Part shown: piece after piece, positions 1 to 64,000 of the stretch
Position numbering within the stretch: position 1 is the first letter of the stretch
How the letters are laid out: each line of letters opens with the position of its first letter
Source: Acidisarcina sp.
GTDB taxonomy: Bacteria > Acidobacteriota > Terriglobia > Terriglobales > Acidobacteriaceae
Reading direction: 5' to 3'
Length of the DNA: 64,000 nucleotides
Assembly (NCBI GenBank): GCA_035539175.1
Contig: DATLIY010000010.1
Coordinates: forward strand, 62,001-126,000
Program-made: the position numbers and the translations under genes
Notes under the pieces: model-generated
The model's input: the letters and a program-made list of their open reading frames with translations, nothing else
Database searches by the model: none
Told to the model about the DNA's origin: nothing

Positions 1-208
1 CCTCTTCCGAGAGTCCGTCGGAGTACACGTCGGCGGTGTCGAAGAAGTGGACCCCGGCCTCCATGCAGATATCGATGAGCTTGCGAGCCTCGTTGACGTC
101 GGTATCACCCCACGACTTGAAGAACTCATTCCCTCCACCGAAGGTACCGGTGCCGAAGCATAGTACGGGGACTTTAAGACCAGAGTGGCCAAGTTGGCGG
201 TATTCCAT
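1..208 (-). CDS. Aldo/keto reductase, N-terminal part (cut by window edge)
   Basis: Only the first 69 codons are present; the gene runs off the left end of the window. The protein begins MEYRQLGHSGLKVPVLCFGT and contains FFDTADVYSDG, the classic beginning of an NADPH-dependent aldo/keto reductase TIM barrel, in which the Asp and Tyr of the DTADVY segment belong to the catalytic tetrad. The start is supported by GGAG-type purines directly upstream (complement of about 209-219). Family members reduce aldehydes or ketones in the cytoplasm; the substrate cannot be told from this fragment. It is divergent from aroG, with a 343-base gap. Confidence 0.85.
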   Translation of the reverse strand, partial: MEYRQLGHSGLKVPVLCFGTGTFGGGNEFFKSWGDTDVNEARKLIDICMEAGVHFFDTADVYSDGLSEE

Positions 209-551
209 CTCCTGCTCCTTATCGCGGGTTACGCGTTTCTTTCATCTGATGCCAGCGAGAATAATAGGTCGCAGAGAAGGCGAAGGTCCCCGCGTACAAT
301 CATGCCCACCATCCTAAGCCGCAAATCCGGATTGTCCGCCGGTGCGGATTGGCAGCCCTGGCAAGCTGGCTAAAGCACTGCAGCATTTGGAGAAATACCG
401 CTGCCGCCCCTCACTCTGCCACTTACAAGCCGCAAACTGATACTGTAAAAGCAGAGCGTGCAGAGCAATTACGCTCACCGAAATGAAAAAGGAAACTGGA
501 TGGTTCGTTCACCGAAGTCTGCGGACTCGTTGACCCCATCGGACGAGGCCT
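209..551. other. Intergenic region between aldo/keto reductase and aroG
   Basis: This 343-base stretch separates two divergently transcribed genes and should hold both promoters. Open frames here have no recognisable protein features. A TGA at 531-533 in frame with aroG limits how far upstream aroG can start. No clear operator, riboswitch or hairpin was recognised. Confidence 0.5.
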
Positions 552-1607
552 ATGCTTTATCCCACGGATGACCTTCGCATAAAGTGGACCAAAGTCGTCC
601 TTCCCCCGATCTTTCTTGAAGAAGAACTCCCCATCACCGAAACGGCGTCCTCCACCGTCTTTGAGGCGCGCGAGGCAATTCGCAACATCCTCAGCGGTGC
701 TGACCCGCGGCTGCTGGCGATCGTAGGCCCTTGCTCCATCCACGACACCAAGGCTGCTCGCGAATACGCTACGCTGCTGAAAAAAGCCATGGCGGAGTTT
801 TCCCGCGAACTCTGCATCGTCATGCGGGTCTATTTTGAGAAGCCGCGTACCACCATCGGCTGGAAGGGCCTGATCAACGACCCTTATCTCGATCACTCCT
901 ATCGCATCAACGACGGGCTTCGTCTCGCCCGCCACTTGCTTCTCGATCTGGCGGAGATGGGCGTCCCTGCGGGAACCGAGTTCCTCGACATGATCTCGCC
1001 GCAATACATGGCCAGCCTCGTCAGTTGGGGAGCTATTGGAGCGCGGACGACCGAGAGCCAGATTCACCGCGAGCTGGTCTCCGGCCTCTCCTGCCCTGTA
1101 GGCTTCAAGAACGGCACCTCCGGAGATGTGCAAATCGCGATCGATGCAATCCTCTCCGCGCGCAACCCGCACACCTTTCTTGGACATAGCCACACTGGTC
1201 AATCCGCCATCTTCGTCACCAGCGGCAACCCGGACTGCCACATCATCCTTCGCGGCGGCCGCAAGCTGGTGAACTACGACGCCGAGTCGGTGAACCAGAT
1301 CTCCGCGCAGATGGAGAAGGCGGGCCTTCCGGCGAGGCTTATGATCGACTGCAGCCATGCCAACAGCCGCAAGGATCACACGCGTCAGAGCGCCGTCTGC
1401 AGCGATGTAGCAGCACAGGTGGCCGCCGGCGATCGCCGCATCATTGGCGTCATGATCGAAAGCAACCTGGTTGCCGGAGCACAGAAGCTCGTTCCTGGCC
1501 AGCCCCTCGTGTATGGACAGAGCATCACCGACGCATGCATTGGATGGGACGAGACGCAGGCTGCGCTCCAGACCCTGGCCAATGCGGTGAAATCGGCCCG
1601 CGGATAG
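552..1607 (+). CDS. aroG: 3-deoxy-7-phosphoheptulonate (DAHP) synthase, class I (AroF/G/H type)
   Basis: Condenses phosphoenolpyruvate with erythrose 4-phosphate, the first step of the shikimate pathway, in the cytoplasm. The 351-residue length and the N-terminus (MLYPTDDLRI) match the AroG/F/H family. The metal-binding Cys lies in VGPCSIHD (about C61), followed by the metal-ligand His in DCSHANS (about H269), the Glu in MIESNL (about E303) and the Asp in SITDACIGW (about D327). KPRTTIGWKG and GFKNGTSGDVQ are the usual substrate-binding segments. The start is bounded by an in-frame stop at 531-533 and preceded by GGACGAGG. The N-terminal extension suggests feedback regulation by an aromatic amino acid, but which one cannot be read from sequence. 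It is convergent with trpB2 and shares a terminator with it. Confidence 0.97.
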   Translation: MLYPTDDLRIKWTKVVLPPIFLEEELPITETASSTVFEAREAIRNILSGADPRLLAIVGPCSIHDTKAAREYATLLKKAMAEFSRELCIVMRVYFEKPRTTIGWKGLINDPYLDHSYRINDGLRLARHLLLDLAEMGVPAGTEFLDMISPQYMASLVSWGAIGARTTESQIHRELVSGLSCPVGFKNGTSGDVQIAIDAILSARNPHTFLGHSHTGQSAIFVTSGNPDCHIILRGGRKLVNYDAESVNQISAQMEKAGLPARLMIDCSHANSRKDHTRQSAVCSDVAAQVAAGDRRIIGVMIESNLVAGAQKLVPGQPLVYGQSITDACIGWDETQAALQTLANAVKSARG

Positions 1608-1626
1608 CTCTCTTGCGAGCGAACGC

Positions 1627-1670
1627 AAAAGGACCTTGCTACCCTCGGTAGAGAGCAGCAAGGTCCTTTT
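1627..1670. terminator. Bidirectional terminator between aroG and trpB2
   Basis: AAAAGGACCTTGCT (1627-1640) and AGCAAGGTCCTTTT (1657-1670) form a perfect 14-bp stem around a 16-nt loop. A-rich and T-rich flanks lie on both sides, so it can work as an intrinsic terminator for both convergent genes. Confidence 0.9.
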
Positions 1671-1719
1671 GATTCTAATAACCTGAATAATCTGAGGATC
1701 AGAGGGACCCCATGGCAGC

Positions 1720-3078
1720 TTACCCAACAGAGGGCAGCCCTGCCAGCGCCATGGCGATCTCCTCTTCCGGATAGTCGTAGTTGCTTAACTTCTCCGCCTG
1801 GTAGTCGATGTATGACTGCATGTCGAAGTGGCCATGTCCGCTGAGGCCGAAGAGAATCGTTCGCTCCTTGCCTTCTTCTTTGGCGCGCAGCGCTTCGGCG
1901 ATAGCCCCTGCAATCGCATGGTTTGCTTCCGGCGCCGGGACGATCCCTTCTGCACGGGCAAACTGAATCCCGGCGGCGAACGCGTCCAGTTGCTGCACGG
2001 ACGTAGCCTCTATCAAACCAAGATCCATAACATGCGACACCAACGGAGCCATGCCGTGGTAACGCAGGCCGCCTGCATGAATGCCCGGAGGAACAAACGT
2101 GCTCCCCAGCGTGTGCATTTTAACGAGCGGAGTCAGATGCCCGGTGTCTCCAAAGTCATACGTGAATCGGCCCTTCGTCAAGCTCGGACAAGCTGCCGGT
2201 TCTACGGCAACAACTCGCGCATGGCCTTGTCCCTTGAGCTTGCGGCCGAGGTACGGCATCACCAGCCCCGCGAAGTTGGATCCGCCGCCGGTGCAACCCA
2301 CAATAACGTCGGGCTCATCGCCGGCCAGGGCCATCTGCTCAATCGATTCCAGCCCGATCACGGTCTGGTGGAGCAATACGTGGTTCAGCACGCTGCCAAG
2401 CGCATATTTGGTATTTGGGTCCTTGGCAGCCACTTCGACGGCTTCTGAGATTGCCATGCCCAGCGAACCAGTGGACTCTGGATTCTGCGCCAGGATGGCG
2501 CGGCCTGACTCCGTTTCCATGCTCGGACTGGCAGTCACGGACGCCCCGTAAACTTCCATTAGAGCGCGGCGATAGGGCTTCTGGTCATAGCTGACGCGCA
2601 CCATATAAACCTTGCACTCCAGGCCGAAGAAGGCGCAGGCCATTGCCAGCGAAGAGCCCCACTGTCCCGCACCGGTCTCCGTGGAAAGACGCTTCGTTCC
2701 GTCCTTTTTGTTGTAGTACGCCTGTGCGACAGCGGAGTTTAGCTTATGAGAACCTGCCGGGCTCACCCCCTCGTACTTGTAATAAATCCGAGCCGGTGTA
2801 TCCAGAGCCTTCTCCAGACGGCGGGCGCGAAACAGCGGTGCGGGACGCCACTGCGCGTACAATTGCCGCACTTCTTCGGGGATCTCGATCTCGCGCTCTG
2901 TGCTGACCTCCTGAAGGATCAGGCTCATCGGAAACAGCGGAGCCAGGTCGTCCGGTCCAATGGGTTTCATTGTTCCCGGATGCAGGACTGGTGCCATAGG
3001 CTTTGGAAGATCTGCGACGATGTTGTACCAGGCTTGAGGAATGCGGCTCTGCGGCAGGTTGTACTGTATCGAGTCCAT
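1720..3078 (-). CDS. trpB: Tryptophan synthase beta chain, TrpB2 type
   Basis: PLP-dependent enzyme joining indole and serine to make tryptophan. The long N-terminal part ([19 protein letters not shown]), the segment [15 protein letters not shown] with the Schiff-base Lys (about K112), the phosphate-binding loop [11 protein letters not shown] and the tail [14 protein letters not shown] are typical of the TrpB2 subgroup (about 450 residues; 452 here). The frame stays open to 3192, but the extra 38 residues look non-coding and family members begin near MDSIQY, so 3078 (or 3087) is chosen. TrpB2 enzymes often occur without an adjacent trpA and are thought to use free indole; no trpA lies nearby. 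Another use, such as phosphoserine-dependent synthesis or indole salvage, is possible. Confidence 0.93.
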
Positions 3079-3232
3079 GGGCAACATTCTAGCAGCGTGG
3101 CTGGCGGCGCTGCCTTGCGCAGCAACGTTGAGCTTGCCCAACTGCGCAGCCGTAAGCCAGGTATAGGTCCCCCATCCATAGCCGATTAGCAACTTACATT
3201 GTTACGATATCTGTTCTAGATCCCAATCCTGG

Positions 3233-3871
3233 TCACAGACCCCTTTCCACCATCTGCAGGAGGCGTTCCGAGAGTGCCTGAACCTTCTTGTCGGACGCTC
3301 CGCTCAGGGGGCCCTCAATAATAAGAAAGGCCAGGCCATGGACAGCGGACCATGCGAGATACTCTGCTCCCGGCCGGCGCTGCTTTGGAAGAACGCCTGT
3401 CTTCACCATCATGTCCAGTGCGGACGTAAGCAGTTGGAATGGATTGAGGCCGCGCCTGCCGGTCTTCGTGACGTCACGGTCCTCCTCCACCTTGTCAGGA
3501 ACCGAGAATGCGGTGCGGAAGAGGCCGCTTTCAGCAAGAGCAAATTTGAGGTAGCCAGTTCCTACGGCGCGCAGAGTAGCTCGCGCCAGGTCCTCTGGAT
3601 TCCTGGTGCGCCGTATTCCAACGATCTCGCTCTCGATGGCAAGAGCCAGCTCTGACAAGGCATGGGCCCTTACTGCATATAAAAGATCACTGTGGCTGGC
3701 GAAGTGCCGATAGGCGGCATTCGGAGCGACACCTGCGCGGCGGGTCGCCTCCCGCAGTACAACCGCATCTGGCCCGCCGTGGCGCGCCAGCTCGATGCCT
3801 GCGTCAAGCAGTGCTCTCCTGAGATCACCATGGCGAAAGGTCTTGCGGACTATCTTTTTCTGAGAATTCAT
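3233..3871 (-). CDS. TetR family transcriptional regulator
   Basis: Protein of 212 residues. It has an N-terminal helix-turn-helix of TetR type (about residues 14-60: FRHGDLRRALLDAGIELARHG, then LREATRRAGVAPNAAYRHFASH) and a C-terminal ligand-binding domain with a WSAVHGLAFLIIEGPL helix typical of the TetR_C WHG group. The track of open codons continues to 4009, but MNSQKKIVRK is the natural start and puts the operator-like repeats at 3878-3926 just upstream. It is divergent from a two-domain VOC protein and probably represses that gene and itself. The ligand is unknown. Confidence 0.9.
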   Translation of the reverse strand: MNSQKKIVRKTFRHGDLRRALLDAGIELARHGGPDAVVLREATRRAGVAPNAAYRHFASHSDLLYAVRAHALSELALAIESEIVGIRRTRNPEDLARATLRAVGTGYLKFALAESGLFRTAFSVPDKVEEDRDVTKTGRRGLNPFQLLTSALDMMVKTGVLPKQRRPGAEYLAWSAVHGLAFLIIEGPLSGASDKKVQALSERLLQMVERGL

Positions 3872-3877
3872 GGGCCC

Positions 3878-3926
3878 TTGTGGACAGTGTACATTTCCCT
3901 TGATAGCCTGTTGTGGACAGTGTACA
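3878..3926. promoter_or_regulatory. Twin operator-like repeats between tetR and VOC gene
   Basis: TTGTGGACAGTGTACA occurs twice, at 3878-3893 and 3911-3926, with starts exactly 33 bp apart (about three helical turns). The core TGGACA-G-TGTACA is a near-perfect palindrome with one mismatched pair, the usual shape of a TetR operator. The first copy lies 7 bp upstream of the regulator start codon. Binding is inferred, not shown. Confidence 0.75.
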
Positions 3927-3996
3927 CAAGAACGGCAAATGTGCATTGGGGCCAGGGCGGCGAGCCCATGGTCAAAACGAAGAGGGGAGGACGGCG

Positions 3997-4815
3997 ATGA
4001 GCACAGCAACGCAGCAGGAAGTGACCAAATCGACGAATCTGAAGAATGGCGATTTCGTCTGGTACGAACTCAGAACCACTGACTCCAAAGCGGCCGAGGC
4101 GTTTTATAGCCATGTTATCGGCTGGCAGGCAAAGGGCTCCGGCGATCCTGGCGGTATACCGTACAAACTATTTTCGGTTGGAGATCTAAGCGTTGCCGGC
4201 CTGATGCAACTCACCCCTGAGATGCTCGCCGGTGGCATGAGGCCCGCATGGGTCGGCTTCATCGGTGTCGATGATGTGGATGCCTACGCCAGCCGGCTGG
4301 AAAAGGCTGGTGGCAAGCTCCATTGTGCACCGCAGGACATTCCCGGAGTTGGCCGCTTCGCTTCGGTAGAAGACCCACAAGGCGCAGTCTTCCTATTATT
4401 TAAGGGCTCGCTGAATTGCGAACCGCCACGTCCACCTGCCGGTTCGCCTGGCACCGTCGGCTGGAATGAACTCTCCGCGAACGATGGACCATCAGCATGG
4501 TCTTTCTACTCCGGACTCTTTGGCTGGACGGAAGACAGCACCATGGACATGGGTCCAATGGGCGTCTACAGGATCTTCAAGAATGGTGGAAATCCTGTTG
4601 GGGCCATGATGACGCGTGATCGGACCAAGTCACCGATGCCTTTCTGGCTCTACTACTTCAACGTCGACGACATCGATGCTGCGGCGACGCGGATTCGTGA
4701 AAAGAATGGTCAGATTTTCATGGGCCCGCATGAGGTGCCTGGTGGGATGTGGATCGTCCTCGGCCAGGATCCGCAAAGCGCGATGTTCTCTATTCTTGGA
4801 CCAAGGAAAAAGTAA
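3997..4815 (+). CDS. Two-domain VOC family (glyoxalase/bleomycin-resistance-like) protein
   Basis: Protein of 272 residues with two tandem vicinal-oxygen-chelate modules (about residues 18-135 and 145-270). Each begins with an FVWYEL or VGWNEL strand, continues through a phase such as AEAFYSHVIGW or AWSFYSGLFGW, and ends with DPQGAVFLLF or DPQSAMFSIL. This layout resembles CFP32-type VOC proteins rather than a classical lactoylglutathione lyase; the chemistry is unknown. The start MSTATQQ is preceded by GAGGGGAGG. It is divergent from the TetR gene, which probably controls it in response to a small toxic molecule or metabolite. Confidence 0.88.
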   Translation: MSTATQQEVTKSTNLKNGDFVWYELRTTDSKAAEAFYSHVIGWQAKGSGDPGGIPYKLFSVGDLSVAGLMQLTPEMLAGGMRPAWVGFIGVDDVDAYASRLEKAGGKLHCAPQDIPGVGRFASVEDPQGAVFLLFKGSLNCEPPRPPAGSPGTVGWNELSANDGPSAWSFYSGLFGWTEDSTMDMGPMGVYRIFKNGGNPVGAMMTRDRTKSPMPFWLYYFNVDDIDAAATRIREKNGQIFMGPHEVPGGMWIVLGQDPQSAMFSILGPRKK

Positions 4816-4830
4816 AACTATTCGCGGTGG

Positions 4831-4862
4831 TGGCTGCGCACACCCTCGAGTGTACGCAGCCA
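4831..4862. terminator. Hairpin between convergent VOC and cupredoxin genes
   Basis: TGGCTGCG (4831-4838) pairs with CGCAGCCA (4855-4862), and ACAC/GTGT extends the stem inside. The only gap between these convergent genes is 68 bases, so the hairpin probably ends both transcripts, although no strong T-tract is present. Confidence 0.55.
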
Positions 4863-4883
4863 TCGCAGCAATGCCGGCCAGAT

Positions 4884-5618
4884 TTAATAGACTGGCGCGG
4901 CGTTGTGGTCGTAATCCTCACCAAACTTATTCTTGTGGTGTGTCATTAGATCGCTCGTTTGCGGAATCTCGATGAGACCGAGGTTTGTATTATTGCCGGA
5001 GATTTGAACCACACGAGTTAGGGCATCAAGGCGTGCGAACTCCGCCCCTTCCGACCAAACACGCAATCGATATTGCCCGGCAGGAACGGCATGAATTACA
5101 GCTCTGTCATGCTCGTCGACCACTGCAAAGTATGAGGTGGCAAGGGTAAGCACAACCGCACTCATCTCCGGATGGATATTGCAGAAAATATAGGAGACGC
5201 CCTCGCGGCTGAAACGCACAGAACGCGTGCTGCCCGCCTCATACAATCCGAGGTCGAAGCGCCGCCCGTTAAACAGAGAAAAGACGTTGTGATAGAACGG
5301 ATCCTGATTCGGAAACTGCACGGTGCTACCCACCGGAATAACCAACAGGTGAGGCGTGAACTGCTTGTTCTTCTGCGCCAGCGTAAAGGAAGAGACGTGG
5401 GGTGCGGGAATAGATGCAGGATCGAGAGGCATCAGCCATATAACCGTCGAAAGAAGTTTCCTTGGCATTCTATGGGAAGCGTGAGCAGCCGGGTCAGCAT
5501 TTGTAGGAAGCAACCGCACCTGCGCAGCAACATCGAAATTTTGTGCGTGAATGCTCCCGCTGCATAGCAGCAGCACGAGTACTTTAGCGAAACCTCCCAT
5601 CCTGGTTGCCGTTGTCAT
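4884..5618 (-). CDS. Exported cupredoxin-like (type 1 copper) protein
   Basis: Protein of 244 residues with a signal peptide (MTTATRMGGFAKVLVLLLCS...HAQ). A plastocyanin-like fold is indicated by FPNQDPFYHNVFSLF, which supplies one His ligand, and by YIFCNIHPEMSAVV, which supplies the Cys, His and Met ligands of a blue-copper site. The C-terminal part (VVDEHDRAVIHAVPAGQYRLRVWSEG) resembles a carboxypeptidase-regulatory-like beta-sandwich. Such proteins sit in the periplasm and shuttle electrons or bind copper. It starts 4 nt after the porin stop codon, so translation is probably coupled to it. It lies last in a 12-gene minus-strand run that also holds a two-component system. The electron partner is unknown. 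Confidence 0.8.
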   Translation of the reverse strand: MTTATRMGGFAKVLVLLLCSGSIHAQNFDVAAQVRLLPTNADPAAHASHRMPRKLLSTVIWLMPLDPASIPAPHVSSFTLAQKNKQFTPHLLVIPVGSTVQFPNQDPFYHNVFSLFNGRRFDLGLYEAGSTRSVRFSREGVSYIFCNIHPEMSAVVLTLATSYFAVVDEHDRAVIHAVPAGQYRLRVWSEGAEFARLDALTRVVQISGNNTNLGLIEIPQTSDLMTHHKNKFGEDYDHNAAPVY

Positions 5619-5622
5619 AGTC

Positions 5623-7146
5623 TTAGAACTCGTAACCCGTACTAAGAACATAAGACTGAGCGGTAAAGTAGCTCCCACTTATCGGCCAGGTTCTTATGTT
5701 GCGAAATTCAAATGAAAATATCAGGTAGTTGCTTGGCCGATAAATTATGTTTCCGAAGGCCGTCTGATTGCGTGCGAGTGCGGCATTTGGATTCGTAGAA
5801 TCAAGTTGTGCAGAGCGTAGCTGACTTGCATAACCACCGTCTTGTCCGTAGGCAGTGTTCCATTCAATCTTGTCGGACATGCGGTATTTTATCTGGCTCC
5901 ATCCGCCGATTGCGTTCAACCCATCGATCTGTGCATACGGGTCTGAAAGCGTCTTTACCAACACCACGTCTTTGTAGGCGCCTCCTCCTAGTCCTCCTAG
6001 TGCGCGACCGCGATAGAACTCACCCGACAACTCCAGCCGTGCGGGTAACGCCAGCCTCCAGTCCGTAGTAACCGCCCAGGCATTGGTACTTTGACGGTAG
6101 CCATAGTCGTGGGGGCCCCAATATCCGCCAACACCAAAGATAGCGGATCGGCCGAATGGCTTACCGGTGTAAGACAGCAACAGTTCCGATCCTGGGTAGA
6201 GGCTCCGCTGTGCCGCGCTCACGCTCTTAGCCGAAGGGTTATAGATGTCAGCTGGGTCGGCCACGTTCATAACTCCTGCTTCGATGCCAAAGTGCCGCTC
6301 TCCCCAACTCATATCCTGTGACAACTTGAGTTGCGGGAGCCAAGTCCAGAGGTTCCCGGACCCGGCCAGGGGTGATACGCCAACTACTGCCATGGAGGTC
6401 GGCGAAAATGGTGAGATAAGCGGCTTGTCAAGCATCGCAACCAAGTGTGTTTTGCGCCAATCCAGTTCGGCGTGAGCCGTGCGCAAGCGCAGCCTGCCCT
6501 CGTTGGGCAAATAGCCAGATCCTTGCTGGTTGCCAAAGAAGTCAACGCGCACGTCGGCGTGGCTCTCGGCCCCGAAGACAACAGGTCCTTTGGCATCGAA
6601 GCCTAGAACGGTTTGTCGCAGGGTGGCGCCTGTACTGCCATGAGCAACCTCAGGCGTCTTATGCAACGCGATTACTGGCACATCAACGTTGTCCACCGCG
6701 CCCTTATTTACAAATGAGTGGAAAAGCACAAGCCCGGTGATTTTTATAGGATATTTCGATTGTGCCTCAACCTTGCTCTGTTCATGCTGAGCAACTTCGG
6801 CCTGCACCACTTCTTGATTCTCCTTGAGATTGGCGACGGCATCTGCAAGTTCGTTCGCTGGCCGGCCCGAGCCAACGTCAGCCTCGACTCCCGAGGTAGA
6901 CTCGCTTCGCTTCATCGCCTGTAGCTCTTGATGCAAGGCGCGTATCTCCGCGCGTGACTCCTGCAACTCCAGACGGGTTGCGTTGAGGACGTCCATCAGC
7001 GCATCGATTCGCTGTTCGATCTGCGCGTTCCTGTTCGTCTCGTTCAACGTTCCTATCTGAGCAGCAAGTTGCAACGATGACAGAACGAAGAGGACACCCA
7101 ACTGCGGGAGCCGGCGGCAGGCGCCTGTCGAAAACGCTGTGAACAT
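5623..7146 (-). CDS. Outer-membrane porin-like beta-barrel with N-terminal coiled coil
   Basis: Protein of 507 residues. A signal peptide ends near LQLAAQ and is followed by a coiled-coil segment (about residues 40-130: QIEQRIDALMDVLNATRLELQ and KENQEVVQAEVAQHE). The C-terminal region has alternating beta strands and ends in a strand with terminal Phe (VLSTGYEF), the usual assembly signal for BamA. Coiled-coil-plus-barrel porins resemble the phosphate- and sugar-selective types, but no substrate can be assigned. It is followed immediately by the cupredoxin gene and preceded by the sensor kinase (54-nt gap), suggesting a four-gene unit. Confidence 0.78.
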   Translation of the reverse strand: MFTAFSTGACRRLPQLGVLFVLSSLQLAAQIGTLNETNRNAQIEQRIDALMDVLNATRLELQESRAEIRALHQELQAMKRSESTSGVEADVGSGRPANELADAVANLKENQEVVQAEVAQHEQSKVEAQSKYPIKITGLVLFHSFVNKGAVDNVDVPVIALHKTPEVAHGSTGATLRQTVLGFDAKGPVVFGAESHADVRVDFFGNQQGSGYLPNEGRLRLRTAHAELDWRKTHLVAMLDKPLISPFSPTSMAVVGVSPLAGSGNLWTWLPQLKLSQDMSWGERHFGIEAGVMNVADPADIYNPSAKSVSAAQRSLYPGSELLLSYTGKPFGRSAIFGVGGYWGPHDYGYRQSTNAWAVTTDWRLALPARLELSGEFYRGRALGGLGGGAYKDVVLVKTLSDPYAQIDGLNAIGGWSQIKYRMSDKIEWNTAYGQDGGYASQLRSAQLDSTNPNAALARNQTAFGNIIYRPSNYLIFSFEFRNIRTWPISGSYFTAQSYVLSTGYEF

Positions 7147-7200
7147 ATTCGTCCCCCTTTCGTAAGGTCCGATATGCAGGCCTTCAATAAATAAAAAGGA

Positions 7201-9033
7201 TCATCCCTTGCTAGCACCCGCAGAGCTTGCAACTCTGGATGACACGCTGGATTGTGGAATACCTGGAGCGCGCTTGTTGAGCGAAAGCAGAAAGACTGTC
7301 TCACCAGGATCGCTCTTTACGAGAGCGACTGCCCCACCGTGTTCTTCCGCGACTCTGTGGGCAAGCGTAAGACCCAGTCCAACGCCATTTTCCTTGCCTT
7401 CGCTCACAAAAGGTTCAAACAAATTACCACGAATTGCCATTGCAACGCCGCTTCCATTGTCGGCCACGCGGATGTATAGCTGCTCCCCTGCTTGACCGAG
7501 TGTGATGGTGACGACTCCTTGCGGAAGGCCGCCACGATTCGCAGCCTGGCACGCATTCAGAACCAGGTTGAAGATCGCACGCTGCATCTTCTTCGCGTCT
7601 ACCCAGGCATCGAAGGAGTCGCCGTTCTTTGCCTCAACATTGATCCTGACAGTTGCCGCTTCGGGATGCGTCCCCACCAGTGCCACGGCTTTCTCCACCA
7701 GTAGGAGTACCGACTCTTGTGTCAGCTGAAGCGCGTTCCCGGTGCGACTAAACATCAGCAGGGATTCAATCAGATCGGTCATGCCGTTGACGGCAAGCCT
7801 GATCTCGCCAAACAGTTCCGTCTTTTCCTCCTCGTCGACCGCCGAGGCTAGAAACTCCGCATTGGCGTAAACAGCGGCGAGATAGTGGCGGAGATCATGG
7901 GAAACCGAGCTAGCCATCCGCCCAATAGTTGCCAGCCGTTCTGACTCGATGAGTTTTTGTTGCGTTCTGCGAATTTCATCACGCATACGCCCAAAGGCAG
8001 AGCTGAGTTCGTGAACCTCACGTGCCCCGGTCTGTGGGAGGCGATAGTTATAGTCGCCTGTACCCAATGCCCTTACGCCGGAGACAAGCGCTTCGATCGG
8101 CCGCGTTACGGTCCGCGTGATGGATAACGAAAGAAGGACGCCAACCAGCAAAGCCGCCGCTCCAAGCCCGAGAAAGAGATGGTTGAGCCGGCGAGAAAGC
8201 TCATCCTGCTGCCGGAACGATTTGAGCACGACTAGTTGAATATCGTCGCTGTTGCCCGGAGCGAGTTGGACAGCCACCGCACTGAAATGCTCCGGGCCCA
8301 GCCACAGCTCAACCACCCGCATTGGGCTCCGTAGTAGCTCCTGTGACGTTGCTGACAGCCGTATTTCCTGCGTTGAGTCCAGCGTACTGGCAACGACGAT
8401 GCCGTGCGCCAGAAATGTAGCTTCTGCCGCGGCAGCCTCGCTTACTTCATGCGCCAGACTCTGGTCTACGGAATATCCAATGATCACATAGCCCAGAATC
8501 TGGCCGTTGGCACGATTGCCGAAGTACAGTGGTTTGAATGTGAACTCGAAGAGCCTTCCATCCATCACCACGAAGCGGGGGTTGTTTTCGAGCTGTAGCG
8601 AGCTTTCCAGTGCAGTGCGTCGCGAGCGAACAAGATCTTCCGGAGAATACCTGTTTGCATTTTCCAGACCGCCAGAACCCTCATAGAGCGCAAGTACCTT
8701 TCCCTCAGAAGTAGTCAAGGCAAAGAGATCTGCGCCGCTCACCTTGAAAAATTCTTGTCCGCCGTCTTCGATCGTGCGGCGGTCGTGCGTCGTCATAAGT
8801 GCCTTCAGGCTGGGCAGGTCAGCGAGCAGTGCACCTTCGCGCGCCAGCATCTCCTGGCGCTGATGCTGTAGATTCTGAAAGGTAGCGACGGAATGAGTCA
8901 CATCGGAGGCGAGTGTTTCCGACATTTGCCGCTCTATTCGCGAGCGCACGACGAGCAGGCTCGCAGTCGTCAGGCCAACTGAGACAAGCAACAGTGGCAC
9001 CAGCAGCATGACCCGCATTCTTATTGGGGACAT
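7201..9033 (-). CDS. Membrane sensor histidine kinase
   Basis: Protein of 610 residues. The first membrane helix is about residues 8-28, a periplasmic sensor region of about 250 residues follows (double-Cache or CHASE-like, with LFALTTSEGKVLALYEGSGG), the second helix is about 287-305, and a HAMP linker ends near 358. The HisKA box SSVSHDLRHYL carries the phospho-acceptor His near 379. The ATPase domain shows the N box NLVLNACQA (N493), G1 DNGSG (D525) and G2 GVGLGLTLA. The kinase follows its response regulator by 44 nt and precedes a porin and a cupredoxin, so it probably senses an envelope signal such as redox state or metal and controls those genes. The ligand is not evident. Confidence 0.93.
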   Translation of the reverse strand: MSPIRMRVMLLVPLLLVSVGLTTASLLVVRSRIERQMSETLASDVTHSVATFQNLQHQRQEMLAREGALLADLPSLKALMTTHDRRTIEDGGQEFFKVSGADLFALTTSEGKVLALYEGSGGLENANRYSPEDLVRSRRTALESSLQLENNPRFVVMDGRLFEFTFKPLYFGNRANGQILGYVIIGYSVDQSLAHEVSEAAAAEATFLAHGIVVASTLDSTQEIRLSATSQELLRSPMRVVELWLGPEHFSAVAVQLAPGNSDDIQLVVLKSFRQQDELSRRLNHLFLGLGAAALLVGVLLSLSITRTVTRPIEALVSGVRALGTGDYNYRLPQTGAREVHELSSAFGRMRDEIRRTQQKLIESERLATIGRMASSVSHDLRHYLAAVYANAEFLASAVDEEEKTELFGEIRLAVNGMTDLIESLLMFSRTGNALQLTQESVLLLVEKAVALVGTHPEAATVRINVEAKNGDSFDAWVDAKKMQRAIFNLVLNACQAANRGGLPQGVVTITLGQAGEQLYIRVADNGSGVAMAIRGNLFEPFVSEGKENGVGLGLTLAHRVAEEHGGAVALVKSDPGETVFLLSLNKRAPGIPQSSVSSRVASSAGASKG

Positions 9034-9077
9034 GGAACCCGCCTAAGTGCGAGGAGTTTTGCCACGCCGGGAATTCC

Positions 9078-9776
9078 TCAGGGAACGAATTTGTAACCGG
9101 CGCCGTGAACCGTAATGAAGTGTAGAGGATTCGCCGGGTCGATTTCGAGCTTTTGCCGCAACTTAAGGATCTGGTTGTCCACGGTGCGTGTCGTGGGATA
9201 GAAGTTATATCCCCACACATCGTTCAACAGCTCTTCGCGACCTATCACACGTTCAGGATTCTCGAGAAAAAATTTAAGAAGCTTAAATTCATGCGCTGTG
9301 AGCGCCACGTACTGGCCCGATTTGCGAACCGACATTCGAAGAAAATCAATTTCGCAGTTCCCAAACGTTAGGGCGGCGGCACGCGCGGGCTTTCTGGTTC
9401 TTCTGACAGCGGCCTGAAGTCGCGCAAGCAACTCACGTGGACTGAATGGCTTAGTCACATAATCATCAGCGCCCAGTTCGAGCAGTAGAACCTTATCCGC
9501 AACCTCGGCCACCGCACTTACCACGATCACTGGCGTATTCGGCGATGCGGCTTTGATGCGTTTGCACACCTCGCGACCGGGAACCCCGGGCAACATCAGG
9601 TCCAAAACCACAGCGGAGTGAGTAGCCGCGCGAAACACGTCGATTCCCCGCACGCCATCCATCGCCTCCTCCACCGCGTACCCCTCAGCGGCAAAAAGGC
9701 GCTTCAAGACCTTTTGCATCCTCGGGTCGTCCTCAATCACGAGGATCGTGCCGGTGCTCTGATTGGAATCAGTCAT
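9078..9776 (-). CDS. OmpR-family DNA-binding response regulator
   Basis: Protein of 232 residues from the chosen start MTDSNQ. The receiver domain has the acidic pair EDD near residue 15, the phospho-acceptor Asp in VVLDLMLPG (D59) and Lys in VTKPFSP (K109). The C-terminal winged helix (about 130-232) contains LTAHEFKLLKFFLENPERV and the recognition segment RTVDNQILKLRQKLE. GGAGGAG lies 12 nt upstream of this ATG; an alternative start is at 9797. It is paired with the downstream sensor kinase. Its promoter is probably in the 135-nt gap after the MFS gene or in the longer upstream operon. Confidence 0.94.
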   Translation of the reverse strand: MTDSNQSTGTILVIEDDPRMQKVLKRLFAAEGYAVEEAMDGVRGIDVFRAATHSAVVLDLMLPGVPGREVCKRIKAASPNTPVIVVSAVAEVADKVLLLELGADDYVTKPFSPRELLARLQAAVRRTRKPARAAALTFGNCEIDFLRMSVRKSGQYVALTAHEFKLLKFFLENPERVIGREELLNDVWGYNFYPTTRTVDNQILKLRQKLEIDPANPLHFITVHGAGYKFVP

Positions 9777-9911
9777 CAACTCGCGCGACTCCTCCATGCT
9801 CGTGATAATTCTCAACCCTATCCCGCCGGATGAATAGCCGGGCGCACGGAAATGACAATCTGATGACATTTGACGACAGACCGGGGACAAGGATTCTTTT
9901 GCTACATCCAG

Positions 9912-11102
9912 TCAGGGGGACTCCTTTCGCTTTGGGACAAGCAGAACCCAGAACAAAATAGCAGCAATCCCCGCGATGGCTGCTATACCGCGCAATGATA
10001 TAGGGTATCCATATTTGGCGAAACCCAGCCCCGCGCAGGCTGCCGCGACCATCTGCATTGCAGAGATAACCAGACTGTTGGACGCCGCCGCCCACCCGCG
10101 CTGATCCGCATCCACTTGATTCATAAGCAAGCTATATGTTCCCGGCTCATTCATCCACTGAAACGCGGTGAAGCCAACATAGACGACCATGGCTTGCAAC
10201 GGAGTGTGGGTCAAAGCAAGTAAGGCTAGACAGAGAGCCGTCGCGCACTGCGTGTACACAATACCGCGCACCAGGCCCCACCGCCGAAATACAAGTGGAG
10301 CGCTAAAGACCGCCACTACCTGCAGCAATTGGGAAACTGAAAAGATCGTCCCAACCTGAGGAAGGGGAAGATGCAAGTGGTGAGCAAAGTAGACATTCGC
10401 AAAGGGACTAAACGAACCCGTCACCAGACTCCATACAGCAATCGCAGGCAGGAACCGAGCGAGAAAAGGAGAAAAGAAGGGTCTGTTCTGGGCAGGAATA
10501 CTGGGACGAGGAAACTTAAGCTGCGCCGCAGGTATCAAGCTCAGCGCTGCGATGCCGCACGAGAAAAGTAAGACTATCCGCTCCGGCTCGACGGCACGAG
10601 ATATGACGGGAAAACCAGTAAATATTCCAGGCAGCCTGCCTCCCGCTAGCCCCGCCATCGCTCCAACACCGATCCCCAGAGAAAAAAAGAGGCTGAATGC
10701 AAATGGACGCTGCCTCTCATCTGTTAATTGCGCAACAGCGGGAGCAATGCAAATCGCCCAGATAGAAAGCGCAACTCCAGATACAAAAGCGAGAACAAGC
10801 TGCCCCTCGAATTCAAGCCACAGTGCGCGACTGGAGAATATAGAAACCGCAAGCAAGATACAGGAAAGCAGAGTAAGCCGAAGCCCACATCTTTGAATCA
10901 ACCTACCCGCCGGGATCGCACCGGCTAAATTTCCCGCCGCCATTGCACTCGTTAAGAAACCAAGTCGCATCTCTGAATAGCCATGACTCATGAGAAACAG
11001 GTTGAACAGAAAGAAGTAGATGGACAGGCCTAGGTCAAAAAAAAAGATGCTCCGAGAAAGGTCCAGAACCGCTTGCCAAGTTGCCGTTGCAACAGCCACC
11101 AT
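9912..11102 (-). CDS. Major facilitator superfamily transporter
   Basis: Protein of 396 residues with about 11-12 hydrophobic helices. The first helix (FFFDLGLSIYFFLFNLFL) and the following MRLGFLTSAMAAGNLAGAIP match MFS drug/metabolite exporters, and GRLIQRCGLRLTL is the cytoplasmic loop 2-3 motif region. Its start codon lies 73 nt inside the upstream nucleotidyltransferase gene in another frame. The first helix needs that region, so the overlap looks real and implies translational coupling. The substrate is unknown; the neighbours (HPr-kinase-like, nucleotidyltransferase) would fit export of a modified peptide or small molecule. Confidence 0.85.
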   Translation of the reverse strand: MVAVATATWQAVLDLSRSIFFFDLGLSIYFFLFNLFLMSHGYSEMRLGFLTSAMAAGNLAGAIPAGRLIQRCGLRLTLLSCILLAVSIFSSRALWLEFEGQLVLAFVSGVALSIWAICIAPAVAQLTDERQRPFAFSLFFSLGIGVGAMAGLAGGRLPGIFTGFPVISRAVEPERIVLLFSCGIAALSLIPAAQLKFPRPSIPAQNRPFFSPFLARFLPAIAVWSLVTGSFSPFANVYFAHHLHLPLPQVGTIFSVSQLLQVVAVFSAPLVFRRWGLVRGIVYTQCATALCLALLALTHTPLQAMVVYVGFTAFQWMNEPGTYSLLMNQVDADQRGWAAASNSLVISAMQMVAAACAGLGFAKYGYPISLRGIAAIAGIAAILFWVLLVPKRKESP

Positions 11103-12355
11103 TCGAAGCCGTGAAAAAGCATTGCAGGTACCAGATATGCTTGCGTCACGGTACGGGATACCAGATAGGAAATGTACTGAATATTAGGACGCGTGCTTAT
11201 TTTTCTGGTGCGCCTATGCCTTAACCCAATTGCAGGCGAACTTCTGCTGGGAATCTTCTTTGGGACAATAGCCCGGAATAGAACGGCTCGCTTTTCCTTT
11301 GCAGTTGACAGCAATGCCGCATGCAGCAAAACCCAATCTCTGTTCAGTCGGAACATCCCTTCAAGAGAAGACCCGGAGAACAAGCGCAGCCATTGCGCCA
11401 CGCCCGGAGAGAGTTGGAGGATTTCTGCATCTACACTCTGATGAACATCACAGCGGAACCATGCCTTCGCGTGCGCAAAAGCAATGGCCTCAAGTGAACG
11501 CTGGTAATTGGAGTGTGTAGCCGTCCACTCGTCCCAAAAGCCATCATCGTTCGCGTGTTCATGAAGGAACCGCGACAATTCATAGACGTGGTGAACAACC
11601 CAGTCCCCTGCCAATATATTGCGCAGAATGTGAAGAGCAAGATAGCCGAGGTGATCGATTCTGTTTAGCGCCGGAAACTTGATCTCCTCCAATGTCCTGC
11701 TTACTCGTCGATTCCACAATAGTTCAACGTCCGCAACCGGTAACATCAAGATAGGTTCATTCCATAGACAAAAGTGAAGCTCGATGGAAAGCGGCATATC
11801 CGGGTCGAACGGATTTCCTCGCCACGCCCAAGACCCACGGCGAATCATCGCAGGGAGATGATCGGCGCGACTATATTCCATGGACCTCTCCGCTTCATAG
11901 CCGATGCCTTCCAGCGCAGTCTTTGCGCGTTCCAACCCTTCCAATGGGCAAAACAAATCAAGATCAGATTGAGTTCGGAGGCGAGGATTCTTTACATAAT
12001 CTGGAGATTGAGTGAATCCCTTGAGCACCATAAATTCGATATGTGCTCTCTCCAGTGCTGCTGCAGCCTCTTCGTAAGTTCTCTTGACACGTTCAAACCG
12101 CGCTTCGTTGTCGGCCACATTTCTCTTTAGCCGTTCTGCTACCCATTGCGGGAAGCCGTCACTTCGCACTTCAGAAAGAAATAAGGTTAGATGTGCTAGA
12201 TCTGCGACTTCAAGCAGTTGGCTCCACTGATTCGCAGTCAACTCCTGCAGTGCCGTTGTACTTGCACCTTTGAGCTGGAGTGCAGCCATCAGAGCAATAA
12301 ACTCGGGTTGGACTCGCGAAACCGGAATTCTGTTGCAGATATTTTGTGTGTTCAT
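11030..12355 (-). CDS. Nucleotidyltransferase family protein (NTP_transf_5-like)
   Basis: Protein of 441 residues. The segment YEEAAAALERAHIEFMVLKG followed by RTQSDLDLFCP carries the DxD motif of the Pol-beta-like nucleotidyltransferase fold, as in the uncharacterised nucleotidyltransferases of exopolysaccharide and lasso-peptide clusters. ELHFCLWNEPI and DHLGYLALHILRN follow as in the family. The last ~70 residues are basic and hydrophobic and overlap the MFS start, so the C-terminus may be extended relative to relatives. It begins 6 nt after the HPr-kinase-like gene. A homologue is encoded at 57559-58788. The transferred nucleotide and acceptor are unknown. Confidence 0.78.
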   Translation of the reverse strand: MNTQNICNRIPVSRVQPEFIALMAALQLKGASTTALQELTANQWSQLLEVADLAHLTLFLSEVRSDGFPQWVAERLKRNVADNEARFERVKRTYEEAAAALERAHIEFMVLKGFTQSPDYVKNPRLRTQSDLDLFCPLEGLERAKTALEGIGYEAERSMEYSRADHLPAMIRRGSWAWRGNPFDPDMPLSIELHFCLWNEPILMLPVADVELLWNRRVSRTLEEIKFPALNRIDHLGYLALHILRNILAGDWVVHHVYELSRFLHEHANDDGFWDEWTATHSNYQRSLEAIAFAHAKAWFRCDVHQSVDAEILQLSPGVAQWLRLFSGSSLEGMFRLNRDWVLLHAALLSTAKEKRAVLFRAIVPKKIPSRSSPAIGLRHRRTRKISTRPNIQYISYLVSRTVTQAYLVPAMLFHGFEWWLLQRQLGKRFWTFLGASFFLT

Positions 12356-12361
12356 CGAGGT

Positions 12362-13369
12362 TCACCGCCCAGAGTTTGCGAGTAGTTCAAGCCGCTCTAC
12401 GGCCCAATCCAAATCCTTGTAGCGCAGCTCGAACGTCTCTGCCTCGAGCACCCGCCGAATTGCAGCCTCCTGCGCAGAATAGGAATCGACTGTTTTGATC
12501 AGATCATGGATGAATCGCTGCAACAGCCGCTCCTTGGCTAGAGGAAGGAGTTTCGGGCTTCCCACATCGCGCCGGTTGAGGAAGACGATGTACTCGACTG
12601 ACGCGGAATCGGCCGTAGCCAACGCAGGAAGCTCGACCATAGGAACCTCGATGGAGGGCTTGCCGACCGCACGGGGAGTAACGGTTCGTCCTTCTATTTC
12701 CGGGAAGAGTTCAGCAGCGGTAACTCGGAAACGAATCTGATGTGAATTCCCGACGACTATACGATCATCACGGTTTAAAGGAACATAAGTTGCATCATCC
12801 GATGTATATGTCCATCCTGCACGAACACACGCGAATGCCAGAGAAGATTTTCCGGCGCCCGAGTCACCGCATAGCAGCACCCCCCGGCCCTCCAAGCTCA
12901 CGCACGCAGCATGGAGCGGGGCAGCACGCAGAGAAGCAATCATCGAGTACCCTGCAGCCTCCAGCATGTGATATCTCAAGTACAAAGTCGAGTACGCGGT
13001 TGATCTCGTAACCCAACCAAAAGAACGACCTTCCTTGAGATTGCACACTACGAAGTTACGACTGTCTGCGATATTCAAGAGCAGGTTCCACTGAAGTCTG
13101 CAGAGCGGAGCCGGAGGTATTTCATGATCGCCTGAGTCCTCGGTTACTCCAATCTGGAGCACAAGGGGTGGCAGCGCAAACTTGAACTGAAAACGTCTCC
13201 AGCTTTCTCTGGCTGCCTCTATGACCGCAGGTGAATTAGTGGCAACTTCGATCGGAAAACCGAGGGGGAAATATAGAATCCGCAGCGGCAGAGCCGCATT
13301 CGCTAACAGCGGGTCACTGTCAGTTCTAGTCACGATGCCTTCTGCCATCTTTCCATTTGCATTGAGCAT
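12362..13369 (-). CDS. HPr kinase-like P-loop protein
   Basis: Protein of 335 residues from the chosen start MLNANGKM, which has GAGGG just upstream. The C-terminal half carries PLHAACV, the P-loop GDSGAGKSS (about 168-175) and TYTSDDATYV, the layout of HPr kinase/phosphorylase homologues. The HPr kinase C-terminal signature and any PTS partner are absent. Such stand-alone HprK-like proteins occur beside PqqD, nucleotidyltransferases and asparagine-synthase-like enzymes, and one class phosphorylates lasso peptides (known for the paeninodin kinase). The frame stays open to 13543, but a longer start would overlap the cytochrome gene by 110 nt. The substrate is unknown here. Confidence 0.75.
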   Translation of the reverse strand: MLNANGKMAEGIVTRTDSDPLLANAALPLRILYFPLGFPIEVATNSPAVIEAARESWRRFQFKFALPPLVLQIGVTEDSGDHEIPPAPLCRLQWNLLLNIADSRNFVVCNLKEGRSFGWVTRSTAYSTLYLRYHMLEAAGYSMIASLRAAPLHAACVSLEGRGVLLCGDSGAGKSSLAFACVRAGWTYTSDDATYVPLNRDDRIVVGNSHQIRFRVTAAELFPEIEGRTVTPRAVGKPSIEVPMVELPALATADSASVEYIVFLNRRDVGSPKLLPLAKERLLQRFIHDLIKTVDSYSAQEAAIRRVLEAETFELRYKDLDWAVERLELLANSGR

Positions 13370-13433
13370 GTAGCCCTCGCCTTCATCTGTTCCTGCCTCA
13401 ATCCCGGCGACTTCATCTCTCTCGGAAAAGCTC

Positions 13434-13931
13434 TTATCTATCTGTGCTGTCGTCGTTGCCTGTATAGATTCGTGGCTCTCCCAGAGAACCCGATGGTGGT
13501 AAATGCCGCAAATAAAGTACGATTGCCCACATATCTTCATCACTCAGAATTCCGCGCGAAGCCGGCATGCCAGAAGGCGAAACTCCATTCTCGATAACCC
13601 ATTTCAACTGGCCGTCACTGTAGCTCTGAACCTCCTGCGATGCTAGAGAAGGAACTGGGGGAGACATTCTTGCCGCGAAGGGAACACCTGTATTCTGGCC
13701 ATCCGCCCCATGACATACCACGCAGTAGAACCCAAACGCATGCTTGCCCATCTCCAGTGATTCGGCATCATCCTTCATCGGGTTTCTCACTTGCCTGTTG
13801 CCAACGGTCAGGTGATGTTTTATCCACTGCATCAACTGAATTTCACGCTTTCCGGGCGTTGAAACACGGCAGCCCCCCAGGGTAAGACAAATAATATTGA
13901 TGGCGATGAGTTTAAAAGTACGTCGTCGCAT
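13434..13931 (-). CDS. c-type cytochrome lipoprotein (cytochrome c6-like)
   Basis: Protein of 165 residues from MRRRTFKLIAI. The N-terminus is a lipoprotein signal with lipobox LTLGGC. The heme-binding motif CVVCH follows (FGFYCVVCHGADGQ), with a likely axial Met in GVSPSGMPASRG and the final helix DEDMWAIVLYLRHLP typical of class I cytochromes c. It should be anchored in the periplasm and pass electrons. It starts 8 nt after the CuA-type gene, so the two are almost certainly co-transcribed and may exchange electrons. Confidence 0.88.
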   Translation of the reverse strand: MRRRTFKLIAINIICLTLGGCRVSTPGKREIQLMQWIKHHLTVGNRQVRNPMKDDAESLEMGKHAFGFYCVVCHGADGQNTGVPFAARMSPPVPSLASQEVQSYSDGQLKWVIENGVSPSGMPASRGILSDEDMWAIVLYLRHLPPSGSLGEPRIYTGNDDSTDR

Positions 13932-13939
13932 TCCTTTGC

Positions 13940-14296
13940 CTACTTCACGTGGATAGTAAAGAGCATCGATCCGTGACCGCTTCCGCAAAACCTTCCACAC
14001 TGTCCGCGATAATCTCCCGTAGTGGCTGGAGTAAATGTCACTTCGGATGTGCGCCCCTTAGATATGGTCTGATTGATGCCCAGTTCTCTAATCGTTAGGC
14101 TGTGAGAGACGTCGTCCGATATAAGCTCCAGCGTGACAGTTTCTCCATTCTTTACTGTGATCTCCGCAGGCACAAAGGCGAAACGATGTGCATGGACCTC
14201 TATCCTGCGACTTGTTTCATGAACCTCCGACGATGTTTGCAAATGGACAAGAACACCTGAAAGGCTCAGCGTAAGAATTAACCAGGAACAATTCAT
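13940..14296 (-). CDS. Small CuA-type (cytochrome c oxidase subunit II-like) cupredoxin
   Basis: Protein of 118 residues from MNCSWLILTL, with an N-terminal hydrophobic signal or anchor. The cupredoxin core ends in CGRFCGSGHGSM, the CxxxCxxxHxxM pattern that binds the binuclear CuA centre, with the upstream His in DDVSHSLTI. All CuA ligands are therefore present, although the usual Glu between the Cys residues is Arg here. The two-helix membrane hairpin of true COX2 is missing and no oxidase subunit I is nearby, so it is probably a free or anchored electron carrier, or a copper chaperone/sensor domain. It sits between two c-type cytochrome genes. Confidence 0.85.
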   Translation of the reverse strand: MNCSWLILTLSLSGVLVHLQTSSEVHETSRRIEVHAHRFAFVPAEITVKNGETVTLELISDDVSHSLTIRELGINQTISKGRTSEVTFTPATTGDYRGQCGRFCGSGHGSMLFTIHVK

Positions 14297-14369
14297 AGTG
14301 TTATGGAGTCCTCTATATCTCACATATCCCGCTCATATAAATGTTCTCTCTTATGGAACAAGAGTGTTG

Positions 14370-14669
14370 TTATGGTGCTAGGTACCGGAGAAGAAGTTGC
14401 TCGTCCTCGCGGGATAAGCGTGCCCGAACCCGCATGTGCATAATCACCGTTCCAGTGACCCGCGGTGCAAGGCTCATCGGGAGCGCGTGACAGCGTCCGC
14501 AGTTCGCGATAAAGACCTGTTCGCCTGTATTCGACGGGTTAGTTCGCGTTGAGGATGGCTTTTCTTTGACGGACTGGCGCGGTGATTCACCAATCTTCGA
14601 CGAGCCACCTGCCATAGCCACTACGCAGAGAAGAATCAGGGAACCAATGCATGCGAGACAGGATTTCAT
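14370..14669 (-). CDS. Small exported c-type heme protein
   Basis: Protein of 99 residues with a signal peptide (MKSCLACIGSLILLCVVAMAGG), a low-complexity linker and one heme motif CGRCH (FIANCGRCHALP). A possible axial Met lies in VIMHMRVRARLS, and the C-terminal helix EDEQLLLRYLAP resembles the end of a minimal cytochrome c. Its ATG overlaps the stop of the upstream outer-membrane gene by 4 nt, so the two are translationally coupled. It may pass electrons between that barrel protein and the CuA protein. Confidence 0.82.
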   Translation of the reverse strand: MKSCLACIGSLILLCVVAMAGGSSKIGESPRQSVKEKPSSTRTNPSNTGEQVFIANCGRCHALPMSLAPRVTGTVIMHMRVRARLSREDEQLLLRYLAP

Positions 14670-15715
14670 CTTTCCCCCTCCCGCCAGAGTGGAAGACTGA
14701 ATCGGTAGGTTAGTCCAACGTTCCAGACATTTATATTTCGGCTCACGCTAAAGCTTCTTCCGTAGCTCGAGACTATCCGGATGTCGTCGCGCAGGTAGTA
14801 GTTGATACCAACATCGGTGCGTTGCGTGTTGGTACGTGGCAGGCTGTTGCCACCACCATGCAACGGCACAACCTGCTGCATGCGCCCTACCACTTGAATG
14901 TGCCGCAAAAAGGACGGTATCGTAGGCCCCTCGAAAAGATAAGAGGTCTCCAGCCAGTATCCATTCCCGTTGTAGCTATAGTCGTACTCTGCCTTCAAGT
15001 CGAGATGTATAGCCTTGGGCTGCCAGGAGACATACGTGGCGACGCTGTTGATCTGATGGTTCTGAAGGACGCGTTGATAGGAAACACCCGCTTCAACACG
15101 CGGCTTTGGCCAATAGAGGCTTCCATCTCCGCCGGCAGCACGCCCGGAAACTAACTGCTCAATGTTGCTAGGCGCAGAAAAATAGGCAGTGTATTGGACG
15201 GTGTAGGATGGCATCTGCACAGCCACTCCGCGCAGCATGAGGCCATCTCCTGCTCCAGTCGGACGTGTACCAATGGTCGCAGTGATTGGAGCATCCTGAA
15301 GGTCTTTGATCCAGATCGGTTGTAACCGCTCGTTGTAGAGCCCGAAGGGAAGAAGGTATCTTCCAGCCGTAACAATTACGTACGAATTCATTAGCCAGTC
15401 GAACTGTGCGAACTCTATAGTCTTGAAGACTTTCCCTTTAAATGTGCCGTAAGTTCGGTTCTGATGTTGAAAGAAGCCAGTGAAGTCGACGCGAGATTCA
15501 AGAAGCACATGTCGCCCGAACGGTACAACTAGGACTGGATCGATCTGCGGCTCCAGCGAAGTCACTCCACCATTAACGCTGTGGACGTACCCCATTCCTC
15601 CGGAGAGCAGCGGCACATGTCCGGCATGGTCCTCCATCTCCTGCGCAGATAGAGTGAAAGAGGCTCCAGCAGCAAGCGCAAGACAAAATGCGATCTGTTG
15701 GAATTGGTGCAACAT
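14666..15715 (-). CDS. Outer-membrane beta-barrel-like protein
   Basis: Protein of 349 residues with a signal peptide ending near TLSAQ, followed by a His-rich stretch (MEDHAGHVP). The rest is alternating short strands rich in Tyr and other aromatics, ending in NVGLTYRFSLPLWREGER. No named family was recognised; the pattern resembles porin-like proteins with a DUF-type barrel. It is first in the minus-strand gene run and overlaps a small cytochrome gene by 4 nt. The His/Met-rich N-terminus just after the signal could bind metal, which is inference. Its promoter should lie in 15716-16051. Confidence 0.7.
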   Translation of the reverse strand: MLHQFQQIAFCLALAAGASFTLSAQEMEDHAGHVPLLSGGMGYVHSVNGGVTSLEPQIDPVLVVPFGRHVLLESRVDFTGFFQHQNRTYGTFKGKVFKTIEFAQFDWLMNSYVIVTAGRYLLPFGLYNERLQPIWIKDLQDAPITATIGTRPTGAGDGLMLRGVAVQMPSYTVQYTAYFSAPSNIEQLVSGRAAGGDGSLYWPKPRVEAGVSYQRVLQNHQINSVATYVSWQPKAIHLDLKAEYDYSYNGNGYWLETSYLFEGPTIPSFLRHIQVVGRMQQVVPLHGGGNSLPRTNTQRTDVGINYYLRDDIRIVSSYGRSFSVSRNINVWNVGLTYRFSLPLWREGER

Positions 15716-16051
15716 ATCTATACCGCATTCCTAAAGAGGCTGCGCGCGCCCGATTCATTGCTTTAGGTATCTCCAAAGCAATAGAGCTGAGTATAGGAAG
15801 AACATAATTCGCATCTGTCATTGTGATGTCATTGCTTTGTCACGATTCGGCAATAGATGAGTAGCCGTACAGGTTAGCAATAAATATGAAGACTTGAAAT
15901 CAGTACGGAGATAGATCGTGATCGGCTCTGGTCTGACAAGGCAAAAGGCAAAATGACACAAAGAGGACAACTCAATGACAAATCATTTGGCGTTTGTCAA
16001 CGATACTGATGCTCATTTGTTACGGAGACATTGGAAGCGAAGGAGTCAAAG
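15716..16051. other. Divergent intergenic region upstream of redox run and sugar transferase
   Basis: This 336-base A/T-richer stretch should contain the promoter of the long minus-strand run and that of the sugar transferase. An open frame at 15975-16172 is preceded by GAGGAC and begins MTNHLAFVND, but it runs out of frame into the sugar transferase and looks spurious. A TGTGATGTCATTGCTTTGTCAC segment near 15820-15842 is weakly symmetric. No confident operator was found. Confidence 0.45.
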
Positions 16052-16735
16052 GTGGCTACTGTTGCACGGGAAGGCTCTTGGAGCATCTCAAGAGCGAAGC
16101 GATTTCTGGATGTCATGGCGTCACTTGTTGCCATCCTGCTACTCGCTCCATTCATACCTTTCCTGGCACTAATGGTGAAGTTGTCAACGAAGGATTCCAT
16201 TATATTTACGCAACAGCGTGCCGGAAGGCATGGCAGGCTATTTACCATCTTCAAGTTTCGAACGATGAAGAGCTGCCTGACACTGGAAGGCAACCTTGCA
16301 ATCACTGTTCGCGGCGATCCCCGCATTACGAGGCTAGGTGCCTTTCTCCGACGGCACAAGTTGGATGAACTGCCTCAGTTCTACAACGTGCTGAGGGGTG
16401 AAATGAGTCTGGTAGGGCCTCGTCCAAAGCTTCCGCATCACGTAGGCATGGAAATGCCTTTTCGCCCAGGTCTTACAGGCGCGGCAACGCTGGCATTCCA
16501 CCGGGAGGAAGAGATGCTTCAGCTCATTCCTACTCATGAGCTGGATGGGTTCTATGAGAATACGGTAAAGCCGCTGAAGGCATGGCTTGATTGGGAGTAT
16601 ATGGAAAATGCCACGCTCTTCAGCGATCTTGCATTGATGATCCATACCATCATCGCTTGTATTGGCTTCGCATCGGAAGAGCCAGCGCGAGCACAGATCG
16701 CCGATACAAGTGACAATCCCATGACATATCTATGA
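16052..16735 (+). CDS. Bacterial sugar transferase (undecaprenyl-phosphate glycosyl-1-phosphate transferase)
   Basis: Protein of 227 residues from a GTG start preceded by AAGGAG with 6-nt spacing; an upstream TTG at 16031 is an alternative. One N-terminal membrane segment (RFLDVMASLVAILLLAPFIP) is followed by the conserved catalytic core: FTQQRAGRHGRLFTIFKFRTM, LRRHKLDELPQFYNVLRGEMSLVGPRP and FRPGLTGAA. This short, monotopic form resembles PglC/WecP-like enzymes and lacks the extra helices of WbaP. It transfers a sugar phosphate to the lipid carrier to start a surface polysaccharide or glycan. No other glycan-assembly gene is nearby. Confidence 0.92.
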   Translation: MATVAREGSWSISRAKRFLDVMASLVAILLLAPFIPFLALMVKLSTKDSIIFTQQRAGRHGRLFTIFKFRTMKSCLTLEGNLAITVRGDPRITRLGAFLRRHKLDELPQFYNVLRGEMSLVGPRPKLPHHVGMEMPFRPGLTGAATLAFHREEEMLQLIPTHELDGFYENTVKPLKAWLDWEYMENATLFSDLALMIHTIIACIGFASEEPARAQIADTSDNPMTYL

Positions 16736-16802
16736 CAAAACAAGCCAACGAGTCATAGATACTCGGTTGCAACTTCTGTCCGTTTGGGAAGGCGGAATCA
16801 CG

Positions 16803-19800
16803 ATGATTGCAGATTCGGCGAAGAGCTCTTGTATTGGGATACTTGCTGCCAGCCTAGTAACCATTTGCACCTCGTTCGCTCAGAGTCCGGGAACGGGCGC
16901 TATTGTGGGCACAGTGACCGATCCTTCCAATGGCGCAGTCCCCAGCTCACAAGTATCGGTCGTCAACGATGGGACTCAGGCATTGCGCTCGGTAGTGACT
17001 TCAAATGAAGGACTGTTTAGGGCTTCTCTGCTTCCTCCCGGTGTGTACCGCGTGTCAGCAGAAGCACCTGGATTTGAGCGGAAGGTGGTCCACTCGGTAC
17101 GTGTATTGGCAGGTGAAAGCACAACGATTGGGCTTAGGCTCACGATCGGAAAAGCAGACGAGACAGTGCAGGTGACAGCCAATCCGGAGTTACTGCAGAC
17201 AGAGAGTTCCACCTTGGGCAGCGCAGTTGACGATCGAACTGTCCAGGCTCTTCCGCTTGCCAATCGCAATTACACGCAAATTCTTGCTCTATCGCCCGGT
17301 GTTGTTGTTGAACTTCCCAATGCGGCCGCATTGGGAAGGAATAACCAGAATGTTTCGGCGAATGGCGCAAAAACTACCGCCAACAATTTTCAGTTCAATG
17401 GAATAGACGCGAACAATCTGTCGCAGAACTCTGCTTCTGGCTACCAATCCGAAGTGGGGACGGCCATACCCGCCCCTGACACGGTCGAAGATTTCAGGGT
17501 GCAAACGGGCGGCTATGATGCCGGATATGGAAGAGGTACCGGAGCTAATGTGGACTTCATCAGCAAAACTGGCACCGATACATATCACGGCAGCCTATGG
17601 GAATTTCTGCGCAATGATGTATTGAATGCGAATGACTTCTTCGCAAAGAGGAACGGTCAGCCTCGTCCTGTTGTCAAGCAGAACCAGTTTGGATTTACCG
17701 TCGGCGGTCCTATCCGCCGCAACAAGGCGTTCTTTTTCGCAGGCTATCAAGGAACGATACAGAGAAACGGCGATTCCAGCCTCTCTCTTGTTACGGCAGT
17801 TCTTCCCCAGATTGGCGTGGATCGGTCTGCATCTGGACTCGGTGCGAAATTTTGTCCTGCGAACAATCCTGGCAACCCCGGTTATTTGACCTTTGCTGGC
17901 GGTCAACAGATCGCCTGCGATGGCTCCAACATGAATCCAGTTGCTCTAGCTTTTCTCAACTTCAAATTCAAAGATGGTAAATTTGCAATTCCCAACCCGC
18001 AGACAAATCTGCCGAACGATCCACAACAACTACCGATCGGCGAATCCACGTACTCGATACCTGCAGACTATCGCGAAGACCAATTCACTCTAAATGCAGA
18101 CCAGACGCTATCGGCAAGGAACCAACTGGATGGGAGATTCTTTTACTCACGCGCTTCGACTGGCGAGCCATTCTCACCCTTTGGCGCTACTGTGCCTGGC
18201 TGGGGAACAAATGAGCTGGACCAGAACCACATGTTTGTTCTTTCGGACACGCACGTATTTAGCTCGAGCTTTGTAAATGTCATGCGGTTCGGCTACATGA
18301 GATTTGATGGCGACGCGGTAATTGCTCAGCCTATCAATGCATCTGACGTTGGAATGGCAACTCCTTCCGGCTTGCCAGAGACTCCAGGCCTTACGATCGA
18401 TGGGCTCTTCACAATCGGTACTGCAGGGCAGCCCTTCTACTGGCAGAACACAAACACATATGTGTGGCAGGATAATGTATCACTCAGCCGGGGAAGACAT
18501 ACCATAAGGCTCGGCGCGGAGGCGAAGCGCCATCAGGTTGATGTGAATGTTCCCTTTGTGAGCGACGGCTTTCTCGAGATCCGGAGTCTTCCTGACTTTC
18601 TTCTTGGCGAAAGCGCGAGCCAGAACGGCAGCACAATCAGTAATATTTTTTCCGTTACGGGATCGTCCGGCATATTCCGCAAGGACGAACGTTATACCGA
18701 CTTTTCCGGATTTGTTCAGGATGACGTCAAGCTGCAATCCTGGTTTACGCTCAACGCTGGCATACGCTATGAGGTGTTCGGGCCACCATCTGAGACACAA
18801 GGCCGCTTGCCAACATTCGATCCATCGATAGCCACTCCAACTGCGCCCCCAGAGGGTACGCTCAGCGGTTTTGTGCTACCAGGCAATTATCATGGGCCTC
18901 TTCCTTCCGGCGTCATCAAGTCATCTCACGCAGGTATGTGGGCAGCGGACTACACCGATATATCGCCACGCATCGGGTTTGCTGCACGTTTACGGAACAA
19001 TTCGAGGCTGGTACTGCGAGGTGGCTATGGCATCTACTACGACCGCATGTCTGGAGACCTGGCAGAGCAAACAGTCGGCCAGCCACCATTCTCCTTCAAG
19101 CAGTCTTTACAGGGCGTGCAAAATGGAAGCGCAACCCTGCAACAGCCATACAACCCTGCACTCCCCTCAAGCGCAAGCTTCCCGATATTTCTTCCTAGAG
19201 TGCCCGGCGGGGGATTGTCCCTTGCCGCCATCTCCCCGCGACTTAAGGACCCATACGTGCAGCAGTACAACCTGAACCTTCAATTCGAACTGACGAGCGA
19301 CGCACTGTGGGAGATAGGCTACGTCGGTTCAAAATCGACTCATATAGCCGGGTGCCTGGAGTTTAATCAGGCGCTGCTTGCCAGTACGCAAAAACCCATT
19401 AATGGAGAAACTACAAATACGAACGAGAATATTGTTCAGCGACTTCCGTTTAGTGGAATCGGGCCAGGCTCCTACATCTGCCAGACAACCTTCGATGGAA
19501 ACTACAACTCGCTCCAGACCAGTCTGACGAAGCGTCTCTCACACGGCCTGCAGTTTCTGGCGAGCTATACATGGTCCAAGAGTCTCGACACCCTCAGCGG
19601 GTCGGGAGGACTCTCAAATTTCGAATTAGGCTTTCTGACCAATGACCAGACAAACCAGCGCCAGGCCCGAGGACTTAGCGACTTCGATCGAGCGCAACGT
19701 GCAGTACTCAGCCTTCTCTACGCGCCTCCTTCCCTCTCCACTGGCCCATTGCTATTGAGAGGCGCGCTCTCGCACTGGCAGGTGTCAACCATTGCTGTAA

Positions 19801-20240
19801 TTCAGTCCGGAACGCCCATCACGGTGATCGATACGAATGCAGGGAGTGTGTATGGGAATCTTGCCGGCTTCATGCGTGCCGAATGCACCGGGCTCAATCC
19901 AGCCACTAAGGGATCGGTATATACGCGGCTTAATGGTTACTTGAATCCAGATGCGTTTACTTCAGCTCCCGTCATCGGCGATGGCACCGGATTCGGAAAT
20001 TGCGGGGTCGGAATCCTCAGAGCACCGATTCAGAGAAATATCGATCTGGCATTGGAGCGTACATTCCCTATTAGAGACTGGAGTGCACTGCATTTTCGCG
20101 CTGAATTCTTCAATCTTACAAATACGCCGAATTTTGGCGGCCCGATCAGCAACCTCGCCTCAGGAGGCGCCTTCGGACTAATCACCTCCACAACGAACAA
20201 CCCACGAATTATCCAGTTTGCATTGAAGTATTCATTTTGA
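16803..20240 (+). CDS. Oar-like TonB-dependent receptor
   Basis: Protein of about 1145 residues. It has a signal peptide, a carboxypeptidase-regulatory-like domain (GAIVGTVTDPSNGAV to PPGVYRVSAEAPGFE), a plug (about 110-250, with QALPLANRNYTQILALSPGV and NFQFNGIDANN), then a long beta-barrel ending FALKYSF. This architecture is the Oar/OmpA-related receptor group expanded in Acidobacteriota. It should take up a large substrate through the outer membrane using TonB energy; the ligand is unknown. The chosen ATG is preceded by GGAAGGCGG; an in-frame start at 16767 is less likely. It lies 67 nt after the sugar transferase and ends in a strong hairpin. Confidence 0.93.
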   Translation: MIADSAKSSCIGILAASLVTICTSFAQSPGTGAIVGTVTDPSNGAVPSSQVSVVNDGTQALRSVVTSNEGLFRASLLPPGVYRVSAEAPGFERKVVHSVRVLAGESTTIGLRLTIGKADETVQVTANPELLQTESSTLGSAVDDRTVQALPLANRNYTQILALSPGVVVELPNAAALGRNNQNVSANGAKTTANNFQFNGIDANNLSQNSASGYQSEVGTAIPAPDTVEDFRVQTGGYDAGYGRGTGANVDFISKTGTDTYHGSLWEFLRNDVLNANDFFAKRNGQPRPVVKQNQFGFTVGGPIRRNKAFFFAGYQGTIQRNGDSSLSLVTAVLPQIGVDRSASGLGAKFCPANNPGNPGYLTFAGGQQIACDGSNMNPVALAFLNFKFKDGKFAIPNPQTNLPNDPQQLPIGESTYSIPADYREDQFTLNADQTLSARNQLDGRFFYSRASTGEPFSPFGATVPGWGTNELDQNHMFVLSDTHVFSSSFVNVMRFGYMRFDGDAVIAQPINASDVGMATPSGLPETPGLTIDGLFTIGTAGQPFYWQNTNTYVWQDNVSLSRGRHTIRLGAEAKRHQVDVNVPFVSDGFLEIRSLPDFLLGESASQNGSTISNIFSVTGSSGIFRKDERYTDFSGFVQDDVKLQSWFTLNAGIRYEVFGPPSETQGRLPTFDPSIATPTAPPEGTLSGFVLPGNYHGPLPSGVIKSSHAGMWAADYTDISPRIGFAARLRNNSRLVLRGGYGIYYDRMSGDLAEQTVGQPPFSFKQSLQGVQNGSATLQQPYNPALPSSASFPIFLPRVPGGGLSLAAISPRLKDPYVQQYNLNLQFELTSDALWEIGYVGSKSTHIAGCLEFNQALLASTQKPINGETTNTNENIVQRLPFSGIGPGSYICQTTFDGNYNSLQTSLTKRLSHGLQFLASYTWSKSLDTLSGSGGLSNFELGFLTNDQTNQRQARGLSDFDRAQRAVLSLLYAPPSLSTGPLLLRGALSHWQVSTIAVIQSGTPITVIDTNAGSVYGNLAGFMRAECTGLNPATKGSVYTRLNGYLNPDAFTSAPVIGDGTGFGNCGVGILRAPIQRNIDLALERTFPIRDWSALHFRAEFFNLTNTPNFGGPISNLASGGAFGLITSTTNNPRIIQFALKYSF

Positions 20241-20249
20241 CTCTAACCT

Positions 20250-20330
20250 CATAGAACAAGGCGGTGGAATGCGTTCAGCCATCCCACCGCCTTGTTCTAT
20301 GCAAATGGAAAGCGGAAGTATCCGCTTTCC
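20250..20330. terminator. Two successive hairpins between Oar receptor and GH79 genes
   Basis: A perfect 18-bp stem (20250-20267 with 20284-20301, core GAACAAGGCGGTGG) is followed by a perfect 10-bp stem (GGAAAGCGGA at 20307-20316 with TCCGCTTTCC at 20321-20330). The flanking genes are convergent, so each probably serves one strand. The plus-strand T-tract is weak for the first hairpin. Confidence 0.8.
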
Positions 20331-20370
20331 CCGGTCTTCTTTTCTGGGTTACTTAACCTTGCCTAGCAGG

Positions 20371-21963
20371 TTACTGCTGGCAGCTTGGGTTGTGCGCATC
20401 TGGCAGGGCGAGAAAGGTAATGCTCGCAGGGGCGAACACGATCTTACCCGAGTGTGGTGCCTCACCTTTCAGTTCAGGCAAAGCATCGTCTGCGCCCAGC
20501 TTCAGCTCAAGGCCATTCAATTCAACCTGCTTATCCATCATGTCCTTGGCAGTGAGCGTATAGCGTTCAGCCGCTGTTGCAATTCCAAGCGACTGCGCTT
20601 CATCCTTGCTGGCATTGATGGCCAGAAGGGTTACGCCGCCGGGATGATTCGGCAGGCATTGTGCGTAGAGATGCAGGCTGGACGCAGGAGAGGCTCCGGG
20701 ATCGAGTACCGTGGTTCCCATGAACTTGCTCCACAGCAGAGCAGCCCAGTAGTTAGGGCGCGGCTCGTAGGTCTTCTCATCCAGCAGACCGTAGTCGCTG
20801 GCGGCCAGCGTGTTGTGCATGTGGACCTGGACGCCGCGTTTGGCCAGGCTGCCCAACTGGTTGAGGTAGCGGAAGCTATCCAGGAAGGTGGAGGCCCAGC
20901 GGTCGCCACCGCAGGCAGTTTGTGCAGTCTCGGTATTCCACATGGGCTTTCCCGGCTCAAAGCGGTCGCGGAGAGCGCCGTAAAACTGTTCGCTTTTCTC
21001 TCCGCGTGAGAGCCATTCATCGGAGAGCGCTGCTTCGGCAGTAGTTGTTGCCGCTAGTCCTACTGACTTACAGCGGGCGGAAACACCGCCATAGGTGTGG
21101 TAAGAAAAGCCATCGAATGCCGGGCCGGTCACCGAGAGAATATCTTCGGTCTTCATGATACCCGTAAAGATTGCCATTGACGCGAGCGCCGACCCCTCGC
21201 CAACTCCACCGGGGCCAAGTACCAGCATGCCAGGAGCGTCGTGCTTTGCGAAGGCGCGAAATGCGACGATATCGCGGCCAAAGGCTGCGGCGTCATACCC
21301 CTTCGGCGCCCCGCCCGTCTCCGGCATGGTCGGCTCGTTCATGAATTCGGCTGCCGCAATGCTGCCGCCGATGGACTTGGTATAGGCAAAGATCTGTTGC
21401 GCCTGGTCCGGGGTCCACACTCCTTCAGCGTTGCGGGTGCCCGGGCTGACTGCAACCGAGGTGACAATCTTCGCATTCACAGCATTGGCAAAATCGACTA
21501 CGCCCTTCCACTGCTGCCGGGTGAGTACGCTCTTGAAGCCCGCGGGCGGGGTGTTTGGCGCCGGATCATCCGAGTTCTGAAAGAAGGTAGTGTTTGCCCA
21601 GGTGCCGCTGACGCGCACATAGACAGGTCCCAGTGCTGCGGCCAGTTTGCGCAGGCGGGCATTGTAGAGATTGATCGGCTGACGATATTCAAAGAGAGAC
21701 GGGTCCATTCCGGAGGGCTGATTTGCCTCCGGCTGCTTCACTTCTGCCTTGCTGGCATATGGCCGCCAGAAGCGCCCGCCGGTAACTTCGACCATCTCGA
21801 TGTTGTACGACTGGAAGCGCGGATCGATTGTGCCAACGCGCGGCATAGTTTTGGGCGTAACGGGCGAAGCCGACGCGTCTGCAGGAGCCGCAAAACACGC
21901 CACCGCTCCAAACATCACCAAGGCTGCACTTGCCAGCAGCCCAAGGTTTTTCTTCCTCATCAT
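20371..21963 (-). CDS. Exported GH79-like glycoside hydrolase
   Basis: Protein of 530 residues with a signal peptide (MMRKKNLGLLASAALVMFGA...FAAPA). The TIM-barrel features fit clan GH-A, family 79 (heparanase/beta-glucuronidase-like): the acid/base Glu in AAEFMNEP (E210) and the nucleophile Glu in MWNTETAQ (E345), plus VRVSGTWANTTFF upstream. The C-terminal beta-sandwich is about 440-530. It probably removes glucuronic acid or a related residue from plant or microbial glycans in the periplasm or outside. AAAGGAAA precedes the first ATG. The family assignment is by motif only; the substrate is inferred. Confidence 0.82.
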   Translation of the reverse strand: MMRKKNLGLLASAALVMFGAVACFAAPADASASPVTPKTMPRVGTIDPRFQSYNIEMVEVTGGRFWRPYASKAEVKQPEANQPSGMDPSLFEYRQPINLYNARLRKLAAALGPVYVRVSGTWANTTFFQNSDDPAPNTPPAGFKSVLTRQQWKGVVDFANAVNAKIVTSVAVSPGTRNAEGVWTPDQAQQIFAYTKSIGGSIAAAEFMNEPTMPETGGAPKGYDAAAFGRDIVAFRAFAKHDAPGMLVLGPGGVGEGSALASMAIFTGIMKTEDILSVTGPAFDGFSYHTYGGVSARCKSVGLAATTTAEAALSDEWLSRGEKSEQFYGALRDRFEPGKPMWNTETAQTACGGDRWASTFLDSFRYLNQLGSLAKRGVQVHMHNTLAASDYGLLDEKTYEPRPNYWAALLWSKFMGTTVLDPGASPASSLHLYAQCLPNHPGGVTLLAINASKDEAQSLGIATAAERYTLTAKDMMDKQVELNGLELKLGADDALPELKGEAPHSGKIVFAPASITFLALPDAHNPSCQQ

Positions 21964-22140
21964 GTTATTTTCCTTTCAAAACTGTTTCTGGGGTTCTGAT
22001 GGTTCGGTCGCAGCTTACTGCATGGCATAGATCCCACGCTATAACTGCATCGTGCATCTTGGAGCCCGTGTGCTGCACAGCGGAGGGAGGATGACTCTCA
22101 CAAAAAAGGTGTAGTCTCCCCTTCCTCCGCTATCAGCGAT

Positions 22141-24612
22141 CTAGAACTGCAGGCGCAGCGCGAATTGAATCTCACGCGGTGTATAGCCCACAGTCATCTG
22201 CGTCAGCTGTCCAAAGGTGTGCGAGGGCATCGTAGCGGACGGTGCGGCGAAGTTGGCCGTGTTGGTCAGGTTGAAGCACTCCGTGCGGAACTGCAGTGAT
22301 TTTTCGTTAGCGAGATTGAAGGTCTTGAAGAGCGAGACATCCACGTGACGGCTATGCGGTCCCTGGTACTGGTTCCTTCTTTCGTCGCCCAGGGTTCCTT
22401 TTGGTTGCGCGGCAAAGGCCGCAGTGTTGAAGAAGTTGTGTACGCCCTGGTGGACAGGATTGGGACTGACTCCGGGAACCAGGTTGGGGCGATCCGTGGC
22501 ATTCGATCCAGGATTGGTTTGGCTGATGTTGACAGCGTTCAGGACCGTGAACGGTAGTCCAGTTCCCCACACATTCATCACGTTGAACTGCCAGTTCTTC
22601 TCAATCGTGCTGCGCAGACCAGAGGTACCGTTGCCGAGCGGCAAAGCGTAGTGCAACGTTCCGACGATGTGCTGCCGAACGTCAAAGTTACTGTTGCCGT
22701 AGTCGCGGGTGCTGGAGAGAGCCATCACGCTGCCAAAGCCGGAGGAGTCGCGATTCCACTCGCGCGCATTGTCCAGTGCATGCGCCAGAGTATAGGTAAA
22801 GTTGCCGCTTAACCCGTGGCCAATGGCATGCGAGTAATCGGCTTGCATGGCGTTGTAGTTCGAGCTGCCCTCAGTGTCGGTATATTGCACCGTGGTCAGA
22901 TTCGGAGCGACGTTGTAGAGCGGGCGGTGTACCTGAGGATTTGGATCGGCAGTCGGCAGGGGGCCATTCGCGTCGGGGAACTGACGAGAGAGATGGTGCC
23001 CCAGAGAACCGACATAGGAGACGCGAACCATATCCTTGGCTCCTACCTTGCGATCGAACCCGATGTTGTACTGCTGCATGGCGAGATCCTTCAGGTTCTC
23101 AGCACGGCCGCCACCCATGACCAGGCCGGAGGCTGGATCGATACTCGGTCGAGTGACAGTAGGCAGGCCATCCGAGAGGGTGCTGTAGTGCTTTCCCTGT
23201 CCATCGACGCAGGTTGCAGGGTTGCATGTGCCGAAGGTGTAGGCAAACGGAGCAACCTTAAACTGAGTTCCCTCGTAAGGCGGGAAGTAAACAATGCCAT
23301 ACCCGCCATGAATTGTGGTGGAGGGATTGACTGCCCATTCGAAACCAACACGAGGTCCAATGCTGGAGTAGTCGTTCCTCACGTTGGCTGTGCTGGATAC
23401 GCCGTCCCGTCCCGCCACCATGATTTTGCCGGTAGATAGATTGATGTTCGCCAGTTGGTTCTTGACCGCGGTCGGTTGCGTGAAGATGTCGTACCGGAGG
23501 CCGGCGTTGATCGTCAGGTTGGAGCGCAGCTTATAGGACTCCTCGATAAAGAAGGACGGTTCCCAGGTGCGGTACTGCGGCCAGATCATGTCAACTTCGC
23601 GTTGAACGCTGATGAACTTTCCCTGCAACAACTCCGCAGGCCCCATCACCAGCCAATTGCCGAGGCTGCCTTGCGAGCCCCAGTTCGTCCACTGGCGGCG
23701 AATCAAGGAAGCACCCGCAACCAGATTGCTATTGCCGTGTGTCCAATGCACGCTGCCCTTGTAGGTGAAGGTATTGTTGGTCTGCTGTTGAGGACGGAAG
23801 TAACCACTGTTGCCCAGCGAGGAGTTTATGGTAGCGAACTGGATCATGCCCAGACCATTGGGCTCCGGCGGCACGCCCGCAGGAAGCGAACCACTGGGAA
23901 GGTTGACACCGGGTTGTCCCCAATTTTGGTTGATCGGGGTATTCGGATTCAGATCGCTGCCATGAATGTTGTTGAAGGTATAGCCTGCCAGGAAATTGGC
24001 TTCCAGCCGCGGACTGAAGATGTGTGTGTAATTGAGCGTGGAGTTGATTGCCGTTACCCACATGCCCCCGGCCATGGTGTAGGACTGGCCACCCGGCTTG
24101 ATATCCATTCCATCCATATGCACATCAGGGAAGGCGCTGGGGATGTAGTCGTGTGACTTGTTGTAGTCAACGCGGGCAAAGAGCAGGTCGCGCGACGTGA
24201 TGTTGTGATCGATGCGCAGGTCCGCGATGTGCGCAAAGATGCTGCCCACCGGAGCCGTCATATAAATGTCATTGCCGAGGTTGGGCTTGGGAAAGAGCTT
24301 GAAGTATTTCAAGCCAATCGGATCCATTGTGGCGCCTGCAGGGAGCATCGAAGCCGGATCCTGTTGCTGGGCCAGGGTAGGCACCAGCATCTCTGTTGGC
24401 GGACGGCCCTGGATGAGACGGAATCCTTCATAATCGCCAAAAAAGAAGGTCTTCTGCTTCCATAGCGGGCCACTGATACTGCCGCCATACTGGTTCTGGC
24501 GTACCTCAGGTTTGCGTACGATCGATCCTGCGCCAAAGAGATAGGGCGTAGCGTCCAGGGCGTCATTGCGAAAGTACTCGTACAGAGCCCCATGGAACCG
24601 CTTGCCGCCACA
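22141..24612 (-). pseudogene. 5'-truncated Oar-like TonB-dependent receptor
   Basis: The beta-barrel part of an Oar-like receptor is intact to the C-terminus (FALRLQF), but the signal peptide, carboxypeptidase-like domain and most of the plug are missing. Receptor-like codons begin abruptly at GGKRFHGALYEYFRND (about 24609) and an in-frame TAA lies at 24643-24645. No start codon with a ribosome site precedes the receptor part; the first ATG (24390) is internal. About 240 N-terminal residues are lacking compared with relatives. The DNA upstream is unrelated to a receptor. The residual 749-codon frame is otherwise free of stops, suggesting a recent loss, or an assembly or deletion event. Confidence 0.8.
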
Positions 24613-24710
24613 TCCAAAGCTGTTTTTTGATCGTGGCGAAATTTAGGTGTCGCGAAGAACGACAGGCAAGATTGCTACGGTAGTATGGTGCGTACTTTCG
24701 AAGACGTACC

Positions 24711-24806
24711 AATAGCCCACAGTGTAAGATCGTGGCTGTAAATAGCCCACAAAGCGGACGTAACAAGTGCTTGGTACGTCGCACCGTACCAAGCGATTGT
24801 TACGTC
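24711..24806. repeat. Direct repeats and nested 50-bp palindrome upstream of membrane protein gene
   Basis: AATAGCCCACA occurs at 24711-24721 and 24741-24751, exactly 30 bp apart. Downstream, GACGTAACAA (24757-24766) pairs with TTGTTACGTC (24797-24806). Inside it GCTTGGTACG (24769-24778) pairs with CGTACCAAGC (24785-24794), with only 2-nt mismatched junctions and a 6-nt loop. The structure ends 33 nt before the next start codon. It could be an operator, a transcript hairpin or a remnant of a small mobile element. Confidence 0.75.
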
Positions 24807-24839
24807 AAATTGTGCAGCCTTGCAGAGAGCGTCGAAAGG

Positions 24840-26063
24840 ATGGAGTACGTGACCGTTCCGGAACGTCCCCAAAATGAGTGGCGCCCACAAACAGATGCCG
24901 AACGGCAAATGGTCCGGGACCAGCTGGCAAAATTACTTGCCAGCCCGCATTTTCTCAGCAGCAAGCGCTACCCAAATCTCTTACGCTTTCTTGTAGAGCA
25001 GACGCTGGATGGACGGGAAGAGACGCTGAAAGAACGGCTACTCGGTGTAGAAGTTTTTCATCGTGAGCCGGACTATGACACGAATCAGGACCCGGTAGTC
25101 CGCCGCAGTGCTGCCGAGGTCCGCAAGCGGATTGCTCTTTATTACCAGCAACCCGCCCATCAATATGAGCTGGTGATTGGGCTAAATGCTGGTTCTTACA
25201 TCCCATTTTTCCAGCCAGCACCGGGCACCCCTGCCCCACTCGAACCACCCCTGCCTCCTATGCCCATTGAGACGAAGCCCCCGGAGGCAGCAGGCTCTCC
25301 GCCCTCCTTTTGGCGCTTCGTTGTGGGGATTCTCCTGGTCGAAGCCGTAGCTCTGGCCCTGGGAGGCTATTTCTATCTTCGGCCATCCGTGACAGACCAG
25401 TTTTGGGCGCCCATGCTGGCTTCCAACGGCCGGGTTACTCTGTGCGTGGGAGCGCCGGATACTGATGCTTCGACAACGCTGAACATACCGGCTCCCCCCA
25501 GCGTCTACGACGAACTGCGCCGCTCAGGGCACCTGGGAACGTCAAGCGTGTCCACGCTGATCCGCATCGGTGGAGCCCTGGAAAATCGCCACAAGGATTT
25601 CCGACTCACGCTGGCCTCGGAAACGAGCTTTCCCGAGCTGCGCGAGGGGCCGGTGGTCTTGGTCGGCGCCCTGGATAACGCCTGGACTATGCGCCTGACG
25701 CGGTCTTTGCGCTATGGATTCGTAATCGACGGCGCAATTATGTCCATCGTGGATCACACAGACCCCACCCGGAAGTGGTCTGTGTCGTTCACGCAGGCGC
25801 CTTCTTCCCTGGCGAAAGATTATGCGGTGATCGCCAGATATCACGACACCACTCTAGACCAGCCAGTCGTTCTGGCGGCGGGACTATCCCGGGAAGGAAC
25901 CGAGGCGGCGGGACAGCTTCTGGCAAATCCCGCGTCTCTCAAAGCCCTCTTTCAAGATGCGTCGCGCAACCGGAAGACTGTGAATCTGGAGGCGGTGGTG
26001 GAGACACAGGTGATCGAAGGACATCCCGGGCCAAGCAGGATTGTGGCTATTGACTATTGGTAA
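24840..26063 (+). CDS. Single-pass membrane protein with an Acidobacteria-type N-terminal domain
   Basis: Protein of 407 residues. The cytoplasmic N-terminal domain (about 15-120) has FLSSKRYPNLLRFLVEQTL, ETLKERLLGVEVFHREPDYD and DPVVRRSAAEVRKRIALYY, a pattern repeated in many Acidobacteriota proteins and probably a winged-helix-like DNA- or protein-binding module. A Pro-rich linker and one membrane helix (about 158-180) follow, then a ~220-residue domain of unknown function, presumably periplasmic. The start MEYVTV is chosen because the longer in-frame start at 24732 would run through the palindrome. It lies divergent from the broken receptor and may have regulated it; this is inference. Confidence 0.65.
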   Translation: MEYVTVPERPQNEWRPQTDAERQMVRDQLAKLLASPHFLSSKRYPNLLRFLVEQTLDGREETLKERLLGVEVFHREPDYDTNQDPVVRRSAAEVRKRIALYYQQPAHQYELVIGLNAGSYIPFFQPAPGTPAPLEPPLPPMPIETKPPEAAGSPPSFWRFVVGILLVEAVALALGGYFYLRPSVTDQFWAPMLASNGRVTLCVGAPDTDASTTLNIPAPPSVYDELRRSGHLGTSSVSTLIRIGGALENRHKDFRLTLASETSFPELREGPVVLVGALDNAWTMRLTRSLRYGFVIDGAIMSIVDHTDPTRKWSVSFTQAPSSLAKDYAVIARYHDTTLDQPVVLAAGLSREGTEAAGQLLANPASLKALFQDASRNRKTVNLEAVVETQVIEGHPGPSRIVAIDYW

Positions 26064-26201
26064 GTCAGGATATGCACGGGAGGAGAGCCCGCCAGCAGTT
26101 TCCTCCCCGGTAATGATGGCGCGGGTATTTACCCCTGGGAAATCTCCGTTCACGCCAGTTGGCGAAGTGCAAGAACCTCGGATTCCCCACTCACTGCGGT
26201 G

Positions 26202-26253
26202 GTGGGTGGTGGTGGTATCCACCGCGCCCCCCCCCACCACCACCACCACCCAC
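26202..26253. repeat. GGTGG/CCACC inverted repeat between convergent genes
   Basis: GTGGGTGGTGGTGGT (26202-26216) is perfectly complementary to ACCACCACCACCCAC (26239-26253), giving a 15-bp stem with a 22-nt loop that includes a run of nine C. The G-rich arm (from 26198) also fits a G-quadruplex pattern with two-G tracts. It lies between the 3' ends of the membrane protein gene and glmS, so it may work as a terminator for one or both. Confidence 0.6.
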
Positions 26254-26269
26254 GCCAAGACCCTGCCGC

Positions 26270-28153
26270 CTACTCCACAGTTACGGATTTTGCCAGATTC
26301 CTGGGTTGGTCTACGTCGCAGCCGCGTCGCACTGCGATGTGGTACGCCAGGAGCTGCAGCGGCACTACTTCGATGACCGGAAGCAGCAACTCCGGCGCGG
26401 GTGGAACGAACAGCACTCGCTCCACAAGCTGACCAATGCGCGTGTCGCCTTCGGTCGCCACTGCAATCACCCGCCCGGAACGCGCCGTCACTTCCTGGAT
26501 ATTCGAGAGCGTCTTTTCATAACGCAGGCTGGAGCCTTCGTCACGATCGTCCCTAGTGGCCAATACCACCACCGGAAGCGTCTCATCGATCAGCGCATTG
26601 GGCCCGTGCTTCATCTCGCCAGCGGGATAGCCTTCCGCGTGGATGTAGGAGATCTCCTTCAGTTTCAGCGCACCTTCGAGCGCGATGGGGTAGTGGATGC
26701 CGCGCCCCAGGTAGAGAAGGTCTCTCGCCGTGGAGAATGTCTTAGCCAGTTCTTCGCACAGCGGATCGGATGTGCGCAAAACCTCTTCTATCTTGCCCGG
26801 GACCCGGCTCAGCTCCTCCACCAACGTAATGCTCTGCTCTGGTGAAATCGTTCCGCGGACCTGCGCCAGATGCATGGCGAAGAGGAAGAGTGCGGTCAGC
26901 TGCGCGGTAAAAGCCTTGGTCGAGGCAACGCCAATCTCCGGCCCCGCGTGGGTGTAGATGTTGCCGTGAGCCTCCCGCGCCACCATGGCTCCAACCACGT
27001 TGCAGATGGCTACTGTCTTGGACCCATTCGCAATCATCTCGCGTTGTGCGGCCAGCGTGTCCGCGGTCTCGCCGGATTGCGTAATCAGCATGCCGATCGC
27101 CGCCGGATCATGAATTGGATCGCGATAGCGATACTCGCTGGCGTAGTCCACATCCACCGGAACCCGGGCGAGACGTTCGATCATGTACTTACCCGCCGTC
27201 GCCGCGTGCCAACTCGTGCCGCAGGCGGCGATATTGATCTTCGTCGTCTTGCGGAAATCCTCATCGCTGATCTTCATCTCGTTGAGGAAGATCCTGCCCG
27301 TCTCAAGCGAGATCCGTCCCAGGGTGGTGTCGCGGATCGCTCGCGGCTGCTCCCAGATCTCCTTCAGCATGAAGTGCTTGTAGCCGCCCTTCTCTGCCTG
27401 GATCGGGTCCCACTGAATCCGGTTCACCGGGCGTTCGATAGGATTGCCATCGAAATCCGTCAGCCGGACCTCGGACGGAGTCAGAATCGCCATGTCACCG
27501 TCGGCCAGGAAATAGAGATTGCGGGTATGGTGCAGGATTCCGGGAACATCGGAGGCGACAAAATTCTCCCCCTCCCCGAGGCCGATCACAACGGGCGGCC
27601 CGTTCCGCGCGGCAACGATCTTGTCCGGCTCGTCTGCGGAGATGATGCTGATGGCAAAGGCACCGGTCAGCCGGCGCACGGCGCGGCGCACCGCATCTTC
27701 CAGCAGCATGCTCTTGCCGGAGGCCACTGCCGACTTCAGCTCCTGCTCCACCAGGTGAGCAATCACTTCTGTATCAGTCTCAGTTACAAAACTGTGGCCC
27801 TCGGCCATCAGCTCGCGCTTCAGCGCAATGTAGTTCTCCACAATGCCGTTGTGGACGACCACGATCCTGCCGCTGCAATCGCGATGGGGATGCGCATTCT
27901 CCTCGGTAGGACGGCCATGCGTAGCCCAGCGGGTATGCCCTACGCCATAGGTGCCCTGCATCGGGTGCTGGCGAATGACCTCTTCCAGATTGCGCAGCTT
28001 TCCCGGGGCGCGGCGAACCTCAAGAGCGCCCTCGGAATCCACGCCGACAGCAATCCCTGCCGAGTCATAGCCGCGATACTCCAGGCGGCGCAACCCCTCG
28101 ATGATGACGGGAACAACTTCCTTCGAACCGACGTACCCAACAATTCCGCACAT
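26270..28153 (-). CDS. glmS: Glutamine-fructose-6-phosphate aminotransferase (isomerizing)
   Basis: Makes glucosamine 6-phosphate from fructose 6-phosphate and glutamine, the entry step to peptidoglycan and lipopolysaccharide amino sugars. Protein of 627 residues from MCGIVGYVG; the start three codons upstream is rejected because the catalytic Cys must be residue 2 (Cys1 after Met removal). The glutaminase domain (1-~240) shows GHTRWATHG. Two SIS sugar-isomerase domains follow, with [16 protein letters not shown] and the C-terminal [13 protein letters not shown]. No glmS ribozyme is expected, because the 5' side holds only a 77-nt gap and purS. purS lies just upstream on the same strand. Confidence 0.98.
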
Positions 28154-28230
28154 GAGGTTCATTGTACGGGCGGTTGTGAAAAGTTATCCCAGGAATTCCA
28201 CCGGCGAGCCGGGAGCCCGCTACTGGCTGC

Positions 28231-28476
28231 CTACTCTTCCAGCCGATAGGTGAATTCTTCGATCACCGGGTTGGTCAAAACATTTTCGGCAATCCGTTCG
28301 ATCTCCGCGCGGGCTGCCCCGGCATCCATCGAAGCATCCAGGGTAATGAGGAAATATTTGCCTTGCCGTACGTCCTCAATCCCCTTATATTGCATCTTCT
28401 TCAGTGCACTCTGGATCGTTTGACCCTGGGGGTCAAGCACGGTCCGCTTCATCGTAACGTAGACATGAGCCTTCAT
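28231..28476 (-). CDS. purS: Phosphoribosylformylglycinamidine synthase subunit PurS
   Basis: An 81-residue protein matching PurS: MKAHVYVTMKRTVLDPQG, then QYKGIEDVRQGKYFLI and AENVLTNPVIEEFTYRLE. PurS links PurL and PurQ in the FGAM synthase complex of de novo purine synthesis in the cytoplasm. Neither purL nor purQ is in the window, so the complex genes are scattered. It is divergent from the pyrophosphatase gene (76-nt gap) and upstream of glmS on the same strand. Confidence 0.95.
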   Translation of the reverse strand: MKAHVYVTMKRTVLDPQGQTIQSALKKMQYKGIEDVRQGKYFLITLDASMDAGAARAEIERIAENVLTNPVIEEFTYRLEE

Positions 28477-28552
28477 CGTGGCCGATTATATAACCTCTGG
28501 TGTCATTTTCCGGCTTTGGACCGGTCAGCGGACACAACAAGACAGGATGGAA

Positions 28553-29116
28553 ATGGTTAATTATCTGGAATTGCCGATTGGCAACAAGGTACCTGAAGTC
28601 ATCAACACCGTCATCGAGATCCCTTCCGAAGGCATAAACAAGTACGAGTACGACAAGCAACTCCACGTGTTCCGGCTGGATCGCAACCTCTATTCGCCGG
28701 TGCACTATCCCGGAGACTATGGCTTTATCCCTTCCACGCTGAGCGATGACGGAGACCCCCTGGATGTTCTGGTGCTGGTTGATGCTCCCAGCTTCACTGG
28801 CTGCGTCATGGAGGTGAGACCCATCGGGCTGCTGGAGATGCTCGATCAGGGCGTTCTGGACGAAAAGGTGCTCGCCGTCGGCAAGAACAATCCTCGCTAT
28901 GCGGATGTATGGAACTACTCTGAAATCTATCCCCACATGCTGAAAGAGATCACCCACTTCTTCTCCATCTACAAGGATCTGGAGGGCAAGCGGGTTGAAG
29001 TCAAGGGCTGGCACAATGCCGCCTATGCACGGGACCGCGTTCTCTATGCTGCGAAGCAATTTCAGGATGGCAAAGCCGCAAAACCGCCGATGATCGACGC
29101 CGTGTTAAAGAAGTAG
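28553..29116 (+). CDS. ppa: Inorganic pyrophosphatase, family I
   Basis: Hydrolyses pyrophosphate to phosphate in the cytoplasm, driving biosynthetic reactions. Protein of 187 residues with the metal- and substrate-binding segments YPGDYGFIPSTLSDDGDPLDVLVLV (the conserved Asp cluster) and HFFSIYKDLEGKRVEVKGW. The start MVNYLELPIG is placed at the family N-terminus with AGGA at 28542-28545; codons upstream to 28478 look non-coding. Divergent from purS. Confidence 0.96.
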   Translation: MVNYLELPIGNKVPEVINTVIEIPSEGINKYEYDKQLHVFRLDRNLYSPVHYPGDYGFIPSTLSDDGDPLDVLVLVDAPSFTGCVMEVRPIGLLEMLDQGVLDEKVLAVGKNNPRYADVWNYSEIYPHMLKEITHFFSIYKDLEGKRVEVKGWHNAAYARDRVLYAAKQFQDGKAAKPPMIDAVLKK

Positions 29117-29131
29117 CGCGGATCTCTGCTT

Positions 29132-30502
29132 TCACTCCAAAGGCGGCGAGCCCGATACGGGTTGCCGCCTTTGCCGCGTTCGCGCAGCCCAGTAGCCGAG
29201 CGGGCCGCCGCAGGCGACCAGCAGCGCAAATACCAATGCCGGCATGTGCGCCATTCGCTCCCCGCGCGCGCTGTAAACAGCGAACAGCAGGAGAACTGCC
29301 GGCATAACTCCAAGCAGGCACGCGACTGGGAAGCTCCCCGCACTAAACGGTCGATGCAGCTCCGGCTCCCTTACCCGCAATGCGATCAGGGCTACAAACT
29401 CCAGCAGGAGACTGCCGCCGTACAGGATCAGATCAATGGAGATGAGCCTCTCAAAGCTGAAGCCGAGAGCGAGAGCCCACCCCACCGCGCATACCAGGAT
29501 CGCGGCCACTGGCACGCTGCGGCGATTTTGCATGCCGAGCCACCTTGGCAGCATCCCATCCTCCGCCATAGCGAGCGGCAGGCGCGTGTAGGAGAGCATG
29601 AGCGCATTGAACATGCCGAATCCGTTGATCAGCCCGCCGGCCACGATGGCGATCGCCAGCCACGGTCCAGCAATGGTGGCCGCCGCATCAGCCCACGAGC
29701 CAGTGGAGAACCGATCCGGCGGGATACCCGCAGCAGCCACCGCGGCCAGAGGCAACAGGTAGGTCAGTGCAACTGCCGCCGCGCTCATCAGCATCGCACG
29801 CGGATAGTTTCGTTGCGGATCCTCAACCTCCTGCGCCACAGTCGATGCGTTATCCCACCCCATGTAGTTCCACATGGCCACCAGGATCGCCGTGCTGAGC
29901 GCCGCGGAAGCTGGCTGCTGATGCCAGACGCTCGCGCCGTGTATGCCTTTCCAGAAGCCCATCCCCACCAGCACGGCAAACGGCGAGAGCAGCAGAACGC
30001 AGAGCACCACAGCCCCGTCACCCACCGCACGCGCTCCCCGCAGATTCCACAGGCTGCAGGCAACGACCACCAGAAGTCCCCACAATGTACCGCGACTTCC
30101 CGCCGTCCACGTGGGCGCAAGCTTTCCCAGGTAGAGCACGAAGAGCGTAGGGTAGATTGCCATGTCAAACACGCTGGCAGCCAGCGAGAGCCATGCCTCC
30201 TGAAAGCCCCAGAAAGGCCCCAGCGCCCGCCGCACCCAGACGTAGAAACCACCCTCGGCGGGAACTGCACTTGCCAGCTCGCCGATCATCAATGCTGTGG
30301 GCAGGCTCCAGAAAAAGGGCAGAAGCAGCAAAATTACCAGGGCCCTCTGATACCCCGCGCCGCCCAGGATGTCTTCAATTCCATAAGGACCACCCGAGAC
30401 CATAAAGTAGGTGGCTGCTACCAGGGGAAGAAGCCGCAGCTTGCCTCCCCTGGCAGGAGCGGCAAACTTCGCGGGTGTATGCTGCGGCAAGGTCGAGGGC
30501 AT
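29132..30502 (-). CDS. APC-family amino acid permease
   Basis: Protein of 456 residues with about 12 membrane helices. The first helix carries VAATYFMVSGGPYGIEDILGG, and GELASAVPAEGGFYVWVRRALGPFWGF matches the amino acid-polyamine-organocation superfamily; WNYMGWDNASTVAQEVEDPQRNYPRA is a substrate-site helix region. The start MPSTLPQ is chosen because upstream codons to 30637 lack family similarity. The substrate (amino acid or polyamine) is not resolved. It is convergent with ppa with only 15 nt between stop codons. Confidence 0.88.
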   Translation of the reverse strand: MPSTLPQHTPAKFAAPARGGKLRLLPLVAATYFMVSGGPYGIEDILGGAGYQRALVILLLLPFFWSLPTALMIGELASAVPAEGGFYVWVRRALGPFWGFQEAWLSLAASVFDMAIYPTLFVLYLGKLAPTWTAGSRGTLWGLLVVVACSLWNLRGARAVGDGAVVLCVLLLSPFAVLVGMGFWKGIHGASVWHQQPASAALSTAILVAMWNYMGWDNASTVAQEVEDPQRNYPRAMLMSAAAVALTYLLPLAAVAAAGIPPDRFSTGSWADAAATIAGPWLAIAIVAGGLINGFGMFNALMLSYTRLPLAMAEDGMLPRWLGMQNRRSVPVAAILVCAVGWALALGFSFERLISIDLILYGGSLLLEFVALIALRVREPELHRPFSAGSFPVACLLGVMPAVLLLFAVYSARGERMAHMPALVFALLVACGGPLGYWAARTRQRRQPVSGSPPLE

Positions 30503-30673
30503 CTCTTGCAATGTACTGCAACGCGCCAGGAATTTGCCCGCAACCTGCCATTTCCCTTCCCCGGGGATGCAAAGGCACGCGATCTGCTTCCGGGCAGGCG
30601 CAAATCCGAGAAAAGAAGGCCCGCCGCAGGGGCACATCGAGGATGCTGCTATATAATCGGGTGAGACTGAACC

Positions 30674-30766
30674 GGAGAGTTGGCCGAGTGGCTGAAGGCG
30701 GCGGTTTGCTAAACCGTTATAGGGCCAAAAGCTCTATCGGGGGTTCGAATCCCCCACTCTCCGCCA
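30674..30766 (+). tRNA. tRNA-Ser (anticodon GCU)
   Basis: Acceptor arm GGAGAGT pairs with ACTCTCC (30756-30762). There is a D-arm, an anticodon loop TTGCTAA with anticodon GCT at 30708-30710, a long variable arm as expected for tRNA-Ser, and the T-arm GGGGGTTCGAATCCCCC. The discriminator is G30763 and CCA is encoded at 30764-30766. It reads serine codons AGC and AGU. Confidence 0.97.
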
Positions 30767-30873
30767 GCCTTCCTTCCAGAAACATCCAAGGGCATTCGAG
30801 AACCTTGGAAATTGCTGACCACAGTCCAGAGTGCCACTAACGTCGTAGATTCACGTCTGCCTTGGAAGCGTCT

Positions 30874-31443
30874 CTAGCCTTCCCACGTATACTTGCGAAA
30901 CGCCGCATCCACCTCAGTATGGAACAAGTGGTTGCTGTAGTTGCTCAGAGTTTTCACGGCAATTGCCAGGATGATCTCAAGCACCTGACGCTCGCTGTAA
31001 CCGGCATTCAGGAAAACCTTCATTTGCTCCGGTGTCGGTTTTCCTCGCTGCTCCACCATAATGTGAGTAAATTCCGATAGCATGGCCAACTTCGCATCCG
31101 GAAGGGGGCTGCCGTCGCGGAGAGCCTTCAGTACATCGGCAGGGACCTTCGACATCTTGTCTGCGATCATGCTGTGTGCTGCCATGCAATAGGTGCAGGC
31201 GTGAAAGCGGCTGATCGTCAGCAGCACGACCTCCTGCTCGGCTGGCGTGAAGCCGCTTTCCTCACGGAAGCGCTGGTACCCCAGCAAATAGGTTTCCAGC
31301 AAGCCCGGCGCATTCGCCATCTTGGCGTACATATTGGGAACAAATCCCGACTCCGCTTTGGCTTTCACAAGAAGCGCCTTTGCGGCGCCCTCGGCGCTAT
31401 CGATGGTCAGTGCGGGAAGATCTAGACGTGCAGTATCGCTCAT
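30874..31443 (-). CDS. Carboxymuconolactone decarboxylase/AhpD-like protein
   Basis: Protein of 189 residues with the AhpD core: the redox motif CTYCMAAHS (Cys-Thr-Tyr-Cys plus His) preceded by PAEQEVVLLTISRFHA. These proteins are alkylhydroperoxidase-like, with a CxxC/His proton relay, and act against peroxides or in uncharacterised redox steps in the cytoplasm. AAGGAG lies 8 nt upstream of the ATG. No peroxiredoxin AhpC partner is adjacent, although the next gene downstream encodes a thioredoxin-fold protein. Confidence 0.9.
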   Translation of the reverse strand: MSDTARLDLPALTIDSAEGAAKALLVKAKAESGFVPNMYAKMANAPGLLETYLLGYQRFREESGFTPAEQEVVLLTISRFHACTYCMAAHSMIADKMSKVPADVLKALRDGSPLPDAKLAMLSEFTHIMVEQRGKPTPEQMKVFLNAGYSERQVLEIILAIAVKTLSNYSNHLFHTEVDAAFRKYTWEG

Positions 31444-31525
31444 AGTTAAGACTCCTTTGAATTCGCAGGCCCCAGGGATAATAGATTCCCTAGCCTGTTG
31501 TTATTGGAAAAACAAAAAACTCGCC

Positions 31526-32602
31526 TTATCTATGGCGAATCGCCTCTGGCGCCCGCGCCGTGTCTAGCGGCTCTACTTTCACCATCCACTTCACTGGCTC
31601 ACGGACAGGATTGAAACACTGGTGATCGTCGCAGGCTTGGTAGGAAAGAGTTCCGGAGATCTCAAGTTCCTTTCCCTGGCCAATGGAGCGGATGAACTCT
31701 TTCGTAGCGGCCACTACAACATCCTGACCGATGACCGCAGGCTTGCTATAGACGGGTACGGATTCTCTGAGTTGCGGAAACTCCAGGATCGTTCCTGGTG
31801 GATATGTTGCTGGCATCTCATGAAAACCCGGACTCGGATCCAGTGCCAGATTCACAACCTTATATCCAAGCTTTGCCGCACCCGGGGCATAGACATGCAC
31901 CTTTGGAGCCGGACTGATCCTCACTTGTAGCTTTATTCTGCTGCCAGGACCGACGACGGCGTCGGACTGCGTAATTTGCAGGGTTACATGCGATCCATGA
32001 CGAATCATGGCGGGCTGCACGGTTGGCGCGTTACCGCCAAAGAGGACCGTATATGCATTGTTTGGCGTAAAACGATCCGAATACTGCGCCTCAAAAAAGC
32101 GCTTCCGGATCACACCGTCAGGCGTGATGTAGTAGATACCCGGATAAGGAATACCCGTTGCAAAGCCCTTCCCGTCTGGATTGAGGATGCCGAAGGCTCG
32201 AATGATTGTCGACTGCGGATCGGACAGCATGGGATATGTGATGCCTTTGCGATCTGCAAAGGTCTTCAGGATCGCCTGCGAATCATAGGTGATGGAGGCT
32301 ACTTGGATACCCTTGGCTTCAAATTCCTGTTTTGCCTGCCGTAATTGCACGAGCTGCAATTTGCAGTAGGGACACCAATCCGCGGAGCGGGAAAACAACA
32401 GCAAAAGGCCGTGCTGACCTTTGAGGCTGGCAAAGGTCTGGGTAGAGCCATTCTGGTCTGGTGCGGAAATCGATGGAATCTGTTGGCCTTCAGTAAGGCC
32501 TGGCACTGTTTCTGTATTCTGCGCGCGCGCAATGACTGTTAAGACAAGAAGACAGCATGCAATCCCTGCCTTGAAAAATGGAATTGCTCTCCCACGAGGC
32601 AT
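31526..32602 (-). CDS. Exported peroxiredoxin/thioredoxin-fold protein fused to DsbD-alpha-like domain
   Basis: Protein of 358 residues with a signal peptide (IACCLLVLTVIARAQ). The N-terminal AhpC/TSA-Redoxin domain (about 40-190) has SRSADWCPYCKLQL with a CxxC active site. The C-terminal part (about 210-345) resembles the periplasmic alpha domain of DsbD, including SYQACDDHQCFNPVREPV with its Cys pair. The two domains in one chain suggest direct thiol-electron exchange in the periplasm. This combination is found in some Acidobacteriota proteins. The electron donor, probably a DsbD beta/gamma part or CcdA, is not in the window. Confidence 0.8.
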   Translation of the reverse strand: MPRGRAIPFFKAGIACCLLVLTVIARAQNTETVPGLTEGQQIPSISAPDQNGSTQTFASLKGQHGLLLLFSRSADWCPYCKLQLVQLRQAKQEFEAKGIQVASITYDSQAILKTFADRKGITYPMLSDPQSTIIRAFGILNPDGKGFATGIPYPGIYYITPDGVIRKRFFEAQYSDRFTPNNAYTVLFGGNAPTVQPAMIRHGSHVTLQITQSDAVVGPGSRIKLQVRISPAPKVHVYAPGAAKLGYKVVNLALDPSPGFHEMPATYPPGTILEFPQLRESVPVYSKPAVIGQDVVVAATKEFIRSIGQGKELEISGTLSYQACDDHQCFNPVREPVKWMVKVEPLDTARAPEAIRHR

Positions 32603-32671
32603 TCACCAATCCACCTTCCTGTACCTGAATGATGCCCCAGATAGAAAAAGGTTACAGAAATGATTGACTCA

Positions 32672-33685
32672 TCACCGCTTACTTTGGGACTGCCTTAGGA
32701 ATTGGCCGAGCTGCTCGTACTGATCGCTGGCGATGTAATCGACACCTGCTCGATAAGCAGCGCGCCATCGCTGCACAACAGCCACCTTGGATCCGAAGTT
32801 ATAGTCGTGGAACCAGCCGTTGCAGCTCAACTCCTGCTTCGTCGCGCCATCAAGCGTATAGAAGCGAATCCAGAGATTGTGATCGTGGGCATGCTTCACC
32901 AGGGCACGGAGGCGTGCGTCATCGGCGGCGGTCCAATCTCCAGCCTTGGTTTGCCCCCCGGCTTCGACAACGCGCCACGGATTGTTCCACCAGCGACGGT
33001 AGTTGTCTGCCGCTGCGGGCTCCAAAATCTCTGGTGCGGCCATGGGATCGCTGGTATTCGTGTGGACTGCGCCGAAGACCAGAAGCGGAGTTCCGATGGG
33101 CAAATCCTCGTAAAAAGCCTTCTGCTGCGCATCGGAGTCGCCGGTTAGGACGAGGATGGGCCGCACGGTCAGAGTAGAGATCTGATGTAGATCCGCGGTT
33201 TTCTCTGCTGTGGTGATCCAATCCTTATGCGCTTCCAGCATCTTCCAGATGGCCGCAAGATGTTCCGGCTCTTCCGATTTCAGATCGAGATTGAGCGTGA
33301 TCAGCGGCCACTTGCTGGAATCGCCATGCGCCAATGCCTTCTCTACAACGGGGCGGACGCGGTTGAAGAAGTAGCTCTCAAGGGTTGGCTCATTCCCTTG
33401 CGAAGGAGCGCCATGCGAGACCACCGACCAGCCGCGACCACTCTTTCGATCGACATGCCAGAGCAGGTCCTGCTCAATCGCAAGCGGCGTGCCGGCGGAA
33501 AGAGCGCGATCGATACGATCGCTCCACCACTCGAAGTAGGGATAGCAGTTGTGCGCATCCATCAGGACGCGAGCACCAGGGTGTGCCGCATTTCTGCTCT
33601 GTGCGGGAAGAGACACTGCAGCGGCTGCAAAAAGGATGGCTGAAACAAAAAGCCGGCCGACGATGCTACCGCGAATCTTCTTCAT
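32672..33685 (-). CDS. Exported PLC-like phosphodiesterase
   Basis: Protein of 337 residues with a signal peptide ending near SLPAQ. LMDAHNCYPYFEWWSDRIDRAL and IEQDLLWHV with GWSVVSHG resemble the phosphatidylinositol-specific phospholipase C/AIM6-like superfamily, with catalytic His residues in DAHN and VSHG. It probably cleaves phosphodiester bonds of lipids or glycerophosphodiesters in the periplasm or outside. Its ATG overlaps the stop of the PHP-domain gene by 4 nt (ATGA), so the two are one translational unit. GAGG lies just upstream. The substrate is unknown. Confidence 0.75.
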   Translation of the reverse strand: MKKIRGSIVGRLFVSAILFAAAAVSLPAQSRNAAHPGARVLMDAHNCYPYFEWWSDRIDRALSAGTPLAIEQDLLWHVDRKSGRGWSVVSHGAPSQGNEPTLESYFFNRVRPVVEKALAHGDSSKWPLITLNLDLKSEEPEHLAAIWKMLEAHKDWITTAEKTADLHQISTLTVRPILVLTGDSDAQQKAFYEDLPIGTPLLVFGAVHTNTSDPMAAPEILEPAAADNYRRWWNNPWRVVEAGGQTKAGDWTAADDARLRALVKHAHDHNLWIRFYTLDGATKQELSCNGWFHDYNFGSKVAVVQRWRAAYRAGVDYIASDQYEQLGQFLRQSQSKR

Positions 33686-35223
33686 TGCGCCTCACCTGAT
33701 TTCGTTGCTGCTTCCCAGTTCACATAGATGGGATTGCCGAGCAGCCACAGCTTGCCATCGGGCCCATGAACATCCGCGCGAATCCAATGGCGCTTGTCGT
33801 CACTGGTCCAGTCAAAGCTGCTTGTCGTATCTGCTGCACTGAGCTTCCACTGCGCATCCTTGAGCGGAGATCCATCCTGGAGCAAGGTCAGTTCGCCTCC
33901 CTCAGCGTGGACCGTGTGGATCTCGAAGTGAACCTGTGCACCTGACTTCGCCGCAAGTTCGTCTCCCATGGAAGCAACTGAGTCGCCGCTCCCGGCACGG
34001 ACCTCCAGCAACTTGTCGCGCGATGCGGTGAGATCGATGAAGACGTGACCTGCGCGAATGGCGGCAAGAATGGCGGGAGTACTGAGATCTCCGGCATAAA
34101 CAACAGTGGTTGGGCTGCCGATGGAGCCGACCTGATCCAGAGGCTTCGGCGCATTGTGGTTGTCGCTGCCACCGATAGCGGTGAGGCGGAAGCCGGAATC
34201 AAGCTGCTTCTCCCAGAAGGGTATGCCGGAGTAGGGGCCTTGCTCCGAGCCGCTGTTGACCGCTTCTACCGCGGAGACGAGGCGCATATCTGCGGGAGGC
34301 GATGGATTCCAGCCGCACCCCATGCAGCGTTCGCCGGTAGGCGCTCCTGGGTGATTGATTGAGAAGACTGCACCCAGAGCCTGCGAACGGCGAAGCAGAG
34401 TATTCATATCCGGCACGGCAGGTGAACCAAGGCGAAAATCAAGGAAATCCTCAGTCCCGAAGATGTTGGCATGGCCGTGAAAGGTCGTGATTTCGCGGCC
34501 GGGAATGAGCAGTAGCTTGTCAAAATACGGCGCGAGTTCGCGCATCGCTTCGTAATGCGTCGTGGTGTTGTGGTCGGTGAGCGCGATGAAGTCAAGGCCG
34601 CGCCGCGCCGCTGCTTCCACTGTAAGAAATACGGGGCAGGGCACGGACGCCCCGCTCTGGCTAGCGCAGGAGCCATCACTGTGCGCGGTGTGCATGTGCA
34701 GGTCGCCTCGATACCATGCCGGCCCGCTGCGGATGGGCGCACGCAGCATTGCCGGTTCGTCGGCTACCAGACCAGTACGGGTGAAATACAGCTCCGCGGT
34801 AAAGTGTGCCGTAGACTGGGGACGAATATTAGGAACCCCAATCAACACGGACCATGTGCCCGCTGTGATGGGCCCCGCGAGACAGGAAGGCGTGGCATCC
34901 GCGAGGCTGACGGTAAGCACGGACTTGTTGCCACCGCTCCAGCAGCGCAGGCCCACCGTATCCCGCATGCCCAGATCGAGTACCGCATGCTCTTCGCGTC
35001 CCGTATAGGAGAAGTGGAGGGTGACGCGGTGCGTCCCAGAAGGAACCTTAAAGGGAACGACAACATAGGTATTGTTCTGTTTGCCTACTACATCGCCCTT
35101 GAGCACCAGGTCTGGCTTGGAAGTTGCGGCTTGTGCCTGCGCAACCGAAGTACAGAAAAACGATGCGCAGAAAAGCAGCAGAAGAGAGAGCGGTATCAAG
35201 ATATGCCGACGGGAAGCATTCAT
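33682..35223 (-). CDS. Exported PHP-domain metallohydrolase (CehA/McbA-like)
   Basis: Protein of 513 residues from MNASRRH, with a signal peptide (LIPLSLLLLFCASFF). An N-terminal beta-sandwich (about 40-150) precedes a PHP domain with metal ligands in YRGDLHMHTAHSDGS and IALTDHNTTTH, then GSDNHNAPKP. CehA/McbA relatives hydrolyse carbamate or phosphate esters. The upstream in-frame ATG at 35277 lies inside the terminator of the TonB receptor gene and is rejected. It is followed with a 4-nt overlap by a PLC-like gene; the pair may degrade phosphoesters. Confidence 0.83.
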   Translation of the reverse strand: MNASRRHILIPLSLLLLFCASFFCTSVAQAQAATSKPDLVLKGDVVGKQNNTYVVVPFKVPSGTHRVTLHFSYTGREEHAVLDLGMRDTVGLRCWSGGNKSVLTVSLADATPSCLAGPITAGTWSVLIGVPNIRPQSTAHFTAELYFTRTGLVADEPAMLRAPIRSGPAWYRGDLHMHTAHSDGSCASQSGASVPCPVFLTVEAAARRGLDFIALTDHNTTTHYEAMRELAPYFDKLLLIPGREITTFHGHANIFGTEDFLDFRLGSPAVPDMNTLLRRSQALGAVFSINHPGAPTGERCMGCGWNPSPPADMRLVSAVEAVNSGSEQGPYSGIPFWEKQLDSGFRLTAIGGSDNHNAPKPLDQVGSIGSPTTVVYAGDLSTPAILAAIRAGHVFIDLTASRDKLLEVRAGSGDSVASMGDELAAKSGAQVHFEIHTVHAEGGELTLLQDGSPLKDAQWKLSAADTTSSFDWTSDDKRHWIRADVHGPDGKLWLLGNPIYVNWEAATKSGEAQ

Positions 35224-35264
35224 GGTTTGCAAGGAGAATACCGGAAACAACAGCGATACGAATA

Positions 35265-35292
35265 GAAAAGGCCGCATCGCTGCGGCCCTTTC
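35265..35292 (-). terminator. Terminator of Oar-like receptor gene
   Basis: On the minus strand, GAAAGGGCCGCA and TGCGGCCTTTTC form a GC-rich stem with a 4-nt loop followed by T-rich sequence, 15 nt after the receptor stop codon. It likely reduces read-through into the PHP/PLC pair, which may have its own promoter. Confidence 0.7.
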
Positions 35293-35306
35293 AGGTAGTC
35301 GGAAGG

Positions 35307-38300
35307 TTAGAAGGACAGCCGCAGCGCAAACTGCATCACGCGCGGATCTCCTGAAAGAGTAGTGATCTGGCCGACGGCACCACTGCTCAGGTTGTTGTTG
35401 GGCTGGCCGAACTCCGGCGTATTCGTGACGTTGAAGACCTCCCAGCGAAACTCCACATTGGTCCGCTCCCCAATGGGAAACTCCTTGAGCAGCGAAGCGT
35501 CGAATACGTTGATGTGAGGGCCGCGCAAAGTGTTACGGCCACTGTTACCAAATGTGCCCACGGCTGGAAGCGCATAGGCATCCGTAAGACCAGGCGCAAG
35601 CGTAGTGCATTGCTTGTTCTGCGAAGCGAAGAACCAGCAGTTCGGGTTCTTGACCATGTGCGGCGTGCCGATCAGCATCGGAGTCGCCGTGGCCTGGCCA
35701 TTTTTATCGAGAGCAGATGCCAGTGTGCCACCGGAATTCACCGTGAACGGGTGGCCGCTGTAAAACGTGTAGACACCGGAAGTGCGCCAGCCTCCCACCA
35801 CATAGGACAGCGGACCGCTGGTTAGCATCTTCTTGCCCTTGCCGAAGGGCAGCTCATAGAGGTAGCTGACAGCGACACGGTGCGGAATGTCGAAGTCGCT
35901 GGGCCCATACCAGGAGGAGAAGTTGCTGCCATCCGGCGGCGCACCGGAGTTGCTCTCGAGCTCCTGCGGCGTGTTATCGAGGCTGCGCGAATAAGTATAT
36001 GCAGCATGCAGGCTGAGACCGTTGCTGTAGCGACGGGTCAGTGTAGCCTCAAGCCCATTGTAGTTTCCGAAGCCGATCGAGTTGGTGTACTCGATGTATC
36101 CGAAGTTCGGGAAGGGCGTGACACCACTGGAGGTACGGTTCGTGATCGCTGGCTGATTCAGGTCGTGAATTACATCAAGGTGCGTGGACTTGGTTCCCAC
36201 GTAGTTCAACTCGCCGGTCCAGTTCGTGGCGAATTGATGCTGCAAACCGAAGCTCCACTGCTGCACGTTCGGTGTTGGATCGTGCGGATTCATAGTACGC
36301 AGGTGGTACGTCGGAAGCTGATTGAGGTTGATCGTGGATGGATCGAGGAAGTTCGAGGGGAACCCGTTCTTCGCGAAGAAAACCGGCGCTGTGGCGTTGG
36401 ATGCGACGCTTGGTGACTTGTTGATGAGGAACGGAGGATTCAACGCGAGCTGGTTTTCGCTGCCAAAACGCTCAAAGGCAGAGTAGTAGATTCCGTATCC
36501 GCCGCGGATCACAGTCGTCGGAGTCGCCGCATAGGCGATGCCGATACGCGGGGCGAAGTCAGTCTTGTTGACCTCCACCAGTGCACGCTTCTCCATCGAG
36601 CCGCTCTTAGCGAAGACGAGGCCGCCGGCTCCAGCATTAGCCGTTGGATCGAAGTTTGCCATTTGGTTGCGGCCTTCGAGCGCCGGCGTAGCAAAGTCGT
36701 AGCGCAGGCCGAGGTTCAGCGTCAGCTTGGGCGTAACCTTCCAGTCGTCCTGAACGTATGCCGAGGCCATCCAGAGGCGCTGGTCTACAAAATGAACATT
36801 GGTAAGCTGTGCAGACTGCACATAGCCCAGGAGTCCGTCCGCATAGGAAAGACCGCTGGTGACGTTGGTCTTACCCTGGCACTGATTATTTGCGCCACCG
36901 CGCTGGCAGGTAAAGATGCCTGTAAATCCAAGATCACCGCGCGTGCCGGGCTCATCCTGGAAGGTATTACGCATAGGCGCGAAGAGAGTGCCGCCGATAC
37001 GCAGCGCATGCGCACCCAACGAGAGGGAAACTGAATCTACCCACTCATACTGCTGCGGCACCTGCGACTTGGGAAGAAAGTCCGGAGAGCCGATGAATGC
37101 GAAATTGGTGAATGAGGTGAGGGGTACGCCTCCCGCGGTTGCAGGATTGTTGGGGATACCGGGCACATACTGATTTGCAGCGTTCTTGCCAAACGGATCC
37201 TGCTGCGCCGCCGAGTAGTTGCGCACGAAGCCAAGATGAAAATCGTTCACAACCTTGGGTGAAAAGACGTGCGTCCAGCCGATGACAGCGCTGTGCGACT
37301 TGAGATGCTGGCGGCCCCATGCAGAGGTCGATGTGCCATCCGCGATACCACCAAGATAGCCAGGGATGAATCGGTAGCGGTTCGAATAGCTATAGCGGAA
37401 GAAGACGTTATCGGCTGCGGACGCAGTCCAGTCCACACGACCGTCATAGCTGTTTGTATTATCGACCGCCAGCGCATTGCGGACGTAGTTGTTGTTCTTG
37501 GTGCCGGCCACGTTGGGGAGGGGGAAGAGCGCCATGAGGCCAGCGATCGCAGGATCGATGCGGCTCGAAGGGATCTGGTTATTCGCAAACGGAAGGCCGG
37601 TAGTGGGGTCGTAGATGATCGGATATGCGCCTACACCCGCGACTGCCGCTGCTGCCGTGCTGAAGTCGCCGATTCGCTCATTGGGAAGCGGCACAGTCGC
37701 GATGCGCGAGACACCTTGCTTGATCCGAGTGCCTTCGTAGTTGAAGAAACCGAAGAGACGGTCATGAAGGAAGGGACCGCCGAAGTTGCCGCCGAACTGG
37801 TTTTGATTGTTCTCCGGCTTCTTAAGATGGTTGCGGTTGGAGAAGAAATCGTTGGCGTCAAAGTAGCGATTGCGGAGGTACTCATACGCAAGGCCGTGGA
37901 TCTGATTGGTTCCACCCTTGGTGCTAACGGAAACCGCAGCGCCGGGGGCCCGTCCATACTCCGCGGAATAGGGATTAGTAATAATGTTGAATTCCTGAAT
38001 TACGTCCACCGAGGGGTGAGCCGCTTCCGTCGAGAGCTCCTGCACGTTTTCAGAGATGGTGTTGTTGTCGATGCCGTCGAGGAGGAAGTTGTTCTGCAGC
38101 GAGTGTACGCCGTGCACGTTGAAGTCGCCCGTGCGGCCTGCGCTGGTAGCGCCGCTCTGCTGCGTGTAGCGAGAGATCTGGACGCCGGGGACGATTCGCA
38201 GAAGATCATCCCAATTGCGCAGGTAGAGAGGCGTCTGCTCGATGGTCTCGCTGCTGATGACGGTGCCCAGCGACGCATCGCCCGGGGAGAGATCGCTGCC

Positions 38301-38675
38301 AGCCGAGGTGACGGTTACAGTCTGCTGCGAACCACTAACCTGCAGAGCAAAGTCGCGACGGGCCTTCTCGGCAGTCTGCAACAGCACCTGCTGGGAGACA
38401 GTGGCGAAGCCATCCTTGCTGACACTGATGCTGTACTGTCCAATGGGGAGATTGGAGAAGGTATAGTAACCAGCGTTATCTGTCTCAGTGGTGCGAGTAA
38501 ACCCGGTCGCCTGTCCCTGAACGGTCACGGGAACCTTTGCAACAACTGCTCCGCTCGCGTCCGTTACCAATCCGGTCAGACTGGCGGTATTGATTTGCGC
38601 ATTGGAGCGCATTCCCGCTGCAAAGAGCAGGAACACAGCCAAAGATATACGCAGAAATTTGGATAATTGCATCAT
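35307..38675 (-). CDS. Oar-like TonB-dependent receptor
   Basis: Protein of about 1122 residues, beginning MMQLSKFLRI after GGAGG with 9-nt spacing; codons up to 38702 are not needed. A signal peptide ends near RSNAQ. The carboxypeptidase-like domain (TASLTGLVTDASGAVVAKVP to YSISVSKDGF), plug (LRNWDDLLRIVPGVQIS and NFLLDGIDNNTI) and long barrel ending FALRLSF fit the Oar group. It imports a large substrate across the outer membrane. Downstream are PHP and PLC-like exported hydrolases, suggesting a phosphoester or lipid-derived substrate (inference). Confidence 0.93.
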   Translation of the reverse strand: MMQLSKFLRISLAVFLLFAAGMRSNAQINTASLTGLVTDASGAVVAKVPVTVQGQATGFTRTTETDNAGYYTFSNLPIGQYSISVSKDGFATVSQQVLLQTAEKARRDFALQVSGSQQTVTVTSAGSDLSPGDASLGTVISSETIEQTPLYLRNWDDLLRIVPGVQISRYTQQSGATSAGRTGDFNVHGVHSLQNNFLLDGIDNNTISENVQELSTEAAHPSVDVIQEFNIITNPYSAEYGRAPGAAVSVSTKGGTNQIHGLAYEYLRNRYFDANDFFSNRNHLKKPENNQNQFGGNFGGPFLHDRLFGFFNYEGTRIKQGVSRIATVPLPNERIGDFSTAAAAVAGVGAYPIIYDPTTGLPFANNQIPSSRIDPAIAGLMALFPLPNVAGTKNNNYVRNALAVDNTNSYDGRVDWTASAADNVFFRYSYSNRYRFIPGYLGGIADGTSTSAWGRQHLKSHSAVIGWTHVFSPKVVNDFHLGFVRNYSAAQQDPFGKNAANQYVPGIPNNPATAGGVPLTSFTNFAFIGSPDFLPKSQVPQQYEWVDSVSLSLGAHALRIGGTLFAPMRNTFQDEPGTRGDLGFTGIFTCQRGGANNQCQGKTNVTSGLSYADGLLGYVQSAQLTNVHFVDQRLWMASAYVQDDWKVTPKLTLNLGLRYDFATPALEGRNQMANFDPTANAGAGGLVFAKSGSMEKRALVEVNKTDFAPRIGIAYAATPTTVIRGGYGIYYSAFERFGSENQLALNPPFLINKSPSVASNATAPVFFAKNGFPSNFLDPSTINLNQLPTYHLRTMNPHDPTPNVQQWSFGLQHQFATNWTGELNYVGTKSTHLDVIHDLNQPAITNRTSSGVTPFPNFGYIEYTNSIGFGNYNGLEATLTRRYSNGLSLHAAYTYSRSLDNTPQELESNSGAPPDGSNFSSWYGPSDFDIPHRVAVSYLYELPFGKGKKMLTSGPLSYVVGGWRTSGVYTFYSGHPFTVNSGGTLASALDKNGQATATPMLIGTPHMVKNPNCWFFASQNKQCTTLAPGLTDAYALPAVGTFGNSGRNTLRGPHINVFDASLLKEFPIGERTNVEFRWEVFNVTNTPEFGQPNNNLSSGAVGQITTLSGDPRVMQFALRLSF

Positions 38676-39077
38676 TACAAATTGCCTCCGGCAGTTTTTC
38701 AATTGGAGTTCTGGCTGCTGATTGGGAGCGATGGCTTAGTTCGCCAGCAGCGGCTTGGCTAACAGTGTCTTTCAACAGGAGAGTAACCGGCCATTGTTGC
38801 TGCCGTGTAAACGAACACTGAACCAGGCGTGAATACGGAAGGCCTATAGACAGAAAAGAAAGGAAAGACTCTCCCTCGATACAGAATCGATGCGATAGAT
38901 TGACTGTCAGTATTTTTAGATAGAAGGATTGTCAGTGTCTGCTGCAGGGACGGCGCAATGCTGAATCGGTCCGCGCGCATCTTCAAAGCAATGAGGGGCG
39001 GCTATTTTATTGGTGTCGCCACCGTGCCGAAGATACGCGGCACGGTGGCGGAAAGCAGCCTGCAGATCTTCTAGATC
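38676..39077. other. Intergenic region upstream of Oar-like receptor
   Basis: About 400 bases between the receptor start and the dps end, without a convincing gene. It holds the receptor promoter. TGACTGTCAGTATTTT and GATTGTCAGTGTC at about 38899-38938 share ATTGnnTGTCAGT-like repeats that could be a regulator site (weak). A strong hairpin is at 39017-39050. Confidence 0.5.
39017..39050. terminator. 13-bp hairpin downstream of dps
   Basis: CGCCACCGTGCCG (39017-39029) and CGGCACGGTGGCG (39038-39050) form a perfect stem with an 8-nt loop. It lies 28 nt beyond the dps stop codon on the minus strand. No strong T-tract follows, so it may act as a terminator or an mRNA-stabilising structure. Confidence 0.65.
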
Positions 39078-39623
39078 TCAATGCTCAGTGGAGTCCGCGT
39101 GACGGCTTGCTTCAAACAGGAACCAGGTACGCCGCTCCGTCTCATCAATCCAGACTTCGAGCAAGCTGGCGGTGGCGACATCCTCATGATCATCGCAGAC
39201 GCCGTGAGCCTCGCGCAGGCGTGCAGCAAGAGCTTTGCTGTCCTCCCGCAGTTCAGCAAGCATGTCCTCCGGCTCCACGTACTCGGCATCATTATCCAGA
39301 ACACGTTGCAGGCGAGAGATGTGACCGATGGACGTGATTGTGTTCCCACCCAGTTTACGCACGCGCTCGGCAATAGGATCGGTCATGTTAAAGATCTGGT
39401 CGGCCTGTTCGTCGAGCAGCAGATGATAGTCACGGAAGTGGGGTCCACTCATGTGCCAGTGGAAGTTTTTCGTCTTGAGGTAAAGAGCGAATACATCCGC
39501 GAGAATAGCATTCATGGTGCCGGCGATATCTCTGGTTGCTGCTGCATCCAGATCAGTTGGCGTGGCTAACGGAGCACGCTGTTTGCGCTCGAGGTCTTGC
39601 GTCGTCGCAGTTGATTTCTTCAT
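39078..39623 (-). CDS. dps: Dps family DNA-protecting ferritin-like protein
   Basis: Protein of 181 residues from MKKSTAT; AAGGAG lies about 7 nt upstream. The four-helix ferritin-like domain contains KNFHWHMSGPHFRDYHLLLDEQADQI, which carries the inter-subunit ferroxidase-site His, Asp and Glu, followed by DDHEDVATASLLEVWIDETERRTWFL. Dps dodecamers bind DNA and oxidise iron with peroxide, protecting the cell in starvation and oxidative stress. No binding site for OxyR, Fur or PerR was recognised upstream. Confidence 0.94.
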   Translation of the reverse strand: MKKSTATTQDLERKQRAPLATPTDLDAAATRDIAGTMNAILADVFALYLKTKNFHWHMSGPHFRDYHLLLDEQADQIFNMTDPIAERVRKLGGNTITSIGHISRLQRVLDNDAEYVEPEDMLAELREDSKALAARLREAHGVCDDHEDVATASLLEVWIDETERRTWFLFEASRHADSTEH

Positions 39624-39828
39624 GACTTCGCTCCTTGGTTTATAAGGGAGGTTCAGCATCGCCCTGTCAGGCGTGCACGATATGTAACATACTCTTTACG
39701 CTCCGCGCCATGCAGGATCTGAGGAAGAAAATTGACCAAACATGCGGACAGAAGTTGGGATGGTGAATTAGGGGATAGAGTGGCCTGAAACCGATTGCGG
39801 CGAGAAAGAAGCGATACAATGCCTAATC

Positions 39829-41988
39829 GTGAGCTTCCGCCTGACGCTAGCACGGCTGATAGGACGACTGAAGCGACTGGCTGAGCTTTCTCCCTATCTC
39901 TACCTGCTGCGGGTGCCACTGCTGACGGCTGCCGCTCTGCTCCTGCTGCCGCTCGTTGCTCTCGACACCAGCGCAAAGCCCCTCCTGGCAAACCTCTTCG
40001 ATCTGCAGCAGGCCGACCTCTGGGGCATCACGATCCCTGCCCTTACGACCGCCTGGGCCATCATGGTTACCAGTTGGCTCATCGTCCTCTATGCAGCGCG
40101 TCGATTTAAGGTTCCGCGGTTGCACATTGGTTTCCCTCCCCGTCCACTGCATGTCTTCTGCTTCAGCCTGCTCGCACTACCGGCAATCGCTGGCGCCATC
40201 TTCTGGACCACGTCGCAATCTCGTCCGTCGATGGTTGTGTTTCTTTCGAGCGGATTGCTTGGAGTCAGCATCGCCGTCTATCTGCTGTATCGCGCGCTAA
40301 GGATCGTGGATCTGTTCGCCGGTATCGCCGATCGAGTTCCAGCTTTGGCGAGGCTGGGTGCGGGGTACACGGTTTCACCAGCCAACGCGCCAAAAGTGCT
40401 GGCTCTGGATTGGCGAAGCGTACCCGCAAGCAAATTAGAAGGCCAGATCTATCACGATCCACATCGCCTGCCCGGCTGGCGTTGTGGCCGTGTGCTGTTG
40501 CCGGGGCACGCTCTGGCGTTAGGCTCGGGCGTAGGCTTTTTCACCCTCTATATCGCCATCGGAATCGGGAAGTGGATCAACATCGGGAATCCACCGCTCA
40601 TTCCAACGCTCGGTTATCTTTTGCTGCTGCTCACCATCTTATGTTTTGGCCTCACGGGCTTAAGCTTCTTCTTCGACCGCTATCGAATGCCCGTGCTCCT
40701 GCCGTTGTTCGTCCTGTTCCTGGTCACCGCGCAATTCTCTTCCTCCGACCATTTCTTTCCCGTGATTGCCCGGATCGCAAGCGAGACCCAACCGCTGCCA
40801 CCTGCAACCGCACTTCGGGCTGGGAACAGGACGAGCGTGATCGTTGTAGCAGCCAACGGAGGCGGCATCCAATCCGCGGCCTGGACCGCGCAGGTGCTCA
40901 CCGGACTGGAGGAGAAGTGCCGACAGGAGGCGGCGCGCGGGTGCCATGATTTCGCCGGATCTTTGCGCCTGATCAGCGGCGTATCCGGCGGAAGCGTCGG
41001 TGCCATGTACTTCGTCGATGGATATGATCCCGGGACACACACGCTTCCGGCAGATCTGGCGCCGATTCGCCAACGCGCGGAAGCTTCAAGCCTTGACGAC
41101 ATTGCATGGGGACTGGCTTACCCCGATCTCTGGCGCACCGTGATCCCCTTTTCCTGGAGAAAGCTGGATCGTGGAATGGCCTTTGAAAATGCACTGACGC
41201 GCAATAGCAGTCTTGCCCAGCCGCTCTCCGCCTGGCGGGCGGGGGTGCGCGAGGGCTGGCGTCCGGCGATCATATTCAATGCGACCGTGGTGGAGACTGG
41301 CGAGCGCCTGCAGCTCTCCACCACGGACAAACCCACCGGCGAAGCGAAGGCATTTCCCGCCGGATACCAGGATCTCTATAGCGAGAACTTTGCCGCAGGA
41401 GAGGACGTGAAGGTTGTCACCGCCGCACGCCTTTCCGCCTCCTATCCGTTCATCTCTCCAGCGGCACGCGCAGATCTACCCGCGCCACACCTGCACATTG
41501 CAGACGGGGGCTACTACGACAACTATGGGGTTTCCGCACTGGTGGAATGGCTGGACAGCGCGCTGGCCGCGCCGGATAACCCTATCCAGAGGGTCATGTT
41601 TCTTGAGATTCGTGGCGCTCCCAATCGCGGCCTCGCCAGCCCAAAACCTCGCGGATGGTTCTATCAGGCGCTGGCACCTTTGGACGCGATGCTCAACGTG
41701 CGCTACTCGGCGCAATTCGCACACAACCAGGTGGAGTCCGACCTGTTGACTCGGCTTTGGGCAGCCAATCAGTCCCGGCAAGTTGTGATTGAGCATACCG
41801 TCTTCCAATTCTGCGATCCGTATCCGCCTCTCTCGTGGCATCTTAGCCCCAAGCAAAAGGATGCGATTACGGAAGCCTGGCAGGGCGAGCTCACCAGGAA
41901 ACGGAACTGGGAACGCGTTACGCGCTTCCTTGCGGGAGATACGACACGGCCTGCCACGGGGATCGATCCATGCAGCACATCGAAGTAG
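39829..41988 (+). CDS. Membrane patatin-like phospholipase
   Basis: Protein of 719 residues from a GTG start. About six N-terminal membrane helices (for example YLLRVPLLTAAALLLLPLVAL and FCFSLLALPAIAGAIFW) precede a patatin domain. That domain shows the oxyanion-hole loop AANGGGIQSAAW (about 344), the nucleophile in ISGVSGGSVG (S386) and the catalytic dyad Asp in DGGYYDNYG (D559). It is probably a lipid acyl hydrolase facing the cytoplasm or membrane surface. No ribosome site near the GTG is strong, and upstream alternatives are closed by the promoter region. Confidence 0.88.
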   Translation: MSFRLTLARLIGRLKRLAELSPYLYLLRVPLLTAAALLLLPLVALDTSAKPLLANLFDLQQADLWGITIPALTTAWAIMVTSWLIVLYAARRFKVPRLHIGFPPRPLHVFCFSLLALPAIAGAIFWTTSQSRPSMVVFLSSGLLGVSIAVYLLYRALRIVDLFAGIADRVPALARLGAGYTVSPANAPKVLALDWRSVPASKLEGQIYHDPHRLPGWRCGRVLLPGHALALGSGVGFFTLYIAIGIGKWINIGNPPLIPTLGYLLLLLTILCFGLTGLSFFFDRYRMPVLLPLFVLFLVTAQFSSSDHFFPVIARIASETQPLPPATALRAGNRTSVIVVAANGGGIQSAAWTAQVLTGLEEKCRQEAARGCHDFAGSLRLISGVSGGSVGAMYFVDGYDPGTHTLPADLAPIRQRAEASSLDDIAWGLAYPDLWRTVIPFSWRKLDRGMAFENALTRNSSLAQPLSAWRAGVREGWRPAIIFNATVVETGERLQLSTTDKPTGEAKAFPAGYQDLYSENFAAGEDVKVVTAARLSASYPFISPAARADLPAPHLHIADGGYYDNYGVSALVEWLDSALAAPDNPIQRVMFLEIRGAPNRGLASPKPRGWFYQALAPLDAMLNVRYSAQFAHNQVESDLLTRLWAANQSRQVVIEHTVFQFCDPYPPLSWHLSPKQKDAITEAWQGELTRKRNWERVTRFLAGDTTRPATGIDPCSTSK

Positions 41989-42082
41989 TGCCACGGCGTC
42001 TGCGTTTTTCGGCCGATCGGCTGTCCTTGCGCTGCTTGGGAGATCCGGCCGATCCTCCTATAATTTCAAGGAGGAAAGGGAG

Positions 42083-42418
42083 ATGCGAAGTTTGAGTTGC
42101 AAGATGCGGCCGTGGTTCGCGATATTTGCGGTCCTCGTCCTCCTGGTAGTCGGGGCACAGGCCGCGGCTGCGCAAGAGCCAGTCGGCGATAAGCATGACG
42201 CCAATCCCGCAGCGCAAGCAACTGCGGCAGCGCCGGAGAAAGATCTGCGTCAAGCCCAGATCCAGGCCGACACAAACCGGCTATTGCAACTCGCGCAGGA
42301 ATTGAAGCTGGAGGTATCCAAAAGCAACAAAGATATTCTGTCACTTGCGGTTATCAAGAAGGCGGACGAGATCGAAAAGCTGGCGAAGAGCCTGAAGGAA
42401 AGGATACGGGCGCAGTAA
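42083..42418 (+). CDS. Small exported protein of unknown function
   Basis: Protein of 111 residues, start preceded by GGAGGAAAGGGAG. It has a signal peptide ending AQAAAAQ, then a charged helical region (QAQIQADTNRLLQLAQELKLE, then IKKADEIEKLAKSLKERI) with coiled-coil character. Similar short proteins in Acidobacteriota have no assigned role. It follows the patatin gene by 94 nt. A longer in-frame start at 41789 lies inside the patatin gene and is rejected. Confidence 0.75.
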   Translation: MRSLSCKMRPWFAIFAVLVLLVVGAQAAAAQEPVGDKHDANPAAQATAAAPEKDLRQAQIQADTNRLLQLAQELKLEVSKSNKDILSLAVIKKADEIEKLAKSLKERIRAQ

Positions 42419-42527
42419 CTGTATCCGTCCGGAAAGTCCGCCTCGGGACTTCGATTCACCAGCGCGGCATAGCGGCCTGAGAGCAGGTACGCGATACAGT
42501 ACACTTAGCAGCGAGGGGACTTCATTC

Positions 42528-44417
42528 GTGCCTGGTCGAGCTTCGCTTTCCAGTCTGGCTCTTTGCTTCCTTTCCTTATTCCCCGTCCATGGATGGACCC
42601 AGGCTCCCCAGAAACCTGCAGGGACTGGCGGCGGCATGGCTACAGGTGGAACCTTTGAGGCCGTGTTCGACTCCGAAAAACGACCCATAACTGCCGGAGG
42701 ATTCGTAAAGACTGGTCCAGTAGTTTTTATGAATACGGCGGAAAAGGCCGGACTGACCACCTGGCGCCATAAGAACGGCACACCGGAAAAACGCTTCATC
42801 CTGGAAGCCAAAGGCCCCGGCGTAGCGTTACTTGACTATGATAACGATGGCTGGCTCGACATCTACTTCGTCAACGGATCGACGTTTCAGGCACTCGATG
42901 GCAAGGAAGAACCACCGAAGGCCGCGCTATTTCGTAACAATCACGATGGCACTTTCACGAATGTCGCTGCCAAAGCGGGCGTAACGAATGATCGCTGGGG
43001 CTACGGCGTTGTGGTTGGAGATTACGACAACGACGGCTGGCCCGATCTCTACGTCACGAATTACGGTAAGAATCGTCTTTACCACAACAACCATGACGGA
43101 ACATTCACCGATGTAGCGGAAAAGGCGGGAGTCACTGTCGGCACCTGGTCCACCGGCGCTACCTTCGGCGACTACGATGGCGATGGCCGGCTGGACCTCT
43201 TCGTCGCAGGCTACCTGCAATTCGACTTGAAAAACCTGCCGATCGGCGGGAGCAAAGCGGTTGGCTATGCAAACTGCTCCTTCCGCGGCACACCTGTGAT
43301 GTGCGGCCCTCGCGGACTCACTGGAGAGCGGGATCATCTCTTCCACAACAATGGCGATGGCACCTTCACCGATGTCAGCAAAGAGGCGGGAGTCAGCGAC
43401 CCGGATCGCTTCTATGGGTTGGGGGCTCTATTTGTCGATGTCAATGGCGACGGCAAGCCGGACCTTGTGGTTGCCAACGATACTTCACCCAACTACCTCT
43501 ACATCAACAAAGGCGATGGAACCTTTGACGACCAGAGCTATATAAGCGGCTATGCGCTGAATGGAGATGGCCGCGAAGTAGCGAATATGGGAATTGCTGC
43601 CGGGGATTACGAAAACAACGGACACCTGGACCTGGTAAGCACCACCTTCTCGGACGACTACGACGTGGTATTTCGGAACGATGGAGGAGGAACCTTCACC
43701 GACGTCAGCTATAACGTTGGCGTTGGAGCAACCACGATTCCCTTTGTCGGCTTTGCGGATGGATTCCTCGACTACGACAACGATGGATGGAAGGATCTGC
43801 TGATTGCGAATGGTCACGTCTACCCTGAAGTAGACAAGCATCCCGAATGGGGCACCACGTATGGTCAGCGGCCGCTGCTCTTTCACAACTCAAAGGATGG
43901 GAAGTTCGAGCTGATTCCTCCAGTAGAAGGAACGGGGTTGGCCACGGTAAGCGTCGGACGAGGGGCGGCCTTTGGCGATCTATTTAACGATGGCAAAATC
44001 GACGTTGTGATCGCCAACATGGATCAGGTCCCAGTTCTCCTACGCAACGTGAATACAGACCATCACCACTGGATCGACCTGAAACTTATCGGCGGGCCTA
44101 AGAGTCCGCGAGACGCTGTTGGATCCACTGTTTACCTGACCGCGGGAGGTATCCGCCAGCGCGGAGATGTCCTCAGCGGTGGGAGCTATCTCTCTTCCAA
44201 CGATATGCGGGTTCACTTTGGCCTGGGCGATGCTGCGGCGATCGAGAGCGTTGAGATTCACTGGCCCAGCGGAGCCGTAGAGAAGATCAAGCCAACGGCT
44301 CTGGACCGGATCCTCACCGTCACCGAGGGAAAAGGCATCACCGCCGAGATGTGCGGTGGGAAGGCGTGTCCCTCGGAGCCCGCCGCACCGAAGGCGTCAG
44401 CGCACGCAGCAAGTTAA
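42528..44417 (+). CDS. Exported CRTAC1-type FG-GAP/ASPIC-UnbV protein (paralog 1)
   Basis: Protein of 629 residues from a GTG start, with a signal peptide ending near HGWTQ. Repeated FG-GAP/VCBS blades (for example LLDYDNDGWLDIYFVNGS, VGDYDNDGWPDLYVTN, FGDYDGDGRLDLFVAG) bind Ca2+ through DxDxDG loops and form a seven-bladed propeller. The ASPIC/UnbV domain follows (about 515-600: LIGGPKSPRDAVGSTVYL to VEIHWPSGAVEKIKP). These proteins are secreted or periplasmic and may bind matrix or protein partners; the role is unknown. Two paralogs lie at 49942-51867 and 54519-56282. Confidence 0.9.
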   Translation: MPGRASLSSLALCFLSLFPVHGWTQAPQKPAGTGGGMATGGTFEAVFDSEKRPITAGGFVKTGPVVFMNTAEKAGLTTWRHKNGTPEKRFILEAKGPGVALLDYDNDGWLDIYFVNGSTFQALDGKEEPPKAALFRNNHDGTFTNVAAKAGVTNDRWGYGVVVGDYDNDGWPDLYVTNYGKNRLYHNNHDGTFTDVAEKAGVTVGTWSTGATFGDYDGDGRLDLFVAGYLQFDLKNLPIGGSKAVGYANCSFRGTPVMCGPRGLTGERDHLFHNNGDGTFTDVSKEAGVSDPDRFYGLGALFVDVNGDGKPDLVVANDTSPNYLYINKGDGTFDDQSYISGYALNGDGREVANMGIAAGDYENNGHLDLVSTTFSDDYDVVFRNDGGGTFTDVSYNVGVGATTIPFVGFADGFLDYDNDGWKDLLIANGHVYPEVDKHPEWGTTYGQRPLLFHNSKDGKFELIPPVEGTGLATVSVGRGAAFGDLFNDGKIDVVIANMDQVPVLLRNVNTDHHHWIDLKLIGGPKSPRDAVGSTVYLTAGGIRQRGDVLSGGSYLSSNDMRVHFGLGDAAAIESVEIHWPSGAVEKIKPTALDRILTVTEGKGITAEMCGGKACPSEPAAPKASAHAAS

Positions 44418-44437
44418 AGGCCCCTGCTGAAAAGCCC

Positions 44438-46057
44438 TCATGCATCCTCCGGGGAACAATCGCCGTAGCAGACTTCAAGGATCGTGCAGTCGTCCGAAGC
44501 CGGGGCTCCGGCCATGAAGGACTGCACCTGATGAAACAGCTCCCCAATATTGGACCCGGCCATCACCGAGGATTGAAACCGCTCGTCTCCGTAAAACTCC
44601 CCTCCAGGATCCTCCGCTTCTGTCACGCCATCTGTAACCAGCAGAACGCGATCCCCCGGGCTCATGCGAACAATCTCCGAACTATAGACCGCCGCGGGCA
44701 TCAAACCGACTGGCAGATTGCCATGGGGCAAGGACAGGACCTCGCCGGAACGGTGCAGGAACGGCTTCACGTGGCCGCAATTGAGGTATTCCAGAGAGCC
44801 GTGAGGCGTCAGCTTCAGCAGGACGAGAGTCGCATATTTTTGAATGTTTTTATCGCAAATGTAGCGGTTGGCAAACATGGCGATGTTCGATAGAGGCTGC
44901 CCCGCAAGGATCTGCGCATGCACCAGCCCTTGCAGAGTGGAGGCCAGCAGAGCAGCAGAGACTCCCTTGCCCGATATATCCGCGACGATAACGTAGAGAC
45001 CGCCATCCACCGCGAGAATATCGTAAAAATCCCCGCCAATCTCTTTGCAGGGTATGCTGTCGGCGTGGACGCGGGCATAGGGGAGCTCCGGCATGCGCAC
45101 AACCATCAGCCCACGCTGGATCTCAGCTGCAATATTCAGCTCCTCGCGGTACCGCCGGGCCGCCTCTTCCGCACTTGCCAAGGAAGCATTCTCCACCAGC
45201 ACCGCCGCCTCGGTAGCAATGTTCTTCAGCAAATCGCTGTCGATGCGCGTGAGGCTGCCCCGCTGCTGTCGGCTGTCTAGGTAGAGCATGCCCAGAATTT
45301 CACGCTCTGGAGCCTCCTGGTTCGTCGACCTCCTGCGAAGCGGAATGCAGATCACGGTTCGGAGGCTCTGGGCGACGATGCTTTGGGATGGCAACCCAGC
45401 CCCCTCCGAGAGCGTATCGGTCACGATGTATTCGGAGGCGCTTTCGATCGCCCGCTGAATCGCAGAATGCGAGATGGTCGAATCTTCTTCCAGGGGTTCC
45501 GCGTTCATGTTCCTTCCGACGGACAGGCGCAGATGCCCGGCGGAGTCTTTCAGAAATACATAGCCACGCTCCACCTGGGTAAGCTGGAGCGTGGTCTCGA
45601 TCAACGAGACCAGGATCTCGTGAATTGCACCCACGCCGTTCAGCTTGCGTGCTGCCTCGAGGAACCAGCTCAGCTTCTCCAGTTGCGACTCCGGCCGCGA
45701 TTCCTGCCCCATCTGCTGCAGCAGGTTCCGCAAAGTAGAGCGGGAGCCTTGTCCCGGCCCGAAGCGTAAAACCGGGCCCTCCAGCGAGCCGATATGAATC
45801 ACGTCGTCGGGAGTGAGGGTCTGGCGCTCCACGCGTCTTCCATTGACATAAGTACCGCTGCGGCTCCCGCAATCCACCAGATCGAAGTGGCCATTCTCAT
45901 AGACAATCTCCGCATGAGTGCGCGAGATGTAGGGGTAGGAAAGTACGATATCCCGATCCGGAAGACGGCCAATGGTAAATGGCGAGTGATGGATGATGGC
46001 TTCTGTCTTAGAGGAGCCTTCCACCAACAACAGCAGCGTACTGGGTACTTCGCTCAT
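44438..46057 (-). CDS. FHA-GAF-PP2C (SpoIIE-type) protein phosphatase
   Basis: Protein of 539 residues from MSEVPSTLL. The N-terminal FHA domain (GRLPDRDIVLSYPYISRTHAEI) binds phosphothreonine, the middle GAF domain (RAIESASEYIVTDTLSEGAGL to VICIPLRRRS) can bind a ligand, and the C-terminal SpoIIE phosphatase has CKEIGGDFYDILAV, VIVADISGKGVSAALLAST and DRVLLVTDGVTEAED. Such proteins regulate anti-sigma/anti-anti-sigma or Ser/Thr kinase circuits. No sigma-factor partner is in the window. It is convergent with the preceding CRTAC1 gene. Confidence 0.94.
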   Translation of the reverse strand: MSEVPSTLLLLVEGSSKTEAIIHHSPFTIGRLPDRDIVLSYPYISRTHAEIVYENGHFDLVDCGSRSGTYVNGRRVERQTLTPDDVIHIGSLEGPVLRFGPGQGSRSTLRNLLQQMGQESRPESQLEKLSWFLEAARKLNGVGAIHEILVSLIETTLQLTQVERGYVFLKDSAGHLRLSVGRNMNAEPLEEDSTISHSAIQRAIESASEYIVTDTLSEGAGLPSQSIVAQSLRTVICIPLRRRSTNQEAPEREILGMLYLDSRQQRGSLTRIDSDLLKNIATEAAVLVENASLASAEEAARRYREELNIAAEIQRGLMVVRMPELPYARVHADSIPCKEIGGDFYDILAVDGGLYVIVADISGKGVSAALLASTLQGLVHAQILAGQPLSNIAMFANRYICDKNIQKYATLVLLKLTPHGSLEYLNCGHVKPFLHRSGEVLSLPHGNLPVGLMPAAVYSSEIVRMSPGDRVLLVTDGVTEAEDPGGEFYGDERFQSSVMAGSNIGELFHQVQSFMAGAPASDDCTILEVCYGDCSPEDA

Positions 46058-46175
46058 GATACGCACGATCTTAATCGCTGAGGCGATCGCGTGAACTGCG
46101 AGAATGAAAATATGCTGTTGCCCGGCTGGAAACCTGAAGGCCACGCAGGCTTCCGGGTTGATTCGTAACTCAAAT

Positions 46176-48533
46176 CTAGAGAATTACCTCGATCGCCTTC
46201 CCCGCGTAGCTTACAACCTTATCTGCTGAGGGGGAAGCGGCAATCCCTGCACCGTGATTTGGGCCAACCAAAACGACGTGAAAGGTGCGAGACGCTAGCA
46301 TCCCGGGAAAGCTGCCATGGCGCTCCCCAATACGCAGCGTATGCGAGAAGTCGCTCCACTGCAGGGGAATCGTTGCGCCTAATCCTTTCTCATAATTGTA
46401 GTTATCGTTCTCATCTTCATAGAGCGTAAAGCTTCCGTTCGCACCAGCGTAAATCCTCAGCTCAATAGGATCCGCCGGCTTTTGCGTGGAGTACTCCATC
46501 TCTGGTCCGAGAGGAAGAATCGACCCTGCGCGAACGTAAAGCGGAAGACGGTCCAGCGGCGCACTGGCCTGCAAAGTCCTCCCGCCCTCTACTCGTTCCC
46601 CTGTCCAGAAATCAAACCACGTGGCCTGTGGCAGATAAACGCTGCGCGAAGTAGCCCCCTCTTCGGTTACCGGATTGACGAGGATCGCCGGACCATACAG
46701 AAACTGGTCCCCTATGTTCTGCGCCTTCACGTCCGTGCGAAAGTCCATAACCAGGGGGCGCATCGGGGTATAGTTCTGGCTGGCCGTCATCCACGCCAGA
46801 GAGTAAATATACGGCATCATCCGATACCGCAGCGTGTCGTAACTGACGAGAATCTTCTGTGCATCAGGTCCATAGGACCATAGCTCGTTCTCATCCGGGT
46901 TGCGGGTTCCATGAACGCGAAAGATAGGGGAAAAGGTTCCGAACTGAAACCAGCGAAGAAACAGCTCTCGGAAGTGTGGGTCCTTCAGATCGCCTCCGGA
47001 GATAAACCCACCAATATCGGTCGTCCAGTAAGGCATCCCGGAAACTGCGTAGTTCAGGCCGGCAGAGATTTGGCGGCGATAGGTTACGAAGTCTGAAAGC
47101 ACATCTCCCGACCACGCAGTTATGCCGTTGCGCTGCGCACCCGCAAAGGCGGATCGCGAAAGTATAAAGACGCGCTTTTGATCGGTCGCTGCGCGCTGTC
47201 CGTCATGAACGCCCTGGGTATGGAGCAGCGGAAAGAGGTTCGCATAACGGGCTCCATTACCCAGAAAAGTCTGATTCGTCTCCAGAAGATTCGCCTCGCG
47301 ATTTTCTGTTTCCGGCTCATCGGTATCCAGCCACCAGGCATCGATGCCCCGCGACAGTAGATTCTTATTCATCAGGCTCCAGAAGTAAGCCCGTGCCTCT
47401 GGATTGGTCGCATCGTACAACGCCATGCCTGCAGGATGGAAGCCGCCAACCTGCGTCCGTGCGAGAAACCAATTGTGTTCATCCATGTACTTATACTGCG
47501 CAGTCTCTGGATCTCCTTTCTCAAAAAATGGCCACACGGAAATCATCAGGTGAAAATTTTGCCGATGCAGTTCCTGAACCATCGCGCTCGGATCGGGATA
47601 GTTCCTGTTGAACGCAGGCTCGCCCATGGTGGTCCACCAGAACCAGTCCTGCACTATGTTGTCGACGGGAATATGTAAGTCGCGATACTTCGAGGCAACG
47701 GAAAGGATCTGCTCCTGCGACGTGTACTTATTCTTGCACTGCCAGAAGCCATAGGCCCACCGGCCAAACATAGGGACGCTTCCTGTCAGTTCGCGATAGT
47801 CTGCAACGATACTGTCAAACTCCGGGCCATAGAAGAAATAGTAGTCAATCTGATCCGCAACTTCAGAGCTTAGATAGAGCTTGTGCACGAAGCGATTGTT
47901 CATCCGGCTGCGCGATGGATTGTTCCAGAAGATTCCATATCCATTGGTTGAAACCAGCAGCGGAATCGCAATGTTCGTGTTCTCTTGCGATAGATCGACC
48001 TCCTCGCCGCGATAGTTCCAGACCCCTGCCTGGTGCTGCCCCAGCCCATAGAACGCCTCATGTGATCCATAAATATCGAAGAACGTCTCAGCATGCAGCG
48101 TGTTCTCGCCATTCACCGTAACCGGAGTCAGAGAGCGGTAGGCATCGTTGGTCAGCTTCTTACCGCTTGCATCCTGATAGGTGATCGTGCCGTCTGCGCG
48201 CACGATTACGGCCTTGAGTTTCTTCGTCGCAAGCGTAATCTGCTTGTCGTCTGAGCTGACCTCAAACTCGCCAGGCTTCCAATCCTTCTTGATGACGACC
48301 AAATCCGGGTGTTGTGCTGCTCCGACTCGTGGAGCGTACGTCAGGTGGAGAATGCCGTCGGAGCAAACCTGAAGACGCAACGCGCCCGCCGCCTGCGTAA
48401 TCAGAACGCCGTCCGACTGCTTCGCAAAATCCAGGACTGGGTTGGCGGGTGTCCACTGCGCCCAGGCGGGAGCCAGGAGGGTGAGCAGAATGGTTACGGC
48501 AAGGATCTTCAGGCTCAGAGTGGGGCGTGGCAT
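46176..48533 (-). CDS. Exported GH31 alpha-glycosidase
   Basis: Protein of 785 residues with a signal peptide ending near PAWAQ. An N-terminal beta-sandwich precedes a (beta/alpha)8 barrel with the nucleophile Asp in DAWWLDTDEPE (D403) and the acid/base Asp in AWSGDVLSDF (D477); FGRWAYGFWQCKNKY and VDNIVQDWFWW are further GH31 signatures. The family acts on alpha-glucosides or alpha-xylosides; relatives with this sequence include periplasmic alpha-xylosidases acting on xyloglucan oligosaccharides. The next minus-strand genes upstream are a Gfo/Idh/MocA protein and a CRTAC1 gene. Confidence 0.92.
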   Translation of the reverse strand: MPRPTLSLKILAVTILLTLLAPAWAQWTPANPVLDFAKQSDGVLITQAAGALRLQVCSDGILHLTYAPRVGAAQHPDLVVIKKDWKPGEFEVSSDDKQITLATKKLKAVIVRADGTITYQDASGKKLTNDAYRSLTPVTVNGENTLHAETFFDIYGSHEAFYGLGQHQAGVWNYRGEEVDLSQENTNIAIPLLVSTNGYGIFWNNPSRSRMNNRFVHKLYLSSEVADQIDYYFFYGPEFDSIVADYRELTGSVPMFGRWAYGFWQCKNKYTSQEQILSVASKYRDLHIPVDNIVQDWFWWTTMGEPAFNRNYPDPSAMVQELHRQNFHLMISVWPFFEKGDPETAQYKYMDEHNWFLARTQVGGFHPAGMALYDATNPEARAYFWSLMNKNLLSRGIDAWWLDTDEPETENREANLLETNQTFLGNGARYANLFPLLHTQGVHDGQRAATDQKRVFILSRSAFAGAQRNGITAWSGDVLSDFVTYRRQISAGLNYAVSGMPYWTTDIGGFISGGDLKDPHFRELFLRWFQFGTFSPIFRVHGTRNPDENELWSYGPDAQKILVSYDTLRYRMMPYIYSLAWMTASQNYTPMRPLVMDFRTDVKAQNIGDQFLYGPAILVNPVTEEGATSRSVYLPQATWFDFWTGERVEGGRTLQASAPLDRLPLYVRAGSILPLGPEMEYSTQKPADPIELRIYAGANGSFTLYEDENDNYNYEKGLGATIPLQWSDFSHTLRIGERHGSFPGMLASRTFHVVLVGPNHGAGIAASPSADKVVSYAGKAIEVIL

Positions 48534-48717
48534 AGTCGAGACTCCACGATTGACTTACTGGATTGGAGAAGCATTCGGGGATAGATCGTCTAATAAAACG
48601 ATTTATCCGGTGAGTTATTGTGAATCTCTACCCGATGCCTGTCAAGGCCAATGGATGCCGCCTCGCCAACCCTCTAGACCCGGCAATAGACAGCCTGGCT
48701 ATCGCTTCCCTTTGGTA

Positions 48718-49875
48718 TCACTCAGGAAGCGGCGTCAACTGGATTGTCTTCCCTGTACGCGCCGACTCGCGGGCAGCATCCAGAATCTGCATCACCACAA
48801 GATTCGTATCCAGCCCGGTCAAACTGCCGTTTGGATTTACCTGTCCACGAAGAACGGCGACCAGATAATCGAGCGAGTTATCCTGCGGCGAGGCAAGCGG
48901 AGGCGCCGCCGATTGCGATTCCTGAGCTTCCCCGGCAAAACGCAGTCTCATGCGGTCCGGACCAACTGTCATCGCATACCCCGTCGCTCCGTATACTTCC
49001 ATATCCTTGCGGTCGAACGGCCAATTCCACGAGGCCTGGATGACGGCCTGCGCCTTCGGATACTTCAGAATCACGGTTGCCTCATCATCGACGTGCGGAT
49101 AAACCTCCGGCTTATCCGTTTGCGTGATGGCAGTTACGCTGAGGGGCGCATGACCCCCCATCAGCCAGGTCATCAAATCCGCGCCATAGCAGCCGAAATC
49201 GAAGAGTGCACCCGCGCCATTTTGTTGAGGATCCGTCAGCCACTTGAGAAACTCCGGGCTTACGCCTATCTCTTTCGGTCCCTTGTGCCCGTCATGGATC
49301 ACCACCCGGCGCACATCTCCCAGTCTGCCGTGATGGAGTTGCTCGAAGGCCTCACGGTTGCTCGCATACCATGTCGTCTCATAATTCACGAGGACCTGGA
49401 TGTGGTGCTCCCTCGCGGTGCGCCGGATCGCGATTGCATCGGCGAGGTTCGTAGCCAGCGGCTTCTCAACCATAACGTTGACGCCATTACGCGCCGCCGC
49501 TTCGATCACTTTTCTGTGATCCGCGATCGAGGTGTAGACAAGAATCGCATCTGGATGCTGCTGCGTGATCATGGCGTCAATGCTGGAGAATATGAGCCGC
49601 GGATCCAGGTGGAAATTGCGCTCATACTTCGCTATCAGCGCAGAGTTTGTCTCGACGATGCCAACCAGTTCCACATCATGATGGCGAGGTAGCTGAGGAA
49701 GGAATCCGGCAATATGATCATGGACCAAGCCTACGACGGCAACCTTGACAGGGCGTCCCGTAACGGGCGCCGTTTGGCAGGATGCGCGCTGAAAGCTGAA
49801 AAGCACGATGCCCATCAGCAAGCCCAGGACCAATTGCCTGCAGGAAGGAAGCTGCGAACGAAGAGAACTCTGCAT
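48718..49875 (-). CDS. Exported Gfo/Idh/MocA family oxidoreductase
   Basis: Protein of 385 residues. MQSSLRSQLPSCRQLVLGLL and SFQRASCQ form a signal peptide, unusual for this normally cytoplasmic family. The Rossmann domain begins VKVAVVGLVHDHIAGFL; its GxGxxG is replaced by GLVHDH, but VMVEKPLATNLADA with the conserved Lys-Pro is present. The C-terminal dehydrogenase domain (about 165-370) includes FDFGCYGADLMTWLMGG. It might need NAD(P) loaded before export (Tat-like), or it may have lost the redox role. It lies 184 nt from the GH31 gene on the same strand. Confidence 0.82.
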   Translation of the reverse strand: MQSSLRSQLPSCRQLVLGLLMGIVLFSFQRASCQTAPVTGRPVKVAVVGLVHDHIAGFLPQLPRHHDVELVGIVETNSALIAKYERNFHLDPRLIFSSIDAMITQQHPDAILVYTSIADHRKVIEAAARNGVNVMVEKPLATNLADAIAIRRTAREHHIQVLVNYETTWYASNREAFEQLHHGRLGDVRRVVIHDGHKGPKEIGVSPEFLKWLTDPQQNGAGALFDFGCYGADLMTWLMGGHAPLSVTAITQTDKPEVYPHVDDEATVILKYPKAQAVIQASWNWPFDRKDMEVYGATGYAMTVGPDRMRLRFAGEAQESQSAAPPLASPQDNSLDYLVAVLRGQVNPNGSLTGLDTNLVVMQILDAARESARTGKTIQLTPLPE

Positions 49876-49941
49876 GATACCCATCCTCACTTACACAGCA
49901 AAAATCAGATTCGACACTGTCACAGTTACTGAATTATAGGA

Positions 49942-51867
49942 TTACCTGGTCGCGGTCTTTGTCTTATTGCTTGCGGAAGCGCATTTGGCACACGTCTCGC
50001 CGATAATGCCCTTTCCCTCTTCAATGGTAAAGATCCGGTCCACCGAAGGTAGCTTCAGCTTCTCGACAACATGGCTTGGCCAGCGGATTTCGACCTCGTC
50101 TACGGCGGTCGCCTCGCCAATGCCGAAATGGGGCCGCTGATCGTTGGAAGAAATATAGCTGCCGCCACTCATAACATCTTCCCTTTGGCGCATTCCATTT
50201 GCCTTCAGGTAAACAGTCGTGCCAACGGCATCGCGAGGACTCTTAGGCCCGCCAATCAGTTTAAGCTCGACCCAGTGATTCGGATCGTCCTTCACATTCC
50301 TCAGCAGCACCGGAGTGCCATCCATCACGCTGATCACTGCATCGATCTTGCCATCGTTAAAGAGATCTCCGAATGCCGCGCCTCTGCCCGGCACAACGAC
50401 GGCAAGCCCACTCCCCTTAACTGGCGGCACGTACTCAAATTTCTGCCCCTTGATATTCCGGAAGAATAACGGACGCTCCGCGAAGGTTGTGCCCCAATCC
50501 TGCTTATCCACGCTGGGATAAACGTGACCATTGACGAGAAACATATCCTTCCAGCCATCGTTATCAAAATCAAAGAGTCCGGCTCCCCAGCCCACGAAGG
50601 GGATGGTAATGTCAGCAATCCCCACCTTGTAGCTCACATCGCTGAAGTTTGCGTCGCCCTCATTGCGGTAGACCACCTTCCAGTCATCGGAGAAGTCAGT
50701 GTCTACCATTCCCACCCATCCGGTGTTCTGCCAATCGCCCACCCCAATGCCCATGGTTGCCGTCTCCCGGCCATCCTGGTTCAGGGCATATCCAGACTCA
50801 TAGCTCACATCTTCAAAGGTGCCGTCGCCCTTGTTGAGATACAGATAGTTCGGAGTGGAATCATTAGCTACTAATAAGTCCACTTTCCCGTCATTGTTGA
50901 GATCCACAAAGATAGACGTAAAGCCATAGTAAGCATGTGGGTCGCTGACGCCTGCCTTCACGCTGACATCGGTAAAAGTGCCATCGCCGTTGTTGTGGAA
51001 GAGGTGATCGCGTTCTCCTTTAAGCCCGCGCGGACCGCACATCACATCAATGCCGCGAAACTGGCACGCGGGAAAAGCAACTGCTGACGATCCCGGTACA
51101 GGCGCATTGTTCATGTCGTAGTGCACATAACCGGCGACAAAGAGATCCAGCCGGCCATCGCCGTCATAATCGCCGAAGGTAGCCCCGGACGACCAGCCTC
51201 CCAGCGTAACGCCCGCTTTTTCCGCAACGTCGGTGAAGGTCCCGTTGTGGTTGTTGTGGTACAGCCTGTTCTTGCCGTAGTTTGCGACGAAGATATCCGG
51301 CCAGCCGTCGTTGTCGTAGTCCGCAATCGCTACGCCAAACCCCCAGCGTTCATTGGTCACGCCAGCCTTTTCGGCAACGTTGGTAAAGGTGCCATCGTGA
51401 TTATTGTGAAAGAGTGCGGCCTTCGGCGCCGGTTCCTTGCCTTCATAGGCTGGGAAGGTAGACCCATTTACCAGATAGATATCCAGCCAGCCATCGTTGT
51501 CATAATCGATCAGCCCCACGCCGGAGCCATCGGTCTCGATGATCAGCTTCTTTTCCGGAGTCCCCATGGTGTACTTCCACGTTGACAGGCCAGAAGACCT
51601 GGAGATGTCGTGAAAATAAACGGGACCGGAATCGACAAAGCCGCCAGCGGTAATTGGCCTCCGCTCCGCGTCATATACCGCAGAGTGCGCTCCCGCAGAG
51701 GCATTGCTTCCCATGCCGGAAGTGTCTGGCTTGGGCATCTGCGCCTGGCCGAAGGCCACCCCGCTGGATAGAAAAACCGCTGCTGCAAGGACAAGAAACC
51801 CGATACGCCGGAATGGAGCCACGGACACCTCTGCGAGGCCCGTCTTCACTGGTTGCAGGCATGTCAA
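49942..51867 (-). CDS. Exported CRTAC1-type FG-GAP/ASPIC-UnbV protein (paralog 2)
   Basis: Protein of 641 residues with a signal peptide (FLVLAAAVFLSSGVAFGQ). The blades GLIDYDNDGWLDIYLVNGS, IADYDNDGWPDIFVAN and FGDYDGDGRLDLFVAG are nearly identical in wording to paralog 1, followed by ASPIC/UnbV (LIGGPKSPRDAVGTTVYLKANG, VEIRWPSHVVEKLKLP). The C-terminal CAKCASASNKTKTATR is a short Cys-containing tail, which paralog 1 echoes with CGGKACPSEP. The function is unknown. The overall likeness to paralog 1 is high and suggests duplication in the lineage. Confidence 0.9.
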   Translation of the reverse strand: MTCLQPVKTGLAEVSVAPFRRIGFLVLAAAVFLSSGVAFGQAQMPKPDTSGMGSNASAGAHSAVYDAERRPITAGGFVDSGPVYFHDISRSSGLSTWKYTMGTPEKKLIIETDGSGVGLIDYDNDGWLDIYLVNGSTFPAYEGKEPAPKAALFHNNHDGTFTNVAEKAGVTNERWGFGVAIADYDNDGWPDIFVANYGKNRLYHNNHNGTFTDVAEKAGVTLGGWSSGATFGDYDGDGRLDLFVAGYVHYDMNNAPVPGSSAVAFPACQFRGIDVMCGPRGLKGERDHLFHNNGDGTFTDVSVKAGVSDPHAYYGFTSIFVDLNNDGKVDLLVANDSTPNYLYLNKGDGTFEDVSYESGYALNQDGRETATMGIGVGDWQNTGWVGMVDTDFSDDWKVVYRNEGDANFSDVSYKVGIADITIPFVGWGAGLFDFDNDGWKDMFLVNGHVYPSVDKQDWGTTFAERPLFFRNIKGQKFEYVPPVKGSGLAVVVPGRGAAFGDLFNDGKIDAVISVMDGTPVLLRNVKDDPNHWVELKLIGGPKSPRDAVGTTVYLKANGMRQREDVMSGGSYISSNDQRPHFGIGEATAVDEVEIRWPSHVVEKLKLPSVDRIFTIEEGKGIIGETCAKCASASNKTKTATR

Positions 51868-52418
51868 CGCGACAGAAACCCCTCATGTGGAAAAATCTGG
51901 AACTCCGCTATTGTACGTGTCCTGCCCAAGGGCTGGCTGCCAATTCCCGCGTACCTTGGCTAGCAGGGCTAAACCACGCAGATAAAAGCCTTTGCCACAT
52001 CTTCCTGAAAGAGTCGAAGCATCCCGGCATTGCGACCCAACCAGCCCGCAATGAAGCCGAAACCCATGGAAAGAAAGAAGTATGGTATTCTGTTTTTGCG
52101 CTCAGTGATTTGGTTGTGAGCCGTTCTTGCTGTGGAAAGCCAAGACCGTCTGCGTTAACACCCCTCCCAAGCCCATTCAGCGTTCCCGCTCGCAATTGTG
52201 CGCAGCGTTGTCGTAGAGCAGTAACGCTTTACGCGGAGACGTCGTACGGCAGATCCGTTACTCGACAGTGAACTTCGAGTCGACCGTTGGAATCAACTAC
52301 GGATACCCATGCGATTCTTTCAGACTTCTCACAGTGGACGAAGCCACTCCTGAGATCGCATTCTTCCCGTCCCTGCCCTTTCCCAATATTGGCAGCGCGT
52401 AACGGGACCAAGGAAAAA
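51868..52418. other. Long leader/intergenic region upstream of RNA helicase
   Basis: About 550 bases lie between the paralog 2 start and the helicase start. The frames that cross it are divergent shadows. AGCGTT/AACGCT (about 52204-52228) and short local stems near 52190-52205 suggest a structured 5' leader. Helicases of this class are often cold-induced through long leaders, but no conserved riboregulator was recognised here. It also holds the CRTAC1 promoter. Confidence 0.45.
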
Positions 52419-53543
52419 GTGACCGCTTTTACAGATTTTCAGATTTCCGCCTCGCTGCAGAAAAAACTCGCGATGGCCAACTTTGTAACCCCAACACCAG
52501 TTCAGTCCGCAGCAATCCCCCCTGCGCTTGAGGGCAAGGATGTGCTGGCCACCGCCCAGACGGGCACGGGAAAGACTCTCGGCTTTCTGATTCCGATTAT
52601 CGAGCGGCTGCAGGCATCGCAGACAAAGGGCGCCACCGCGCTCGTGCTGCTGCCCACGCGGGAACTCGCGATGCAGGTGGAGCGGGCCTATCTTCAGCTT
52701 GTGCAAGGCTCTAACCTTACGGCCGCCCTGGTGGTAGGCGGACTTTCGGAGGGCAGCCAGTTGCAGGCTATCCGCCGCGGAGCAAGGATGATCGTTGCCA
52801 CACCTGGCCGCCTGGAAGACTTCCTCAAGCGCCGGCTGGTAGCGCTGGACAAGATTGAAGTCCTGGTTCTGGACGAAGTGGACCGCATGCTCGACATGGG
52901 CTTCCGCCCTGCGATTCGACGCATTGTTTCCGCCATTCCGGCCAAGCGCCAGACGCTTTGCTTCTCCGCCACCATGGAGTCTCCCATCACGGAAGTGGTA
53001 GGAGAGTATCTTACGAATCCCGTCCGGATTGAGATTGGATCGGTCATGAAGCCCTCAGAGAACGTAAAACTGCGTACTTTTGAAGTGGCCAACGACCGCA
53101 AAATGTCGCTCCTGGAGCACCTGCTTCGTTCGGAGAAAGGAAGCTTCCTCGTCTTCGTCCGCACCAAACACGCGGCGGAACGCGTGGCTAAGAAACTGTG
53201 CCACGCGGGATGGGGCGCAACCAGCATCCACGGCGATCGTTCGCAGTCACAGCGCATCGCTGCGTTAAAGAGCTTCTCCATCGGCAAGCATCGCGTGCTG
53301 GTAGCAACGGACGTTGCCGCCCGCGGGATTGATGTTGCACACATCGCGCACGTCGTGAACTACGACATGCCCAAGATGGCGGAAGACTTCGTTCACCGCG
53401 TCGGACGGACCGGACGCGCATCCTCTCAGGGTGTCGCTTCCACCTTTGCCGCTCCGGAAGAGCGCAACGACCTGCGGAAACTGGAACGGACTCTGCACAT
53501 ATCGATGGAACGCTTTCGCGTGAAGGATGCACTGATCGCGTAA
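52419..53543 (+). CDS. DEAD-box ATP-dependent RNA helicase (DEVD variant)
   Basis: Protein of 374 residues from a GTG start; AAGGA lies 4 nt upstream and the longer in-frame TTG at 52287 adds codons unlike the family. Motifs: Q motif PTPVQSAAIPPALEG, I ATAQTGTGKT, Ia PTRELA, Ib TPGRLEDF, II VLDEVDRML (Asp-Glu-Val-Asp instead of Asp-Glu-Ala-Asp), III SAT, IV VFVRTK, V ATDVAARGID and VI HRVGRTGR. It unwinds RNA in ribosome assembly or mRNA decay. There is no C-terminal extension, so it resembles short RhlE-like helicases. Confidence 0.93.
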   Translation: MTAFTDFQISASLQKKLAMANFVTPTPVQSAAIPPALEGKDVLATAQTGTGKTLGFLIPIIERLQASQTKGATALVLLPTRELAMQVERAYLQLVQGSNLTAALVVGGLSEGSQLQAIRRGARMIVATPGRLEDFLKRRLVALDKIEVLVLDEVDRMLDMGFRPAIRRIVSAIPAKRQTLCFSATMESPITEVVGEYLTNPVRIEIGSVMKPSENVKLRTFEVANDRKMSLLEHLLRSEKGSFLVFVRTKHAAERVAKKLCHAGWGATSIHGDRSQSQRIAALKSFSIGKHRVLVATDVAARGIDVAHIAHVVNYDMPKMAEDFVHRVGRTGRASSQGVASTFAAPEERNDLRKLERTLHISMERFRVKDALIA

Positions 53544-53574
53544 CCGCGCGACCCGTGTATCTCTCCTGAGATTC

Positions 53575-53613
53575 AAAAGGCTCCCATATGCCAACCAGCA
53601 GCGGGAGCCTTTT
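53575..53613 (+). terminator. Terminator of the RNA helicase gene
   Basis: AAAAGGCTCCC (53575-53585) pairs with GGGAGCCTTTT (53603-53613), an 11-bp stem ending in T-rich sequence (TTTTCTG), 31 nt after the helicase stop codon. Confidence 0.88.
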
Positions 53614-53885
53614 CTGTTGTACCGGTCCAGTCTCACCCTTCGCACTGCTCTCCAGCGAAAAGCGGGCACATTCAGACCGATCCTTTTCGCTTAAGTGACG
53701 TATTTAGAACAACTAGCAAGCGCAGGAAGCATTGCTGCAAAGGCTTCAAACACAGGATTGGCAAGCGTTTCGCGCCAGCCCTATACCACCGGGAGCCGGC
53801 CAAAAACATCCAAATATTATTGCGTGCTTGCTAGCTGGCACGCACATGGATGTTCGCTGAATCTCCAGCGGTAAAAGGAGCAATC
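53614..53885. other. Intergenic region upstream of the duplicated secreted protein
   Basis: This 272-base A/T-rich stretch carries the promoter of the next gene. TGCGTGC (53821-53827) and GCACGCA (53838-53844) form an inverted repeat with a 10-nt spacer that includes GCTAGC, a possible operator. No coding sequence was recognised. Confidence 0.5.
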
Positions 53886-54374
53886 GTGAGATCCAAAAAT
53901 ATTGTGTCCCAGACCCTAACAGGCGCTGTTCTCGCCGGGCTGCTCGCAACCGGAGCTATGGCTCAAACGCAGCGATCAAGCAAACAGGACGACCTGAGCC
54001 AGGATCGCACCGAGCGCAAAGTCGACCAGCGCGCCATCAATCGCGATCGGGAGAAGATCGAACGCGATACCAGGCAGTTTGGCGCCAGCAGCCAGCAGGT
54101 TGCAGCTGACAAAAAGCAGCTTGCTGAGGATGAGACGACAAGCTACCGCGCCCAGCAGGATATCAACCAGCATCAGGATCAAAACCAGGACCGCGCCACA
54201 GCCAATGCGGATCAGCGCGCCATCAACCGCGATCGGGAGAAGATCGAGCGCGATACCAAGCAGTTTGGCGCCAACAGCCCACAGGTCGCGGCTGATAAAA
54301 AGCAACTAGCTGAGGACGAAACGACAAGCTATAGAACCCATCGTGACCTCAACCAGGATAACTCGAAGCAATAA
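53886..54374 (+). CDS. Secreted protein with two 62-residue tandem repeats
   Basis: Protein of 162 residues from GTG, preceded by AAGGAG with 5-nt spacing. The signal peptide ends near ATGAMAQ. The mature part is two near-identical units (about 47-95 and 109-157), each carrying DQRAINRDREKIERDT and then QVAADKKQLAEDETTSYR. The units are rich in charged and polar residues and likely form extended helices. No family is recognised. Similar repeat-rich exported proteins occur near starvation or desiccation genes; no role is claimed. It ends in a terminator shared with the convergent CRTAC1 gene. Confidence 0.72.
   Translation: MRSKNIVSQTLTGAVLAGLLATGAMAQTQRSSKQDDLSQDRTERKVDQRAINRDREKIERDTRQFGASSQQVAADKKQLAEDETTSYRAQQDINQHQDQNQDRATANADQRAINRDREKIERDTKQFGANSPQVAADKKQLAEDETTSYRTHRDLNQDNSKQ
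54024..54356 (+). repeat. Two direct DNA repeats encoding the 62-residue units
   Basis: Repeat 1 starts about 54024 and repeat 2 about 54210, a period of 186 bp. The copies share most bases over about 147 bp, for example GCGCGCCATCAA-CGCGATCGGGAGAAGATCGA-CGCGATACCA; in the stretches compared most base differences are silent, with only a few residue changes. This suggests recent duplication with selection for the protein. Confidence 0.8.
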
Positions 54375-54436
54375 ATACTGAGCTTGATTCCTGTTCGGGC
54401 GATTTCTGGAAACAGCTGTTGCATTACAGCTTCTTC

Positions 54437-54491
54437 GAAGCGCCGGCTTCGAACCTCTCTCATCGTCGAGCGATACCGGCGCTTCTTTTTT
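54437..54491. terminator. Terminator between convergent duplicated-protein and CRTAC1 genes
   Basis: GAAGCGCCGG (54437-54446) pairs with CCGGCGCTTC (54476-54485) and is followed by TTTTTT, a strong plus-strand terminator. The opposite side lacks a clear T-tract. Confidence 0.85.
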
Positions 54492-54518
54492 CCTGAGAGG
54501 GTGGAGGCACCGAAGGCT

Positions 54519-56282
54519 CTAATGCTTCGGCGCAGGTACGATCCTTGACCTGTCGACCACGCCGCTGCCTTCCAGCACCGCGTAGAACTTGTCCGCGGCC
54601 AGGTCCTTGATGGTTTCCACCTTACCGGAGGGCCAGTGAATTTCCAGGCTGTCGATCTTCGTTGCTTGTGCCAGCCCGAAGTGGATGCGGAGGTCGTTCT
54701 GGGAAATGTAACTGCCGCCGCTATGAATCTCGTCTGTCTGCGTCATTCCCCCAGCTACAAGCTTCAGCTTGGCACCGATAGCCAGCCGGTTGCTCCTGGT
54801 TCCAGCAAGTTCGAAGCTCACCCAATGCATGCCGGGAACTCCCTGGTTGCGCAGCACAGTAGGTGGCCCGTCGATATCGCTGTAGATAGCATCTACCTGT
54901 CCGTCGTTGAAGAGGTCTCCAAAGACTATACTGCGCGCAGCCTGCGGCAGAAGGATTGAGGGGCCGCTCTGGCTGCTGGCGTCGCAGAATCTCCCGTTCT
55001 TCTCGTTGAGAAAGACGTTCTTGGGCTCGAGATATTTTGCGCCGGTGGTGAGCACGTCCACCTGTGGATAGACGTGCCCGTTGACGGCCACAATGTCGAG
55101 CCACCCATCGTTATCCAGATCGACAAACCCCGTGCCCCATCCCACCCATGGCAGCGATGGCACCGCCAGCCCGGCCTCATGCGTTACATCCTTGAAGTCC
55201 CAGTCGCCGTTGTTGCGATAGAGCACCTTGTACTCGTTCTCGTAGCTGGTGGAGTAGATGGCCGGCAGGCCGGAATGCAGATAGTCGCCGATGGCTACGC
55301 CCATGTTGGCCTGTTCCGATCCATCGGCGTTGACTGCCGTTCCCGACTCCAACCCAATCTCGGTGAACTTGCCATTGCCCTCGTTGCGATAGAGAAAGTT
55401 CGGAGTGGAATCATTCGCAACAAAGATGCTGGGGCGGCCTGTATTGTTGAAGTCCGACCAAGCGACCGTCAACCCATAGTAGCCTCCAGGATCGTCGACT
55501 CCCGCTTGCCTGGAAACATCAGTGAATGTGCCATCGCCGTTGTTGTGGAAGAGCGAATCTCCGGCACCCTTCAGCCCGCGGGGACCACACTGCACCTCAA
55601 CTCCCCGATACTTGCAGGTCGGCGCGCTGCCGAACTTCGGCGGATCCTGAAAGTTCAGATCGACGTAATTGGACACCATCAGGTCCAGAAAACCATCGCC
55701 ATCGTAATCGCCAAATGCTGAACCCATAGACCATCGCCCATCGCTCACCCCCGCCTGTTTTGCGACATCGGTGAATGTGCCGTCGCCATTGTTGCGATAC
55801 AGAACATTGCCGCCGTGACAGGTGATGTACATGTCGGGCCAGCCATCGTTGTTGTAATCGCCCACCGAGCCGCCCATGGCGAAACAGGGCGTTGCCACAC
55901 CCGCCTTGTCCGTTACGTCGGTAAAGGTTCCGTCATGGTTGTTGTGGTAGAGCGCGCCCCTCGCAGTCTTTCCAGCATTTGCCATCGCCACGCTGGGGGC
56001 GTTGGTAAAGTACACGTCGACCCAGCCATCGCGATCGTAATCCAGCAGCAGGATGCCGCCAGTCATCGATTCGATGATGATCTTCTTTTCAGGATCGGAG
56101 GTGTGCTTGAAGTGGATTCCGGTCTTCGCGGTGACATCGACGAGTTGCGGAATGACCCGGCCGCTGCACTTTTCTCCGGTATCTTGTGTGCTCTGGCCGC
56201 TCACCAGAGGCTGCGCAACCAGCAATGCGACTCCGATCGCAAGGATGCGCCGCAGAGTCCCGGAGTGTTGCCGCTGTTGCAT
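54519..56282 (-). CDS. Exported CRTAC1-type FG-GAP/ASPIC-UnbV protein (paralog 3)
   Basis: Protein of 587 residues from MQQRQHSG; GGGAG lies 5 nt upstream, so 56282 is preferred over 56300. A signal peptide ends near PLVSGQS. FG-GAP blades (LLDYDRDGWVDVYFTN, VGDYNNDGWPDMYITC, FGDYDGDGFLDLMVSN) and an ASPIC/UnbV domain (IHFGLAQATKIDSLEIHWPSG) are as in the paralogs, but this copy is more diverged and lacks their C-terminal Cys tail. Function unknown. Confidence 0.89.
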   Translation of the reverse strand: MQQRQHSGTLRRILAIGVALLVAQPLVSGQSTQDTGEKCSGRVIPQLVDVTAKTGIHFKHTSDPEKKIIIESMTGGILLLDYDRDGWVDVYFTNAPSVAMANAGKTARGALYHNNHDGTFTDVTDKAGVATPCFAMGGSVGDYNNDGWPDMYITCHGGNVLYRNNGDGTFTDVAKQAGVSDGRWSMGSAFGDYDGDGFLDLMVSNYVDLNFQDPPKFGSAPTCKYRGVEVQCGPRGLKGAGDSLFHNNGDGTFTDVSRQAGVDDPGGYYGLTVAWSDFNNTGRPSIFVANDSTPNFLYRNEGNGKFTEIGLESGTAVNADGSEQANMGVAIGDYLHSGLPAIYSTSYENEYKVLYRNNGDWDFKDVTHEAGLAVPSLPWVGWGTGFVDLDNDGWLDIVAVNGHVYPQVDVLTTGAKYLEPKNVFLNEKNGRFCDASSQSGPSILLPQAARSIVFGDLFNDGQVDAIYSDIDGPPTVLRNQGVPGMHWVSFELAGTRSNRLAIGAKLKLVAGGMTQTDEIHSGGSYISQNDLRIHFGLAQATKIDSLEIHWPSGKVETIKDLAADKFYAVLEGSGVVDRSRIVPAPKH

Positions 56283-56515
56283 CTTTCTCCCGCTCCCCAT
56301 AGGTAGATCTTGGCAAATTGTACTGGACCCAAGATCCCAATGGGTCGCCAGGCATCGCCCGAGAAAGATGCTCCCTCGGAATCGTCCTCACGGAGTGCAC
56401 CTCTGGTAGAGAGAATGCGGCGGCGACGCTTGCAGCACCCTTTCGCACGGGAAACGCTTTTCACCTGTAACGTTGAGCACGCTGCGTTTATACTCGACTG
56501 CCTGAGGAGGAATCC

Positions 56516-57076
56516 ATGTTCTCTCGTCGATTCGCGTCACTTAGGACCACGAATTTCATTGGCACAACCGTCATGCTCGCCGCCCTGGTGGCTGCGGTCT
56601 TTGCGATTCCCGCACGCGCCGCCGACCCGGCATCCGGCCAGACCTCGGTTCTGCATGCTGCGGACGCGACCAAGCTCCTTCCCGCCTCGGTCTTCTATCG
56701 CGGACAAACCGCACCTGTTCAGAGCCGGAATTCGGGCGGCGTCCGCTTTGCGGATGGCATGCTCGTACTGATCTGCAACGTCGATAACTCGGGTTACTCG
56801 AGCGGCGTCCAGCAGAAGTTCACGGCATACCTGCTAACCGAAGTTCCTCTGGATATGGGGGGCAAGCATCTGCCGGCAGGCGCCTATGGGCTAGGCATTG
56901 TTTCAGGACAAGTCATGGTCACCGATATCGGAGCGAACGACGTGCTGCAAACCAAGAGCACCGCCGACGCCAACCTGAAGCGGCCGATGCCTCTGCAGGT
57001 TATCGCTGACGCGACTGCTGGCCATTACCGTGTCTATTTCGGTCGCGACTATTTCGTATTGTCCCGCGCAAAGTAG
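56516..57076 (+). CDS. Secreted protein of unknown function
   Basis: Protein of 186 residues, start preceded by GAGGAGGAATCC. A signal peptide ends near IPARA. The rest includes KLLPASVFYRGQTAPVQSRN, FADGMLVLICNVDNSGY and LPAGAYGLGIVSGQVMVTDIG, likely a small beta-sandwich. No family was recognised; relatives are typical Acidobacteriota hypothetical proteins. It is followed by a stable hairpin at 57084-57113. Confidence 0.8.
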   Translation: MFSRRFASLRTTNFIGTTVMLAALVAAVFAIPARAADPASGQTSVLHAADATKLLPASVFYRGQTAPVQSRNSGGVRFADGMLVLICNVDNSGYSSGVQQKFTAYLLTEVPLDMGGKHLPAGAYGLGIVSGQVMVTDIGANDVLQTKSTADANLKRPMPLQVIADATAGHYRVYFGRDYFVLSRAK

Positions 57077-57083
57077 AGTTTGT

Positions 57084-57113
57084 GGGTGAGGCTTCGGAAC
57101 CGAGGCCTCGCCC
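57084..57113. terminator. Hairpin between convergent secreted-protein and PqqD genes
   Basis: GGGTGAGGCTTCGG (57084-57097) can pair with CCGAGGCCTCGCCC (57100-57113), a stem of up to 14 bp with two G-U pairs. No T-tract follows. It lies 7 nt after the stop codon. Confidence 0.6.
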
Positions 57114-57158
57114 GCAGTTCCAGCGCTCGATGAGCGCGGCCGCCTGAGATGCAAAGGC

Positions 57159-57455
57159 TCAAAGCGTGGTATCGCGCGCTTCTACGAGCCCTTCCTCCGC
57201 CATCTCCTCAAAGAGAGCCAGCAAATCGCGTTCGATCACCGACGGCTCGGCGTCGTACTCATTTGCCAGTTGTGCGGTCAGATCCGAGATGCGGACAGGA
57301 ACGGCGATGCGGCTCCATATCTCGCTGCCCGTCACGCCCAACCCATAACACTTGCTGCGCTCCAGGCTCATCAGGACGGTTTCTCCCGCAACGTTGGCGG
57401 ATACCGGAGTGGCACTACGGGCAATGACGGTATTGGAATGAATTGCGACAGTCAT
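57159..57455 (-). CDS. PqqD-like protein
   Basis: Protein of 98 residues with the PqqD layout: VLMSLERSKCYGLGVTGSEIW, then ISDLTAQLANEYDAEPSVIERD and LLALFEEMAEEGLVE. PqqD-like proteins are RiPP recognition elements or are found in exopolysaccharide/exosortase-type clusters; no pqq genes are in the window. It is divergent (103 nt) from a nucleotidyltransferase gene, a pairing often seen for this family. No precursor peptide was found in the flanking gaps. Confidence 0.87.
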   Translation of the reverse strand: MTVAIHSNTVIARSATPVSANVAGETVLMSLERSKCYGLGVTGSEIWSRIAVPVRISDLTAQLANEYDAEPSVIERDLLALFEEMAEEGLVEARDTTL

Positions 57456-57558
57456 GTTGGAGACTCGGCGTATTCTGAAGTAGGTCGTGCTTCGATCCTG
57501 TTAGGCCTATGCTAGCAAATCGTGTAGAGTTCTCGAAGAAAACCGATCGCCCCGCGAT

Positions 57559-58788
57559 ATGGAGATCTATGCGCGAGAGGCTTGCGCCGCTGTGAAAGAG
57601 TCCCACGACGCAGAATTCCGCCTGATGGTTGCCTGTGCGCTTTGGCCGCGCAGAGAGGACGACAGGGAGCGAGTGCGTGACCTTGCCGGGCAGACGATCG
57701 ATTGGCAGGAATTCCTCGAGATGGTTGTGCTGCATCGGCTGGGGCCGATCGTCTACCATAACCTGCTGCACTACGCTCCGGATTGCGTTCCGGACGATAT
57801 CAAGCTCGTGCTGGAACAGCAGGCAAGCTCCCGGAGCATGGCCGTTTTTCAAGATCTGGCAGAGGTCTTCCGCCTGATCCGGCTCTTTGCAGATGCATCG
57901 ATTGGCATGCGTGTTCTCAAAGGCCTTCCGCTGGCGATTCTTGCCTATGGAGATGCCGGGCTGCGCGATCCCGGCGACACGGATCTGCTGATCGCTGAGC
58001 GGGATATTGTGGCCGCAGATGAACTGCTCCAGAAGGCCGGATATATTCGCATCGAGCCGGATGTAAAACTAACTCCGCGGCGATTCACATACTACGTTCG
58101 GCATTGGAAAGACTTTGTTTACGAGCACAGCGTTCGAGGGAATGCGGTAGAGCTTCACTGGCGTCTTACCCGCAATCGAGCTATGCCGGGAACGGAGCTC
58201 ACACGACCAGAGTCTCTCAGCCTCGTCAAAGTTGGTTCCGGCGAGATTCCGGCTCTGGCATTCGACGATTTGTTTTTGTACCTGTGCCTCCACGGCGCGC
58301 TGGATGGATGGATGCGCTTGAAGTCTCTTGCCGACATTGTGGCGATTTGCCGAAACATGGAGCCAGAAGAAATTGAGCGGCTGGCAAACCAGGCACAGAG
58401 GCTCGGCCTGCTGCCCGAAATGACGGCGGGCTTGCGCCTCGCGACGCGCATCTTCGGCGTTCGCATCGAGGGCCCTGGCCTGCTGCCCGATTCTCATCCT
58501 GCGGTACGCCGCATCTTAAAGTTTTCCTTGCAAGCCATCTCCGCAGGCGACTATCGCCTTCCGCGCGAGAGCATCTCGGGCAGGGCATGGGCCTGGTATG
58601 AAATGGGATTGAGGAGTTCCGCAGCCTATCAATGGCAAATTTTTCAGCGAGTACTCTTTCGCCCGCGTGTATGGTCACGCTTTGATCTGCCCGACTCTCT
58701 TTTCTTTCTTTATCCCCTGCTCGGTCCTTTCGAGTGGATTCTTTATCATGGTTTACCCGGAACCGCGCAACGGAACGCCGAACTCTAG
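57559..58788 (+). CDS. Nucleotidyltransferase family protein (NTP_transf_5-like)
   Basis: Protein of 409 residues. The core RVLKGLPLAILAYGDAGLRDPGDTDLLIAERD has the GDTDLL DxD motif of the Pol-beta-like fold; EHSVRGNAVELHWRLTRNRA and FDDLFLYLCLHGALDGWMRLKSLADI follow as in the family. It resembles the protein at 11030-12355 only moderately. Divergent PqqD upstream. The donor nucleotide and acceptor are unknown, and members have been linked to peptide or glycan tailoring. Confidence 0.85.
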   Translation: MEIYAREACAAVKESHDAEFRLMVACALWPRREDDRERVRDLAGQTIDWQEFLEMVVLHRLGPIVYHNLLHYAPDCVPDDIKLVLEQQASSRSMAVFQDLAEVFRLIRLFADASIGMRVLKGLPLAILAYGDAGLRDPGDTDLLIAERDIVAADELLQKAGYIRIEPDVKLTPRRFTYYVRHWKDFVYEHSVRGNAVELHWRLTRNRAMPGTELTRPESLSLVKVGSGEIPALAFDDLFLYLCLHGALDGWMRLKSLADIVAICRNMEPEEIERLANQAQRLGLLPEMTAGLRLATRIFGVRIEGPGLLPDSHPAVRRILKFSLQAISAGDYRLPRESISGRAWAWYEMGLRSSAAYQWQIFQRVLFRPRVWSRFDLPDSLFFLYPLLGPFEWILYHGLPGTAQRNAEL

Positions 58789-59085
58789 ATCACAGGGTTC
58801 TCCTGCCCTGCAAGCGCTAACTTCCAAATACAAGTCTTAGACCAGGCTGCGCGTTCTATCATTCCTTGGCATGGCGGGCCAGCTAGAGCCGAACCAGGCG
58901 CATCCAAGAGATCAAAGCGCTTCGGGCGAAGGCTCGAGATCTATCAAAAAGAATACGGTTGTAACCTCGATTCCCGAGCGCTAGTCTGACGTCGCCCGAG
59001 ACACGCAGGTTAACTCGAACCATCGATCGGCTTCATTGCAGAAAAACCCTCCGGGCGCACGAGATGTTCTGAAAAGAGGCTTTCG
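58789..59085. other. Intergenic region upstream of AI-2E family transporter
   Basis: About 297 bases with the promoter of the following gene. A weak CAGGG...CCCTG stem follows the nucleotidyltransferase stop codon. No coding or regulatory element was recognised. Confidence 0.4.
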
Positions 59086-60972
59086 GTGAGTTCTACGCGA
59101 ATAGGTTTCCTTGCAGGCGACCCACTGCTCCTCATCGCAGCCATCGTGCTTGTGTTGTACTTCGCGCAGGCCCTGCTTATCCCTCTCGCACTGGCTCTAA
59201 CGCTCTATTTCCTACTCGCGCCCGCGGTATCCCTGGTGGAGCGACTCGGCATTCCCCGGTCGCCGGCAGTCATAATCGTGGTTGTAGCTGCCTGCTGCAT
59301 TGCCGGATCCATTGGCTGGGTAGTTGAGCATCAACTGGTTGGCGTCGCGGAAGAACTGCCTGCCTATCGCGCGAACATCCGTGCCAAACTTGAAGCAGCC
59401 AACCAGCCATCGCAGGGCTCTCTCAGGCAGGCGCTTCAGTCTCTCGAAGAGATTGGAGTGGATGTCTTGAGCGGGGGCAGCACGGCAACGCCGCGTCTCG
59501 GTCGCACACCGGCAAAGGCAGCAGAAGTAGTTCACGAAGCACCAACCCGAGTTGTGATTGTCCAGCCCCCGGAGAGCCAGTTTTACGCTTTGCGCGACGT
59601 AATGCTGCGCGCGCTTCGGCCCCTGGCTACTGGCGTTATCGTTCTGGTCTTCACGCTTTACATGCTGGCCAAGCGAGAGGACTTACGCAATCGCCTGCTG
59701 CTGCTCGCGGGTATAAGTCATATCAGTTTAATGAGCCGCGCTCTGGAGGATGCTTCCACCCGGATAAGTCAGTATCTCGTCCTTCAATTTCTAGTAAATG
59801 CAGCCTATGCCGTCTGCTTCGGCATTGCCCTGTTTGCGATCGGCGTACCCAATGCGACGTTATGGGGAGTGATCGCCGGACTTTTTCGATTCATCCCCTA
59901 CATAGGTACGACAGTGGGATGTGTTTTCCCCGTTATCTACGCCTTCGCTGTGTTTGTAACCTGGTGGCCGCCACTCTTGATCCTGGCGGTATTTTTAGTT
60001 CTGGAACTTATTACTGCTAATTTTGTTGAACCGCAGCTATATGGCTCGCATACCGGCATCTCGTCTCTTGCCCTGCTGGCTACGGCGATCTTTTGGGCTG
60101 TACTGTGGGGATGGCCAGGCCTCGTGTTAGCCACGCCTTTAACCGTCTGCCTCATCGTGATGGGGCGTTATGTTCCGCAACTATCTTTCCTGCATACGTT
60201 GCTGGGAGACGAAGCAGAGTTAGCGCCCGCAGCCCGCTTCTATGAGCGACTGCTGGCCATGGATCGAGCGGAGGCGCACGACATTGCAGATCGCTTTCTG
60301 GCGGAGCATTCTCTCCAGGAACTCTACGACAGCGTCCTCATCCCAGCGTTGACTCTCGCGGAAGAGGATCGCATCAAGGGATCGTTGCGGGAAGCACAGA
60401 GTAACTTCCTTTTCTTGAGCGCGTCGGAGCTGGTAGCGGAGCTTAGCGAATTCCAAGAGCCACGCTCGACGAAAGAGAACGCAGAGAGACCTAGCGAAGA
60501 CGAGGAAAGCTGGAAGCGGTGCGCGGTTATCTGTATTCCCGCCGACGCAACGGACCGCGCCGATGAACTCACCGCGATGATGATTGCTCAACTACTGGAA
60601 CACCGTTTCCACCATACGCTTTTACTATCGCCGGCTTCCGCAACTCCCGAAGTCTTGTCAAAGCTAGCGGAGGAACCGCGCACCGTCATCTGCATATCTG
60701 CACTCCCACCCTTCGCCTTTAGTACGACAAGGGCTCTGTGCCAGACGATTCGGCAGCAACTGCATGACAATCGCATCGTAATCGGGTTGTGGAACGCCGC
60801 GGACGATGAAAGAAAGCAGATTAGTCAATTTGGCTCCGGGCGGCCCGATGCGGTTTTGAACTCGCTCGACGGAGTACTCGCAAAGATCGAGGAATGGGAC
60901 TCGCCGCCGCCCGATGAAGGCACAACGAACCTCTCCACGGACGCCTCGACGACGCAAACCGCAGAGTTCTAG
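59086..60972 (+). CDS. AI-2E/PerM family transporter with long cytoplasmic C-terminal domain
   Basis: Protein of 628 residues from a GTG start. About eight membrane helices are grouped as in the AI-2E exporter/PerM family, with helix 1-2 VLVLYFAQALLIPLALALTLYFLLAP and a C-terminal core LFRFIPYIGTTVGCVFPVIYAF and GSHTGISSLALLATAIFWAVLWGWPGLVLATPLTVCL. After about residue 375 there is a long cytoplasmic tail. Its last ~150 residues (from about 475, CAVICIPADATDRADELTA) form alternating strands and helices like a Rossmann or B12-binding-like fold. The transported substrate is unknown, since most of this family are not AI-2 exporters. Confidence 0.85.
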   Translation: MSSTRIGFLAGDPLLLIAAIVLVLYFAQALLIPLALALTLYFLLAPAVSLVERLGIPRSPAVIIVVVAACCIAGSIGWVVEHQLVGVAEELPAYRANIRAKLEAANQPSQGSLRQALQSLEEIGVDVLSGGSTATPRLGRTPAKAAEVVHEAPTRVVIVQPPESQFYALRDVMLRALRPLATGVIVLVFTLYMLAKREDLRNRLLLLAGISHISLMSRALEDASTRISQYLVLQFLVNAAYAVCFGIALFAIGVPNATLWGVIAGLFRFIPYIGTTVGCVFPVIYAFAVFVTWWPPLLILAVFLVLELITANFVEPQLYGSHTGISSLALLATAIFWAVLWGWPGLVLATPLTVCLIVMGRYVPQLSFLHTLLGDEAELAPAARFYERLLAMDRAEAHDIADRFLAEHSLQELYDSVLIPALTLAEEDRIKGSLREAQSNFLFLSASELVAELSEFQEPRSTKENAERPSEDEESWKRCAVICIPADATDRADELTAMMIAQLLEHRFHHTLLLSPASATPEVLSKLAEEPRTVICISALPPFAFSTTRALCQTIRQQLHDNRIVIGLWNAADDERKQISQFGSGRPDAVLNSLDGVLAKIEEWDSPPPDEGTTNLSTDASTTQTAEF

Positions 60973-61016
60973 CACCGTTCAAACATCGATGTAATTTACA
61001 TCCATTGCTTCTAGGT

Positions 61017-63803
61017 CTAGCGCGCAGACAGCGACTCACTCAATCGAACTCTCTGAGATAGCGACAGCATTCCCTTCCAGGGATCCTTCTTAAGCCGGCT
61101 GCGCCATGTGGAGAAATCAGACACAAGGAATCGCGGCATCGTGCTTTGCTCCAACTCCTTCCACGCCAGCGGCATGGAAACCGGAATGCCGGCTCGCGCA
61201 CGCGGAGAGTATGGAGCCACCGCCGTCGCTCCTCGCTCATTTCTCAGGTAGTCAAGATAGATCTTCCCCTTGCGAGCGCTCTTCGTCATCTTGGTCAGAT
61301 AGAGACGACTGTTATCCTTCTCCATCTGCAGAACAAAAACGTGAGCGAAGTCCTTGAGATCTATCCAGCTCAGGGATGGCTCGATAGGCGCCATCACATG
61401 CAGCCCCTTTCCACCCGTGACTTTCACAAAACTCTTGAGACCGATGCTCTTCAGTCTGTCCCTGACATCCAGAGCGGCGCCTGCCAGCGTTTGCCAGCTT
61501 ATCGACTCATCAGGATCGAGGTCGAAGATAAGGCGATCGGGATGTTCAATATCCTTGTTGGTGCAGCCCCACGGATGCAGCTCCAGTACATTCATCTGAG
61601 CCATGCCAACGAGCGCATCCACGGTTGAGAGCGTGAGATAGATCTCCTTGCCTTCACCCTCTTTATCTTGAATCTCAATGCCCTCGACGCCTTGCGGCGA
61701 GGAGCGATTCAAGTGGCGCTGAAAGAAACACTGCCCACTGGATCCCTCGGGACACCGAATGATGCTAAGTGGCCGTCCCGCAATGTGCGGCAGAAGATAC
61801 GGTGCTATCTCCTCGTAATATTCTGCGAGTTGTTGCTTGGTAAGTCCCGATTGTGGATCGAGGATCTTATCCGGATGAGTTAGACGAATCTTTAAGCTGC
61901 CAGTCCTTGAGTTACCGGCCTTTGAGTTACCAACTAACTTAGAAGTATGCCCGCCAGTTCTATTCTTAGGAGTATGGACAGTTACAGGCGGATCGTCCGA
62001 TGTAGTTTCTATCGAGACGGGCCGTTCGCGAACAACTTCCGCCGCAGGCTTGTCTTCTCGCAGCCCCTTGAACGCAGATTGGCGAACCAGATTGTCTGCC
62101 GTCCATGCCCGAAAAGCTATCTGCGCTACAAGCTCTGGACTCACCCAGATCGCCTCGCGCTTTACCTCGGCAGGCACCGCGACGAAGGCCGGAGTCTTGC
62201 GCTTTAGTGCTTCCAGCCGCTCACGAAGCTGGCGCGAAATCTCCTGACTAAACCCCGTACCTGTCTTACCCGCATAGGTCAGGTCTTTCCCTTCGTAGTA
62301 GCCAAGCAGGAGCGCGCCAACGCCCGGAGATCGATTCATCGGCAGCGTATATCCGCCAATCACGAACTCCTGCTCTAGCACGCACTTGCTTTTGATCCAC
62401 GCGCGGCTGCGGCCACTATCATAGGAGCTCGAAATCAGCTTGGACACGATGCCTTCGGCGCCTAGCTTACAAGCCTCGCGAAACATAGCTCTTCCATCGG
62501 CAATAAAGTGCTCGCTAAGCTGTATGGCATCGTTCTCTCCCAGGCTGCCTACCAACGTCTTAGCTAAATCCTTTCGCGCGGAGAGAGGCAGAGGCCGCGT
62601 GTTGATTCCGTTCAGGTGAAGAACGTCAAAGACAAAGTAGATGAGGTCGCTGGCTTGCTTATTCCGAAATGCAGCCTGCAATGCGGCGAAGCTGCTTAGT
62701 CCCGAACTATCAGGAACGATTACTTCGCCATCCAGGATGGCATCTTTTACCGGAAGCACGGTGAGGGCGCGAGCTATGCCGGGCATGCGAAGCGTCCAAT
62801 CCAGCCCCTTGCGTGTCAGCAACTTCACCGAGAGCTTCCCATCCCCGGTTTTTCCCGAAGCCTGTAAATGAGCCTGGATGCGGTAGCCGTCCAGCTTCAA
62901 CTCGTGCACCCAATCTGCTCCCGTTGGCGGAGCAGTCGCCATAGAGGCCAACTCCGGGGGAATAAATCCGGGGAGCCTTTCCTTTGCCGCTCCCGCCAAT
63001 ACGTGAGTGTCGATCGCCACCACCGGTTTCGCTCTTCCAGTATTCGACTGCGAACTGGCGCGCGAACTCCAGGTGTGGTCGTGCTCTGCGGCTATCTCTG
63101 CAAAGTCTCGTCCGGTAACGACGCTGTTGGGCTCTTCATCGAGAATCGATGGATCGCCGGGCTTGCGCTCATATTCGTCGTGCTCCTTGATCAGGAGCCA
63201 GTTAGGCTTGCCTTCCCGCGACGCTTTGCCGCCCATGCGGACCAGCACCCATGCGCCCTTGAGCTTACTTCCATGCAGCGTGAACTTTAGTTGGCCGCGA
63301 GCCAGGCTCTCATCCACATCCCCGTGTGGCTCCCAGGTTCCCTGGTCCCACAGCATCACGGTTCCACCGCCGTACTCGCCTTTGGGAATCACCCCTTCAA
63401 AGCCGCCATACTCCATGGGGTGGTCTTCTACCTGTACCGCGAGTCGCTTGTCCGAGGTCACATAGCTAGGCCCCTTGGTTACGGCCCAGCTCTTCAGCAC
63501 TCCACGCCAACCCAGGCGAAAATCGTAGTGCAGCCGGGTGGCCGCATGCTTTTGAACTACGAAAGGCAGCGGGCTGCTTCCCGGTTCGGAATCCCTGCGC
63601 GTGCTCCCTCTGGACTCGCTCCGAGGTTCTCCCCGAGATTCTCCCCGAGGTTCGGCTGTCTTATCAAAATGCCGCATTTCCCGGTAGCGCTCCAACTGCT
63701 GGTCAACTTGCTCCGCGGCGCTCTGCCGATGCTTTACGCCTCTCGATTTTGGCTCTGCGTTTTTTGTTTTTCGCTTCGCAGCTTTCGATTGTTTGACTGG
63801 CAT
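61017..63803 (-). CDS. ligD: ATP-dependent DNA ligase LigD (PE-Lig-Pol)
   Basis: Protein of 928 residues from MPVKQSKAAKRK. Order: N-terminal 3'-phosphoesterase (VVQKHAATRLHYDFRL, EDHPMEYGGFEGVIPKGEYGGG), central ligase with the AMP-lysine in ELKLDGYRIQ (KxDG), and C-terminal primase/polymerase (SIIRCPEGSSGQCFFQRH, then IFDLDPDESISW). It acts in Ku-dependent non-homologous end joining and nick repair. The extra 10 codons up to 63833 are less likely. A repetitive Arg/Ser/Glu linker lies at the N-terminus. Ku may be immediately upstream, outside the window. Confidence 0.95.
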   Translation of the reverse strand: MPVKQSKAAKRKTKNAEPKSRGVKHRQSAAEQVDQQLERYREMRHFDKTAEPRGESRGEPRSESRGSTRRDSEPGSSPLPFVVQKHAATRLHYDFRLGWRGVLKSWAVTKGPSYVTSDKRLAVQVEDHPMEYGGFEGVIPKGEYGGGTVMLWDQGTWEPHGDVDESLARGQLKFTLHGSKLKGAWVLVRMGGKASREGKPNWLLIKEHDEYERKPGDPSILDEEPNSVVTGRDFAEIAAEHDHTWSSRASSQSNTGRAKPVVAIDTHVLAGAAKERLPGFIPPELASMATAPPTGADWVHELKLDGYRIQAHLQASGKTGDGKLSVKLLTRKGLDWTLRMPGIARALTVLPVKDAILDGEVIVPDSSGLSSFAALQAAFRNKQASDLIYFVFDVLHLNGINTRPLPLSARKDLAKTLVGSLGENDAIQLSEHFIADGRAMFREACKLGAEGIVSKLISSSYDSGRSRAWIKSKCVLEQEFVIGGYTLPMNRSPGVGALLLGYYEGKDLTYAGKTGTGFSQEISRQLRERLEALKRKTPAFVAVPAEVKREAIWVSPELVAQIAFRAWTADNLVRQSAFKGLREDKPAAEVVRERPVSIETTSDDPPVTVHTPKNRTGGHTSKLVGNSKAGNSRTGSLKIRLTHPDKILDPQSGLTKQQLAEYYEEIAPYLLPHIAGRPLSIIRCPEGSSGQCFFQRHLNRSSPQGVEGIEIQDKEGEGKEIYLTLSTVDALVGMAQMNVLELHPWGCTNKDIEHPDRLIFDLDPDESISWQTLAGAALDVRDRLKSIGLKSFVKVTGGKGLHVMAPIEPSLSWIDLKDFAHVFVLQMEKDNSRLYLTKMTKSARKGKIYLDYLRNERGATAVAPYSPRARAGIPVSMPLAWKELEQSTMPRFLVSDFSTWRSRLKKDPWKGMLSLSQRVRLSESLSAR
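63621..63655 (-). repeat. Short tandem repeats in the LigD N-terminal linker
   Basis: CCGAGGTTCTCC-like 12-base units are repeated about three times, encoding a low-complexity Arg-Gly-Glu-Ser/Pro stretch before the phosphoesterase domain. It may be prone to length change. Confidence 0.6.
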
Positions 63804-63927
63804 AACCGGCAACCCCTTTGTTGGGATGCACATCGGCGGACGGCGGGTCTACCCCAACAGGCCTCGCGCGGGCAGATATTTCCCGCCTCCCATACGCATC
63901 AGTCGTGTCAGGGTTGGTACCACTCTT

Positions 63928-64000
63928 CTATTCGACCCTGACCGAATCGGTCTTATCGGTTTTCTCGTCCTGCTGCCCCTCACAAGCTATGTCGATTGCC
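63928..64000 (-). CDS. Possible C-terminal end of an upstream gene (Ku?)
   Basis: An open frame enters from the right edge and ends in TAG at 63928-63930. Its last residues are polar and acidic (AIDIACEGQQDEKTDKTDSV). Many Ku proteins end in a charged tail and lie beside ligD, but 24 codons are too few to identify it. It could equally be non-coding. Confidence 0.25.
   Translation of the reverse strand, partial: AIDIACEGQQDEKTDKTDSVRVE

Follow-up and report, generated by a model that had tools for sequence, protein, structure and literature searches.

A small gene on the reverse strand of an Acidisarcina genome of 3.9 Mb encodes, as judged from its sequence, an exported/periplasmic CuA protein, which may act as an electron carrier within a small envelope relay that ends at the outer membrane rather than as a component of an oxidase; this reading is given a probability of about 0.48. 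The gene (13940..14296 (-)) lies within the window, the 64,000-nucleotide part of contig 10 that was analysed here. It is a member of a recurring unit that consists of a porin gene, a mini-cytochrome gene, and the CuA gene, with a gene for a cytochrome c lipoprotein as a frequent fourth member. In the standard picture, CuA centres are found in terminal oxidases and in NosZ. A free-standing CuA carrier that is not an oxidase subunit, which an earlier note on this DNA had proposed, is now well supported, given the three subunits II elsewhere in the genome, the absence of NosZ, and the pairing with cytochrome genes in relatives that are described below.

The unit is tightly spaced. OMP (14666..15715 (-), 349 aa), a predicted exported beta-barrel outer-membrane protein that is porin-like, with 16 predicted strands and no haem motif, is followed by cytS (14370..14669 (-), 99 aa), an exported mini monohaem c-type cytochrome whose ATG overlaps the OMP stop. 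Next come the CuA gene, whose 118-residue product has a single N-terminal hydrophobic segment, and cytL (13434..13931 (-)), which encodes a monohaem cytochrome c lipoprotein and has its ATG 8 bases past the CuA stop. The earlier note placed the CuA protein between cytochromes; this was a fair guess, but it overlooks the main pattern of porin, mini-cytochrome, and CuA, since the run as first read left out the porin gene that overlaps cytS. Past cytL the run continues on the same strand with an HprK-related kinase (12362..13369 (-), start set at a Met; Pfam Hpr_kinase_C 1.6e-8; NCBIfam HprK_rel_A 1e-10, below cut-off), an uncharacterised NTP_transf_5 nucleotidyltransferase (11030..12355 (-); Pfam 3.1e-28), an MFS transporter (9912..11102 (-); Pfam MFS_1 7.3e-27), a response regulator with a C-terminal DNA-binding domain (9078..9890 (-); Pfam), and a sensor histidine kinase with dCache_3, HAMP, HisKA, and HATPase domains (7201..9033 (-); Pfam). 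It then reaches OMP2 (5623..7146 (-), 507 aa), a conserved neighbour classed by eye as a second outer-membrane-type protein, for which a Pfam search gave no match at 0.01, and PCL (4884..5678 (-)). PCL may be a further copper protein in this run: it is exported and has, by eye, a type-1-copper-like pattern (F-P-N-x-D-P-F-x-H-N ... C-N-I-H-P-E-M), and its one Pfam match is to fn3_3 (0.0019, under that family's cut-off). A sugar transferase gene is divergent at 16031. (A scan for promoters and terminators gave results no better than those from shuffled sequences.)

The three open reading frames from which the analysis started occupy 13434-14000 (-), 13940-14323 (-), and 14370-14669 (-). The middle one opens with GTG, and its likely start is the ATG at 14296; numbered from this position, the CuA ligand set is complete, comprising H65, C100, C104, H108, and M111. 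The segment CGRFCGSGHGSM matches C-x3-C-x3-H-x2-M, and the upstream His lies in DDVSH, as had been claimed from the letters alone. Pfam concurs (COX2, E=1.9e-10; Cupredoxin_1, E=9.5e-12, with 45.3 bits against a gathering threshold of 27), as does the closest solved relative, the CuA domain of Thermus ba3 oxidase (E ~1e-10; 1.2e-26 to 5.7e-25 in a profile search), and these E-values argue that the CuA assignment is not due to chance. Structure prediction, which the earlier note had suggested as a check, gives a model with a core pLDDT of ~98 that superimposes on the Thermus ba3 CuA domain (2cua/1ehk) with an rmsd of 1.0-1.1 at 33-34% identity. Because nitrosocyanin and bo3 subunit II also rank high when the model is compared using VIA-align, the fold alone is no proof of a CuA site. 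The ba3 subunit II domain shares both the fold and the full ligand set; unlike it, the window protein is a free exported domain that has no oxidase partner and falls outside the oxidase branch of the CuA tree. Given these ligands, it would be expected to bind copper.

The ligand motif, together with a His 26-48 residues upstream, is kept in 71 of the 74 distinct free-standing CuA-profile ORFs of the fetched loci, a set that omits duplicates, four oxidase-type ORFs, and two multi-domain loci. With a looser test, which takes in these ORFs and asks for C-x3-C-x3-H-x2-M and any His located 25-45 residues before it, the count is 86 of the 89 CuA-profile matches in loci L040-L124 plus the window. 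Altered copper ligands in relatives, raised earlier as a point against a CuA carrier, are thus confined to three of the 74: L069, from the window's own family, where Ile replaces the Met; L118, with Cys in place of His; and L121, in which both the upstream His and the Met differ. A degenerate remnant is rejected on the same count. (In the alignment used for folding, which holds the window and 69 of 71 candidate rows chosen by the motif, the invariance of C, C, H, and M is a selection effect.) Across the phylum, 77 of 396 genomes have a match to the CuA protein at E<=1e-10, some of these being true oxidase subunits II.

From a model of moderate confidence (pLDDT 73.4), OMP is predicted to be a 16-strand outer-membrane porin with an ordinary porin fold; its best Foldseek matches are porins, such as 8bym_A (E=1.9e-11). 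Sequence searches with OMP gave no Pfam family over its cut-off, no NCBIfam match, and no PDB match at E<=1. A signal peptide is seen by eye (14 OMP sequences were aligned), and CxxCH, which was looked for in 60 OMP ORFs, occurs in 0 of them. The haem motifs CGRCH and CVVCH are located as had been reported, in the 14370 ORF and in the 13434 ORF with its LGGC lipobox, respectively. CytS has one CxxCH only and so is not multihaem; it matches Pfam Cytochrome_CBB3 at E=0.0035, under the curated cut-off, and C-x-R-C-H and H72-M73 are invariant among 14 aligned sequences. CytL, whose likely start is the ATG at 13931, matches the same family at 2.6e-11, and the Cys of its lipobox (assigned by eye) is invariant in 23 aligned sequences. 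Its best PDB match is 6f0k_E (2.2e-12), the monohaem subunit of a quinol:cytochrome c oxidoreductase (alternative complex III), but cytL is encoded with CuA and not with such a complex. In the window's own genome, an alternative complex III and a bc-type complex adjoin oxidases (by eye).

The window CuA protein is probably not a stray oxidase subunit. It scores 58.3 bits against the CoxB model, whose cut-off is 147.7, and covers only positions 118-191 of 202, so that the part corresponding to the COX2 membrane hairpin is absent, as was first observed from the sequence. Subunit II of ba3 oxidase itself has a single N-terminal membrane helix, and therefore the lack of the hairpin does not settle the matter by itself. 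A search of the whole genome for cox and nos genes, another suggested check, is more telling. Five COX1-family genes above the cut-off and one weak fragment are present. Three of these genes are nearest to cytochrome c oxidase subunit I (scored over the matched stretch only, they fall below the cut-off of the subunit I model), and each of the three has its own subunit II, on contigs other than that of the CuA gene. These subunits II match nearly the whole CoxB model, with 182.7, 172.1, and 116.0 bits, the third being also below the cut-off. For the two further COX1-family proteins, which lie in frames of 773 and 791 aa, a search with the matched stretches gave no NCBIfam model at 1e-20; by their size they are perhaps nitric oxide reductases. 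No oxidase or NosZ gene is found near the CuA gene in the run, in keeping with the first reading, and no NosZ exceeds the cut-off anywhere in the genome; the matches of a genome search with TIGR04246 are confined to CuA domains, those of two oxidase subunits II and that of the window protein, which, at 118 aa, lacks the NosZ propeller domain. Both a stray oxidase subunit and a NosZ relative are rejected on these grounds. In a 114-row tree of CuA domains, four oxidase-type domains form a separate branch (100/84), within the limits of an alignment of 96 columns in which the deep forks are weak.

PmoD/AmoD, a periplasmic cupredoxin with a CuA centre outside oxidases and NosZ, is the one such exception in the literature consulted. 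In PmoD the CuA is shared by two monomers, the motif is Cx7MxHxnC, and a membrane helix is present at the C-terminus (PMC6189053). That motif is absent from the window CuA protein, in which, unlike in PmoD, all ligands belong to one canonical loop plus the His.

The neighbourhoods of relatives (those that are named being Edaphobacter, other Acidobacteriaceae, or unclassified Acidobacteria) bear out the pairing of CuA with cytochrome genes in many genomes, and a comparison of this kind had been proposed at the outset. (The match of L044, taken as a fifth relative, spans 13 residues only.) The tightest pair is that of OMP and cytS: every one of the 58 non-identical OMP ORFs has a cytS gene no more than 2.4 kb away on its own strand, and 53 of them have it within 400 bases. 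(The fetched loci hold 60 OMP ORFs, and the split genes L050 and L157 count as two ORFs each.) In a search of the sampled family, Acidobacteriaceae, that started from OMP, 40 of 120 genomes have OMP; a CuA-ligand gene lies within 3.3 kb of it in 35 of the 40 and at 7-11 kb in another four (G130, G454, G225, and G480). In the last genome, G424 (L150), OMP and cytS are present and a search for a CuA gene found none. These proportions are to be read knowing that the seed sequences of the OMP profile were OMPs linked to CuA, which favours finding more such OMPs. The figure of 35/40 is nevertheless the one relied upon, because the fetched loci are biased towards CuA genes: the 48 of 58 OMP ORFs that have CuA within 3 kb are an inflated count, most of L040-L124 having been fetched around CuA genes. 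OMP and CuA are on different contigs in G233, G249, and G103, and the same OMP-cytS-CuA triad is found in two genomes of one genus of another family (L182 and L183).

Viewed from the CuA side, the association is looser. An A1-type CuA, found in 52 of the 120 family genomes, is shared with OMP in 23 (Fisher p=0.03, relatedness ignored). The weakness of this association comes from a divergent lineage that escapes the A1 profile at the threshold used; 16 of the 17 genomes with OMP but no A1-type CuA carry a divergent CuA beside OMP-cytS. In a partly overlapping family sample, a CuA match is present in 17/17 OMP-positive genomes vs 5/14 OMP-negative ones (p=1e-4, relatedness ignored), and in G112, one of these five, the match is of oxidase type. 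The divergent CuA sequences, which were labelled by their low profile score, form 22 rows on one long branch of the tree (100/100, length 1.79), apart from the window's group of 40 rows (91/93), which mixes CuA proteins linked to OMP with those accompanied by cytL only. Sequence comparison thus places two well-separated CuA lineages beside the porin. Either the porin-haem pair has switched its CuA partner or one CuA lineage has diverged fast; on either reading the porin is tied to a CuA protein. A small exported protein with the conserved sequence D-S/T-Q-C-A-x-N-V-H-S-L-T, weakly similar to DUF5818 (L134 tested), follows the divergent CuA in L131-L134 and L137, and in L137 it shares one frame with CuA.

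CytL, found in 42 of the 120 genomes, occurs together with CuA in 36 (Fisher p=3.7e-12, relatedness ignored). It is adjacent to CuA in 24 of 32 distinct family CuA loci and missing in 8; counted by cytL loci, 25 of 45 are within 1.5 kb of CuA and 20 are not beside it (six of the latter were fetched, and five read with their neighbours). A cytL paralogue without CuA recurs beside apparent cell-envelope lipid genes (by eye) in L125, L126, and L128, and G233 has a second CuA-cytL pair (L068:6085-8558(+)) after a DUF1501 gene. At least three of the response regulator, histidine kinase, OMP2, and PCL genes lie near CuA in 12 of the 32 family loci.

How these parts might work together can be outlined. 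OMP and cytS would form the outer-membrane end of the relay, with the haem protein located in or under the barrel. CuA would shuttle single electrons between this end and the periplasmic lipoprotein cytL, which in turn would exchange electrons with a respiratory chain whose genes lie in other parts of the genome. Electrons could flow in either direction, being taken up from, or discharged to, Fe(II) or humics. In one relative (L136:2520-5404(-)), the OMP-cytS-CuA set leads on to genes for a 4Fe-4S protein and a membrane protein of the NrfD type, through which a set of this type could reach the quinone pool. The envelope relay is favoured because of this quinone link, because of the likeness of cytL to alternative complex III, and because the order of parts resembles that of the Cyc2 pathway.

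The last of these is the chain Cyc2 - rusticyanin - Cyc1 of iron oxidisers, described for the rus operon of Acidithiobacillus (PMC10654088). There, as here, an outer-membrane porin with one haem, a cupredoxin, a periplasmic c-type cytochrome, and the respiratory chain follow in that order. The likeness noted here is one of the order of parts: Cyc2 is a fused porin-cytochrome, whereas in the window porin and haem are separate genes, and rusticyanin is a blue copper protein, whereas here there are CuA ligands, in a run that lacks oxidase genes. A second point of comparison is provided by the MtrAB/MtoAB/PioAB and OmbB-OmaB-OmcB conduits, which combine a porin with a multihaem cytochrome (PMC6344600). 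They too have a porin gene beside the gene for an exported cytochrome and carry electrons across the outer membrane; unlike them, the present set has a monohaem cytochrome and includes a copper protein. In the sources consulted, known porin-cytochrome conduits are multihaem or fused as in Cyc2 (PMC6344600, PMC12016527), and homologues of the Pio-type porin-multihaem system have been reported from Acidobacteria (PMC10654088). A literature search, limited to titles and abstract openings among the papers listed, found no porin-cytochrome-CuA set and no free canonical CuA carrier. More tentatively than for the relay as a whole, it can be suggested that the set represents a new type of outer-membrane conduit, in which a barrel of general-porin size is combined with a separate single-haem mini-cytochrome and a free CuA shuttle. 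If so, a canonical CuA centre would serve as a diffusible carrier in the envelope, Gram-negative bacteria would have a new way, with few parts, of moving electrons across the outer membrane, and Acidobacteriaceae of the soil would be candidates for electron exchange with iron or humic matter, by a solution different from the Pio-type conduits of the same phylum. The unannotated porin and cytochrome genes would then have a function that can be tested.

The main competing explanation is a relay that is purely periplasmic, in which CuA, cytL, and cytS link a periplasmic dehydrogenase or respiratory complex to an oxidase and the porin is simply a co-regulated solute channel. The resemblance of OMP to general porins fits this, as does that of cytL to the monohaem subunits of alternative complex III and CcoP; in addition, many loci have the CuA-cytL pair with no OMP in the fetched stretch, and 29 of the 52 A1-CuA genomes of the family sample are devoid of OMP. 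Because of these OMP-free genomes, and of free-standing CuA relatives that adjoin a phosphoesterase or a dihaem peroxidase-like gene where no OMP is seen, CuA cannot be regarded as specific to the relay proposed here. A mere solute channel, however, accounts poorly for the invariable pairing of OMP with cytS, for a CuA gene in 39 of 40 OMP genomes (35 of them within the 3.3 kb), and for the recurrence of OMP with two CuA lineages, and this explanation is considered unlikely, if well ahead of those that follow.

The gene neighbourhood also allows another role, in which CuA would be a carrier for polysaccharide or envelope redox chemistry, feeding or draining an oxidoreductase whose task would be to modify exopolysaccharide or to deal with peroxide close to it. 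Polysaccharide-type markers (at least one of Wza, Wzz, flippase, glycosyltransferase, WecB, ligase, HprK-like, and NTP_transf_5) lie within 9 kb of CuA in 24 of the 32 distinct family loci. Some relatives pair CuA with a dihaem protein: a gene for a product of ~400 aa is directly beside CuA in L088, L091, L098, L103, L115, and others, and in L098, the one tested, it is a peroxidase-like DHOR protein by Pfam. Yet synteny inside one family may be inherited, no sugar-acting oxidoreductase is recognised in the run, and the only markers near the window CuA are the HprK-like and NTP_transf_5 genes; profiles for Wza, Wzz, WecB, ligase, flippase, and GT4 find nothing in the window's 64 kb. The OMP loci with divergent CuA that were checked (L131, L132, L134, and L136) also lack the marker profiles, L131 having a glycosyltransferase-like gene by eye. 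Taken as a whole, a polysaccharide role seems improbable.

Still less probable is a function in copper handling or stress sensing, whereby a CuA-like site would store, deliver, or sense copper, or sense reactive oxygen or nitrogen, without passing electrons on. The two-component system and the second cupredoxin-like gene of the run would suit such a function, and in other clades the CuA gene adjoins a sigma/anti-sigma pair and an exported phosphoesterase, which has the look of a stress regulon. Against this, the near-universal retention of a full electron-transfer ligand set among free-standing relatives and the frequent pairing of CuA with haem proteins speak for electron transfer, and a Pfam scan of the run's 11 genes gave no copper pump, Sco, or CopC. 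Finally, it is scarcely credible that the protein serves an oxidase of another locus as a detached or substitute subunit II: the nearest solved relatives are indeed oxidase CuA domains, but all three oxidase loci have a subunit II of their own, the matched stretches of the 773- and 791-aa COX1-family frames hit no NCBIfam model at the threshold given above, and oxidase CuA domains branch separately.

Beyond the porin-linked set, CuA genes occur in several other settings. An exported metallophosphoesterase (Pfam-tested in L070) adjoins CuA in 13 loci, mostly of other families, usually with the sigma/anti-sigma pair divergent, and 6 of these loci have a cytL-like gene as well; this metallophosphoesterase-CuA unit recurs in Acidobacteriota (L062, L064, L070-L073, L077, L079, L081-L083, L085, and L086). 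In two loci (L116:4170-6146(-) and L122:5953-7821(+)), a CuA-type cupredoxin domain is fused to a Fer4_5 membrane protein, and in L116 the neighbours of the fusion gene encode a nos_propeller protein and, separately, a 174-aa CuA-like protein.
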